NCBI GenBank assembly: GCA_000310025.1
Contig: FN648038.1
Location: 157,126-221,125 of the forward strand
DNA length: 64,000 nt
DNA from: Ectocarpus siliculosus
Lineage: Eukaryota; Sar; Phaeophyceae; Ectocarpales; Ectocarpaceae
Reading direction: 5' to 3'
This document shows positions 1-64,000 of this stretch, one piece after another. The notes under the pieces were generated by a model. The model was given only the letters and a program-made list of their open reading frames with translations, did no database searches and was not told the origin of the DNA. Position 1 is the first letter of the stretch; every line of letters begins with the position of its first letter. Position numbers and translations under genes: made by a program.

Positions 1-423
1 CCCTGACTGGATTCAGCTGGCTTGTTAGCATAGAAATAGAGAGGGGTGACGAGTTTCAAGGGAATAACTATGCCCGTTAGGTGTCCCGAGAGGGGCTTTC
101 TCCGTCAGTGTCTCACTCTATCCCTAGTCATCTATTATCAGAAATATTGATGAAGAAATCCGTTACTTGTGATTGGTCACCAGGCAACTGCATCTCCGAT
201 ATCGTCGGGGCCATCATCGGCATCCCCAAATTGTAGTACAGATTTGCATTCCACCAAACAACGGGATGTAGCGTTGATATCTGCTTGGAATGGGTACGAG
301 TACCGGTTTCACGTTCGAAGAAACCTCACGTCAACGGTGCTTCGCCATCGAAACCTGGACTCTGTTGTATTGCCACTGTAATACTCCCAGCAGTGAAGAC
401 GGCAGAGAAGCCACGTGTCATAC
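1..423 (-). other. Start of intron 1 of the left-edge glycosyltransferase-like gene
   Basis: This stretch follows the GTATGA donor of the exon at 424-774 on the minus strand. In the paralogue at 25 kb the matching first intron is about 800 bases, so the second exon is expected beyond the window edge. I see no coding segment resembling the paralogue's exon 2 here. Confidence 0.6.
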
Positions 424-774
424 CTCCGGAAGCAGACCTCCTCCAACAACCTTGGTACGCCGAAAGCACGTTGATGCATGACGTGGTATCCGAGGTAGTG
501 GGTCCGCATTGCCAACAGCCTCTGCTCTGTAGATCACCAGGTCCATGCCCTTCCGCGTGTTTTCGGAGCAGGTCGTAGGCCACTTCGACAGCGATAGCAT
601 CGCATCGTTTACGTCACCATCGTATACCGGAACGACGACGGCCAATACATTGCCATGCCAATCTTGAGCAGGGTAGTATGTATATGACCAACGGGAGAGC
701 AGGTTCGGGTACAGCATCCACACGCCCAAGGTACAGAAGCTTGAAGCTATGGCGGATAGCAAGGCGTACCGCAT
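424..774 (-). CDS. Glycosyltransferase-like protein, first exon only (gene cut by window edge)
   Basis: The ATG at 774 opens a 117-codon exon ending at a CCGGAG|GTATGA donor in phase 0, exactly as in the paralogue at 24653-25018. A hydrophobic stretch near residues 6-26 looks like a type II signal anchor. It is followed by LAVVVPVYDGD, the SKWP motif, the MDLVIY segment and a terminal LLPE, all shared with the paralogue. I chose the Met at 774 because it aligns with the paralogue's start; the frame stays open upstream to 1092, so a longer N-terminus is possible. The family role (Golgi glycosyltransferase) is inferred from the full paralogue. The rest of the gene lies to the left of the window. 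Confidence 0.75.
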
Positions 775-3094
775 TTTCGTCCTGGGTGCTTCGGAGAGAC
801 TCGATGATCCCGGACCCAGGGCAACCGTTGTCCCCGGCTCTTGAGTATCAGGTCGAAGAGAAATATTGTCGACGAGACTCGACTTACTACCGTTGTTGTC
901 CTCGGAGTACCGTTTAGAGACCCTGGGTACGAACAGCAGCCAATGCGTCAGACATGCAGAGAAAGGGAGTAGCGTCAGACATGCAGAGGAAGGGAGTATC
1001 CACCGCATGAGGGTACAACAGCTCTGATCGCAAACATAATGCGATGGATGCGGTCTGCGTTGCCCATGCGTATTGGCAGACGTGAATGGCATATGCAGCT
1101 GAAAGCAACACGAGCTCGTCCGATTTGGCTATTTGCACTCCGCGATGGTGCTGTATTCGTCGTTGGCAATCAAGTGGTGATACGCCCTACAGTAGTATTT
1201 GTCACCGGGGGATATTGCCACCGACGGCCTCCAGCAGATGGTGCTGATTGGGGATGGTTTTGGCCCAAGAGCTTGTCTCGGCACCCGTTCCTGCCCCTTT
1301 TCTTGTGAACATGCCACCCTGCCTCGGGGTGAAAATGGAGGGTCTTATTGAAAACACTTCCAAGTGGTCGATGCACAGGTGAATTCGATGGTCACGTTAT
1401 TGGTCAAATTTTTCGCCGAATGACGACAGTTGCACCACCAACATATTCCAGGTCTCGATATTCTGCGTGCCTCCCCAGCCAGGTCGCGTGCTCTTCGTTA
1501 TGTGAGAGAGATCGCGCCCGATATGGAGGATGGTCCTTGTTCGACATCGAATTGCCGGTTGTTTCCAAGTTGGGCAGCCTAGTTGGAAGGACACACCACG
1601 ATACACACACTGCCAAGCGCATTGACAGACCTCGCGTCTGGAATACCACAATTGCTACAGTTTACCCCTTGCATCTCATCCTACAGGGTTTGTGTGGTAT
1701 TCATTTCAGAAAGTCATGGTTTACCATGACGTCATCCCGCTAACGGCGTCGGTTGGGTCTGCTTCGTAATTTGAGCTACTCGGAGTCTCGGCCAGCCGAT
1801 GCCCGAGTATGGATGTGCACGGTCGTCATCGAAGTTGTCGTACAAGCCTCGGAGGGAGGATTCACGTCATATTCATGGGTTCTGGTACATCTCCGGCCGT
1901 TTGCCCTCATTGAACGCCAATGCGAACACGAAATACTGCATGACGCCTCCTACCATCAACATCGGGGGAAAATGACATCTGGGATACACCATATCTCAGG
2001 GCGGCATTTCGCCTATTGATCGAAATGGTGGTCGCTCACACCAAACCACCGATGCCCGAGGAAACCAGGCCACTTTCGAGTTCTTGGCTCAAGGTTGTCT
2101 GGGCTTTTGGAACAAGCTTTTTCCATGGATGGCAACTCGCGTTTGACCTCGGCTACATGTTATATCTGAGTGGACGGTTTTGTCGTCATTGATTGTTTGG
2201 CTTTTCTTCCGTATAAGCAAATCCTTGGAAAAATCAAATCCGTTGTTTGGGAACAATAGAGTTGTACTGATGCCTGGTGGAGCACACCACTCTCTCTACT
2301 GCTACGGGTTCGTTTGTTGCAACTCTTGAAAGTGAATACCCAAGAAATGTATTCAAACGCTGTATCGCTCCATCAGATGTTTTGCCTTTTGAAAGTCGCT
2401 GCATCCTCCTCTCGATCTGTCGTCTTGTTTCTCACACGATTCCGGGATTGACGTTGGGTTCTCAAGTACGAGTTGAACAATCCTCGCCAGACGAGCGACA
2501 AACGAGGAGAAAGCCCTATCGAATATCGGAGTCGGGTTTGATTCCTGAACGCTATTGTCAAAACACCCAGGTATTTCAAGTTCTTGGTCAGGTTCAACGG
2601 TTATGCGTGTCTCCGATATCTATCATCACCACCATCGAGCTGCATCGCTCAGATTGGAGTCGTCTATGTCCATAGGAGAGGCTGAAGCTGATGCAGACGA
2701 CGAGGTCTCAAGGCAAAGCAATCCTTGCTGTGATCAGCTCTTTTTCTGTGCATGGGTTAAGGCCGTCTTTGTGGAAGGCGTTTGGGTGGAAATGGCGGGA
2801 TTATCGATCCTTGCGTTGCATCGCCTGCGTTGGGCATCGCAGCAAAGGGTTCATCGTGTGCCGCCGGTGCCGCTCAGTGTGTTTCGAACAAGTCTCCTGC
2901 CCAATCTCCCCGGACGAAAGAGGCATGTTGGGCGTATTTGTTCCGAGGTTGTGGTGCCGTTGGACAGTCTTCTTCTCCGCTTTTGTCGAGAACCTCAGAT
3001 AAGCCTCCAACCCTCCCGATGCAACAAGAAACACTCTTACGTATTCGGTGGGTTCACTCCGACCGACGGGGTCTCCCACACTTTCTACATTTTC
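775..3094. other. Intergenic stretch, no supported gene
   Basis: Short open frames occur on both strands but none shows a recognisable domain or consistent splice signals. The part next to 775 is probably the 5' flank of the left-edge gene. Apart from the 27-base duplication at 945-998 I see no organised feature. Confidence 0.4.
945..998. repeat. 27-base tandem duplication
   Basis: Two adjacent copies (945-971 and 972-998) beginning GCGTCAGACATGCAGAG differ by about one base. They lie about 170 bases upstream of the start codon of the left-edge gene, in its presumed 5' region. The length is a multiple of three and the frame that runs into that gene stays open through both copies. Confidence 0.8.
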
Positions 3095-3420
3095 CCAAAC
3101 GACCCATGGGTGACCCATGGGTGACCCATGGGTGACCCACGGGCACTTTGTTGCCCATGGGCGGCCAATGAGAGCCCTACCGAAGCTGCGTACTCCTAAA
3201 CAACAGATTATCTGCTTTTGAACGGGCACTACAGCGTCTAATAACCCTAACGCTAACCGTAAGCCTAACCCCAAGCCCATACGATACGTGCTACGTTGGC
3301 GCTGGTGGCTAAGTTCTAGGTTGATATGCCGGTGGCGAAGGTTTAGGTTGAAGTGCCATGTGGTGGGCACTTCATGGGCCGCCCATGGGTGACCCATGGG
3401 TGTCCCACGGGCGGTTTAAC
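3095..3420. repeat. CCCATGGG-bounded element with telomere-like core
   Basis: About three and a half copies of the 11-mer CCCATGGGTGA occupy 3103-3137, and two related copies with CACGGGCGG sit at 3379-3415 at the other end. Because CCCATGGG is itself palindromic the ends behave as inverted and direct repeats at once. The centre holds the telomere-like run listed separately. Size (about 320 bases) and repeated ends resemble a small non-autonomous element; no coding capacity was seen. Confidence 0.6.
3241..3276 (+). repeat. Degenerate telomere-type repeat (TAACCC-like)
   Basis: The run reads as hexamers TAACCC, TAACGC, TAACCG, TAAGCC, TAACCC followed by CAAGCCC, i.e. a decayed (CCCTAA)n tract of six units. 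It sits in the middle of the CCCATGGG element. An internal telomeric tract can come from break repair or from capture by a transposable element. Confidence 0.6.
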
Positions 3421-4370
3421 AAAACTGTCAGTAGTGTGGGAAATTGGACCGACCCAACATCGCACATGTCGGTTCATGCCTATCAAAGCAGCCACCGAAG
3501 ACGAACTCCACCCTGACAGCAAAAATATATAGCAAAATTGATACTCGCAACATCGCCTCTGGTCTCAAGTGGGACAACCACTTCGCCCTTGCTACCTACC
3601 CCCGTGTGGGCGCCTGCTATCCGAAGAAAACTCGCGACCGGCATTAGTGAGAAAAAATTGGGAAAACTCCTACAATAGTTCTTTCCTTGATTAATCACGT
3701 GCCAGTTTTCGGCGATCTACCACCAAAGCTTTGTGAGAGTAGAGGTGCCTTCGAGGCAGTTGTATTCCTCGCGAAAAGGGCGCTCTTCGCGATGTCGAAC
3801 CGTCTCGTAAAGCTGCCGCGAATGATTCTCCAAGTTAGATGGCGCCTTTTCGTTGGCCGTTTTCGCTTCTTCCGTGTATCCATCCCCGTGATTCGTGCTT
3901 GGGATCGGGAAGTTTTTCCAGACAGTGTCAATCTCTGGCTAAGACAGTGCCGTGTACTTGTCTCCACATGCATGCTCGATCTACTTGTCACGATCGGTGC
4001 ATGGGTGAAACGGTGTGAAGCGGTGCATTTTCCATCCATCCGACAAATAGGTGGTTTCGGCAGTCAGAGTTAATGAGCTTCGTTGTGTGTGCGGCACGAC
4101 CTCCTCGGTTATGCGGAGTTCAACGATCTTCGGTTTCACAACATATGGTAGGACGCTTCTTGAAATTATTCGAGTTTTTTAATCATTCCGTCGGCTGGCC
4201 CTTTGTTTTCTGACCCACTAGTTTTCCGCGAATGGAAGTTCACCAAGGCTACGCCAGATTCCTGACAGAAGCAACATTGTAAAAGAGAACGGCGTTCCGC
4301 CAACAAACGAAACAGTTTGAACGCAGAGTCCAGATTTACACGTACGCAGCCTTGTTGCATTGTATGGGAG
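3421..4370. other. Intergenic stretch, no supported gene
   Basis: Both strands carry an open frame of about 115-128 codons around 3690-4070, but neither shows a known motif and each is the shadow of the other. I see nothing else. Confidence 0.35.
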
Positions 4371-4815
4371 GGTGTACTCATAGTCGTGCATGCCGTAGTC
4401 GTTTGACCATTCACCTCGCATCCCTACAAAGCCGGGACGGAGCACGCCGGGTTCTCACCGGACCAGGCCCTCACATCACCAAGCGCGAAGCGCCGTGAGG
4501 TATTTGGCGAGTCGCATGAAGGGTGAGCTGCATCCTGCTAAGGGTGTTCGGCATCTTGTGCTTACTTCCTTGCGTACGGATGACAGCTACGTATGACTTA
4601 ATTTATTTTCTGGTGCTTTCACTTCCAGAGACAGTTGTAAGCACTGTGTAACTGCCTCGAGGAAGCTTGATCATTTTAACACAACGTGGTGCGATCATCC
4701 CCCGTTGCTCGGAGTGAAGTTTCTCCACCCCGCACAACATGATCTACTCGACCACCATTATGGTTACCGCCAAAAAAAAAAAACGAGGTAAAAAAAAAAA
4801 AAACGGTAACCTGGG
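4371..4815 (+). repeat. Dispersed repeat R1, copy 1
   Basis: The sequence from GTGTACTCATAGTCGTG through the poly-A-interrupted end near 4815 matches, in reverse complement, 30178-30616. Shared landmarks include the CATGCCGTAGTCGTTTGACC segment, the CTCACATCACCAAGCGC segment, the GAGACAGTTGTAAGCAC segment and a purine-rich A-tract. In reverse orientation its 5' part contains TGGTCTAACGACTACGG-like sequence resembling a tRNA A box, so a tRNA-derived SINE is possible. No protein is encoded. Confidence 0.75.
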
Positions 4816-5739
4816 TTGCCGAGTTCAGAAAGGAATTTGCCTTTTTTTAAAAGGTGGTTCCCAGGGGAGGAAACCCCATTCCGGTTGTAAACCCCGGGGG
4901 GGGGGGGGGGGCGATATAAAAACGAATGAAAAAATCCGTCTTAGAGAGCGCCCGGTGAACCAGATTGATTCGCGTTCAATCAGTTTGTGGAGTGGGGAGC
5001 ACACGTGGAGAGCGGCGGCTACGCGTCATTGCATGCAAAAGGTCCGGAAGATTGGTCAGTTTTCGGGCTGCTGCATGCATCTCCGTAGAGTTCACGAGAA
5101 CACCTCTAGAAATGTTTCCGGTTGCCTGCTGCTGTTGTCATGGCATGCCGAGTCACCCGCACACCGCACCGGTAGGCTCTGGCATTTTCGAGCAGTTGGT
5201 TCGCTGTGGCGTGCTATGGCCGTGGGCAACTGAAGCGTACATTTCTGCGGCTGAAGCACACTTTTCTGCGCTTGTTCACACCAGAAAGTTCCGCGGGGAC
5301 ATGGATCAATTTTTTCAAGCACCTCAATCTCCCGCTACAGCGCTTAATCACACAACGATATGTATGCGGTAGAACGGGAGTGCTCAACCAAGCTCGTACG
5401 ATTTGTCCAAAAATATATATCTTGAGGTTGCTTGTGTTTCCTAGGGCTTAAGTCGGAGATAATGGGATATGGAGTGTATTTACCGAGCATTCGGCGGGGG
5501 CACCACATGGGATGAGAATCTACAAGGACAATATTTGACCTGTGACCTGTGACATAAAAACACACAGAAACCATATAGTCTATCGCTGGACGAAAAATAC
5601 ACGATCTTCACGGAGCCCCGGGACACACTAGCAGGGGACAAGCGGCAGCGTGGAGGCTGGCGTAGCCCAACAATTCGTGATTTTTCGTACAGCTCGTTGT
5701 GGTTGATCATACAATAATAGTAGTAGTACTGCCGTTATT
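4816..5739. other. Intergenic stretch with homopolymer tracts
   Basis: The left part (to about 4915) contains a run of 16 G and several T and A runs that look partly like poor base calls. The rest has no recognised gene or repeat. Confidence 0.35.
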
Positions 5740-6265
5740 AGTGCGCATCATGGCAGCACCCATCGTTGATTTCGCACCCAGTGGTGTAAGGGCACCGGGG
5801 TGCGCAATAAAAAACTAGTAGCGGTTGATTGCATTGCATTTGTTTCCGCACCGTTCCGCACCGACCATTACCGGCGTTCACGCACTGGGTGCAATATGAA
5901 ACCTGTGGGTATGAGACATGGGACGTAAATTGCTTGCTTCCGCAAGGAATAGGTACCCATCTTGGGCCATGCACTGTACCGCACGGCTGTGAGGGTGCCG
6001 GTAGATATCACTTGGGGCGTCATACCTTTCATAAAAGAATATCGTGCTGTCGAAGGTGTGCGCGTAGACTCAAAAGCACCGAATAATCACACGGCCGTGA
6101 TTTCTTCCGTATCCTATCGGTGTCATCGCACCGGGAGTGAGTGCGTTCGAAATCTACATAACCAAACATGTGACGAAATTATTTACCTGGTTTTGTTTTT
6201 CCGCACCGGTATCTGTGATACGGCACCCATCGGTGTCATAGCACCGGTGTGCGATACACAGTCAG
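5740..6265. repeat. Scattered CACCGG/GTGCG repeat motifs
   Basis: Motifs such as GCACCGGGGTGCGCAATA, TTCCGCACCG and CACCGGTGTGCGATAC recur with variations at about 5776, 5850, 6130, 6200 and 6240, in both orientations. They share the CACCGG...GTGCGAT vocabulary of the hairpin elements at 9.7, 10.6 and 31-32 kb. I read them as decayed copies of the same short inverted-repeat family. Confidence 0.45.
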
Positions 6266-9200
6266 GAGAGGAATGACAAGTTGTCAACATGATCGCACGC
6301 CATACACGCACTTTTGCGTCAGGTGACCACATTCCTTCGGGCGTGTTTCTTCAAATTCCTCTGTGACCTGCTCGTATTGTACATACTTTGCAAATACTTC
6401 TTTCAGTTTCTCAATGACAGACAGTCTAAAACGAGTGGGGTCTGTGATGGCGAAATATCTTCAGGGATCGGTGCTTGTGTATCTTCAGGAGTCGACTGTC
6501 CATCGGGAGTGCACACGGAGCATGCATCAAATCTCAACACAGGAAGCGAAGCACCACCGTCAGTTAATGACTCTTCCTACATATCCACATATATATGCAT
6601 ATGAACTTTTATTTACACCCCCTTTTGTATTGTCGAGCGGTCATTTTGTTACTCTCCCAGAGGGCCCTCTCTCTGTCCCGCGTTCGGAGCCACGTTCGCC
6701 CAGTTTTCGGCCACCAGGCCCTCCGTTGGCGGCAGGTGAGGGTTCAGGTGTTAGGGGTTGGGTTGGGTCGGCCACGGGTGTGTGATACATCCCTCGTGCT
6801 GAGCTACGATTGATTCAACGTCCGGTCAGACCAAACAGAACATTGACTGCAATACGTATGTAGAGCTATTCAAAGATACTGGTACAACGCAGACGTTGTA
6901 TGCATAGTCTAATAAGAGACGCCGAAAACTGATGAGAATATTCTTCAGAACTAGAATAATAGACCAAATGAAGACAAAAGAAACGATTGTGTTCGGCAGC
7001 ATCGACATGACAGAGAGCGCGCGAGTGCAGAGCGCCAAGTTTTGTGGCACACACACGCATGGCAGTCTTAACTGTAAGTAGCGGTTTTGGCTGTCGAGAC
7101 AAAAACCACACACAATGCACCAAAATGCTGTGAAAGAAGAGTAACGCGGCACACTCCCCGCGTCATGCTCATCACCCTTTTTCCTCGTTCTGGGGTCCTG
7201 GACGATCCCCTTGGGTACATAAACGGGGCGGCGCTTCCATTTCCCAACAAGAAACTGTCTTCTACTTTTGGCGGCCAGATTTTGAGAATGACATGGCACG
7301 AAGCAGTCTAGCCTGCAGTAGCTGTGTGCTACAGTAGAAGTAACTGTACCTGTCGCTGTTGGAGGGTGTTCAGTGTCCTCTCCAAATCTCATACACGACT
7401 GACTACAATTCATAACTCATTGTCGGCGGGCGAAGAAGCATGACTACTGCTGTGGGGATAGGGCAGCTAAAACATCCCGCCTGCTACACAAAGCACAACA
7501 AGTCAAAGAAGGATAATAATAAGGTGTTACGACATCACTCACTCTCAGTGTGAAGCGCCCGGTGTTGCCCTCAGTTCAGTTCAAATTCTCTCCTCCCTCC
7601 CGAGACGCTTTCAGGAGGCGGGCCACCACCTCAGTGCGCGTGCGTTGACGGTGCCTGGTGTGTGGTAGGGCTGGCGTTACGGGCGTGTAAAAGTTTGGGG
7701 GGGATCCAGATTAATTGTGACCTTTCGCCGGCAAGAAATTTTCTCTTCATCAGGTTGTAGTTGTTGTTGTCTTCACATTAAACTCATGTCAGTTGCTAAT
7801 CCCAAAATCTACCGAAGACGCGGTCCGTGGTCACAAAAATTGTTGGTTTGGACGTGTGATCAATTACACACGCCCATTGATCACACGGACAGACATTTTT
7901 TTCTTGCCGGAACCAAAGGCTGTACGAGGGAGAGAGGCTTCTCTTGCCCACATCAATACCTATCGGTTGGGAAACATGCGACGAAAAAGAGTTATCCGGC
8001 AACAACCCAGCAGACGAGGGGCGTTAGCAAACCCATCGTCCAAATCTGCGACACCTGTGACACAGATACAGATGTTTCATATAATCTTCCAACTGGTCTG
8101 TCCAAGAAAATGTGATCGAATGTCCAGGCGGAAAACTACAAATGTAGACGGCGAAACTGCGACAAATCGGACAGCCGACACTCGCAGGGGTCCCCATCGG
8201 AAATATGAAGTCGGAGGCAAGTATTGGTAACCACAAGAGGATGGATACATAGTGCGTGTAGATACGGTAGAAGATGTTGCACAGGCTCCCCTTCAGAAAA
8301 CAAGGATCCGGCGTTGGATGGAAAAAAAACGTGTGTGGTCTTGTGCATGTTATGGCCAGATTCATCATTTTTTTTATTTTTCGATATTTTCTGAGAGGGT
8401 GGGGTCGCAAGGGTCCGCCGGATGAACATGTCATCGAGCAAGTACGTGGCACATTCAATTTGTAGCCCAAAACCCAAAACTCCTGCAGTCTCCTCTTCGA
8501 CACTGCACTCTGGCCAACCCACATCATCCCGGATCCGGCAATTCCCGTCCTCACGATCTGGAAGGACTGGTTGCTCGGGTTGTCCTCGGGTACGAGCCGG
8601 CTGCATAATATGTACATATTACAGGACAAAACGATTCTTCCTGTGCTACACGAACGATCATTTCAGCCTGCCCACGGGCAAGAGTTTTGTGTGATCGAAT
8701 TTTGCTGCCGTGCGTGGGTACTGCGGGATGTTTGACAGCGTCGAACGAGCCCAGCTGATAGGTCAAGATTCACTTTCACCCGTGTCCCACATAGCCCGGG
8801 GTACTACTGCGGGTACTTTCTCCAGATTTATACTCGATTCTGAAACCCACATAACCCGAACTGAAGGGAAATGGGGCGAAGGGTCCTCTGACGGGCCCTT
8901 TCCTCCGCAGGAATGCCTCCGTTCTTTCCGTTCCAACCATAGGGTACCATCCTCTCTTCCCGCTCGGAAACAATACATTGCGAATGGTTGGCAGGCACAG
9001 CACGATTGAGCAAGCAGCGATGGTTGTGGGAGGCGGTGCGACTCAAGTAAGTCTCGCTCAAACGAACCCATATGTTGCTTCCTACAAAGTATGTTGTGCG
9101 GATGTGTGGCGGAGAGCTCGTGGCGGCGGAGAGCTCAGGGACACGTGCAACACACACAAAGCGTCGGTGCTTTTTTCTCTCGCTACAAAGACTGACATAT

Positions 9201-9277
9201 TTCGTTGGTCAGCCGCGGTTCGCGGTGGATGTCCATCTAAATTATAAAGCGAACCACGCGCGCCGCCGACCGAACGA
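6266..9277. other. Intergenic stretch, no supported gene
   Basis: The longest uninterrupted frames (a 195-codon frame at 6826-7413 minus and a 201-codon frame at 8024-8629 minus) have no recognisable domain, no paralogue in the window and no clear splice context. I treat them as chance frames. A short TTAGGGG/TTGGG-like stretch occurs near 6749. Confidence 0.35.
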
Positions 9278-9378
9278 CCATGGAAGGAATGAGCGCACGA
9301 CAGCAGTAACTAACGTGTCATGGTCATGGTGTCATGGAAGGAATGAGTGTACGACAGCAGTAACTAACGTGCCATGGT
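9278..9378. repeat. Tandem duplication of about 46 bases bounded by CCATGG
   Basis: Two copies of a unit starting CATGGAAGGAATGAG and ending ACTAACGTG-CATGG lie at about 9278-9323 and 9332-9378, separated by a few bases of CATGGT. They differ at three or four positions, mostly C/T. The palindromic CCATGG ends suggest slippage or a micro-element rather than a gene. Confidence 0.8.
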
Positions 9379-9675
9379 ACCTATAGTACATACAACAATG
9401 CACGGCGGCAAAGAAATTTGTTTTTACATTGCGCACATAGCGGTTTTACACAGCGCTTTGTTTTTACCGAGGGTTCGATCGTTGCACAGGAAGGTTTTTC
9501 TTTTTCTCTCTCTGATGTATGGCACAGCGATTCATCTCTACTGCACATACGACAGTAGTACTACCGTCGTCCTGCATTTACTTGTAGATCCGTTGAAGAG
9601 AGTTTGTATGCATACGATATAGTCTAGACGAGCAATTTATTTCGGTAGGTTTTTCGTTTGGCTCTTGAACCCTAT

Positions 9676-9815
9676 ACTTGTGGCGGAGAAATGGCACCGG
9701 TGGGGGAGATGGCACCAGGGTGAGCTATTAAAAACAGCAGTGACATGACTTATTTCGATTTCCGCACCGACCGGTGCCGGTGAAATCACACCGGGTGCGA
9801 TCTCTCCGACCCCCA
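9676..9815. repeat. GGTGCCATCTC-family inverted-repeat element
   Basis: The left end has GGCGGAGAAATGGCACCGG and GGGGAGATGGCACC. The right end has GACCGGTGCCGG, CACACCGGGTGCGATC and TCTCCGACCCC, i.e. the reverse complement of the same words. The right half can form a stem around ACACCGGGTG. It is likely a short non-autonomous inverted-repeat element; related copies are at 10583, 31261 and 31939. Confidence 0.6.
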
Positions 9816-10582
9816 AATCCAAGATTGATCTATTTTTGAGCTGCCGCCGGAAAGAGGTGCATGTATGTATGTGGGGACGGTGTCAGGGGGGCGCCGCTCC
9901 CTAATAATGTATGTACGCGAGGTTTCATTATTTTCATTTTTTATAGGTACACTACGGAAGTGCCGACCGTTCACGCAAACAAGCACACAACAAAAAAAAA
10001 GCAAGCCGCTACTATTGTAACCTACCCCACCTTACGCAACGAAACTATTGTCTGCGGCGTATTCGTAGAGGAAGAAAACGGGAGACATCCTGATACCGTA
10101 TGCAACAGTACCTCAGATCGAAACGACATCGTTTGTTGTCCTTGTTACGACTCGCACCAAAACAAACCACCGGATCATGAAAATCCATCTCGTAGAGCCC
10201 CGATCCCTTACCAGTATATATATACCTGTGGTAAATGGGGAAGAATCCTCAACGGCGACCGGCATGTGGCACTCAACTCGCGTATGTCTTGAATATATCG
10301 CTAACCATCCTTTAATACAGGAATGTTGATGCCCCGGTTTTCGTGCAGGCGAGGGAGTGGGCCCGGCTCAAATGTTTCATGCGTGGTGACAATGCACCCG
10401 CACCGAGATTCTGCCTGTGTTGTAGTCAGTTCGATCGTGACTCCCCCGTGCACGACCGATTGACTCCCGATGTTTTATGCAACATTGATCCGCTGAAGCC
10501 TGCGTTGTGTGTGCGTGGGTGGGTATGCTTACACCGCACATCATCTCCTTGTTACAAAATACTGGAACCAATGCTCAGACGC

Positions 10583-10687
10583 GGAGAAATGGCAACGGTC
10601 GGAGTGATGGTACCGGGGTGCAAAAAATATACCGAGGTATAGTCTAATGTTTTCAACAACGATCGCACCCCGTGCCATCTCTCCGTA
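10583..10687. repeat. GGTGCCATCTC-family inverted-repeat element, compact copy
   Basis: The left arm reads GCGGAGAAATGGCAACGG and on to GTACCGGGGTGC, and the right arm GCACCCCGTGCCATCTCTCCG is its approximate reverse complement. The loop of about 40 bases is AT-rich. This is the cleanest small copy of the family and would fold into one hairpin. Confidence 0.65.
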
Positions 10688-12713
10688 TTTTACCGTAGGG
10701 TCGACCCCGCGTCGTTTTCCTTTTTTTTTGTCTTTTTTCGCGTGGAGTGTCTCTTAAGGTTCAGGGACACTTTCGCACCATCCCCGGGGTCAACGGGGGC
10801 GTGCTATGCGTCAAAAGATGCGCCATGACAAGCACAACCGCTGCATATGAAAAACGGTGGACAAACAGGTGGCAGGAGCGTTCCAAATCTTGTTCTCATT
10901 CTTGTTTCACTCAAATTTGTTACAACTATAATGAAATATCAGCAACCTGGTCGACGGTGGTACGCTATGAATACACCACATGGTTCCCCTGAGCGTTATA
11001 CTGGTAGAAGTGCACAGCAACACGACGCAATATTTATTCTTCCACAGCAAACCGCGAATCGCGGCTTGCATCTCCCCTTGCCCCCCTACAGTTGACTTGA
11101 GATTCATAAGTCGAAAGAAGGTACCGTAAGAAAGAACGGGCCCGCAGTTCAGAAACAAACGTCAAGGTCGGGTCAAGGTTCAAGCTCTGATTTTGGCCCC
11201 CGAAAGCGGCCGAGTCCCCACATTTGTTCGTATATGAGAAATATGTTACGCGTGTATATTTCATCGCTTCCCTCCCCTTCGCTTGTACAAATTGGACCGC
11301 CCGAAACTGCTCAAGAGAGAATAGAGTGCACCTCATCCTTTCTTTGTGATCGACGATGTAACGCACCACTCAGATCTACCACCGTTGTGTTTCTCCTCCC
11401 TCGAAAGGAATCCCGCATACCCACACACGCAGCTGCACAGCCAGACCTCGCGGAGCACTCTGTTACTATTTTGTTGCTGCCGCCTTCCGGCGCGTTTTTT
11501 TGGGGGGGGCGGGGGAGGGTGGAATAAAAATGATACCCATGTTTTCCATCCACGGGGCACGTTTCCGAAACGTCTTTGAAGCGGCGACGACTGTGCCTTG
11601 ATCTGACGGCACATTCACAGGCCCAACCACAGGCTACCAGCCATGAAGGGCAAACCACGAACTTCCCGCCCAAAGAGGTATTGGCTGGTACACAACACAC
11701 TTCCGGTGGTTAAACAACCGACATGCTGTGAGGTCTTCGAGACACGAGTCACGCGTTCAACTCAGTATGCCTCAGAACGAGGAGATGCACGAGTTTTCAA
11801 CATTTTCTGGCTGGACCCAGGGGGCAATTTCGAATAGGTACTGATGGCAAGGAGAGAACAGAGAGTAAGAGGAAGGGGCACGTGCGCCCACGCTTCACGT
11901 TCATCGTCGACAACATGGAATCACACACACTACAGTAACGACAAAATATCATACGCGCTCAGAGTACGGAGCTAGTCACGTAACGAAAAACCTTTTATCA
12001 CAGACGGTACAACGGCAACATACATACTGGCAACCTCAAGTGATCACTCTCCCTGACGAACGATGAAATGCATATTGCAGCTTCCAACTGACCTACATGT
12101 AGACTACTGTACAGTACTTGGCGAATTTGCCTGCTTGACGCTGCGAATACTCGTTCATAGATGCACGCAAGTCTGGCTTTTTTTTGACATGGTGTACAAC
12201 CATGAATGCTACCTACGCTACAATGTTGAGAATAAATACGATATCGTATGAAGAACAGCCATCTCTGACCCTCCTATTGAACACTACAGCATATCCGTTC
12301 AAGTCATGATGCAGCGGAGCAATCCGATTGCAGCGGATCGACACTTAACCCCCTCGTGCGATTATTACCTACGCCGTTTCCTTCCACAACCTTCCACATC
12401 ACATATAATGCTGACAACAAATGGCGTGGGCCCTGCTCTACTGTCGGGCTCCAGGGGTACTCTATATCGCTTGTCGTTTGATCCACCACCACTGATCTGT
12501 TAGTCATTGTTGCCGACAGCGAACGGAAACGGATAGGAGAAGGATCTGCCGAGATGGACACACTGAAAATATTCCTGACACACTTAACGTGGGACAAAGA
12601 GATGTCAAACGCCAACCCTCCCCTCGTCCGTCGTTGCCACTAACTCAATCAGACAAACATGCAACTATATGATGCACACGGTAGCCAATTCAACGTTGTC
12701 ACTCAACGATCAC
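10688..12713. other. Intergenic stretch downstream of the 12-exon gene
   Basis: The right side is the 3' flank of the glycosyltransferase-like gene that stops at 12714. I see no further coding exon and no convincing terminator or polyadenylation pattern. Long frames at 11311-11700 run through low-complexity G/C tracts and lack motifs. Confidence 0.35.
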
Positions 12714-15700
12714 TCAACTCGTTCTCGGTGTCGATTCTTCTCCGTAGTGCTCGGATTCTTCATTTGTGATTGTCGCCAAGTTGGTAGCTACTGCATCACA
12801 CTGAGCAAAACTCTTGATTGCCCTGTAGTCTGCCAAGTACTGCTCAAGCAAGGCTGGATCATCTGGGGCATAGCGCCGATTGACCTGGCAGACCCGTTCC
12901 AGTTTTCTCAGATCCGGACGCCAATCGCCAGCTCGAGCGTCGCGAGGATCCGAGGCCAGCCAGTGGACAGCGTCATGCATGTGGTGCCTGAGGCATATGT
13001 AGAGGTCATCGCAACGTTAACAGTTAAGCGTGCAATTCGAGTCGGAAACAATGCATTCGCACATCCATAATGTACCACCTACCAGTTTGTATATACTTGG
13101 TGCCGAGAACGGAAATTTGGCCTGGCAATTACGTTCATCTCCCATGGGACATCTCATAGGGAAAAACCTGTCGACGCCCCACGTCACACGGGCTTCCTAC
13201 ACTACACGGGCATGGGGGCCGCCTGCCCCTAGGAAGGCGTAAAGCGTGCTCGTGGGAGCATCGGACAGGTAACAATTACCCGACAAGAATCCACAAACAG
13301 CCCATAATGGCGTGTCCCCTGCACGGGCAGATATCTCATGTGAGAAACCTGTGCTCGGGCAGAGGTCTCTTGTGAGAACCTCCCGAAACGTCTTCCCGAA
13401 ACGCCTGGCGTTCTTGTATATATCGCTCTATATTCACTACAATAATGACATTGCTTTGAAGCGGCCGTTGCAGACTCCGAGGGGCTGGCGTGTACTGCCG
13501 ATGGTGAGATCCAAAACAGCTTGAACTGAGACCCTTTGGAGATCTGCAAGAAATGAAATACTAGCTTTACACCCATGGACGTGCAAGTGGGAGAACCTGT
13601 GCGTCCCATGTGACTTCCGCGTGTGATGTTCGGCGCAATGTGCCACCGGATGCCCAACGCGTTCCATGGGAGTCACCATTGTTGATGAGACCAATGGGCA
13701 AACAAGACCTGTCGTGGCCTTTTTGATTTCGCTCTTGAGTGAGTGACTTGCCTTACGACAACAATGGTCCCTGAAACGAAGGTGTCACGCGAGAGGTCTG
13801 AACACAACATGTATTAGGTACGGAGTGGCGGTGCTAACACATATTCTCGATTAATGGTTATCTTCATGTTGTTCCGCTCTATGCCCGACATCTGTTTGTG
13901 TTCACAGCCAAAGGATGACACCGCGGGCATGAGTGCTAGATTTGAGAACGTTTGATATTGCGATGCACGATCATCGGGTTGCGTGTTGCCTGCGCTGCAG
14001 GACCGAGAAACGAGGCGGTTTTGCATCGGACAGCTAGCAGCCACGGGCCAAGAAATAGTACTGCCGTATCGCCAAGAGGAGGAGATGTCAAACTAAAAAG
14101 GTGTAGTGGTAAGCATGTGACGTCTATATCACAAGTAGCCAAATTGCCAAGTTGCCTGGTTCCACTGGACTGGCGGGTCGTCTTTCGATATCCCCCGTCA
14201 GTCGTTCACACAAGCGGGTAGAATCGAACTTTTCCCCCACAAACATGATGTATCTTCATTGGAGGGGCCACAAAAACGTGGCCGATGCTCAAATGATAAT
14301 CATACGCACTCAAGCACACTTCGGGCATCATTCACTAATGGCGATTCTAGAGGAAGTCGGTGGAATTTTCTCAAAGTTTGCAAGGTTTGTCTTTAGATTA
14401 TGCTTCCGTCATGCTGGCGAGGCTGTCACATTTTCGGCATTAGGTAGCCTTAAACCCGAGTAGGTTTACTTTCCAGTGGAAACAATGGCTGTTTTTTTCT
14501 ACTTTCTACAGTACGTGTTCGATCTTATCATTATCTTATTTTTTCGTTCTCGCTGTGTCCTGATAGGGTGCTCCAGTATTGTGGTGGAGCAGCCAGACTC
14601 CAAAGCAACACTTGACCTAACGCAAGGGTTCAGCACTTACCACAAATATGCTCCGATAAAGTTGGAATCAGAAAACATCAAAGCTCTCTCGTCTTGTGTT
14701 CTCTCGGTTTCGGTGTTAGGGTGCATGCAAGACCCGCGTCGACTAGCCATGAAGTCGACGAAGGGCATCCCGTGGTGCTGCTCAATGAACTCCCGAGCAG
14801 CTGGGTACCTGAGAAAAAAATTCCAGTTGATGAAGAGCACCAATTTTGGTGAGTTCATCAGGTTGTATATACCTTCGGACATGCGTAAAGCGAGCCTGCA
14901 GCAACACCACAAAACCTACGTGTGTTGAGTTCACATTGGAACCAAACTGTCCGATTGCAAATGGAGCCATCAGATTGTTTGGTGTCATTCAACGCAATTA
15001 GAGAGGCCGCCATTCTGATCTTAGAGCGCCTGGAGTTTTCTGAAGGCTTCTACCATGCCTACGCAAGCATGCCTACGCAAGGTGTTGGATGCTGCTGCCG
15101 TTTGTTGCCGGAGTATTCTCACGAAGCTTGTAGGCCATGTTTCGAGGTAATGGTCATTCGAAGGTCAAGTCGCTCAGGTCGCACAAGATAGAATGCTGAT
15201 GCTACCTAGCAGTTAAAGACATTGTTGAGCTGCTTCGTGCCCCATGCGATATCGCCTCACATGGATCGTGGGTACAAGTGGGTGTTCAAGACGCCGAAGT
15301 CGTGGATGCGGTCCTCCCCAATGGCGGAAGATATACCGCTCTCCCAGCACATGGTCTCCGTCCACCCTGGTAAATGCGAAGGTTGCAGCAGTTGCTTGAT
15401 ATTTGGAAACTCGAGAAAATGCTGCAGAGTGTCCGATGTGGGGTGCATTCCGAAAATGGTACGCATTTTCAATATTCTCGTCTCGAATTTCATCAGATGG
15501 GGCTTTAATCACTAAACAACGATGTTGAGAATGTATTATTGCTTGTACGCTTATCTACGGCTAAGGTGGAAAGGAAAATTCGAACCAAGCTTTTTCGTTG
15601 TCGAAGACGGTGGTCTGTTTTACTCGTTGGTCTATAAGCAAGCGGGGTTTGCTTTCATTCTAACGCGGGGCAATATTTCGGATTTCAAGCATAGGAGACG

Positions 15701-18700
15701 ACACAGAAATGGTCTTGATAGTTTGCAAGCGCATCTAATTTGGAAAAACGGAGTGCGGACACCGTGGCAGCCCCCAGCAGAACGCTCGTGCGGTTGCGTG
15801 TCTCGAGTGGTTTACCTTCCAATCGACGGTTCTCGTATCGTCGGAACGGCAGGACGGGCTTGCCAAGATGAAACATGTGCGCGAACGACAGATCCTGGAA
15901 CACGACCGCGTCCGAATCCAGGTGCAAGATGTAGTCCCCTTCCGTGTACAAGTCAGCCCGTAGCTGCAACGTGGTCGACAGGCAAAGTCGATGCACGGAA
16001 ATTCAAAGTCAAGTCGGTTGACATTTGTGAAAGTTCCAAGTCGGAAAGGAGGTAAAACAACGAGATTCAACAACGTGCGAGCAGTTGAATATTTTCCCTG
16101 TTTACATTGTTCGTTCTGTCATTGCCACCAGGGTACGCACACCAACCATTACGAAGTGACTTCCCTGGAGGTTAATGTTGTGGCATACAATTTATGACGA
16201 GAGGTGCGAGACAGAACTATGGGCAACTGATGTACACGAAAAAATATCGCCCCTTACACGGCCGTCAGTTGCGTGTGTGCACGGCCAGACAGACAAAAAA
16301 TAACACACACACACACATACACACACACGTTTCTTTTGAGCGTGTCGATCGCTGTCGTGTAGGCTGCAGACGTTTATTACACCGCCAAATCGTTACTGAC
16401 GTTTCTCTCACCTTCGAGTACTTTTGCTGAAGTTTACCGTCCATTAGCTCCGGCTCTCCGATGACACGAATGGGAAACGGTGCGGCGATCCGAAACGGTT
16501 GGACGATGCTCTCGAAAAACCCGACGTCGGCTTCCGCAACAACGACAACCACCTCAAAGGCGCTTGAAACGTGCTCGATCACAGTAGCGATCGAAGCGTT
16601 GAATAGCTTTGCATCTCCGACGAACGTTCGGTACATAACCGTAACGTCGTAGTCGAGGAACTTCGGCACCTTTTGTTCTGCTCGTTGGACGCTGAGCTGC
16701 CGGTTGGCCTTGACGCTCAAGCTCGACACCTCAACTGCTTTAAAGCCTCGCTCACACGATGCCCCCAACTTGAAAGCTTCGAGCTCTTTGGCGAGTATCT
16801 CTCCCATATCGTACCCTTGGTTTCCCAGAGACCTATCGAAGGAACATCCGAACCGCGGCTTCACCATCGGGACGTCCCAAATCGAAGCCTCCGAAAAAAG
16901 ATTTTGGTGACTCCATTCGTTCATGTTGACAAACGTCACACCAGGTGGACTGCGGGAATAGGCCAAAGCAGCAAGCACCTGTGACAAGGGACAACCAACG
17001 ATATCGTACGTGCAGAAATTCGCGCTCGTGGTTTTTGGCTGACGGAGCGATCACCACCAAACTCTACTCGCGTGGGCATGCTACGACGGCACCTGCTGGG
17101 TGTTCACCAGAGCCATGTGTGGTTAGATTCGGGTCGTGTTGTCTCTCTCCATCTCTGAAACTTCATCAGTGGTACACGAAGGCCTGCCTTGATTTCGAGC
17201 GTGAACGCTTGCATGCTGATGAAACAAGATTCTATCATCAACAGTTGGCATTTATGGAGATGACTACAAGACAATGCCGGTTGTGCGTAAACCATGGATA
17301 GGCCATTACATGGCGTGCACCAAATGCCAGTCGCACCTACCTCCGGAATATTAATTATGGCGGAGTCCTTGTGGGTGCTCGCCACGTCGGCCAAGTACTC
17401 GTATATCCTTTCCACCCGGTCGGAGTGGCCATGCTTAGCGTCTGTGCGTGCCACCAGCTTCTGATTGCCTTCCAACACAGCTCGGAGCTGTGCGTTAGTT
17501 TCCGCCGGGAGGATGAGATCACTCCCATGAGTAAACGTCGGCGTGGTTACCCCTAAAAGAACCGAGCTGCCCATTCCACGGGCTGCGGTTGGTTGGGGGA
17601 CTTCATCTGTGTTGACAAGGGACACAATGAGATCCCCCGTGACCGTGTGCGTGTCCTTCTTCGTAAAGGTGCGACTGAGCATCTCCCCGGCATCCATGTA
17701 GTAGATCAAGCGTGTTCCTTCGCCACAGATATAGTCCGCGACCAAAGGCCCATGCTCAACGTTGGTCGAAGTTCCAACGGTGACGTTAGGAAGGTGTCCG
17801 AACGTCCTGATGTTTACAAGATAGACACCACAGCAGTCACCGCAAAGAACGTTGAATTCACTCAGAGGCAGGGGTGGAGGACGTGAGTACCCGGAAGGAA
17901 AGGCGAATCTGTTCCGCATGATACATGTACAATAACTCGAAATTAAGCCTCCGAGGACCATCGGAAGGCTGACGATATACATGGAACCATCGAAGAAAAA
18001 GGTCGTCAATCTTCATTGTGGTATAGAAACACATGTGTGGGACCTCGGGGGAAAGCGCCGCTCTTCGGTAGGTCACGGCATGTCAATGCCCCTCTGCATT
18101 TTCTAGCTCCAGTACTCCAGGAAAAGACGCGTAATTGCCGCGTGTTTCTACAGGGGGGGGTTATGCAGTCTCTTCGTGGGGGTTCCGCCATCTAGGAGCT
18201 ACGGCCTTTGAAGTTTTTGTAACCTTGAGAAACTCTGGAAACACCCCATCGAGGCACCGCTCTGTGCAAAGGGCTTTCCAAGCAAAACATTAAACACGCG
18301 TGTACTCGGGAGGGTGTGACCGTCCCGGGTCTACCGATCGCTTGTGCACCTACTCGAGACAGTTTCCAAAATTGTGGCCGACCTGTTGAATTCTTCAAAC
18401 TCCCGTGGGTGTGTTGTGATCCCGATCCGCATTCCCGGCATGAACTGCAGAACGCTCGACACGGAGACCTTCATCATTGGCAGCAGACGGGAATACCCGC
18501 GCATGAAAGCGCATATGTGACCGCGCGTGGTGGTGCCGATGTATTCCGTCGCGGCTGGACCCTGACTCTCCTCGTCCCCGGAAACAATCTCCTTGTTGTT
18601 ACGCTCTTGAGGAGCGGGGGCTACCAAAGTCGGGCCATTGCCGGCATCAGCGCTACCGTGCCCGTTCTCCTCTTCCTTGTCGTTCGTGTACGACCCAATC

Positions 18701-21700
18701 GGTGGTGGGGGCTCGTGGGTGTTGCACATAACGACCCTTCCGCCGTGGGCCTTGGCGAATTCATCCGCAAGATGAGCCGCGGGCAACTCATTGAAGCATA
18801 GCCGGCACGTGCTGCCAAGACCCCTCCAGTCGCAGTTGAAGTCCCCATACCGCCCGCTTCCGCAACGATAATCACACACCTGAGCAGACCGCAACCGAGA
18901 ATCAGACGACGAGCTTTATCGTAAAACGTGTGTTGGAACACTGCATGACCATGATGTATTGCGAGTTATGCATACATCCATGCTAAATACGTGTTGTCGG
19001 TGGAAGCTTTCTCGCGTAGTCATTGGAGAAATACATTATCAAATTGAGAACGCCCGACCTTCGCCGTGTGGGCGCTTGGTGAAGAGAAGGACTCCTGTCT
19101 GAGGGTAGACAGAGGAAGCAAGTGAAGGACATGCCCCCCTCGGGCGGTCCGTCCGTCTCTCTCTCACGCTTTCTCTCTCTCTGAACCAGTTTCTTCATAC
19201 TCTTGGCGCCTCTGCTCCTCATCTACCCGTGTTATCCACCGACCCCATACGACAAGCAAGCAAGACAACAACTCGAGAAAGTGTTGTGGTCTCTACGTGG
19301 ACGTGCTCCTCATCGAGTGCACAGTTCCGTGTGGTCCTACCACCGATCTTGCTGCTGATGGGTACAAGCTGGGCTAGCCAAGAAGCTAACAAAATGGTTG
19401 AAAGCCAATTACACCACGATTTTATACGAGTTGGAACCTGAAATTTTGACATGTCGTTCGTATTAGTACAACAAATACAACTGCTAGCCGTACTTCATAT
19501 TTTTGGTGTGTTTTCATGAAGTATCCCTATTAAAGTAAAAATGGGAATCGTTTTGTTGTGTATAGGAGGACCAAAAACTAAAAAATTAAATGTACAGCTA
19601 GCTGTTGTATTGGTTTTAACAATACCAACCACATGTCAAAATTTCAGATTCCAACTCGTAAAAATCGTGATGTACTTTTAGATAACCTCACATGCCCGTA
19701 ACTATCTTGTGTTTTGTATCCGATTATTTTCGAGGCCGTAACTCTGATGGAAGATGATGTGAGCCTTGCAACTACCATCATTTTTCTCGCAATGCTCCCA
19801 AGTAAGCGCACACCAAATTTCAGCGAATTCTGTGAAACTTTTTTTTTCATGCTGATTTCGGTACCGAAAAGTATCCCCCACTACGCCTCCAATCGATCGT
19901 TTAATACCTAAATCAACTCGGATTCGAAAATTTTTGGCATCTTCGTTTTCCCTATTGTCTCGTAAGAGTAACCACCAAATTCCAAGCCTATTTTCGTGGA
20001 AATGACAGCATGAGACGCGAAACAACGAAAGTGAGCTTCTTGGCTGGCCTAGCTTGTATTGTACGAGCTTGACGGCTTCAATACAAGCTGGTTCACGCAA
20101 GAAAAACAAAAATTGTTGCCCGCGAATCCTTCGCCCGCTTTTTTGGAGATAAGTCACCAAATTTTGCACACTTGTCCGCAGGGTCGATCCCAAACTTTTC
20201 ACGAGTGGGGTTTTCGAATTTTTTTTATTCGCCGAATAGTCGGGGTCCCGCACGTTCGTGGGACAGAAAGGCTGCGCTGGACCCTGAATATTCGGTGAAT
20301 AAAAAAAAAAAACGAAAACCCCATACGAAAAAGTTTGATATCGATCTTGCGGACAAGTGTGCAAGATTTTGTAACCTATCTCCAAAAACCCGAACGAAGG
20401 ATTTGCCTTTTGTAACAAGAACCTGAAATTTCCTCTGCGAACCCCATATTTACTTGGATTTAGACTAATATGAGCTTTTTGGGCACAACTTTACGCTTGA
20501 ATCGACCGTTCTAACTCAGTTTCGCCGCTTGGGCAACAAATCTTTGTTCAATCCTTCAACGCCGTACACCGGAGCCGACCGAATTCGATTTTTTTATTTG
20601 AGACATGTATACCAGCTTCCGGGGGTCCTATCCGTGAGACCCCGACAAGCCGGTAGGAGCGGAAAAACTTCGTGAATACCACGTTGAAGCATATTTTTTC
20701 GCATTCGTAGCATCAATACCTGTCAAGCTGCCAAATTTGGGGACGATCCAATCTTTCTTCAGATATATTCGACGGAAACCGTTTCGATGCTTTCTGGGGG
20801 GTTGCTCCGCACAAACGGCGGCCATCTGACGACGCCAAAGGGCCACAACACCGGAATCCCACCTTTTTTGGCGTAACTCGCACCAAGGGTGGCCGTTTTC
20901 GCTTCTGTTTTTTTTGTTGGATTCCCTAGAGCTCGAAGGTCATTTGAGGTTGAACTCCGGCCGAAGAAGGTTCGTGATGCATTCGTATTTTCAGTTGTTA
21001 ATTCTCGAACAGTGTAAAGGCCGCTGAATGGCCAAGACACGTTAGTGCGCCTACTAACCACCGTAGAATGGTGTTCTCGGAAATTCCAGCTATTACACTG
21101 TCCTAGGCTAAGCGTGGGGGTCACGATGATATAAGTATGTGTTGATTGGCGAGTAATTGCGTTCATTATCAGTGGGGGAACAAATTTGGGGTTTGTTGCG
21201 TGAACCAGCTTGTACTTGTTCCCGCCGACGGGGCTGGTGGAATACTGAAAAGCCGTCCACGCAGAGCAGCGTCCCAAATGGGTTCCGAGTCGACTCATGT
21301 TAAACAATGATCGTTCTTTTTCTTCACAGCCTCCTCGTAAAAATTAAAGGCGGGGAGCGGTTGAAAGAAATGGGGCAAGGCGTGAAGCTACGATGATTGA
21401 AACCCTTCATGGCCCTCCTCGACTTCGACGAGGTGGGACCCTAAACCCTGCCGTACACGTTCGCGGCTCGGATAACAACCGCCGCCGTGAGGATTCGTGT
21501 CCAATGTCTACCCCAGGCCCACGAATGGAAGGAAGAGTCTCACCGTATCCGAGGCGTCCTGGCATGCAGTTGTGCAGCTCGAAGCCGGGGGCGGCTGCGT
21601 GGTGTCGCACATCACCACATGCATATCTGGCTTCGAGGGATTCGCCGACGCCGACGCCAGCTTGTGGTCTGCGACCAAGGCTAGCTCCTCGTCCGTGTAG

Positions 21701-22921
21701 CACAACCTGCAGGTACCACCGAACTGCGATGGGTCACCCGCGCCGCAATCGTGACCGCCCAAGCGCGGTCCTGCCGGCGACCAACCAGTGGCGCAGCTTT
21801 CGTCACAAAAGGTTGATACGCCAGTCCCGATCTTGCCCGAAAGTGCCGACCCACAAGCGCTGGTACAGTCAAGGCTATTGCCATCGATGGAAAGTGCTCC
21901 CATTGGACGTCCGAAGTGGTTGATGGAATGCGCGAGACTCCCTTCGCTTTGAGAACTGCCGTGGATGAACAGCGTCTCCTGTGCAACGGCCTGTGCCACA
22001 TGCTGGTCGCTGACGTCGAAGTGTCCAACGTTCGTAATCTGTGGTAACGAGCAGAGGTTCGGTGGATCACCAAGGGAAAACTAGCTTCACCTCTGCAGTG
22101 TAACGCCTAGTTCCCGTTTGGTCAAGTTGGTCTGGTGGTAGTCTACGCTTCACAGGTAGCTTGCACTCTTACAAATTGTGAGGTCGCTCTCAGGATCAAC
22201 AGTTGCATATTCTCCTTTTGAATTTCCTCGACAAATTTTCTGGGGCCCACGAGGAAGACTTGACCCATAAGACATGATCCGCGCGGCATCAAGCCTCCGT
22301 AGAATCCTGAAATGTCCCTGCCACTACAATGAGAAAAAAAACACTACGACCCAAGCTTCAACGAGTAAACCGGGCCTATTCCGCGTGACTCTCCAACATT
22401 GGCTTCATGCCATGGCATGCAAAGTGCTGTGTGTCCCTAAACTATTCTGCCAGAGCAGCGGGACTGCAGGATGAGAATTAAACGTCGGCGTCGGAACCAA
22501 CAAGTCTTCAGGGCCTGTGGCCATCTCCTAATTCTTCCGTTTCGCAATGTATTGCCAAATTTGATTTCTATCGAGGGTGCCTACTGGTCAATCGGATACC
22601 CGAGAGTCCGTTGCGAGAAAAGCACAGACGGCACTTGCATACAACGGTAAGGCCCATACCAGCTTCGTTGGGACGAAGAGTGAAGAGTATCGCTGCCAAA
22701 GCATCCAGCTGTAGGGGAAATCCGACAGCGTGGCCCACAGCGCAACGTCATACCTGACAAATTGTGAAACACGGGCACGTGCAAAACATATGTATGTGTG
22801 GCCATCATCTTTGTCTAAAGTCACGAGACGCCAGTCCACACCCACGATGAATACCGCTGTCACGGGCCCATGTGCTCAGTATCATTTCTCTGTCTCTCGG
22901 CCTATTTATGTGTCTGTCTAT

Positions 22922-22957
<36 letters not shown>

Positions 22958-25018
22958 TTTCTCTGTCTCTCCAACTCTCTTCCCCTCTCTCTCTCTTCCT
23001 CTCCGTCTCTCTCCTTGTCCTTCTATCTCGTCACTTTCACTCATCATCTTCGCCCGGAACAGTTACACCACATCTTCCACATCCATGATCAGTGCAAGTG
23101 AACACGACCACAAGCATGAGTATGGTGGATTCCGCGTGGCATCTCGACAGTGTTCATCGGAGCAGTCAACCGGGAACACTTACGAATAGGAGAGATCCCA
23201 CTTGGCGAGAGTGAAGTTTACGAACTGGGTGAACGCTTGGTCGGTGTTGTTGTCTGTACAAGCACGTTGGAGGGCGCCGTTCGGACAGACAGATGGATAC
23301 ATCAGCCTCAACAACGACGGAAACGTTCAGGATAATCGCGCAACTTGAGATGAATAGTGGATTGTTGACATGGTGCATAAAAATACATGAAGAGAACACA
23401 GCTTCCAAACAAAGAGCGATCAAGACGGATGAAGTGGGTCGCGCACAGCTAATGACCTCGTACAATACTCTCAGAGCTGAGTAGATGCCCAAGAAGCACC
23501 CAATCGACCGTTTTGTCAATTTCACACAGATCCGTGCTTGTCATCGGTCGAGGTGGACCCTCGATCGCTCACATAAGGCGTTGCCGTTGAGGTGTCCCAG
23601 AACGTGCCACCTGTCCGGCACTCTTGCGGCTGAATGAAACTCAGTGCCAGCTAGAGTGCTCCCCTTCATCCAGAACGGCTCAGAGGTAAAGGCGGCGTCG
23701 TATAGCTTCGAAAAACTTGTAGGATGAGCCACCAACACATCCCACTCAATGATGGCAAATGCATCGTATTCTTCAAGAGCTCCCACCACAACGGGGTCGA
23801 GGTACATCTTGTAGAACATTATTGAAGCCCCTGTCGGGTACACGTTCTCCTGCCGTAAAAAGGGTGTATATCATGCAATATGTCCACGGCAAGAGTTGGG
23901 TGGAAGCAAGAGGGAGTGAAACGTTGGATCTCTCGACACGCCTTGACTGCGAGGTGTTCTGAAGGAGCACAGGGCTGATGTTTTCATTGCCCCCTCCAGC
24001 CTCAAAGGCTGTCATCATCAGCACAGCAGTGCAGGCGAGCAGATGAGCAATGCATTGTCAACAAAAAGAAAGAATCAACATGTCGGCGGAAAAAATGAAA
24101 AATGGACTAAGAAGTACAGCTCAGCCGAGGATCCTACACCATGTGAGTAAAATCAATACAATCCAGCAGCGTTGTATTTGTAGCTTGTACGCGATAGTGG
24201 TGACGAAATGCGAAAGTCAGGCCTCGACCCGATTTCGCCGTCTCTAATGTATTGGCCGCACTGAACCAGCGTTCGGGATGTTACATGGAATGAACCCGGC
24301 GGCCTTCACTCATTGACAATATTTTATTGATCCAATGATCCGTGCGTAGCCTTCGGGGTCCTAGATTGTCTGCGGCCTGTCGCGGGAGATTTAACGAGCA
24401 TGACGCGAGCCCTGCGGAAACAACATCTACAATACTCTCAGCGTAGACATTGTGAACCACCAAATCACGACGTCTCCCTCTCCCAATGAAATACCAGCCC
24501 CGGACCCGTTGTAGAAAAAATTCGATATGTCCACGTCGTTGCTTGGCAGTCGTGGGGATATTCAACGTCAAGAGCTCCACGACTAGCGTCGAATTCGGCC
24601 TCGGACGCTGTATGTATACAATAGCACACATGAAGAAGACGGGCGTACATACCTCTGGAAGAAGCCTCGCGTCAATAATCTTTGTTTGCCGAAAGCATCT
24701 GGATGCCTGATGTGGGACCTGAGGTAGGTTGTCGGCGTCCGCAAGATCTTCGGCCTTGTAGATCACCAGGTCCATACCATACAGCGTGTTGTCGTGACAG
24801 GTCTCTGGCCACTTGGACAGGGCTCTCATCGCATCTTCTTGGTCGCCATCGTAGACCGGCACTACAACGGCCAGTAGCTTGTCACGCGAAGCTCGACCAG
24901 AGTAGATGCTCTTCACCCCCCCAGCCCTCCAAGCCCGCACGACCGCCACCACCACGCCGAGGGCATAGCATGCGGCTGCTGCCGCTAGCAAGAATCGGAT
25001 TTTCCCTGACCATAGCAT
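12714..25018 (-). CDS. Large type II membrane protein with three glycosyltransferase-like modules
   Basis: Twelve exons join with matching phases: 24653-25018, 23573-23849, 23184-23253, 22660-22753, 21544-22038, 18383-18879, 17341-17806, 16412-16978, 15816-15963, 15261-15366, 14641-14808, 12714-12987, giving about 1175 residues. Residues 7-27 form a signal anchor, pointing to the Golgi. Module 1 (about 40-310) has VVVPVYDGD and the acidic EWD at 157-159. A Cys-rich region (about 325-492) contains two copies of a CRLC...VVMC...PPP unit. Module 2 (about 553-790) has GEGTRLIYYMDAG with D638. Module 3 (about 867-1100) has the metal-binding-type LHLDSD with D960 and D962, like nucleotide-sugar transferases of the DUF6492 kind. 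Donors are mostly GTATG, GTGAG or GTAAG. The sugar substrate cannot be told; a cell-wall or glycoprotein role is inferred. The C-terminus could be altered by a missed last intron. Confidence 0.82.
13141..13607. repeat. Degenerate interspersed motif (GAGAAACCTGTG type) in an intron
   Basis: Within intron 11 of the glycosyltransferase-like gene, words like CATCTCATAGGGAAAAACC, CATGTGAGAAACCTGTG, CTTGTGAGAACCTCCCG and AGTGGGAGAACCTGTGCG recur at about 13150, 13335, 13367 and 13585, often next to CGGGCA or CCCATG. They look like remnants of a small repeat with palindromic CCCATGGG-like ends. Confidence 0.4.
16296..16330. repeat. AC-dinucleotide microsatellite
   Basis: An (AC)n tract interrupted by one T lies in intron 8 of the glycosyltransferase-like gene, about 80 bases after the exon end at 16412. 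Confidence 0.85.
19410..19674. repeat. Foldback element 1
   Basis: The left arm (about 19410-19507) and right arm (about 19571-19674) are reverse complements with few mismatches. Matching words include ACGAGTTGGAACCTGAAATT on the left against the complement of AATTTCAGATTCCAACTCGT on the right, and ACAACTGCTAGC against GCTAGCTGTTGT. The loop is about 60 bases and AT-rich. No coding capacity was seen. It lies in intron 5 of the glycosyltransferase-like gene. Confidence 0.8.
20121..20408. repeat. Foldback element 2
   Basis: The left arm (20121-20248) and right arm (20277-20408) are reverse complements. Pairs include TTGCACACTTGTCCGCA against TGCGGACAAGTGTGCAA, and TTTTTGGAGATAAG against CTATCTCCAAAAA. 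The arms contain matching T and A tracts and the loop is about 28 bases. A second small perfect hairpin (AGCTTGTATTG at 20051 and CAATACAAGCT at 20079) flanks it. It lies in the same intron as foldback 1, but the arms are a different sequence. Confidence 0.8.
22923..22956. repeat. TGCC tetranucleotide microsatellite
   Basis: About eight uninterrupted TGCC units are followed by a CT-rich tract to about 23030, all inside intron 3 of the glycosyltransferase-like gene. Confidence 0.9.
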
Positions 25019-27119
25019 GCTTCAGAGAAACGAGGCACCCCGGCCCCCAGACAGGGTTGACAACGACGGTGTAGGGTGCAGACCTGGGTGGCACCAACGG
25101 ACGCATCGAGGGTATACAGGAATTGCAGGGACAGGCGGGAACTCTTCAACAAGGGGCTGCCATGCGGTTTCCGATGGTGTGAACTTCTAGAGTTATCGCG
25201 TTCATTTGCCGGGACACGCGAGAAAACCCATCGGGAAACTGTGTGAAAATTGTGGATATGATGAAATGAGTTCCAGCTCGTGGTGTCGGTTGAGCTCAGT
25301 CAGGTCCATGGTCTAATGACTACGGTATGTTACGCGTTTGTACCAAACCGGAGTCTTTCCTTGCAGATACAGTCACCTGCCCATCCTTACGGAAAATGCC
25401 GGGGGCAGAAGAGAGGGTCAGAGAGAAAAGGAACAATGAATGGGGGAGAACGTACGGTACGCAGCTGAGGGACAAGCTAGAGGACCAGAAGCCAGGCACG
25501 ACACTCTCCGCATGATTCAGACGCTGTTTCTCCTGCCCTGTAGCGGCGTGGTTGACCGTGCAGGCTAAGCGGGTGGGGGCAACGGAAACTTTCTGTCAGA
25601 TGGAAAAAAAATCAACACGACATCATCACAAACGCTATCCATGCATTCGAGCCTTTCGCTTGTCGATCGTTGCCTTGGCGCTGCTTGCAGTGGGCCAAGA
25701 GGTCTTACAAACACACCCGCCATCCTCCGAGATGCCTACTGTAGACATCAGTACCCGCGCTCTATTGAGTCGCCAGGGCTCACATCAGGAGGGGACAGAG
25801 AAATACAGAGAGGTACCAAATGCCATCTATGACCCTACAAGCCCTCGCACTTACCATTTTCACTGATCACTACAATCAACTTAATGCAGCTAGACGACTT
25901 GTCATTTCAAGGTCTACAAGGTTACCTGCCCTACCGGCCGCAGCGTGACCCCCCATCAACCCTTTCATGACTCTGTCTTTGGCCACCACCGTGTCGCGGG
26001 CTGCCCGCATGGCCTATGGGTGGAGATAGCTGTTGCGTCTACAGACAGTACTCATTGACTCTTCGTCTGCACTTGTGCCTCATTATTTTCTGCCGCGGAA
26101 AAAAAACGACGACGAAACGGTACCTACGTGTAGGCCCCAAGGGGTTAAAATTGTTGTATTGGTCAGCATGAAGTCTTCAACTACCAAGGTCTCTAAGCGC
26201 CGGTGCTACCTGTCGAGTGCAGCACCAGGGAGGTGAGGTGAGCAAAACAAATTCGCACACACGAAGGATATTTTCATCTTCCCTCTTCCCGCGCCCAGCG
26301 TGCACCCAAATGCATCCCTGGGCAGAGACCCCAGAGGACCACGAGGAGCCCCCTTCCTTGCGGATAAGGTCACCAGAATGAAATTGCTAGAATACTAGTG
26401 CCGGTAGCTGAGTCGCTGAGGACGAAGGGTTGAGTGAGATCGAAAGTGTAGGCGTTTTACCGCCATCTCATCCTACATGTGTTTTGGTATGTACGATGTC
26501 TTCGGGCAGATTTTGAGAAAAAAATTCTTTCTTCTGTTCTGCTTCGACCTACATACTCTGGCCAACCAAGCGATTGTTTCTTCGATTTCGCAACTCCCTC
26601 GGGACTACGCCAAAGACTGAAGACACAAACGACGCCAGATAAGTGTTGAATCGCCACCCCATGGCCCAAGCAGGGAAATAGGGATCGCATCGCCCATTTT
26701 TCATTATTATTGTGTTCACAATCTCAGTAAAGGGTCTTCAGCTTCACATGGATAGGCGCAAGGGTCGACCATCTCGATCCTCATGCCGAGGTTGGCCCGC
26801 TCTGTGACTTAAGCTCATCTGCTTCATGCTCGACGTCTCGTCACCACAAAAAGACCGGCAGACTTCTATCGCAGTCTGACCGCCTGCCCCATTGGGGGGC
26901 GGGGGACCAATCCACCCCCCTACTATAGTAGCTAATTTTCGAGAGCACAACAGTAGCGGAGGACTGCATGTCGTGGTAGTTTTGCCGTCCTCACATGTCT
27001 CTGACTCAATACCGGCGCGAGGGTTGTTTCTTTCGAAGCCGCTCACTCTGCAGATGATCACTCTGTGAGAAGTTTCATGCATGCGCGGCGATTCTGGCCT
27101 TGCTGGGCACCTCGGCTCT
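25019..27119. other. Intergenic stretch upstream of the 12-exon gene
   Basis: The left end is the presumed 5' flank and promoter of the glycosyltransferase-like gene starting at 25018; no TATA-like or other site stands out. A TGGTCTAATGACTACGGTATG word at 25309 resembles the tRNA-like end of repeat R1. No coding segment is supported. Confidence 0.35.
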
Positions 27120-27395
27120 TCATGGGCAACCCCAACACCATGTCATTGCGGCGTAAGATTGTTCGCGAAAGAATCCCCAAGGATTTTGTTGCAAGAAGGG
27201 AAAATTCGAAAATTCGTCCTCCGCCGGTCGCCTGCATTTCATGTCTATGCTGCGAAAACAGAGGTGAGGAAAGAAGGAAAGGAGACTTGTTGAAGGTACT
27301 CACGTGGAAAGACCTGGCTTTGCCTTTCCCCTTTTCCCCTTCGAGGTGCGCTTTGTGGTTGGGGTTCCAGAAGTGCTGGCGGTGGTGGTCGCCAC
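27120..27395 (-). CDS. Possible small gene of unknown function, two 3' exons
   Basis: An exon at 27304-27395 (acceptor CTTCCACAG, donor CCAC|GTGAGT) joins in phase 2 to an exon at 27120-27249 (acceptor TTTTCGCAG). The joined frame stays open and stops at 27120. The first encodes a Thr/Ser/Lys-rich segment containing TKRTSKGKRGKAKP. The second encodes KCRRPAEDEFSNF and ends AMTWCWGCP. Good splice sites with consistent phase and a low-repeat composition argue for a real gene, but the upstream exon is not identified and I recognise no family. It could also be an untranslated or non-coding transcript. Confidence 0.35.
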
Positions 27396-27880
27396 CTGTG
27401 GAAGGGCACGAGCGAAGGGCACGAATGGAAGCGGGTCGGTCCTCAAAGTGTTGTGTAGGAGAGAACGGTCGCATAGTGATGAAAAAAAAAAGAAAAAGCG
27501 AACGTGTACTTGCACATCGTCGTCGATTCTGAAGCAGCTCGTCACGGCGAAGCGGCGGCGTTAGGCCTACTATCAAATCGACACGATAACTCAAGAGCGC
27601 CGATGGCGCCGCAGCGGGCGTAATTCGGCCTCCCCCTTCGCGGAGCCTGCGGGAGGCCCTCCCTCCCTCCGCAACACCCGGCCGCCGCGGGGTCTGGGCA
27701 CTGAGCGCCGGCCGAGCTGCCCGCGTCGTCGAAACCGCTCCAGTCCAAACGGCGTGTTCGTGCCTGCATCTGCCCCCTCCGACCACTTTGCGCGGGACTG
27801 TGAAGAAGCGCTCTGTGATTGGCCCACAAGAAACACTTCTTCTGCTTCTGCTAAGTGTAGTTGGCGTGGAATGTGCATCT
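27396..27880. other. GC-rich, CpG-dense stretch, likely promoter or first-exon region
   Basis: The part from about 27540 to 27830 is markedly richer in G, C and CpG than its surroundings. It lies directly upstream of the possible small minus-strand gene. Several overlapping minus-strand frames run through it, as expected from composition alone, so I cannot pick a start codon. Confidence 0.3.
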
Positions 27881-28362
27881 ACTGGCGGTGTACTTCAGCG
27901 ATGGTGCATAGGCGTACCGTGTGCTCGTGTGAAGCTGCGATACGTGCACTCGTCGGTGCATGATTCCTGCTGCTCCATCGCGGCTGAGATGTGGTCCGTG
28001 CGGAGTATGCCCTTTGTCCGCCAACTGCTGCGTACATCAGACAAGATCACCTACGGATCATCCTCGCAGTCTCATCACACATAGCTAAATATTCAATATC
28101 ATCGCACATCAATAGAGCAAGGGATTTTTAGCTCATGCTCAACTCGCGCACTGCGGCCAATAAATCGAGTCGTACGTCCCGCGACGACATCGTGTGAGTA
28201 TTAGACTTAACTACAACTACTGTATATCCGAGCCCTGGGATGCAAGAGTTCAATCACTGTAGCACTTTCAAATCAAGACGTTTATCTTCGGTACATCCGT
28301 CTGCGGTCGATCGCCTGAGACTATTTTTTTCGCCGGTCTTCGCCCGCCGGAGCGGGGCAGTC
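27881..28362. other. Intergenic stretch, nothing seen
   Basis: Short frames only; no repeat, domain or splice pattern that I could support. Confidence 0.3.
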
Positions 28363-28640
28363 TTCTCTCGATTACAACGCCCTTGTAGCGAGCTCGAGAC
28401 TCCAAAGGCGAGTAGAGTTACAGCACGGTGAACTCACGCAACATTTTTTTCAGTAATTGAGCTAGACGTTGTGGTGGTGCGGTAAATCGGTTTTGGTCGA
28501 TTTTATATGATGTTAAAACCTATTTTTCGGTTGTCTTCGCCAACCTTACCGTACCAATCTCAACATCACAACAACGCCCCTGTCACAAGCTCGAGACTCC
28601 AAGGGCGAGGCGAGTTACCTCACCGTGAAGTATGCTTAAG
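28363..28640. repeat. Direct repeat pair of about 65 bases
   Basis: The segments at about 28366-28431 and 28565-28630 share CAACGCCC, GAGCTCGAGACTCCAA, GGCGAG, GAGTTAC and CACGGTGAA/CACCGTGAA in the same order, about 200 bases apart. They may be ends of a small insertion or a decayed tandem duplication. Confidence 0.6.
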
Positions 28641-28801
28641 CCTCCTGCACAAGGACGAATCTACGCACGGCACTGTCACCTCTAAAGAATCGTGCAGCTC
28701 GTTGGACAAGGCATTGTTGGAGAAATCTTCTGATACTAAAATCCAACACAAAGAAAAACAACAACCTTCCCGCCAGGGCTAGGTGGTGCTTTCTGCTCTC
28801 A

Positions 28802-29206
28802 TCAGTAGGCGCCACCGTGAAGAGGCATCGTGTGTGCTGGCGCGTTCAGGTTTACTACTGGAGCTGAAATATCGAAGGTCGCAGCAGCCTCTGAAAACAG
28901 CCCGAAATCTGCGCCGGAACCAAGCGGAATCCAACATTTGTCACAGCCGTGCTCACCGCCACGGACCGTAAACCCCTGAACGGAGGGTTGTCCGCAGTAG
29001 CGAGTGTCATCAGCAGTAACCCCGCAGTTCAGGAGACTGGAATCAGTGGCGGCGAGCACGGCTGTGACAAATGTTGGATTCCGCTTGGTTCCAGCGCAGA
29101 TTTCGGGCTATTTTCAGAGACTCCTCCGACTTTCGATATTTCAGCTCCCGTAGCAAACCTAAATACCAGCACACACGACACCTCGTTTCACGGTGTCCAC
29201 TACTGA
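28802..29206. repeat. Foldback element 3 with mirrored peptide-coding arms
   Basis: The left arm (about 28804-28962) and right arm (about 29043-29204) are reverse complements with roughly 85 percent match and a loop of about 80 bases. Each arm, read outwards, encodes an 85-codon frame (28802-29059 minus and 28949-29206 plus). Both contain GGEHGCDKCWIPLGS, ADFGLFSE and FDISAPV and end in HG-Y. The 51 arm codons align without any indel. The peptide is not one I recognise; a CxxC (CDKC) is the only motif. It may be a captured gene fragment in a foldback transposon. Confidence 0.7.
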
Positions 29207-29565
29207 TGACAATAGAATCCACTCACCACCTAACTCGCAACACTGACCATATTTGAGCGTCTGCCGTTTTGGCTCTTTCGACTTGAATTTAGAATGGAGG
29301 TGTGCTTTATCTTGATTTCAAAGGAGGCAAGTGGGAGTAGACGTGAAGTCAATGTTTTGAGTAGCCTCCCTCTACTGCCGCCCTGTGCGAGAATCAACGA
29401 TTTCTGTTTTTCGCGATTCCTTCCGACTGGTCTTGTGTGTCTGTTGTGCATTTTTTGGTGACCTTGCGATTGTTTTCAACTTGGTCAACATCAAACTTAT
29501 TTTGCTGCCATGCCTTCAACACTGACGACAGTTATGTTGCGGTACACTACATGCCGTAATAGTGG

Positions 29566-29632
29566 GAGAGATGACACCGGGTGCGATCGCTTATTTAGAT
29601 GTTTGTTCCTCGGGTTATTTATCGCACCCCCC
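29566..29632. repeat. Fragment of the CACCGGGTG hairpin family
   Basis: The words GAGAGATGACACCGGGTGCG, ATCGC and, after an AT-rich spacer, TTATCGCACCCCCCACC match the ends of the family best seen at 31939-31979. Confidence 0.45.
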
Positions 29633-29647
29633 ACCCCCCTCGAAGAC

Positions 29648-30019
29648 GACAAGTTCAAATGTGATTGCGGCTTCGAATGCGAAGACCGTGTTCATGTAGT
29701 CGCGGAATGTCTGTGGTACGAAGAGGAGAGGGAAGTGTACATGACTGAGCTGGGAAAAATAGAAGGGAGGTACAGGGAGATGTTTGAGGCATGGAATAGA
29801 GAGGAGAGGACGGTAGCTGTACTGGGGAGCAGGACGTGGTTTGAAAAGGCGGGAAGGGATATCGTTAGGATAGACAGACTGGGGAAGACATTTTTGAGCC
29901 ACCTTTGGCAAAGTAGGAAGGAACGATTGGCCATCGGTGATCGGTCCTGTGGGAACAATGCTCCGTCCTCTCGAGGACGCGTGGTCAATGGTCTAACCGC
30001 TAAGGCATGCAAAACATAA
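29648..30019 (+). pseudogene. LINE-type reverse transcriptase C-terminal fragment
   Basis: The frame encodes KCDCGFECEDRVHVVAEC followed by LWYEEEREVYMTELGKIE and a basic segment ending near 30019. The C-x-C ... H ... C spacing with an ECxxYxxER-like continuation is typical of the zinc-binding tail after the reverse transcriptase domain in non-LTR retrotransposons. No reverse transcriptase or endonuclease domain is found upstream, so this is a 5'-truncated relic, as is usual for LINE copies. The first part of the same open frame (29510-29647) is not related and contains the hairpin-family fragment. Confidence 0.55.
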
Positions 30020-30035
30020 GAGTACGCCCCTCGGT

Positions 30036-30161
30036 GTGTTTGTCATCGGGGTTGGGTTTTCGTCGCGTGGCAACGACGTTGTAAACCAAGCCCCCCCCCC
30101 CCCGGTGTTTGCCATCGGGGTTGGGTTTTCGTCGCTTGGCAGCGATGTTGTAAAACAAGCC
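30036..30161. repeat. Tandem duplication of about 60 bases with a C-run between copies
   Basis: Two copies of GGTGTTTG-CATCGGGG, TTGGGTTTTCGTCGC, TGGCA-CGA-GTTGTAAA-C lie at 30036-30089 and 30104-30161, separated by a run of C. They directly precede repeat R1 copy 2. Confidence 0.75.
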
Positions 30162-30177
30162 GATCACTTCGTGAGCT

Positions 30178-30616
30178 CGACAAACAGGTTACCGCTTTTT
30201 TTTTTGCCTTTGGTTTGTTTTTTCACCGTAACCATGAATGGTGGTCGAGCAGATTGTGTTGTGCGGGGTCGATGATCCTCACTCCGCGCAAAGGGGGTAA
30301 TCGCACCACGTTGTGTTAAGTTGGTCAAGCGCCCTTTGAGGCAGTTACACAGTGCTTACAACTGTCTCTGGAAGTGAAAGGACCAGAAAATATATTAAGT
30401 CATACGCAGCTGTCATCCGTACGCAAGGAAGTAAGCACAAGATGCCAAACACCCTTACCAGGATGCAGCGCACCCTTCATGCGACTCGCCGAATACCTCA
30501 CGGCGCTTCGCGCTTGGTGATGTGAGAGCCTGGTCCAGTGAGAACCCGGCGTGCTCCGTCCCGGCTTTGTAGGGATGCAAGGTCAATGGTCTAACGACTA
30601 CGGCATGCTCGACTAT
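30178..30616 (-). repeat. Dispersed repeat R1, copy 2
   Basis: This matches 4371-4815 in the opposite orientation over nearly its whole length, with point differences only. It ends with TGGTCTAACGACTACGGCAT and a C-run. The following bases to 30704 look like badly called sequence and are treated with the gap. Confidence 0.75.
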
Positions 30617-30704
30617 GAGTACACCCCCCCCCCCCCCCCCCGGGCCCTATTTCCCAACGGGGCCCTCTCCCGGAAATGGGAATAATTTCTTTAGGTTTAC
30701 TAAG

Positions 30705-30804
30705 NNNNNNNNNNNNNNNNNNNNNNNNNNNNNNNNNNNNNNNNNNNNNNNNNNNNNNNNNNNNNNNNNNNNNNNNNNNNNNNNNNNNNNNNNNNNNNNN
30801 NNNN
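30705..30804. other. Assembly gap of exactly 100 N
   Basis: The run is exactly 100 N, the conventional placeholder for a gap of unknown size. Sequence on both sides is of visibly poor quality; see the following entry. Confidence 0.98.
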
Positions 30805-31335
30805 GCTGGAAAAACGGGTTCCCGTTTTTTTTTTTGCTTTGGGTTTGTTTTTTCCCGGAACCCATAAATGGTGGTGGACCAGATTTTTTTGTGGGGGGTG
30901 GATGATCCTCATTCCGGGAAAGGGGGGTAATCGCCCCACGTTGTGTAAAGTGGGTCAAGCCCCTTTGGGGGCAGTTACCCAGGGTTTAAAATTGTTTTGG
31001 GAAGGAAAAGGCCCAAAAAATTTTTTAATTCATACGCGGTTTTCATCCGTACGCAGGGAAGAAAGCCCAAGATCCCAAACCCCCTTCCCGGGAGGCGGGG
31101 CCCCCTTCATGGGATTCGCGAAATCCCCCAGGGGGTTTCGCGTTGGGGGAGGGGGGACCTGGGTCCAGGGAAACCCGGGGGGGTTCCGTCCGGGTTTTGT
31201 GGGGAGGAAAGGTAAAGGGTTTAAGGATTAGGGCATGTTGGATTAGGAGTACCCCCCCCCCCCCCCCCCCGGTGCCATATCTCCGACCGGTGCCATCTCG
31301 CGGAAATGGTAATAATTCATTAGGTTATACTAAGG
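30805..31335. repeat. Probable false duplication: poor-quality second read of 30178-30704
   Basis: 30805-31250 follows 30178-30616 base by base in order, with differences concentrated as single bases overwritten by their neighbour (for example CAGCTGTCATCCGTACG against CGGTTTTCATCCGTACG). Conversely, the bad sequence at 30616-30704 just left of the gap follows the clean 31252-31335 in the same way, both ending TACTAAG. The two flanks therefore look like the overlapping ends of one locus rather than two repeats. Confidence 0.75.
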
Positions 31336-31440
31336 CACCCCGGTGTCATCTCTCCGACCGGTGCCACCTCCAATGAAATACACACGGGTGTTGTATGCAC
31401 GCACCTCGGTGCCATCTCCCCGACCGGTACCATAGTACTG
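31261..31440. repeat. Cluster of GGTGCCATCTC / CCGACCGGTGCC units
   Basis: Three unit pairs of the type GGTGCCATCTC-CCGACCGG occur at about 31271, 31336 and 31411 with short AT-rich spacers. They are the same words that bound the hairpin elements at 9.7 and 10.6 kb. This looks like nested or tandem insertion of ends of one family. Confidence 0.65.
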
Positions 31441-31938
31441 ATACCAGTGTAGGCATACCCACGCACACACACAGTCTTCTGCACACGCTAAATAGTTGAC
31501 AAAGCTATTGATCAGTATAGGACCGTTGTTGATAGTTGGAGCCACCCCGGTAACGGCAACATAGGCTGGTACGTAACAGCTTTCCATGCGGCGAGAGGTC
31601 TTGCGATTCAAGGCGAGTTCGGCAATGGCGTGACAAGGATAACAACCGATGTGGTTTCCATCTGAGCCACCGGTACTACGGTATCAGGCTGTCTTCCGCT
31701 TTCGTTTCGGTCTTCCTCTGCGGATACCAGTACGTACGCAGCAGTACAATAGTTTCACGTGGTGTGAGGTGGGGTAGGGTGCGGCTTGTACCTTGTGTGT
31801 TTGGTTGTGTACGGTTTGCAACCTCCATATCGCGACCATGCAAACGAGTGGGGCTCCGTTGACACGGTCCCCACGTGCAAAAAGGTACGTACATGTACCT
31901 CATTCCGGCAGCTGAAAAGAAGCTCAGTCTTGGATTTG

Positions 31939-31979
31939 GGGGTCGGTGAGATCGCACCGGGTGTGATCTCACCGACCCC
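31939..31979. repeat. Near-perfect hairpin, core of the CACCGGGTG family
   Basis: GGGGTCGGTGAGATC on the left pairs exactly with GATCTCACCGACCCC on the right across a centre reading GCACCGGGTGT, giving a stem of at least 15 base pairs. The copy at 9760-9815 has the same layout with mismatches. Could act as a terminal hairpin of a small mobile element. Confidence 0.75.
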
Positions 31980-32023
31980 GGTGCGTAAATCGAATTAAGT
32001 CATGCCGTTCTTGGATTTTCTTG

Positions 32024-32092
32024 CGCACCCCGGTGCCATCTCCCCGACCGGCGCCATCTCCCCGACCGGTGCCATCTCTCTGACTATTACGG
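32024..32092. repeat. Tandem CCATCTCCCCGACCGG units
   Basis: Three consecutive units GGTGCCATCTCCCCGACCGG, GCGCCATCTCCCCGACCGG and GTGCCATCTCTCTGAC follow a GCACCCC start. They belong to the same family as the cluster at 31261. Confidence 0.7.
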
Positions 32093-32958
32093 TACAGCAG
32101 TTGTATTGCTCGCGTGTGTTCTGTTTTGCCGCTGTAGACTTCTCTATCGTACGGAAAGCTAAGCGCAGCAACTACGCGCTCCACAACAACACGGTACGTT
32201 TGGGTCATCCGGAGTAGGTAGGTGTGTGTATCCCTCCTGGTTCTACGGCGTAGCCGCGGTTGATGATGCCTGCCGTGTGTGGTGGTTCGAAAGGACCCTG
32301 CCGTCAGTTGGTGGTCCGTCAAGTCAAGGCCAAAGGCGGTGTTGTTTCCGAGCTCTCTGTTGGCCCGGGAATTTTCATTTCCACCTGATTCTGTGGTTTC
32401 CAGACAAAATGCTTCCTATTTTTCTATTGTTTCGACGATGACCACGCCTTTGGGCGGTGACGCAGTCTCCCGGAAGTCTTTCATCGTAGATAAATGATGA
32501 TGTGATTTTACCATTTTACAGTGCTCGAACATTTCCACAGTTCTCTGCCCTCTGTCGGATACTTACTTACTGAGCTCAACCAGCCCAGCTCAACAAGCAA
32601 GAAAGTGCGGACCGAAGGGTACACGCAAAAACAATTCCGTACACATAGCCCCGGGGAGGGTGACTCATATCCGTCCGTATACATACATACATTGGACGTT
32701 GTTGTGTGGGGGTTGTTGTGTGGGGGGGTATTACTGCAGCCCGCCCTGTGTGACGAACGCGGCTGGCTCCGAATCATCATCACGGAGGGATTCTCCCCGA
32801 TATTTTGTCGTTGACCCAGTAGAGGACTACAGGGGATGTGTTGTAAAATGTAGGTTACCTATCTTACATGTTCTTGTACTTTGCACCAGCTGGCATCACT
32901 GATATAAATCATCAGTGTATAGACTTATAAAGACTCGACCACATCCCGTTCCACTGTG
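32093..32958. other. Intergenic stretch left of the retrotransposon
   Basis: No supported gene. A short GTTGTTGTGTGGGGG duplication occurs near 32700. Confidence 0.35.
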
Positions 32959-32963
32959 GGTAT
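32959..32963. repeat. Target-site duplication GGTAT, left copy
   Basis: GGTAT directly precedes the 5' LTR and is repeated directly after the 3' LTR at 38439-38443. A 5-base duplication is the usual size for Ty1/copia integration. Confidence 0.9.
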
Positions 32964-33201
32964 TGTTGGAGTAATTGCGGTACAAGAACGACTCTATTCT
33001 ACTGCATGGGTTTATGCGGTATTGTGAAGGCGTTGCCAAGTCTGTAACCGTCAGGTGAAGACAGCTTGGGCGTCTGTGTGGATAATAATATCACTCTGTG
33101 TGTTTGCCTACCTAACCTCGCATCACATGCCAGCTACTTTGTAGCCACAGCTGAAGGAATAGCTGTACAGCAACTGCAGTGACAGTGCTGTTGCCTCAAC
33201 A
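32964..33201 (+). repeat. 5' LTR of the copia element
   Basis: It starts TGTTGGAGTAATTGCGG and ends CCTCAACA, with the standard TG...CA ends, and is 238 bases long. The copy at 38200 differs by one extra T in a T-run. Confidence 0.95.
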
Positions 33202-33216
33202 GGTTTATGAGCCTCG
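33202..33216 (+). promoter_or_regulatory. Putative primer-binding site
   Basis: GGTTTATGAGCCTCG lies directly after the 5' LTR where the tRNA primer pairs. The sequence resembles sites used with initiator methionine tRNA in copia elements only loosely, so the primer is not assigned. Confidence 0.35.
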
Positions 33217-33259
33217 AGTTGCTCGAGCTAGTACACCAGAGTCACAAGCGTCGGTAAGC

Positions 33260-34349
33260 ATGGCTACCGGCTCGTCAGGCGAGATCCGAAGAGGATTCGC
33301 CAAGTTCAGTGGTGACCCAGGCGACTACGTCGGCTGGCGAACTCTGCAGACCTCCTTATTTATGGAGGACAAGCTGCACAAGGTTCTGTTGGGAGTGGAG
33401 AAAGCCCCTACGGATCCTGGACCAAGCGCTACGCCAAACCAGACTTTGGCATACCAAACTGCCCTGGAAGGATACCAGGACAAGAACGGACAGATCTTTA
33501 CCCGGCTGATGCTCGCTACATCTGAAACCGGGGGCTACCAGAGCGCGGCCTCACAGACTGTGCAGGCATACGCGCCTATCGGGTCTTCCTACAACGGAGA
33601 CGGTCGTGGAGCATTCCTCGCCCTGGAACGAAAGTACCAGGCCGCTGGGGTATACCGTACGCAGGAGCTGCACGAGAAGTTCATATCTTTGGCAGTTACT
33701 GCGGACCACGACTTTGATCCGGCCAATGGTTATTCAAGACATGCGCCGGATCTGCACGGAGCTAGCCGTGTATAACGACACGGTGGCTGACCACCGAAAG
33801 ACGTTCGCTTTCCTGAAAGCACTGCCGGACGACCACTACAAAGAGTTCAAGACAGGGCTGCTGTGCGGCCAGGCTGCTGGGAGCGTCTTGTCCTTCGAGG
33901 AGGTCGCCGACCGAGCCACTTCGTTCCACGCGATGCACATTCGTGGTAAAGTTGCCTCGAAGAACGCGTCCGGAAGCAGCAGCCGTGCGCTGAATACCGT
34001 CACACACGGTGGAGCGCGTTCTTTCCGTAAGGGCGGCGGTCATCATGGTCGTGGACGCGCGCAGCGCGGTGGACGCGGACGTGGCAGCTGGAACAACTCG
34101 TCGAACCGTAACAACGGGTCGTCGAGGGGGAACAACAGCAACGACCAGAACCATGGCGGCGCAACTTCTGGCAACGGAGCTGGTGGTGCGTCTTCCGACA
34201 ACCGGCCCTCTGGACGGCCAAACCACTCACAGCAAAGACGCGGGTACGACAGGGACGGCTTATGCAGTTACTGTCACAATTCTACGGAACACACCTGGAC
34301 GAACTGCCCCGCTTCGCGCCTCCAATGCCACGCGGTTTTCGAACCGTGA
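33260..34349 (+). pseudogene. gag: copia gag (capsid and zinc knuckle), frameshifted
   Basis: The likely start is the ATG at 33260, followed by the GFAKFSGDPGDYVGWR segment typical of copia gag N-termini. The frame shifts near 33730 and continues through MRRICTELAVYNDTV, an Arg/Gly/Asn-rich nucleic-acid-binding stretch and a zinc knuckle CSYCHNSTEHTWTNC (spacing C-x2-C-x5-H-x4-C, one longer than the usual C-x2-C-x4-H-x4-C). The frame stops at 34349, with the downstream frame taking over near a T-run at about 34335. Confidence 0.85.
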
Positions 34350-36290
34350 ACAACAGCAACCGCAGCAGCAGCAGCAGGTCAACACGATCGCGGAAGCCAC
34401 GACACAGGCGTGGCTCACGCACGCGCGCGAGGTCGACCTCACGCTGGAATCGTTCGACATCGCCATAGGCGATCCCGAGCAGGTGCCGTTTGCGCCTGCT
34501 GCATCGACCCCTGAGGAGGCGTCCGATGTCAATGTAGGGCAGGTGTTGGCTGCGCCTGCCACAGCTTCGCTACCATTGTTGGAACGTGCTGTCCCATTGC
34601 AGGTGCCGATTGCGCCTGCCACAGCAGAGGAAACCGAGGAGCCTGCTGCCTCCTACGAGCAGGAAATGGACCCGCCTGCCGCGATACAGCATGAGGAGCT
34701 GGTCGCGTACACCAACGTTTTTCGTGCAGTGGACAAGACAGCGCCCGCCGAGCATACGAGGGTGTTCATCGACACCGCCGCTTCGGGACACATGGTAAGC
34801 GGCGAGAGCCCAGTCTCACAACATGTAGTCGACTTGGTTGACTGCGACGTCCGCATCAAGGGTTCGTGCGGCACATCCAGCGCCACCAAGAAAGGTACGC
34901 TGAAGTTCAAACTCAAGAATGACAAAGGTCAACCCGTCCCGATAGAATTGGAGGTTCTGCTTGTGCGGGACCTTGGAGCAAACATATTTTCTGTCGGAGC
35001 GTTGGATGAGAAGGGGGTGAAGACGGATCTACTTTCGGCACCTCCGGCCCTGCGAAGCCGGAACCTGTCTTTCCCCATATCAACAGCAGAGGTGCCTCGA
35101 ATGTACGTCGTGAATCTCATCCTGGACGACCTGAATCTCGACCTGCCTAGTTCTCCGCTGGTTTTCCGTGCCGATACCGATGCCGGTGTCTGGCACCGGA
35201 GGATGGGACATTGCAATGCGCGCGCCCTGAAGCAGCTCTCGGATAAGGAAGGCACCGGCATCAAGTTCATCACCAACATTCAACCAGGTGACTGCGAAGT
35301 GTGCGATGTATCCAAAAGCAAGAAGGCGAGTCACCCCCCGGTTGGCCGCGCCCGTTCACTGACGCGAATGATGCTTATGCATCTCGACCTGTGGGGAAAA
35401 CATGGTGTGCCATCGTATAGCGGATGTCAGCATATCGTAATGTTCACCGACGATAAATCTCGCATGCGGTGGGGCATTCCCCTGAAGACAAAGGATGGAG
35501 TGACTGACGCGCTCGAAACACTGATTAAAGAAGTCGCCGATCCCGAGGGCATCTGCATCGGGAAAAATCCATTGCGATGGCGCAGCCGACTTCAAGGGTA
35601 GGTTCTTAGCAATGTGTCGGTCCTTCGGGATCGCTGTGGAGACAAGCCCCCCGTACGTCCCTCAAGGGAATGCTGTCGCCGAACGCGGTTTCGGGACCGT
35701 CATCGGTGCAGCACGTAGTCTCATGCTTGGAGCTCCGCACCTACCGCGTCAACTGTGGGGCGGAAGCCGTGAAGGCCGCCATTTACATCAAGAACCGCAC
35801 ACCTACTGACGTCCTGGACGGCAAAGCACCACTTGAGGTTTGGGAGGACAAACCACTCGGCAGCTTGAAGCACATGCATGAGTGGGGGTCTGTAGCGTTT
35901 AAACACGTAGAAGCTCGCTCGCGAAACGATAAGTTTTCTGCCAGGGCCAAGAAGTATTACATGGTGGGATACAATACAACCAGCAAGACGTGGCGGCTAT
36001 GGGACCCGGCGGAACCACTCAAAATTACAAACTCTGCTGAAGTGTCATTCCGCGAGGTAGATGCCTGCGACGTCGCCCGCCCCATGCACGGGTCTGACCC
36101 ATTTCCCGAACAAGGCCAGATTTTCCAGCCCGGCATCATCACTACTGGGGCCGAGACAAAAGACGAGGAACCAGAACTAGCAGAAACGAACGACGGACCG
36201 GACGAAGAACCACCCGCGGTGCGCAAAAGCGGTCGTACGACAAGGCCGCGGGACCGTCTGAACCTGTTTACGACGGAGCAGGTGTTCGAA
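34336..36290 (+). pseudogene. pol: copia protease and integrase region, frameshifted
   Basis: The region opens with a Gln run and an acidic Pro/Ala-rich linker. The aspartic protease motif IDTAASGH lies at about 34768. The pre-integrase zinc region is WHRRMGHCNA ... CEVCDVSKSKKASHP at about 35191-35335. The integrase core begins LMHLDLWGKHG with the first catalytic Asp. The frame breaks at an A-run near 35562, continues with DGAADFKGRF (second Asp) and PYVPQGNAVAERGFGT (catalytic Glu), and breaks again at a G-run near 35758 before AIYIKNRTPTDVL. It ends in an acidic linker with KSGRTTRPRDRLNL. Confidence 0.88.
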
Positions 36291-37920
36291 ACGGAATACG
36301 CGCTGGTGATCGGAGGTGAGATCGGGAACCTTGGTCAAGGGATACCTGGCCAACTAGGATACATGCCCGCCGATCCACCGAACTACCGCGCAGCGGTCAA
36401 CGGACCAGATGCTGTTGGATGGATGAAAAGCATGGAGGAGGAGAATCGCTCCTTGCTAGACCACGACGTTTATGAGTGGGTCGATCCCCCGTGCGATGCT
36501 CAAATCATCCCGTCAAAATACATCTACAAATGGAAGTACAACGAGGCCGGCATCGCTGTGCGACAGAAATCGAGAATCGTAGTGCAAGGATTTTACGAAG
36601 CTGAGACCGGAACCGACAATGCTGCACCGGTAGCGTCTCTCCAAGCCGTCCATCTGATAGTTGCGCATGCAGCCAAGAATGGACTTGTTCTTCGCCAAGC
36701 CGACATCAGGACGGCGTTCCTCCACGCGAGGATGGAACCGAGATCGAAACCAGTGTACGTCATTCCCCCGGAAGGATTCTCGTGCGACAGCGGGAGAGCC
36801 AGGCAAGTCTGGAAGCTCAGAGCATGGCTTTACGGGTTGCGTTTTTCCCCAAAAGGCTGGTGGGGCACTCTGCACGACTTTCTCCTGAAGATCGGATTTG
36901 TTGAGAGCACCGCTGAACCGTGCTTGTACATCCTGGACGACGGAGATGTGCTCCTTCTCGTTTATGTGGATGACATTCTGCTGACCGGGGGAGGGCGAGA
37001 ACAAAGTGCTGAGCATAGTCGATCAGCTGAATGAGCGTTTCGAAACGGTGGACCTGGGAGGAGCCAGATTCCTACTCGGTATGGGAATCAACCGAGACAG
37101 AGCCGCAGGGACGATTCTTTTGGAACAGGAAGCGTATACCAACGCAGTGTTGGACAAGTTCGGCATGGCCGACGCGCGTCCGACGACATCTCCGTCTGAG
37201 GCTGGACCGGTGTCCGTCTTGGAGGACGAGGTGCTGTCAGCGGAGGATACCACATATTTCCGCTCCGCCACAGGCTCGCTTCTATATCTCAGCAGGTGCA
37301 CAAGGCCCGACATTACTCACTCCGTAATGGTTCTGACGCGGAGTATGGCGAAACCAGGTCCGAGGGCGATGCAGAAACTCAAACGCGTACTCAGGTACCT
37401 GAAAGGTACGATATCAATCGGTGTACGCTACGGCGAGGACGCCGGAGATGGAAACGTCATTACGGCGTTTGTCGACTCAGATTTTGCAGGCGACCTAGAC
37501 AAGGGCTACTCCACCACGGGAGTCGTGTTGTACTTCGCTGGTGGACCGGTGGAATGGACATCATCCAAGCAGACGGTGGTGGCGACCTCTTCCGTTGAAG
37601 CAGAGTTCGTGGCTTTGTCGAAGGGGTGCAACATCATCAAGTACTTCCGCCACCTGCTGGACACCATAAATCAGACTCAGGAAGAAGCAACCGTGGTGTG
37701 GGAGGACAACTCGGGAGCTCTAAAATTAACTCGTAGCTTCCGTATCACCCCAAGGACGAAGCACATTGACGTAAAGTTTCACCACGTAAGGTCGCTGGTA
37801 GCTGATGGAGTCGTAGACGTGAAGCAAATATCGACGTCGCTTCAGAAAGCGGACATTTTTACGAAAGGGCTAAACCCGTCGGAGTTTCTCCGCGCCCGTG
37901 GCATGCTGTTAGGAGTTTGA
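36291..37920 (+). pseudogene. pol: copia reverse transcriptase and RNase H, frameshifted
   Basis: Reverse transcriptase features in order: WMKSMEEENRSL, PSKYIYKWKYNEAG, RQADIRTAFLHARM (first catalytic Asp), PPEGF, LRAWLYGLRFSPKGWW and the YVDDILL active site at about 36963. The frame breaks at a G-run near 36988 and resumes with ERFETVDLGGARFLLGMGI. RNase H shows AFVDSDFAGD, TSSKQTVVATSSVEAEFVAL, WEDNSGALKL and KHIDVKFHHVR. The stop is at 37918-37920. All catalytic residues are present, so only the frame is lost. Confidence 0.92.
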
Positions 37921-38108
37921 TCACCTCCCCTCTTCTTCGTAATCAGACTTTATGTCTTGAGGGTTGGATGGTGTATGTGTGTGGTATATGTTAGAAGAAA
38001 ATTCGGGAGATTTGTGTCGAAGGAAAATAAATCGCTGCTGATGCAACGCAGCTGAGAAAGGCAAAACAATTGATATTGAGACAGAAGTTCTTAAGATAGC
38101 ATTGTTTC

Positions 38109-38199
38109 GAGAGGACATGGATATTGTTTTCGAGAGGACATTGAGAGAGAATTGGATCTGATGCATAGGTACTAGAATGACGTAGTTCTTGAGAGGACA
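38109..38199 (+). promoter_or_regulatory. Polypurine tract, with two upstream duplicates
   Basis: GAGAGGACA at 38191-38199 abuts the 3' LTR and is the likely plus-strand primer. The same 9-mer occurs at 38109-38117 and 38132-38140, each followed by T. This is an unusual triplication upstream of the LTR. Confidence 0.6.
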
Positions 38200-38438
38200 T
38201 GTTGGAGTAATTGCGGTACAAGAACGACTCTATTCTACTGCATGGGTTTATGCGGTATTGTGAAGGCGTTGCCAAGTCTGTAACCGTCAGGTGAAGACAG
38301 CTTGGGCGTCTGTGTGGATAATAATATCACTCTGTGTGTTTGCCTACCTAACCTCGCATCACATGCCAGCTACTTTTGTAGCCACAGCTGAAGGAATAGC
38401 TGTACAGCAACTGCAGTGACAGTGCTGTTGCCTCAACA
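38200..38438 (+). repeat. 3' LTR of the copia element
   Basis: 239 bases, TG...CA ends, one T longer than the 5' LTR in a short T-run (ACTTTTGTAG against ACTTTGTAG). It is followed by the GGTAT target duplication at 38439-38443. Confidence 0.95.
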
Positions 38439-38443
38439 GGTAT

Positions 38444-41400
38444 ATCTCGAATGGGTAGTCTTTCTGTGCGTGCGTGTATTTATTTTATTTATTTTTATCA
38501 TTGGTCATTCGGCGTTATCAGATGCGATGACGTGACATCATGCAAAATTCGAGATTTTGCTGAGGCATGTGTGCACTACAACTGCTGTTCCGTGTGCGCT
38601 TGGGATCTGTGTGTGCGTTGGCTTGGGTTGCGTTGGCCGACAGCGGGGGGGGAACATTGATCAAGAGGAGAGAATAAAGGAAGCAACATTAGACTGCGTC
38701 TCTGTGGTCTAACAAGAGAGGTCCCCACAGCAGAAAGGCGATTAATTCTTTAATTCTAGAGGATTGAGTAAAACCTCATGTTGACATGTAGGACACAATT
38801 TCCGAGGAATACCCCAAGATACCCCAACCATTCCTTGTACGCGGAATTCTTATTACTGCTGTATTTGTTGCTGCTGTTCAAAACGGGGGTTGGACCACAG
38901 AGGTGTAGTGCATACCGTAGGTCAGGTACCTCCACCCGACGTTCTAGACGGCGTGACGAGAGCTCGCCGTGTATCTATCTATGTAGCTGCTCACAGAGTT
39001 GGACACAGAGAGGTTTGTAGGCGGCACATCACCATTGCACAGAGAAAAGGCTACCGCTGGTTGTGGTACGGGATTATTCTAATAATACGAGTCAATTGTA
39101 GATTTCCTATGTACAAAGAAAGCTGGTCTCTGCTGGTCGCTTATCTCCGTATTCACCACCAGCTATGTGCATGTATTTGTAGCAGTTGAGAGTTGAGAGT
39201 TGAGAGTTGATGAGAGAGACGACGAAGGAGCGTTTGCCGTCCGACTTCTGTTCAGCACGGCGGTATGTCACAAAGAATGATGTTTTTGTTATGAAGTTGT
39301 TCAACATGCGATACACAGACATGATGGGCATTGTTGTTCGGGCGGTGTTACTCCGGCGCTGTGTGGCGGCTCCGCATGATTACAACATAACTGCTTGGCT
39401 GCCCTCTCGCATCGCATCCTCTCGTCGTACAACGTACATACGTGTTCTCTTTTTATCCGAACGATAGAACAAACAGAGCCTTGGACCAGTCACCCGACTA
39501 CGCGGAGGGTTGGTCGTGGATATTGCCCTGGGCCTCGCGGGGACTCATGTCCCCAATCGAACTCAAATATGCAGATGGTGCGTGGTTGTCGATGCATGCA
39601 TGACACGGAGGAAGAGGCATGGCGTGCACGCCAGTGGCTAAAAGCCGCCACACGACAAAGCCAGAGAGAGAATGGCCAAACGATATATATTGCGGCCATC
39701 AAGCATTGTTGTTCGCCCACACCAGCGGGAAGGCGGGATCCATTGTAACCCTTGCGATCGTCCCCATCCGTTGTTCGCTCACCTCGTTGTTCCTTCAAAG
39801 TGGAATCTCCAAGCTCAACTTCGGGCTGCGCTGGTTCCGTTCGTCCTTGCCGCTCTCTGCTGCTGTTGTTGCTGCTGCTGTGTCCAGGATGCTCGGTTGG
39901 TTTGTCGCAAGGGTACGTTGTGGGTTGCGTACCCGTAGTTTGTCCGCTGTCCAGGCCAAGATGAATGGGAATGGCAGAGCCCGGAATATTCTGTCTGTGG
40001 TTGGACCTGTACAGCAGCAGCAGGAGCAGCAGTACTGCGCTGCAGTTGATGACGGCGTTGGGCGGTGCTACTTGGGTACTTGCGTTGTATGCTTATCCCC
40101 CAAGAATCACCGCTCGCTCGTGACAGCCTGTGATAGGCTTATTTTATTCCTCCACCTTTTCAAAAAAAAAAATTATCGATGAATATTTCTCATACACTGA
40201 TAATATAGCAATAGTATGCAGAGAGACTGGATGAGAGCCTCTAGCTGCAGGATGAGTTACGCTCTGGGCGCTTCATTCTATGGAACGTTCTGTCCATTCT
40301 GCCAAGGGCGAAAACATCTGCTTGCCTCATGCCCGGCTATCTGTTCTACTAAGCCTCCGTCCAAAGTCAGGTTTCCTGTGGGTATCTCGAGGTCGAGAGC
40401 AACATGAGCGACATGAGCATCCCTAGCACGAAAAATTGAAAAATTCATGTTTCAAGAAGACCTGTTCGATGAAAGATTTGTCTTCTGTACAAAACAAAGA
40501 ACAGAATTCTTCAATCGGCTCTTCAGAAGAAAACGGCATTTCTCAGAAATACCCCACCGGTCGGGTGTGTGAATACCCCACCGGTCGGGTGTGTGTGTTA
40601 TCCCACCGCGCCGTGATATCGCTCTCCAAAACTCAGATCGACACGTAAGCACCGGTGGCAGCCTGTGTGAAGTTTGTGCACACACACACGGGGCAGGCAG
40701 TAGTACATAGCACAGCCAGCAGCTGATGAGGGCCACCGCTACAAAAACTAGAACAAAAAGCCCCTCCGCCGCGTAGCGAAGAAAAAAATGCACCTACAAT
40801 TTCATGACCCACGGACAGATCTCACGGACGGATCTCACCGTAGCCCTGCAACGCAGCAACACGCTCGTTCATGTCCGGTGTCAATTGAAGTCTTGTCGTG
40901 TTGCCGGTGGTGGGGCAAACAAAGGGTTTTCTACCCATTGGCGTGGTGGATAAGAATTTACCTCTTGACCGGTGAGTTTTGACCGTTCTTTTTCGGAAGA
41001 AACAATCCAAGAAATCGTCAGTAACTCCCCGACACCACTGAGCTGGTACCCCAACAACCCAATTACCTGGTGGACGGGGTAGATAGCCTTTCTTACCCCA
41101 CCCCCTGGATCTCGCTCAATAAGGCTCCGGTCGACACGTACGTACTGTCAGGAGAGGGAGAAAGAAAAGGTGCTCGCACAGCCCCAAACAACGAGCGGAA
41201 GCCGAGTGTTCTCCCTCTTCGTCCCTTTGGCAGACAGGCCACAAGCCTCTTTTATGGCACAGGATAAGGATATGCACGATGTGTTCCTCCGATGCATGAT
41301 GACTATCGTGGTATCCATGGCACCGAAATGGTTCATACTGCAGCTGCCACGGCCGGTGGAGTAATATCGCCGTAAACGTGAGTCATGTGCCCCTTTGTGG

Positions 41401-42458
41401 GGTACATACGGCCGTACAGACGCTCCCGCGACCACTAGTAGTGTCGGCCGAGGATGGAGGTTCTTACCGCGCGTAGTTCCTACTGCGGGTCATCCTACGA
41501 ATGGTCGAATTAGTCTAGCAATATACCTATGTTTTAGTGTAAGGGCTCATATCCGAGCTCACAAACCGTGCTCAAGCTCTTACATCTTTTTAATACAATA
41601 ACACCTGCTGCTATGTTCTATAGACGAATGAGTAGCCTTGAGCGTTGTTTACCACCATCATCGCCTGGATCTCACCCTACAAGACTCAACTCGCAACACA
41701 CACGCCGTGGTACGGGCGTGTAGTTGATGCCTACACCCCACACAGCAGCGGGCAGCAGCTGAGGACGGGGGACAGGAGGGGGGCAGGTCATACCATCCCT
41801 CTGCGCATGCACAACACGTGAGGTGGAAACTCGAACACCGTCTTTTTTCTCCAAACTTTCAGAGACAGGTCTACAGCAGTACATGCTTCCTCAGAAATAA
41901 AAAAAGGGATTCAACACATACGAAACACTCTGCACGGAAACACGCTACGGGGTGAACAGAACAGATCCAGGCCGTCAACCAAAGCCGCCGTCACCGCCAC
42001 TTTTGCACGAGACTCGCGCAGCGTTCAAAATCAGCCGTTGCGGGTCACGTGGCGGCTGTCAACATCGCTGACCGGTGCATATGCCTACCAAGGAGCAGCG
42101 ATAGTTGCAGTGGCCGCACCCAACCACGTCATGCCTCAAACACCCGGCCGTCAAACACGGAGAGTCAACAATTGCAGCGATTTCACCCAAATACACAAAG
42201 CGTGCAAGATGCCGCCAACATGTGCGTCATTTATCGGGAGCTCACAAGAAAGCTGTGCATCGTCAATCGGAGTTTACTTTCGAACACGGTGCCTTGGTGA
42301 TGAGTCTGACGAGGGGCCAGCACAGATTGCAAGAACCTTTCGCAAGGAGAAAGACACCCGCTTTTTCCGTGTTTCGAATCTTCGGAACCCGGCCAGCACT
42401 GCTCTTGACTACTGCCCCGGGATCTCCGTGTTCAGCAAGAAGGCCTTCGGCGCGGCTT
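38444..42458. other. Intergenic stretch between the retrotransposon and the HECT gene
   Basis: The right end is the 3' flank of the HECT ligase. A triplet of GAGAGTT units lies at 39187-39208, and two ACCCCACCGGTCGGGTGTGTG units lie at 40553-40593. The longest frame (39619-40182 plus, 187 codons) has no motif and runs through low-complexity sequence. No gene is supported in these 4 kb. Confidence 0.4.
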
Positions 42459-45400
42459 CTACGTGAGCTCAAAACCAGCGTTGGCGCTGATAGCGTAGAG
42501 CAGCTTCTCCCTCAACGTCTGCCGGTCTTCGTACTGGGGCAACTGCCGGCGAAAACCAAACAGAAGAAAAGAAACCGAGAGCAAAAAGCGGGGAAAGAGG
42601 AGAGAAAGGTGGGATCGGCACGGGGTTGAAAGGTGGGTTGAGCATTGACCACGACAATGAAAAAAGCGGTCAAACTAGGAACAGTTCTGCACTCGAAAGG
42701 TCCCCAAATCTTGCACACAAAAAGATCCCGAAATCTGGGAATGAACAGCCCTAACCGAGACACTCTCCACCTTCGTCGCGTCCGAGAGTACACGCTCAAC
42801 TCTGCTGTCCCGTGCCCACTTGCACCCAGCTTCATGCATGCACGGATGGGCACTCCCTCTCTCCTCCTCGTCTCATTGCGTGCTCTTTTCGCGCACTCCT
42901 GCGAGGATCGTTCGCCGGATTCACGCAGCCAACGTGCCCCCCTCTTCTCGAAACGCGCTTTTACCAGAAATAATCGACAACCGCAAAAAAAAAAAAAACA
43001 GGGCTTGCCTTCCACCCTCAGAAACAATCGACACCCGCAAAAACAAAAATGAGGCCTGCCTTTCACCCGTGTCGACCTAACCCTGGCAATCAAATAATCA
43101 CCTTGAGCAGGTTCATGCACGTTGCGCTAGAGGGCAGCCTCCCTTCGTCTCCCTCGGGGACCCTCTGCAGGCAGATTGGGGGGTTGAGTCGCTCGAAGCC
43201 CAGCAGCGGCGGCCTCGAGCAGGACGTGACGAACTTGAGAAACTGCCCCTGCTCTTCGGGGCTGAAAGACTCGATCGCTTCCCAGAACCACTGCGGGGAT
43301 TGGGGGAGGGGGGGGGGGTACGTCGATGAAATCAACATGGAGGATCGCTGCATTCAGCTTTCACCGCACCAATCTCGAAAACATGGTCTTGTCCAAGAAG
43401 AGCAAACTCCTCGGCGCGTAAGTACATTACACAGCTCCGCGGCATAACCTTGACCACAAACGGCTTAAGGTCAAAATCAAGGTGGTCATGCTGGGTGAGG
43501 AAGGCGTCCCTCACGCGGGGGAGAGACCCCCCCCCCGCCAACCAGGCTGTAACTGGAGTGTACTGCCGTACGAGACCAAAGCCGGACCCTCATACCGACG
43601 GCATGGAGCACACACCTGCATCACGGGTTGGGTTTTGTGGTACCCCCCCGCGTAAAGCGTGTTCCGCTTGAGGTCTTCCACGTCGATGGCGCGCCCTCCC
43701 TCCCCCCCGATGAGTCGCTGCAGCTCCTGGGGGTTGAACATCCGGACCCATTCCACCGGGATCAAGTCCCTGTCCACGTTCGACAAAAAAAAAGCGAAAA
43801 ATAGCGCAATTGAGGAACAATCAAGGCCCTGGTCGGGTTTAGACACAGCACTTGCTTCTCTGCATGGTGAAAGCGAACGCAAAACAGATGATCATATGAT
43901 TCAAATCAATACCTGTATGCATGTTTACTGGGGCAGGTATCACTGATGTTTCAGTCTACGGCTTCAAACAACTCTCAAATAGGTCCAGTATCCAGCAGGG
44001 TTCCCTTTCGATTTTCCCTGAATAGACTTCAAACCTTTCCTTCGAGCAGGGTATCGATATCCCAAACGAGTAATCTCTCTTTGATGAGTCGTGCCACGCA
44101 GAGTGCTAATCTGCAGCGTGTCCGGCTGCAGGATGCCATGGTGCTCGTCACGTCTTCTCGGCTAGGTGACTAAACCACACCTACTCATCCTACGTCCAAG
44201 TCAATCCTGCAGGATTTGCTAGGGGCGAATCGGCGTTTCTGGAACGGGAAGCTGTTCCACGTTCGTGAAAATAACGCCGGTGGCGAAACGCTACCGGTTT
44301 CCCAATCTTGGCCGCCCCATGCAACCGAAGCTTTATCCACACTACTGTATGCGTGCAAAGTCTAACTGTTCGATACCTCAAGCGTTAAGATCCATGCACC
44401 AGCCTTCACAATTCCCGCGCGACCGCAACATTTCGACACGATACAGAAGCACATGGGGAGTCGTGGTTATTGGCTCACCGGAAGCCCTTCATGAAGGCCT
44501 TGCACGGCCGAGCCGTCTGCACGTTAAGCTTGAAGTGCGCCATCAGGTGGATGTACGAGATCACCGACGCATTGGTGACGGCCACGTCGCGGCCACCAGG
44601 GATCAGGTCCCACACCTGCCGCCGTGCCACCATCACAAGCGTCGGGTTAACCGATACCACCAGCGCTTTCCAAGGTATGTCTGCCTGGTGCTACACACTG
44701 CCGTTGCCAATTGTCGTGCCATCGGTAACAACGGTGCCACTAGCGTTTACGAAAACATGACTCCCTACTGCCATACCAAGTACATTTGTGGCATACTTTC
44801 CATAGTCGAGAAGCACATACATACTACATGCTGTGCACGGTACCTTCGTCTCTCCGAAGGCGGTGGTGCTAGCGCTGAACGTAAGGCAGAGGTCGGCCAC
44901 ATCCCCACCGCTGTGGACGATACCCTGCCACACACGGTACGTACGTCGGCCACACGGGGCAGACATGGCGGGCACAATGTTAAACGACGACCTCGCTCCT
45001 CCCGAAGGAACGAGCTACTTCTCCCTCGACAGTAGTCGCACGGACATGAAATACGTATGAACGGAAAAAAAGAAAGTACAACGCGTTGGCACGGTCTACT
45101 TGGGGTTAGCGTCGTCGTGCGCACGCAAATCGAACCACAATGCGCGCGAAAGATAACACCTCTACCTCCGCCGGACGTGCCTAGCGGTAGTTCCATCGAT
45201 GCGTCTGCATTACTGTACCCCCCCGCAGTCTTGGAAAAATCGGGCAGGCCCAACGAACAAGGAGCCCGGCCGGGTAACCGCAACCGTAACTGTGTCACAC
45301 CGAAACGCAACCCAGAGAACCTCCGGACGGAACGAAAGAAAAAAACCTGCTCCAGCGGTCGTTAAGAGACGTAGATTCAACAGCTCACCTTGAGCTGCAT

Positions 45401-48058
45401 GAGGTTCCGGTAAACTTCCGGGTCCAAGCTGTACAGGTCGTCGATGTAGTTGTACTGTAATAGTAGCGATAGGTGACGGGGGTTCGAGAGGACCGCGCAG
45501 GGACAGCCAAAAAAGGGAGTTGTTGGTTGCAATCGAAGCGACAGCAGTCTGGAGCATGGAAATCATCCCGAAACGGGGAAAAAAAAAAATGCGGTAAAAC
45601 CCGACCAGTAAATATAACGTTTTTTTCCAGCCAAATCGCCGACTGCGGGGAAAAGACAGCCAACGCATCTACGACACCCCTCACTTCCCTCGTGAGCGTG
45701 TTGAGAAACCCAAGGGGCACTCCGCAATACAAGCACTGAAGACGGTGCAATGCCCAGACGGCCTAAGGCCTGGACTGCGACTCATGAAAGCTCACGATCG
45801 ACGAGCTAACACCCTCTCCCGACACCATGTCGAGAACGACCGGCGCGAAACTCCATTGCCAGCCAAACGGAAATCGGCAACAACCAGGGCTGGAAAAAAC
45901 GTCCGTGTGTGGGCGGTAGGTACACCACACGGATGGACTTTCTTCTCATTGTTGTACACCCCTGTGACGTCCGTCTCCACACCTTTCGATACAGATTCTG
46001 GAAGCACCAGCCGGGGTCACACGGATACATTGGATCCGCAAGTGAAAAAAAACATCTTGCCGTGATCGTCATGTTACATAGTATACCGCTGCGCTCACCC
46101 TCCCCAGAAGCTTGTTCAGGAACACCGGGCTGAACTGCGGCTCCACCAAGATGTCCTCGAACACCGCCTTTGCAAGGACTCGGCCCAGGAACTCGAAGTG
46201 GAACAGGTAGTCGTCCGCCACCATCGATGCAGCGGGGTTCGGGAACAGGTACTGTCGGGCGGCAACGGCGGCAACGAAACAGAATGCGGAGTAAAGCGGA
46301 GCAATACAAGACGCAACAGGGACGGGAACGGTTCTCACAATCAGGTGCTATTCCAAAAACAACCGAGTGCATGCCCAAACAGCAGTCAACGATCGACAAA
46401 AGAAAAACACACACATGTATGATAGCACCATACGTTGAAGCGCCACAAGACGATGAAGAGAGAAACGTGCATCCAGACGGACCATGTACACAACAAAAAC
46501 ATTGCGACACTCACAGTACGTACGCACACACGAGACCCGCTGTGACGTTTCGACAATCCCGTAAATGACTCGCGCATTCTTATTGGCCAGTCGGTTGTCC
46601 CGATCAGTGCTAACTTTTACAGAATGCCCCACGCATACCCGGTTCTGCAGACTAGAAGCTTGGTTGTGCAATACGCTCTGCGACAAGACTTTACAACGTC
46701 TTCTCATTGGTCAGCCAAATAGCGCCGCCGTAGATTCTCCGCAAACGACAAACTATCATAGAACCACCCGCCGCACAAACCTGGTCCTGTGTTGCGACAA
46801 AGAGAGCGTACTGCGGGTCGAAGGCCCTCTTTGTGAGCAGGTCCATGTACTCCTTGAAAACGCCCCCTCCGTCGATGCCGGCCTCCTCAACGCCGTGCTG
46901 GTTCATGAACGTCACTTGGATCCTTCCCTTCAGAAACGATCCTGGCGTAGGAGCATACCCGGAGGGGGGGGGGAGGGGGGGGTGACCGTTGCACGAAGTG
47001 ACTTTCTTGAAACCAACAAAGAAAAGTAACGGGTGAAGAGGCGATGACGCCCGGAATTGAGCGCCTGTGCAGTGACATGGGTATTGCTGGTTCTGGGACA
47101 GAGAGCGCCATCACCACCATGAAAGGAAGCCAACCACACAAGCACGCCACAAAAACAGCAGGAGCAGGACGAACAAAAGGTTGTTGTGGGGTATTGAAGT
47201 GTTTCGTTGAAGGCAGAGAAAAAAGTCTAATCGCGTACGAGTACGGCAACCCTCCTCACGCACACTTGTTGACGCAGCCAAGGCGGTCGCAATTCGTCCG
47301 TTCTCAACGCCGAAGGACGCTCGTAACAAGAACGAACGGATAGTAGAAAAAGCGGGTCATCAAAGCCACAGTCGCGCTCTACCCCAGAGACCGCGGAACA
47401 AGCAATAACGCTACAGCCAGCAATCACACCCCTACACCACGTTCACGTAGCGCATATCATACACACGACTGACATACACACATTCACATAGTTGTTAGTA
47501 AACTTGATCGGCTTAACAAGTCGCGAGGGAAGGGATTGCTGTACCCTTCTCGCGATAATATAATATCTCAGGCAGGAACCGCAGGAGGCCCCCTCCTATG
47601 TGATCCCGGTTGGGTCGTCTAGCTGGTAGAAGTGGAGGATAGGGGCCAGAGGGGCAGACGACAGAGTCCAATGACGGGAGAAAAAAAAAAAAAAAAAACA
47701 CATATATATACAGACACGACTGAATGTTGCGTACTGCACTTGGTACGGGGATGCACACGCACCCACAAACGTTCTCGGCCGCACGCAAAGACTGGCGCAA
47801 TACTGTACCGCCCTAAACGTCAAGCCGTGACCAAGTCGATAATAGCAGCGCTGCGGGCGTTAACCAAGCACAAAAAGAAATACGGAAAATGGTGTTGGAG
47901 AATATTGTGCCGATGATTAGGTATTCTTGACGGTCAGCCAGTTAGCGCGCTCGTGCTGACAAAATAAAGTAAACACGTACACCCATACCTAGCTTGGTGA
48001 GTGCTTCCGCCGAATCCTCGTAGAGGGAGTCTCTGCTGACGCGTATGCGCGAAGAGCC
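42459..48058 (-). other. HECT catalytic domain of the UBE3B-type ligase (nine exons)
   Basis: The exons from 48058 down to 42459 encode the whole HECT fold. N-lobe landmarks are VTFMNQHGVEEAGIDGGG, YLFHFEFLGRVLAKAVFED and YIHLMAHFKLN. The hinge and C-lobe follow, with WVRMFNPQELQRLIGG, DVEDLKRNTLYAGGYH, FLKFVTSCSRPPLLGF and the active-site Cys. Every junction keeps phase, the key residues are intact, and the tail FEL-T matches the rule of a Phe four residues from the end. This argues for a working enzyme. The substrate is unknown. Confidence 0.93.
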
Positions 48059-51000
48059 CTGGACACGTGACGGCAAGTGGGCGCGAAACACAACAGCCAG
48101 GACAGCAGCGTTCATCTGAGACTGACCTGTAGAGATACCTAGACTCGAAATCCTCTCAAGCTCAGGTCCGTCGGAATCATCTCCGGCTTCTCACTGTTCT
48201 CTCTCTAAATTAGTTTTGAACCTCCGTGAAATGAGTGACCTCACTCTTGGTTCACGATGTTGTGCAAGGGGGCTCCGCTGAGTAGACCCCGGGGACAGGC
48301 GAAAAAACATTCCGCGTTAAAATCGGTTGCCTCTCCATTTGGTTACCGGCAGTTTACCGGTATGCGTACCTCCCCATTTGGTTACCGGCAATTACCGGTA
48401 TACAGCATGAGCGAATCGCTTGAAACAGAGCACAACAACAACAACACCAAAAAGGAAAAAACTTACCCGGGCGAAGGCCAAGCTCCCCTGGTGCTCCTCT
48501 CTCTCGGCGTCGATCATCTGGCGGAAGATTCCCACCCGCTGAAAGAATGGTACCACCTGAACAGAAAAAACATAAAACAAAAGAGACCGGAACGCAAGGG
48601 TGGATGACACCGCCGACAAAGCAAGCAGGACTAAGAGGAAACGCTGGTCCGCAGCCATCGCGATAACGCGTGTGCAATAAAAAACCAAAGAGAGAACGCT
48701 CGGTCCGCAGCCACTGGCTGTCGGACCGGGGCGCGCGCGGTCCACGCACAACGGCCACGCCCATTGGCGCAAATCAGGAACGGTCCCAATCGTGTCCGAC
48801 CGTTGCTACTGACGATGATGATTCTCATGATAACGACGGCCCGGCGCGCGAGAGAGATCTCGAGGCGTGCGCTATGCGCCCACTGGCCGAGCGAGACCAT
48901 CTCTCTCGCTTGAGCGCGGTGCTACCGGTACAAGTAGCCCAAAAAAAGCGCAGCGTCGCCCGGCCGCCGCTCTCTCTCTTTGAAGCCCGCTATCCATCTC
49001 CATTGCCTTAACGCCAACACCGCGCTGCTCAAACATGCCAGCATTGAAAACACCAAATACCTGAGGAATGTTGGCGAGGACCATGCCCAGGTTTCCCTTG
49101 CTCAAGAACGCCACCCTTGGGTCACCTGCAAAAAAAAAAAAAAAGAGACAAAAAGAGGGGTTACACGGAGTCGTACGGGATGCTACCCCGCATTCCCTGT
49201 TCCCGAATGACGGTACACTCTTCGACGCGTTTCTGCAACTTTTGATACTCCGGGTGATTTCTTAGGTCCTGCCCTCAAAAAAGGGAAAAAGTGACTACCG
49301 CGATTGCTGGCTGCAGCCTCGAGCACCGCGGGTGTGGAACACAACACCGTTATCTTTTTTTCGCATCGCGTTCCGCGAAAATCCCCCTTTCGTGTCAGCC
49401 TCCCCCGCGTACCACCCGTGGGTTAGATGGAACGACGGGATGGTTCGACACGAAGATGACACGCTAATAAGACGCCGGACGCACGAGGGAAAGGGGGAAA
49501 GCAATAGACCGAAATATGTATTTTGAGGCACAGCAGTCGTCGTTAACAGCATACAATCACCCACGAAAAAAAAAAACGGCACTGGTTACGGGGAGGAGCG
49601 CCCGCGGGTGGGCTTCGTACGAGGAAGCGATACATATACGAAACTAAAACAAGACGGCGAGGGCGAGAAACGACGTGAGGTGCACTGAAGCGTTTGGATT
49701 TCAGAAAAACAGCCGGCTACACCGAAGCATGTACGTATGCATACGATGATCGTATCGACCTTGGTCGGGAGGTGACAGGTCGACCGCTGAGATAGCCTTC
49801 CAGTACCAAGACTCCGCCTTCAAAAACTCCCGCCTGCCGGACAACGAACGACGTGTGCAGGGAAGCAGCGGCCGCGGGTGGGACGTTGTCGGATGCGCAG
49901 ATAGGGATATGACTGATGGGCTCGTGGCCCGTCGCAGGGTTACGCCATGATCAGACACACGGCGCGGCCCGCAGCGACAACCGCAAGACGCCACCTCCGG
50001 CAAGGCACGCACGCACCAGACGTGCACACAACCCTCGAAATTCGGACCCTACTTAGGCAAGCACGCGGGCAGGGTTCAAGGTAGGTGGGTCTCGAAAACC
50101 ACAAGTGGTTGCTCCGAGAAGGATACGCACGCACTGTCGGGGAGGTTTGCGCGGAGGGCGGCAGCTCCAAGTCCAATCAACACGCTCACCCAACCCTCGA
50201 CAGGCCGCCTCTATGTAATGCTGCGGCCTCAAGTTAACACAACCACGCTGCGAGACCCAGCCAAGCGTAACCAATCCCAGCGGGGATGAACATGTGCTGG
50301 TTGTTGCTAAACGCCCTCACCACGCTACAGTAGCATACTACTACCGTTTTCGCTACGGAAAAAGCACCGAAGGTGTTACATATTGCACATTTTTTTCTTG
50401 TGCTAGAAAGGTGTACCCCCTTTTGGGGTAGTTGGCTTGTGACCCAAGGAAGGCATTCGCGTCAGTCGGACCGGGGTACGGACAACAGAGGGTACTGAGC
50501 GGACCAGTGTTGCCGCCATTTTCGGCACCTTCACTGCCGTGCTTGCTGCTGCAGAGTAACGGCGTTGTGAAGGTAGGCCCATGGTATCAAATGTCACCTG
50601 CAGCAGTACTACTCTAGTTGGGTCAGCAGCGAAGACACACCTGGTGTTGCGGTCGTAGAGTTGGTTGAAGAGCCTCGTGGCCGACAGCAGCAGTAGCGCC
50701 TCCCTGAGGTGGTCCTCGCATTGCCGAAGGGCCAGGGTGGGATCGGACGGCAAGCCATCTTCCCGCAGCCGCGGGATGACCGGGTCGATCAAGTACATCC
50801 TGCCGAGGCGAGATCGTGGGTGGGTTGCCGTGGTGGATGAAAGGAGGAGATTTCAAGGGAGGGGTTGACGTTACGGAGAACGCGACAGGTCGTGTCAATG
50901 GGGTTTTGCGGCAGGGATAACAACAGCGCAGCAGGCGTCCGGGAAGAGAGAGAGAGCAGGAGGAGCAATCGAACGCACGCGTAAGAAAAATACAGTACAC

Positions 51001-54000
51001 CTACAGTCGCGTCCTTTTCGGAAACACCTCGTCGAGAGCTTTCCGTATAATTATCGGGCTCGATCCGCACCCCCTTGGCTGTGGAACACTCACGCTTCGT
51101 ACGTCAGTCCAGGCGGGGGTCCACCTCTTACGGTATTCCAGCGGCTTAGCGGGGGTACTGGCACGCGTGAGCAGTTCTCCTCCAAAAAAAGACTGGATGT
51201 CGGTGAACTCTACTATGCGCACTCCAACGGGCTTCTCATCGGGGTAGTAGTGGCACACGAGCCATGAAAAGGCTGCCAACAAACAGAACAGTGATTGCAG
51301 CTCACCGGCAAAGCCACTCCTTCAGGAAACCGGCGAGCTGGCGCACCTCCTCGAGCTTCAGCGGCCTCTGCTTCTCGTAGAACTCCTCGTCGTCTAACGC
51401 CAGCAGCTGGTGGCTGACAATGTAGTCGAGACGATCGGAACAAACGTCGGGCGGAAAGCGGCGACAGCGAGGGACGGTCCACAAGAAGGACACGAGGGTT
51501 TGGTGACTGATTGACGGACGGTGAAGCCCCGTTAAGGGGGGCCTTGAGTATGCTGGCCTTCCCGGGGAGAGAAAGTTGGTCTCACTCTTGGTGACAAGCT
51601 TGCAGCAATATACTAGGAACAGCGACGACTGCCGACACAGTAGGAACAACTCTCCACCGTCGCCGCGAAGAGAGCCATAATTTTACGTTTCGGTCACACT
51701 CCCCAACCAAGAACATCTGTTCAATCGAAACGCCGGCGGTGGCAATACCCAAGCGAAACTCAACTATTCCCGCCGCCGGTTGCGCGCCAAATAGCACGTC
51801 CGTCGAGAAACCCCACCAAACACAGGGCACCAAGGAGGACACGCGGCCACGCCCCCGCGAGCATCACTACGAAACCCTCCATTGCACTACACGCAGGGAA
51901 AAAAAATATGTATATAACCCGGCTTCCTTCAAGGCTGACAAAGGAGGAGAGCATAAAATGAAAGAGCAAAAATCGATTCGTTCGTTCACCCCCCAAAAAA
52001 ACAATTCCCGCGCCCACCGACCCACCTGCACGCCGAGCAGAACAAAAACAGGGCCGACTGCATCCCTCCGCCTCCCGCCTTGTTCCCCGCCCCTCCCCGG
52101 TCGCTGCCGCCGCCGCCGCCGCCGGCCCCCCTCTTCGCGTACACCGCGAGGTCTTGCCCCCGCTGGAGGTAGCCCCACAGGCGCGCGGCGATCGGAGCCT
52201 TAGGCCTTCCGAAGGCCAGCGCGTTCAGCACCGACTTCCCGGGCGCCACCGCCGATTTTCCGGCGGCCGCGGAGGAGCCTCCCGCAGCGGTGCTACTGCC
52301 GCCGGCGGCGGCCGCGGCGGACCCGGCCGCTCTCACCCCGTCCATGACCAGGTCCGCGTACAACGAGCACAGGGCGAGGACGGGGTCGTCGTCGTCATTG
52401 TCATCGCCCTTTGCGTCGCCGGCGAGCGCGCTCCGGCTCTCCGCCCCGGCGCTGCCCCCCCGGGGGTCGGCTTGAGCTTTCGAAGACGCCTCCGCGCGAG
52501 AGCCGCCGCCGAGGCCGGTCTGCTGCCCCTCGGACGAGCTCCGCGCAACGGGGGGAAGGATACTGTCGAAAAGCCTGCCGACTACGACGGGGTCGGCAAG
52601 CCTCCCCGCCGCCGCCGCCATCGCCTCGATCTCCTCGAACACCATCGCCGCCGCACTTTCCCTCTCGTCACCGCCGCCGCCGCTTACACACCGCTTCGAA
52701 CCGCTCGAGTAGCCCCCCCGGGAGGAGCCCTTCGTTTCGCGTAGCGATTGCTGGTGGGCCGCCAGCGACTCGGTCCGCATGGCGCAGCGGCGACGGTGGC
52801 GCCGCACGATGGCCTCGAGGCGCACGTCCCTGCCGCCGCCGAAGTCGTCTTTCGCTCCTGCGCCGCCGCCGCCGCTGGGTGCCGCCCTCGCTCCGCCTCG
52901 CTCCGACGCCGCGCCCGAGAACGCCTCGTCCATGGCGACGTCGTCGTCGTCTTCGTCATCGTCCGTAAGCTTTTTCGGAACAAGAAAAGTCACAGGCATA
53001 AACACCGGTAGGACAGGCGGGGTTTCGGATAAGGTGAGACCTTGAACCAACCAGTCTAAAAAAAAAGAGCGGGTCCAAGGGCGAAGCTGATCAGGCTTCT
53101 CCTCGCCGGTTGTCCCCTGATACCCCCCGAAGCACCGCCGCTGCCGCCGGACGGAAGGAAACCTCACCCGGAGAGGGGTTCGCAAACGCGCCACAACGAG
53201 ACACACAAAAAATAATATGTGCCAAGAGTGGACGACCATACGCCAGTACCTTCCGGGTACCTAAATGTCACCCCGTCCCCCTCGGGAGGTCACCCCCGAT
53301 CCAAATAGGGCAAACACCGTCACACCGCCCCCCGGTTGAACGGCGGGTTTCCACTCGAACACAACCGGTAGCCGTTTGCCTCCCTGGCCAGCGGAAGCCG
53401 CTACAGGCACGCGGAGACACACACGACATCGAAGACATCGAAAACTGGCCGCCACGTCCAACTCGGGCCAACCCTTCGGCCCCAACACATTATAGTACCG
53501 GCGCCCGTTATCTGCTCAAAGGAGGATAGTATTTTGCACCTCACCTCCGGCGATTCCATCTGCCTCCCAGCGCCCCCCGCTCCCGCCGCCCCCGTCCTCC
53601 CCGCCCCCTGTAGCAAGGCGTGCAGGGAAACCTTCCGCAGCAGTCTGCATAGGGCTCGCACGAGGCACGGGGCGCGTTCCGCGCTGCTACCCGTGTCCAC
53701 CTACGCGAACGGCAGCGGCGGCGGCGGCGGCGGTGCACAAGTTCCGAGGGGGTAAACAAGAGGCGTAGAGATATATATGCAAAGTGAGGCAGGCGGGCGC
53801 GAGCGAGGAACATCACGGGACATTGCTGCCGTGTGGCCGAAAACGTGCGACCTGTTCTGATCCGTGGGTGAGGGGAGAAACAATTTCCTACGCGGACGGA
53901 CTGCTGCAGCATACCTTTGAGGGTATGCAAAAGAGTCCGTCCGAACCGAGGTGTGCTGATAGCAAGCGAAGAAGATTTGGCCGAGAAAACACTTGGTGCC

Positions 54001-57000
54001 TACTGCAATCTAGACAAGGACTACAATACTATCAGTGTGCGCTACATTTGTCGGAGCTGACGCGCTGCTGTCGAGGCCGCAAGAACCTAGGAGTGGAGCA
54101 AGCAACAGCAGCAGCAGCAGCTGCAGCAGAAGCATGGCGTGTGTGCACTCCAGTTCGCCGTCAAGAGTGGAAAAAACACGAGCCGTTCACCCTCGGGATA
54201 GACTACCCTGTGACACTCTGTTGGGGAAGACCCACAGCAGTCTTGGCGAGAAACTGCACACGACCCATGACCTACCTCGACGAGAATTAGCAAATCTTGG
54301 CTAACGACATGCTCACAACAGCATAGACACTTATTTGGGTTCTTGCTCGTTCTGGCCACCTTCCCTCTGCGGTGGTTGCCGTAACGTTGCGTACTACTGT
54401 AGCGAGAAGGACGCAGCTGTCTCTTTCGTCTCGGTGACCGTGAATGTAGTGTGAACGCAATGTGTCCAAACGGACCCAATCGCTATCCTCTATACCCTAT
54501 AAGGGCAGATTGCTTGAAAAGAAAGCAACAACTCCGTGTGAATGCTGGTACCGAAACACACAACCGAACCAAAGCCGCGACGACCACGGACAAAAACATG
54601 CTTATGTCACCTGAAAAAATCAGTAGCCTTCGCGCGGAGTCAAGCTTGGTTTTGGTAGGGGTACGGGGTGAGGTTGGGGGAAAGGATTAGGGATAGGGAT
54701 ACGAAACCCCCCTCCCCGTTTCATAGATGAATAATAAAATCCTCGACAAGGCGGTCCGAAAAACTCGGCCACCCATCAAGTTCAACTCTTGTGAGAGAGA
54801 AACAACCTGTGGTAGACAAAAACAAATCATGACTCTCCAACAACAACCACCGAAGTCACCAACGCACTCGACGGCATCTCTCTCACCTCCAATATATTCG
54901 CGACCGCCCACGCGACATCCCTTCTCCTGGCAGCAGCGCCGCCACCCCCCCCCGTCCCCCCCGCCCCGACGGCCTCCCCTGCCACGGACACCAACTCCCA
55001 CCACGCCACCCCGTCGCCCCCTAACATCGGGTCCATCAGGGCCGCCCTCAAGGGGTGCTCCAGCAGCCTCGGTGCCGGCAGAACGGCGGCCGCAAACGCC
55101 TCCAGCAGCCGTCGCCTGTCCGGCACCGCCGTTTCGTGCGCGCCGCCTGGCCCGGCAGCCGCTCTTGCTCCTCCTCCAGCTACCGCTGATGACGACATCG
55201 GACGGGTCTCGATGCGCGCCGTGCTCTCCCCGTCCTCCGCGACGCCGATCCCGAGAATCTGGAAGGAGGACGCACACAGCAGCCGCACCGCTTGCGTCGC
55301 TCTGCCCTCCCCCCCGCCGGCCTCCGCTACTGCCGCGTCCCACGCGACGCGGAGGACTCCGAAGAGCGTCGGCGCTCGACTCCCCTCGCCGCCGACCCTT
55401 TCCCTCTCCGTCCGTAGCGACAACCGAAGACCTTCTCTTCCTCTTCCTCTTCCTCTTCCTGTTGGTGAGGGTTTCCTTAACGCTTCTCCAGGCCCCGCCT
55501 CCTCCCCCGTCTTGCTCCGCGTCCTCATCAACACCCTGCCGAGCGCGAGCGAGGCAAGAAACACGCGGCAACGCCGTTTGACAGCGACCGGCTCGGACAG
55601 CGACCATCGATGCCGCCAAGCTGCCGGGGAAGCTAGCAGCGCGAATCCCCGCATAGCCACCTCCGCGGCATCGACCACCTCGGCCGACTCCGCCCCGGCC
55701 ACTACAGCACCCTCCGCGCCCTCAGCATCGTCCATTGCGTCTCCTTCGCAGCCACCGCCGCCGCCGCCGATATCCCGGCTTTCCGCGCCGTTTTTCCGCG
55801 ACCGCCCCCCCGCCGCCGCCGCCGTTGCCGATACCTGACTCATGTACTGCAGGCACACCGCCCCTAGCCGGGTAACCAGCAGCGACCACGTGTTGTCCCC
55901 CAAGAGCCGGTCGTTGTCGCTGCCGCTGGAAGACGCCGGCTGAGCTGCGAAGAGACCTGCGCCTCCCGGGGTTGTGGCGTTATCGCTCGCGGGGGCGGCG
56001 GCGAGCACCAGGTCCATGGCGGCGCGAAATCGGCCAGCATCGCTCGGGAAGGCGTGGAAGTGGACCAGCTGAGAGAGTAAGGACTGGAGAACGGCTGGTG
56101 GGAGCTGCGTTGGGTGTGGGAGCGAGAAGAGAACAGGGCGGAGTGGGGGGGGTGGGGGGTGCGGGTGGGAGGTTTCGCGAGATGCAGCACAGACCTAGAG
56201 GGCACCTATATACCCGGACGACGTTGCACTCCATACTGGTGGCAAATCTGGGGTACAAAATGCCACAGGGGTGATGCGAGGCAATCACACCATGGGTCGA
56301 TACAACGCTGAGAGTCGCACCAAGTGTTTGGTATTGTACTGCTGCACCGGGTATGCACTACTATATCTTGTGAACGCCAAGTCCGTGCTGGAATAATATG
56401 CCGGAATAGATGCACCATTGACATACCACCCCCCGTCACAAACACGCCGAAAGACATTTGTTTCCACGTGGATGACCTAGCCACGCACATCAACCCCGTG
56501 CACGCCCGCTAAAAATCTCCATTCGCCTGCCTTCACCTGCAACGCCTTTCCTGCCGCGGCGAGCATGGCCTTGACTCGACCGACGTCGTGCATTTTCCTG
56601 TCCCACGCATCGCGCTCGTCTTGCCGCCACTTTCCCACGCATGACCTTTCCGAGAAAGGCCAAGTGGGGGGGGGGGGGGGGGGACGAAGCACAAGGGTGG
56701 CGACGACAACAGACATAACTGACTGGAACGACGACAGCAATAGCGAGTTGCCCCTCACATGTTTACCGGTGTCTCGGGGAGCGCGATAAGTCTAGTGTTG
56801 TAGCTTTCGGTTGCGGCGCCTGCTATCTACTGTGAAACGACCCCGGCCGCCAGCGGAAAACTGCTACTTCTGGATGACAGTTGCTCCTAGAGGCACCAAA
56901 CGCTATTGAGGCTTGCAGCTGCCCTCTGGTTTCGGTGTAACCCCGCGTCTAGACAGCACGACACCAAAAGACCCTTCCTCTGGCGCTGCGAAATCTCTGT

Positions 57001-57279
57001 TTGGCGGAGATAGGTGGTCTGTTCCCCTCAGACGAAACCATTGGTGCAGTTCAGCAAATCAGTACCGCGTTCAATGCGTGTACTAGACAGCGTTTTCCAG
57101 CCTTGGTGTTCCGATGCCGCGGGCAGGCTGATGCGAGGTGTGGGTGAACGGGGAACAGGTGTATGGGCAGGTCGCTGTGAACGTGAAAAATGACTCACGC
57201 ACCTTCCCCTCCAAACCTTCTGGATTGTTGTCGCGCTGGAGACGTGGAGCCGCTCACGCGCCCGCCCCTCCCGTTGGGC
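42459..57279 (-). CDS. UBE3B: UBE3B-type HECT E3 ubiquitin ligase (5' end incomplete)
   Basis: It transfers ubiquitin from an E2 through a thioester to substrates in the cytosol. Twenty exons were traced: 57203-57279, 56537-56645, 54887-56104, 53545-53700, 52026-53055, 51306-51413, 50641-50799, 49785-49833, 49187-49268, 49061-49125, 48467-48556, 47989-48058, 46781-46941, 46099-46251, 45389-45454, 44844-44924, 44479-44615, 43616-43769, 43102-43290, 42459-42542. That is about 1410 codons against roughly 1070 in animal UBE3B. The N-terminal IQ motif IQKVWRGRSCVGKWR forms across a splice junction. The HECT domain starts at RIRVSRDSLYEDS, includes GVEEAGIDGGGVFKEY, the catalytic Cys in LPSSATCMNLLK (codon 43117-43119) and the C-terminal GFELT with Phe at -4. 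The first exon is not found, and phases at 53545/53055 disagree, so one small exon or another splice site is missing there. Extra length is Ala/Gly/Ser-rich. Confidence 0.93.
48331..48402. repeat. Pair of GGTTACCGGCA-TTACCGGTAT repeats in an intron
   Basis: Two copies of CTCC(C)CATTTGGTTACCGGCA followed by TTACCGGTAT lie at 48331-48363 and 48371-48402. Each ends in the palindrome TACCGGTA. They sit in the intron just upstream of the HECT domain exons, between 48058 and 48467. Confidence 0.75.
53056..53544 (-). other. Intron region of the HECT gene with a probable missed exon
   Basis: The exon ending at 53545 closes in phase 0, while the one starting at 53055 (poly-T acceptor TTTTTTTTTAG) needs an incoming phase 1. 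A candidate segment starts after GCGTGCCTGTAG at about 53401 and reads RLPLAREANGYRL, but I found no strong donor in the right phase. Alternatively the exon at 53055 starts further upstream at a CAG in phase 0. Confidence 0.4.
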
Positions 57280-57599
57280 CTGAAGAAAAGCATGTAGGCA
57301 GGCAGGCACATGGGAAACCAGGCGACAGGAACAGCTGCCGTCAGCGCCCGCAGTTCAGAACCCCTAGTCTTGCCGAGGCTTGGGTTCTTAGTTCCTAGGG
57401 ATAGGCTACAAGACCGTCACACATGTAGTGCGCCTCACAAATGGTGCTCAAGTTATAATGCTTTCATATTATGTTGATTGGGCATGGAGTACCGCCAAGT
57501 TGTTGAGTGTGGGCGTACACTGCTGCCCACATGTTGTCGGATCAAACAAAGCAGTTTGGCGCGGTGGCGATGTGAAAACTACCGTTGTCGTATACGACA
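57280..57599. other. Presumed intron upstream of the first traced HECT exon
   Basis: The acceptor CTTTTCTTCAG at 57280-57290 shows that a 5' exon exists further up on the minus strand. No ATG-starting segment with a good donor in phase 0 was found here or in the following 1.5 kb. Confidence 0.4.
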
Positions 57600-58440
57600 C
57601 AAGACAATACACCCCGGGACACATTTTAGCTTTCAAGTAAAGTATCACCGGGTGTTGTATTCTGTGAGGGGTGTGCTATCTTGTGTAGCCCGGGTGATAA
57701 CATGCAGGTCGTATCATAGGAGCCATGAAGGGGGTGTAGTAACCAGGGGGTGCGATATCACAATCGCACACTTTCAGGGACTCCACTTGTGCGGAAACTA
57801 GGGCGTGTGTTAACACCGCCTGCGAAGAACTACCTACCGTGCCTTCGGCCACACGTACGGGGGGCGTGGGGTGCCTGAAAATAACACCGCACTGCGGGTG
57901 TATGGGACTGAGCGGGGGTGATAGCACCGACAACACACTGAAGTTCCTGCCGAGCGTATTTTTTTCCGGGGTCGGGGTAGGTGTTACACACATATCCCCG
58001 GCAAGAACGCCAACAGCGCTCTCTCGAAGCAGCGAAAGAGAGACCTGCCATGAAGCAATGAAAAGAGGTTTCATCCATCACTACCGCCTGGCACAAAGAA
58101 AGTGGTACCATGCAATAAAGGCGGAGGATATGTGAGTGGTTTGATTCAAGGACGGCGTACGGGGTGGGGTGCGCACTCAAAGGGTGTATTTATTACCCAT
58201 GTTCCCTGCTGGGCCATCTTGCATGTCATCAGGAACCTTTGCTGAGTCATCGCCGGGGTGACATGGGCTCCGTGTTCACATGCGTCCGAACCTCACGGGG
58301 TGTGATATCTTGTGTAACCCGGGTGGTATTTCGGTTCCACGGTGTACAACAACGCAAATATTAGAAAACTGGCGTGGTATTCTGTGGGTCTCTTATCTTA
58401 CGTGGGTGAGTTATCTTGTGTCGTATACGGTGCTGCAGTT
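57600..58440. repeat. Interspersed GGGTGTGATATCTTGTG-type repeat units
   Basis: GGGTGTGCTATCTTGTGTAG followed by CCCGGGTGATAA at 57670-57702 recurs as GGGTGTGATATCTTGTGTAA followed by CCCGGGTGGTA at 58299-58329. Weaker copies include GTGGTATTCTGTGGG, GGGTGAGTTATCTTGTGTCG (58400) and GGGGGTGCGATATCAC (57746). The vocabulary (CACCGGGTG, GTGCGAT) overlaps with the hairpin family at 10 and 32 kb. Confidence 0.55.
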
Positions 58441-61074
58441 CACACGCAGGTCGTGACAAAGACACGCGGACTTCATTTTTGGTTGCGGAAAGGATGCGAA
58501 ATTTAACGGCGCCGTAGCACGCAAGCACAGGTGCACACGCAGTACGTATCGTCTTTTCGGAGAGTAGCGGAGAGATGCGGACAATTCCTCGGAAGCGACC
58601 ACAGCAACCCCCTACAAATGACCGCCGACAAAATCGCTTTTTTTTTTCCCAAGTGGCATATAACCGCCCGACTACGGTGATGCGCAGCCGTCTTTACCCC
58701 TCATTCCATGCGTTGAGCTGGGGTTGAGCTCCAAGGTCTGAAGCCTCGCGCTGGCGCGGGGAAAACAACGGGGCGGGAACACGACCAACCCAACCAAAGG
58801 ACCCAACCTTCCACAGGTTCAGGTTGAACTACAGGTAAGGTGGGGTACTGCAGTACCACAGCAGCACATCAAGTGAGCCCGCCCAGTACCCCTCCTGTTC
58901 TGGATACGACTATACATCAGTGAGAGTAGATCGGACTTCGTCTTCCCCACTCCCGGGAGTTTTTCCACCGAACGGGCATCTAGAAGCCCATTTCTCGCGA
59001 AGCCGTGTGGTGATCCACAGTATGTACAGGAGTACATCGAGGTGTAGCAGTTGCGAGGCATGCGAGATCTCGTTGACGCACAGTCAGGCGCACAAACCAA
59101 ATTCCGCCACCACCACTCCCCAACTGGCAACGAGCTTCAATTTACAGCATATTTTCCGTGCCTGCTGGTGCTATGTACCTGCCTCCTGTAGACCTAAACA
59201 GCAGTCTACAGCGATCTACAATGTAGAAGTGACAACAGACCAAACATTGCCTTAACCCTTACCCTCGCCCTTCGCAGAAACTCTCCCCGGTCTTCTTCTT
59301 TGCTCCTTCCCCTGAGCGACACGGTCGGCCTCTTCTTGCTCTCTCCGGTCCACATCTAGAGTCCCAATTGCTCCAACCCTGCTCGTTTAGCGTGTGTGCT
59401 GAGCTGTGAGTTCAACCTGCTCCGTCACAGGAGGTTCACTCTCTCGGTCTCTCGGGCGGGGGGGAGCAAGAGAGCACGCGGACTGAAAAATGTTATCTGT
59501 GGTTATGGTGGTACGGAGCCCCCGTGGGGCCTCTTGCCTCTTGCACACAAGGTATGGGGTGTCCAGTCTTTGGAGACCGCGGAATATGATGGGACAAGCC
59601 GGCTGTAGTTTGAATCTCGTATTACGCCAACACCGAAAAGAATCTCTGAGGCACCCTCTTCACGTTGACGCCATTGCAACATTGCAACCCTATTTGAGGT
59701 ACTCTATCGACATTTAGACAGCGCTGAAGTTCCAGCAGAGGGTGGCATGTCCAGTTGGATCATTGCGGCAAGTCTCGCCGCAACGAGATAAAAAAAAGGT
59801 CTGCCTGTGGCGGGGGAGCTCACGAGACCGTAAGGAGTCCACCATCACCTTTGGATTTGTGCCCTACCATGCGAGCTGAAGACTGTGCTTGTTCACGGCT
59901 GAGACGAGTGCATGTAGACGAGTGCATGTTTACATATCCTTTTACGGCTGACACGGACGGATACCGGATGTGCATCATCCGTGTCTCCCTCGCGTGGTTG
60001 TAGCCGAACGTCATAACAGACAAACTTAGTGGTAGGTGGGTACAACACAGCAGCTCGCCCGTGCCCGGGCCAGCATTGGCGAACATGGGCTAGCGCTCGC
60101 ATGCAATGGCCAACGGCATTGTCCGCTCTGAAGGGCACGATCATGCCTCGTTTATGGAACCAGATTCACAAGCAGAGATACGCCTCTGTCGATCGCGGTC
60201 AGGATCGCGGTCCCGCAAGCCGTTTGGAATTTTGAAATTAAAAATATGATCGTTTTGAGATGAAGAAATCCAGCTACGGTAGTACGCTCTTCCGTACTCC
60301 TGTACATAGATACACGAAGTGCTGCTGCTCGTTTGTTGGCATGTGTGTTGGCATCGAAAAGGCTAGATGTACCGGTTGGTTGCGGTTTTTATTCCTCGGA
60401 CATAGCGGACATAGATATGTTCGGGCTTAGTCTACCCCGCCTGCGGACCAGACGAGGCGCAAATACGCCAGACAGGCTGATGGCGAGCGGGAGCGCGCTC
60501 CAGTAGCTCGGTACAGCGGCCCAGGCCTACACACTGCACAATAGCTTGGGGGTGTGGGTGTGGGTGTGGGCTAGGGCTAGGATTCAGGGGTGTGTAGGCC
60601 TAGTGAGGCCTAGCGCCGTGGTGTTGCCTGAGGGCTGGAAAGCTGATATGATGATGGTGCGGCTGGTGGCTTTGGTCTCGTGTACACAGTCTACTGCTGC
60701 TGCTACCTACACTCAACCACAACTCCAAAACTAACTGTTGAACTGACGAGTGCAAGAGAGTCGCCAGCTTTGGCGTATGTTCTCGCGCCCCTTCGGGACA
60801 TGGTGCGTCCACTCCCTTGTGCTTTTATCTCGCCTCCCGGTGATCTAATTGGCGTGGTTAGCCACACTCCTTTATGGTCCAACGACACATTGTCTACAAA
60901 CATGAGATTACACTTTACATGTTGTCTACAAACATGAGATTATACACTCTACATTGTACAGCGGTGGGTCCTTCGGGAGCTCGTCATATTGGGCAACATT
61001 GGTCAGCGAGGCGTGACATATAACGTTTGTGCTGGTGGTGGTGACGACCGCCACACAACGCCACCCATCCACAG
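58441..61074. other. Intergenic stretch, no firm gene
   Basis: A tandem pair of TGTCTACAAACATGAGATTA units lies at 60891-60912 and 60923-60945, and a GTGTGG run followed by CTAGGGCTAGG lies near 60548-60582. A frame at 58819-59130 minus contains VEKLPGVGKTKSDLLSL but has no supported context. The missing first exon of the HECT gene may lie in this interval. Confidence 0.35.
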
Positions 61075-61359
61075 AGACGGTTGGATCAGAAGTTCTTTGC
61101 ACAAGATGCAGGAGATGGTGGACGAGATGTCATCGCAGCTGCAGGCCAAGTCGGATGACCGAAGTCGGGGGAGTCGGGGCGGCGCTGGGAGAAGCGCAAC
61201 AGGTGGCGGGGGGATTCGTGAAATCTCGCCGCCGGGCAACCACCTAGAGCTGCTCACGGCGGTGGGCGTCGGGTTGGACGACACCGCTGCAGTAGAGAAC
61301 AATAGTAGGTCGGGCGTTGAAGGCGAACCGGTGCGGGCGTTTGAGGTCCCTGCTGAGAG
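61075..61359 (+). CDS. Possible single exon of an unidentified plus-strand gene
   Basis: The open segment follows an acceptor-like CCCATCCACAG and ends at a GCTGAGAG|GTGGGT donor. It encodes a short amphipathic, possibly coiled-coil stretch (HKMQEMVDEMSSQLQAK), then a Gly/Ser/Arg-rich part, then PPGNHLELLTAVGVGLDD. Composition is like the coding exons elsewhere in the window. I recognise no family and found no partner exons, so it may be a chance GC-rich frame. Confidence 0.3.
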
Positions 61360-61439
61360 GTGGGTTTCGTAGAGCCCAGAGCACCTAAGATATAACAGTT
61401 CACATATGCATACGACCATCTAATTACAGACTTTCCGAG

Positions 61440-62110
61440 GCACAATTAACGGAGTATCTATTTACGACATCGGTGTCCTAAATAGTATTTGTGACACCGT
61501 AGAAAATGCTTCGAAGACACACTTTTTGAGCTCCGACGCTCTCAACTGTCGCGCAAGCGCTCGTTCGTCACATAGTGACAAGTGGTTGCCGAGATATGGC
61601 CCAAAATGATGTCGAAGCACCACCTCGGCGGTGTCGTAAGTCAGGTTATTTTCGTTATTTTCGACACCGCGTGAAACTTTCCTGAGTAGCCTTCAATACG
61701 ATCGAAATAAATTAAACTGCGTTGCCACGGCCTCAAACTGTTGCACAAGCATGTGGCCACAGCACCAGCTCGGCAGTGTTGTAAATACGCCTTCTGTATG
61801 ACATGGTGCGAAACGTTCCGAAATCGCCTCCAATGGGTGCGAAACCAACTTTGCTGTATTCCTACGGCTTCCAGCTGTCACGAAAGCCGCCATTTGGCCA
61901 AAGAGAGAACATGCGGTTAGGAAATACGGCCAAGGACGTGGCCACAGCCTCACTTCAGCGGTATCGACAACGTGCGAAAAGTTCCGAAACATCTCCAACG
62001 GGCACGAAACTGCAGAAAATTCTCTTTGTTCCCACTGCCCCCAGCTATCGTGAAAGTCATCGTTCGATTCAAAGTGACACGTTATTGCCGATATTCATGA
62101 AGGCCCAAAA
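61440..62110. repeat. Array of a degenerate repeat of about 170 bases
   Basis: At least four units can be aligned on words such as CTACGGCTTCCAGCTGTC, CGAAAGCCG-C-TTTGGC, GTTGCCGAGATATGGCC, GTGGCCACAGC and GCGAAACGTTCCGAAA. The core word occurs at about 61541, 61728, 61863 and 62032, spacing roughly 140-190. Units are strongly diverged, with indels. Confidence 0.65.
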
Positions 62111-63602
62111 GGAAAATGGTGAGTCGTTGAACAAGTTGAGCTCCACCGAATTTGGCTTGACCAAGTTCACTCTTTCATTGCCGACGACATGCCTAGGCAG
62201 TATTATTATCGGTGTCGCACGTCCCGCCGCCGACCCCTTTAAGACAGAGTGATTCACTGTCGTAACCATACGTGGGAAATTTTACTCTTCATTGTTGTCC
62301 ATGACATTCATATGGAAGGTATTCTGTGTCCAAAGTCTCTGTGTGAAACCGAGTCCTCACACCCATGCACATGTTGCCCCGGTTGGATCGCATGAGAAGT
62401 ATGAAAGTGCGGGGCGTCGTCGCCAAATATCTGATTCTCTTTCGGCTTCGACGTGGCTTCCTCATCGAGGGGAACCGATATGCATCTGATACCGTACCTC
62501 TGCATTTTAGGGCAACACGACACTGTTGGAGAATCGCATGGAAAAACTTGGCCGAGACCAATGTGACAATCCAAGGCAAAATGGTACCGGTCGGCGAAAA
62601 AATGGGCTCCATGGAAACGGGGCCAGGCATTTTTCATTCCTCTTGTCCATGCCATTCACAGCATATTCGGGGGTATTCAGAGTAATAACCTACACCAACT
62701 GTGACAGGAGAGGAAAACAACTTTGTCAACCCACCTTGCGGTCCCGCGCAATCGATCTTCTCCAAAACCTGTGCACGGTTTGAAGCAGTTATCCTTCTCG
62801 TATGCTCTTGCTGATGGTGCTCCGCGCCGGCGTTTCAGTCGCCGACACCCTCCGGCCATCGGTGAGGGGTTTTAGTTTTCCACCCCCCACCCTTCTTACA
62901 TGCTTTGCTTGTGGAAGTTGAGCGTTGCCCATCTCCCTAACCCTCGTAGGAAGTGAGTCTACATACGTACAGAAGATCTCAAAAACACAGGCGCCAGAAA
63001 GTTTCAAATATCGTGCTGCTGTGACCCATTCCTGTGACCTTGGGAACACACGTGAGACGGTGGAGGTAGAGGGCAGCCAATGAAGGGATCAGGCAGCTTG
63101 GGACGCCCGTTACCTGACCCTCATCAGACCAGGGTGGTCAACGGGGATGCCATGTTCATCCCCGTGCGGTTTTGAGGACAGCCCGTCGTTGGGTCCTCAA
63201 CTCAGCCAGGGGCAAGAGTAGTGAGGGTTGGAGCTCTTCGTAGACGTGTTCCTCGCCATTTTCGCTACGGTTGCTGCTGTGCCGGTCTTGTTGGTATGCA
63301 GTAGGTAGACAGGGTGGTGGCGAGGTGGGGCACAGACGAAGGTGCAACGGGCATACCCACCGCTTGCGATCCCCACTCCTTCCGCCACCGAGTTTTACGC
63401 TCACGTGTTGGTAGTTGGGGCGGCTCCCCAGCGCATATTGACCTCTGGGTGCAGTGCGTTGGTCGAAGTGCTGACCAAAAGATGCTGGTCAACGTTTTCT
63501 GGTGTTGCGTTTGTTTGTATGCAGCGATGGAGATCGTCTTCTGTGTGGATTATGCAGCCGAGTCACCCTGCGCCCTTGTTAGGCCGTCGTAGGAAAGGCA
63601 AT
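62111..63602. other. Intergenic stretch between the two repeat arrays
   Basis: No supported gene. The word TTGTCCATG-CATTCA occurs at 62295 and 62644, suggesting a further diverged repeat. Confidence 0.35.
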
Positions 63603-63960
63603 ATCTAGTCATACCCTTGGGCCCACATGAATATCGGTAACCACGCATCAGGTTGGGTCGAACGACGACTTTCGCGACAGCTGGAGGCCGTGGGAACACG
63701 GCGCATATAGTTTCGTGCCCATTGAAGGTGTGTTCGTATTTACAGTACGACACCGCCGAAAGTGGTGTTGTGGACACGTTCTTGGGCATATCTCGGGAAC
63801 CACATGTCGGTTGCCGCCAAACGACGGCTTGTGCGACAGCTGGGGGCCGTAGGAACTCAGAGATGCAGTTATTATTTTGCGACACAGGTGTCGTAAATAG
63901 CATTACCGTCAAATTTTCGCCATGGCAGACATTTTCCAACAACTCTCACGTCAACGTTTT
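63603..63960. repeat. Second array of the 170-base repeat, opposite orientation
   Basis: Two units (core CGACAGCTGGAGGCCGTGG at about 63678 and CGACAGCTGGGGGCCGTAGG at about 63834) are the reverse complement of the units at 61440-62110. They also carry ATATCTCGGGAACCACATGT, the complement of the GAGATATGG word of the first array. The spacing is about 155 bases. Confidence 0.65.
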
Positions 63961-64000
63961 TCGGGCGACAACGTGCATTGCCCCATACTCATTAAAACCT

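What the first reader, a model, noticed from the sequence alone, without database searches (positions are those of the whole stretch)
12714..25018. One protein with three glycosyltransferase-like modules and a Cys-rich insert
Twelve exons with fully consistent phases give a type II membrane protein of about 1175 residues. Three separate GT-A-like modules are recognisable: an N-terminal one with EWD at 157-159, a middle one around YYMDAG (D638), and a C-terminal one with LHLDSD (D960, D962). Multi-catalytic glycosyltransferases are known (for example hyaluronan and heparan sulfate polymerases with two domains), but a three-module layout with a Cys-rich spacer is, as far as I know, not described. 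It could assemble a repeating or branched wall sugar.
Basis: partly seen in the sequence, partly recalled or inferred. Interest (0 to 1): 0.75.

Follow-up and report, generated by a model that had tools for sequence, protein, structure and literature searches.

The report
Multi-module sugar-transferase gene family in alga
The stretch holds one long, real gene of a probable brown alga for a membrane-anchored protein with two recognisable sugar-transferring modules, a cysteine-rich spacer and a third module of unknown fold; it belongs to a gene family that the standard protein-family library used here does not recognise, so it may be missed by routine surveys of cell-wall genes.

Summary
Three own-genome paralogs share all 11 splice positions and phases, and exons 5, 6 and 8 each bridge neighbouring parts, so it is one gene. 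It belongs to a family of at least 13 loci. Module 1 is homologous to a bacterial family without a Pfam model (99.7%); a predicted structure of one bacterial relative is GT-A, best matched by the GT8-type domain of LARGE1 (Z 15.5). Module 3 is related to DUF6492 (97.4%, E 1e-11) and keeps DxD. Module 2 is not shown to be a glycosyltransferase: D638 is not conserved, no relatives were found, and its fold is untested. Probably a Golgi enzyme with two transferase sites, a disulphide-rich spacer and a non-canonical middle module. Three glycosyltransferase modules in one chain are already known (PBCV-1 A111/114R, WbbB, WbdA); I found no description of this combination in the papers searched. New variant of a known kind.

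The parts
24653..25018 (-). exon 1 (residues 1-122): signal anchor and start of module 1
   Evidence: paralog exon 1 in C56 and C42b
24935..24994 (-). hydrophobic anchor, residues about 9-28
   Evidence: by eye on the translation
23573..23849 (-). exon 2: carries E157-W-D159 and most of HLNGNALY
   Evidence: ExD kept in 11 of 13 family loci
23184..23253 (-). exon 3
22660..22753 (-). exon 4 (YDVALW..., D240)
21544..22038 (-). exon 5: end of module 1 (LFIHG, H295) plus Cys repeat 1; bridges module 1 and the Cys insert in one open frame
18383..18879 (-). exon 6: Cys repeat 2 plus start of module 2; bridges the Cys insert and module 2
17341..17806 (-). exon 7: core of module 2 with YYMDAG 635-640
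16412..16978 (-). exon 8: end of module 2 plus start of module 3; bridges modules 2 and 3
15816..15963 (-). exon 9: LHLDSD 957-962
15261..15366 (-). exon 10
14641..14808 (-). exon 11 (FSDSNFIGAYLW)
12714..12987 (-). exon 12 and stop codon
21946..24886 (-). module 1, residues about 45-300 (exons 1-5): GT-A by homology, GT8-like
18712..21867 (-). Cys-rich insert, residues about 327-490: two copies of a C-x3-C ... C-R-x-C-[FY] ... VVMC repeat
16754..18534 (-). module 2, residues about 550-830: fold unknown, no DxD
12882..16648 (-). module 3, residues about 866-1120: DUF6492-like with DSD
421..738 (-). part of exon 1 of the neighbouring same-strand paralog C42b, whose other exons lie outside the window

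Best explanation
The locus encodes one type II, probably Golgi, membrane protein with at least two glycosyltransferase sites. Module 1 binds a nucleotide sugar and metal through E157-x-D159 and, by analogy with GT8 enzymes, H295, and transfers the sugar (a GT8-like fold suggests retention of configuration). Module 3 does the same through D960-S-D962. The duplicated, probably disulphide-bonded Cys repeats are a rigid spacer that holds the two sites apart. Module 2 is most likely not a classical metal-dependent transferase but an acceptor-binding or scaffold part. The two active sites would add two different sugars in turn to an acceptor of the secretory pathway, as LARGE1 or WbbM do. Shown here: the gene model, the family, the homology of modules 1 and 3, and conservation of the motifs. 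Inferred: Golgi location, disulphides, catalysis, donors, order of action and product.
For: One gene; exons 5, 6 and 8 each encode parts of two neighbouring regions. Module 1: profile-profile match to 27 bacterial domains, 99.7%, E 7e-26 over 238 columns. A bacterial profile matches window residues 49-288 at E 6e-17 (one-protein database). The AlphaFold2 model of the L103 relative has pLDDT 89 and pTM 0.89. Foldseek best is XXYLT1, E 1.1e-6. VIA-align: LARGE1 Z 15.5, UGGT 14.0, GT8 3tzt 13.7, glycogenin 13.2, LgtC 13.0. E138 and D140 are invariant in the 27 and align with E157 and D159. Module 3: hhalign to 14 DUF6492 domains, 97.4%, E 1.1e-11, DSD in register; DSD invariant in the 6 sequences of A3. 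Every module and the Cys insert show dN/dS of 0.36 or less against C56.
Against: The module 1 fold is of a bacterial relative, aligned at 23% identity, not of the window protein. Two of 13 loci have lost ExD (EPV, EWN), and C109 reads MQLEVG where others have LHLDSD. DUF6492 matches stay below Pfam's cut-off (19.6 and 18.4 against 22.9 bits); only 3 of 6 A3 members match it, and the window's own module 3 is not among them as shown by its row. The PF20102 model run on the own genome finds a different gene (C101) and none of this family. Module 2 is untested. No expression, localisation or activity data.
Confidence: 0.6

Rival explanations
1. All three modules are active GT-A transferases, each adding one sugar, as proposed for PBCV-1 A111/114R.
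For: Module 2 is about as constrained as module 3 (dN/dS 0.36 against 0.34 with C56). A non-significant hhalign places the LIYYMDAG stretch of module 2 on the LHLDSD strand of module 3. Three-domain GTs exist (PMC7826918).
Against: D638 column D,E,N,E,S,K,E,K in the 8 sequences, with an invariant Gly at the second Asp. hhalign probability 0.2-0.3% to module 1, module 3 and the bacterial family. No relatives found.
Confidence: 0.15
2. Only one module (1 or 3) is catalytic; the others are inactive regulatory or binding domains kept for assembly.
For: Motif losses in single family members (EPV, EWN, MQLEVG). For two paralogs (C38b, C20) no module 3 core was found in about 3.0 and 4.6 kb downstream of module 2.
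Against: In this gene both ExD and DSD are intact, and both modules are conserved with dN/dS 0.21 and 0.34 against C56.
Confidence: 0.2
3. The locus is two genes, for example module 1 with Cys repeat 1 and Cys repeat 2 with modules 2 and 3, read as one.
For: The 2.66-kb intron 5 is the longest and lies between the two Cys repeats, the one region boundary not bridged by a single exon.
Against: The same order, strand, junction and phase recur in C56, C42b and C112, and the order in C26 and C109. C38b and C20 keep module 1 and module 2 together on one strand.
Confidence: 0.04

Closest known systems
LARGE1 (GT8-type + GT49 dual transferase; family numbers recalled)
   Same: Two transferase activities in one Golgi protein (dual role: PMC9746966, start of abstract; Golgi type II recalled); its first domain is the top VIA-align row for the module 1 relative (Z 15.5).
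   Different: No Cys repeats or module 2 (recalled). No significant sequence match of modules 1 or 3 to any PDB chain, LARGE1 included. Not aligned directly.
Unnamed bacterial family of module 1 (27 full domains found here, e.g. L103 Saprospiraceae, L067 Hyphomonas)
   Same: Full-length domain homology; shared ExD, H-x-NGNA-x-Y, the Asp of YD and a nearly invariant C-terminal His.
   Different: In the loci examined it occurs without modules 2 or 3, in some with other domains (glycosyl transferases group 1 in L124; weak MptE-like and CST-I matches in L111 and L071). No Pfam or NCBIfam model found.
DUF6492 (PF20102), bacterial
   Same: Profile match to module 3 with DSD and the preceding QQ...K helix aligned.
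   Different: Below Pfam's cut-off; the alignment covers A3 columns 5-193 of 260.
PBCV-1 A111/114R
   Same: Three putative GT domains of about 300 residues in one polypeptide (PMC7826918, abstract and passages).
   Different: Its modules are described as GalT, XylT and a GT-B-type FucT. I did not align it.
WbbB and WbdA (O5) O-antigen polymerases
   Same: Three GT modules in one chain (PMC11231755, passages).
   Different: Bacterial enzymes of other GT families (GT99, GT102, GT103 for WbbB); not compared by sequence.

Membership tests
GT-A fold (module 1) | GT-A fold | tested here: met
   Model of the bacterial relative L103, pLDDT 89; Foldseek E 1.1e-6 and VIA Z 12-15.5 to GT-A enzymes in the rows shown. 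Met for the relative; for the window by homology.
GT-A fold (module 1) | DxD or equivalent metal motif | tested here: met
   E157-x-D159; EWD in 9, ESD or EAD in 2, lost in 2 of 13 loci; E and D invariant in 27 bacterial domains.
GT8 (module 1) | match to the family's sequence model | tested here: not met
   No Pfam family at E up to 10 for the window protein in its 13-exon version, which contains all true residues; no GT model for the 8 members of A1 (E up to 10) or the 27 of A4 (E up to 0.1).
GT8 (module 1) | C-terminal His that binds metal (recalled feature) | tested here: inconclusive
   H295 in LFIHG is kept in 8 of 9 spliced members and aligns with the nearly invariant H283 of the bacterial family, but its role is not shown.
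DUF6492 (module 3) | score over the Pfam cut-off | tested here: not met
   Best 19.6 against 22.9 bits; 3 of 6 members match at E up to 10; the model finds none of this family in the own genome.
DUF6492 (module 3) | profile homology with aligned DxD | tested here: met
   hhalign 97.4%, E 1.1e-11, 173 columns.
GT-A (module 3) | GT-A fold | not tested
   No intron-free relative from a permitted source was found; weak GT2 match E 0.011 in one of 6.
GT-A (module 2) | DxD motif at D638 | tested here: not met
   Column D,E,N,E,S,K,E,K, then x and an invariant Gly.
GT-A (module 2) | GT-A fold | tested here: inconclusive
   Exon 7 alone folded without an alignment: pLDDT 50; not searched further.
Three-domain GT polypeptides (A111/114R type) | three GT domains with activity | not testable with these tools
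   Two of three modules have homology evidence; activity cannot be tested here.

The most novel reading that the evidence does not exclude
A multigene family of brown algae makes wall or secreted glycans with a single Golgi protein that carries three donor or acceptor sites: a GT8-like module of bacterial kinship, a middle module that founds a new GT or glycan-binding fold without DxD, and a DUF6492-like module, held apart by a duplicated disulphide repeat. Being outside Pfam, it would be a missing enzyme family in models of fucan or matrix-glycan synthesis.
Probability: 0.15. Interest if true: 0.75.

Novelty: new variant of a known kind. Interest (0 to 1): 0.45.

Why it matters
Many glycosyltransferases that build brown algal matrix polysaccharides are still unidentified (general knowledge; PMC11468063 calls for functional work on fucan candidates). 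That 2024 survey counts CAZymes in brown algae by known families (section 5 and searched passages seen). A family of at least 13 loci in one genome, none of whose tested module sequences passes a Pfam cut-off, could be overlooked by such surveys. It gives concrete candidates and testable active-site residues, and it points to a bacterial glycosyltransferase-like family for which I found no Pfam or NCBIfam model.

Tried and rejected
My 13-exon model was rejected after reading paralog DNA. Pfam and NCBIfam scans of that 13-exon protein found nothing up to E 10; the 12-exon protein was scanned only as module alignments, where A2 gave two chance-level matches (APD1-4_N 0.0099 and CAP_assoc_N 0.28, one member each) and A1 two (0.2, 0.24). 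PDB sequence searches with window module 3 and with A1, A2, A3, A4 and A5 gave nothing or only insignificant matches. Viral scans with A1, A3, A2 and A6 matched 90, 69, 35 and 193 stretches by pattern, none confirmed; a module 2 motif of mine matched none. Profile A2 found nothing in 299 and 296 genomes and one weak match in 292 genomes of a third phylum (E 0.0013), rejected as chance after reading its 135-residue ORF. These empty answers are weak: the sister profile A3 found the DUF6492 locus in only 2 of 16 genomes known to have one, at E 0.005 and 0.05. PF20102 was not found in the 20 genomes. A4 on 299 genomes of the phylum of L080 found only that locus's own genome, so the module 1 family looks sparse. 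hhalign found no relation among modules 1, 2 and 3. Exon 7 alone folded with pLDDT 50 and was not searched. PHROGs had no match for L040 or L103. A111/114R, WbbB and LARGE1 were not aligned by sequence. In C38b a weak exon-12-like match (E 0.012) lies just downstream of module 2 although no other module 3 exon was found; I could not explain it.

Papers: PMC7826918 abstract and passages; PMC11231755 passages; PMC11468063 section 5 and passages; PMC7457493 one passage; PMC9746966 search listing with the start of its abstract. Searches for a description of this architecture; for DUF6492: (0 papers). I did not read the other listed papers.
Full report
WHAT IS THERE. The gene lies on the minus strand, from ATG at 25018 to the stop at 12714. 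My first model had 13 exons and 1263 residues. Comparison with a paralog showed that exon 4 ends earlier and joins directly to the exon beginning ITNVGHFDV, and that exons 6 and 7 use nearer splice sites.

ONE GENE. The window is G000:C42:157126-221125 of a 189.5-Mb, 492-contig assembly. tblastn with the parts of the protein finds the same exons in the same order elsewhere (the queries were from the 13-exon model). Spliced alignment gives full-length paralogs on C56 and next door on C42 (C42b, which enters the window at 421-738), a near-complete one on C26, intron-richer ones on C112 and C87, and one with all parts on C109. Some of these alignments contain forced stretches: stops occur in the aligned translations of C56 (1, at the very end), C87 (1), C38b (2) and C20 (3). 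All 11 junctions agree in position and phase in C56, C42b and C112; 10 of 11 in C26. Scores of nonsense controls are 119-154 against 4073 for C56. The aligner was guided by the window protein, but the exon-wise tblastn hits and the raw DNA of C56 agree independently. Exon 5 carries the end of module 1 and Cys repeat 1, exon 6 carries Cys repeat 2 and the start of module 2, and exon 8 carries the end of module 2 and the start of module 3. So intron 5 is the only place where the gene could be split without cutting a module. dN/dS against C56 is 0.21 for module 1, 0.24 for the Cys insert, 0.36 for module 2 and 0.34 for module 3; against C42b 0.21, 0.31, 0.33 and 0.26, with 1.78 in the poorly aligned first 44 residues.

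THE FAMILY. Module-1 exon matches give 13 loci: the window gene, C42b, C56, C26, C20, C6, C109, C112, C87 and four on C38; C17 and C474 have exon-1 matches only. For C38b and C20 I found modules 1 and 2 but no module 3 core in about 3.0 and 4.6 kb downstream, apart from a weak exon-12-like match in C38b (E 0.012); the other C38 genes and C6 were not read that far. The genome carries the EsV-1-7 repeat in large numbers (150 scored of 880 candidates, 0 in 14 control genomes). That family is expanded in brown algae (PMC7457493, one passage), so a brown alga is likely but not proven.

MODULE 1. The window protein and the eight family sequences have no relevant Pfam match. A motif scan for H[LIV]NGNA[LIV]Y gave 13 viral and 76 genome stretches. 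The own-genome profile A1 finds a Saprospiraceae protein (L103) at E 1.5e-10 over profile positions 36-254 of 255. 27 of the 76 genome stretches encode a full-length domain (more than 240 profile positions); 6 of the 13 viral stretches carry a 245-residue ORF with a partial match. The set is selected for the motif, but the similarity runs over 238 columns (99.7%, E 7e-26), and the bacterial profile finds window residues 49-288 at E 6e-17 in a one-protein database. Invariant in the 27 are, among others, E138, D140, H-x-NGNA-x-Y and D223; H283 is nearly invariant. They align with E157, D159, H208 onwards, D240 and H295. The AlphaFold2 model of L103:4753-5622 has pLDDT 89 and pTM 0.89. It matches GT-A enzymes: Foldseek XXYLT1 E 1.1e-6 (TM about 0.5); VIA-align LARGE1 Z 15.5 (3.4 A over 219 residues), then the Skp1 galactosyltransferase, UGGT, GlyE, GT8 3tzt, XXYLT1, glycogenin and LgtC. 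These rows differ by little, so the nearest family is not resolved beyond GT8-like, mostly retaining enzymes (recalled). No relevant Pfam or NCBIfam model matched any of the 27.

MODULE 3. The window's own module 3 has only a chance-level Pfam match (DUF3465, 0.02). The best of the six family members reaches DUF6492 at E 5.5e-4, below the cut-off, and one reaches GT2 at 0.011. DUF6492 proteins were found in 16 of 200 genomes; 14 of the 15 loci fetched were aligned. hhalign of A3 to them gives 97.4%, E 1.1e-11, with the QQ...K helix and DSD in register. Against this, the PF20102 model on the own genome finds a different gene on C101 and none of this family. The fold of module 3 was not predicted.

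MODULE 2. It is conserved between the window and seven paralogs (36-71% identity), with KDTH, G[TS]D[LI][IV]LP and S[IV]W[DE][IV]P[LM]VKP motifs. The proposed D638 is not conserved (D,E,N,E,S,K,E,K), and the position that would hold the second Asp is always Gly. No relative was found, but a sensitivity control shows such searches are weak. A non-significant profile alignment puts its LIYYMDAG stretch on the DSD strand of module 3. If that register is real, module 2 would be a GT-A domain that lost its metal site; I treat this as a hint only.

CYS INSERT. Residues 327-486 hold 16 cysteines, with two copies of one repeat (C-x3-C ... C-R-x-C-[FY] ... VVMC-[DN]-T). Each window copy matches the other copy of the C56 paralog in tblastn at about 1e-6. 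The 15 genome matches at E 0.01 or less lie in members of this family (C42, C56, C26, C87, C112, C109).

HOW IT PROBABLY WORKS. A Golgi-type anchored protein carries two sites that should bind nucleotide sugars and metal (modules 1 and 3), separated by a stiff, probably disulphide-rich spacer and a non-canonical middle module that may bind the acceptor. This resembles the two-site logic of LARGE1, described as a bifunctional enzyme making an alternating polymer (PMC9746966, start of abstract). Donors, acceptor and product are unknown.

COMPARISON AND NOVELTY. Three GT domains in one chain are described for PBCV-1 A111/114R (PMC7826918) and for WbbB and O5 WbdA (PMC11231755), so the layout as such is not new. 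In the searches made I saw no description of this combination. The main text of the brown algal CAZyme survey does not hold the words GT8, unclassified or novel GT. I rate it a new variant of a known kind, of moderate interest.

Noticed in passing
window 33155-37917 (+): Open frames that look by eye like a copia-type retrotransposon (gag-like, integrase-like, reverse transcriptase-like and RNase H-like stretches). Described only.
   Followed up: no
window 20122-20406 and 19421-19664: Two fold-back inverted repeats (105 and 84 nt arms, 76 and 83% complementary) inside the 2.66-kb intron 5, possibly small mobile elements.
   Followed up: partly
window about 30704-30805: Undetermined bases (translated as X) at the start of an open frame: an assembly gap or withheld stretch.
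   Followed up: no
L103, L067, L117, L124 and 23 other genome loci: A bacterial GT-A-like family for which no Pfam or NCBIfam model was found; in some loci joined to other glycan-enzyme-like domains; sparse (1 of 299 genomes, the source genome of L080 itself).
   Followed up: partly
L040, L041, L042, L044, L047, L048: Six viral contigs carry a 245-residue ORF of equal length and equal score with a partial match to the module 1 family.
   Followed up: no
G000:C101:80417-82338: A separate gene in the same genome matches DUF6492 above the cut-off, distinct from module 3.
   Followed up: no
G000 C109 paralog (L030): Module 3 reads MQLEVG in place of LHLDSD and module 1 EWN in place of EWD: a member that may have lost both metal sites.
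   Followed up: partly
G000:C38 paralog b (L029:2802-2957): A weak exon-12-like match (E 0.012) lies just downstream of module 2 where no other module 3 exon was found; perhaps a remnant tail.
   Followed up: no
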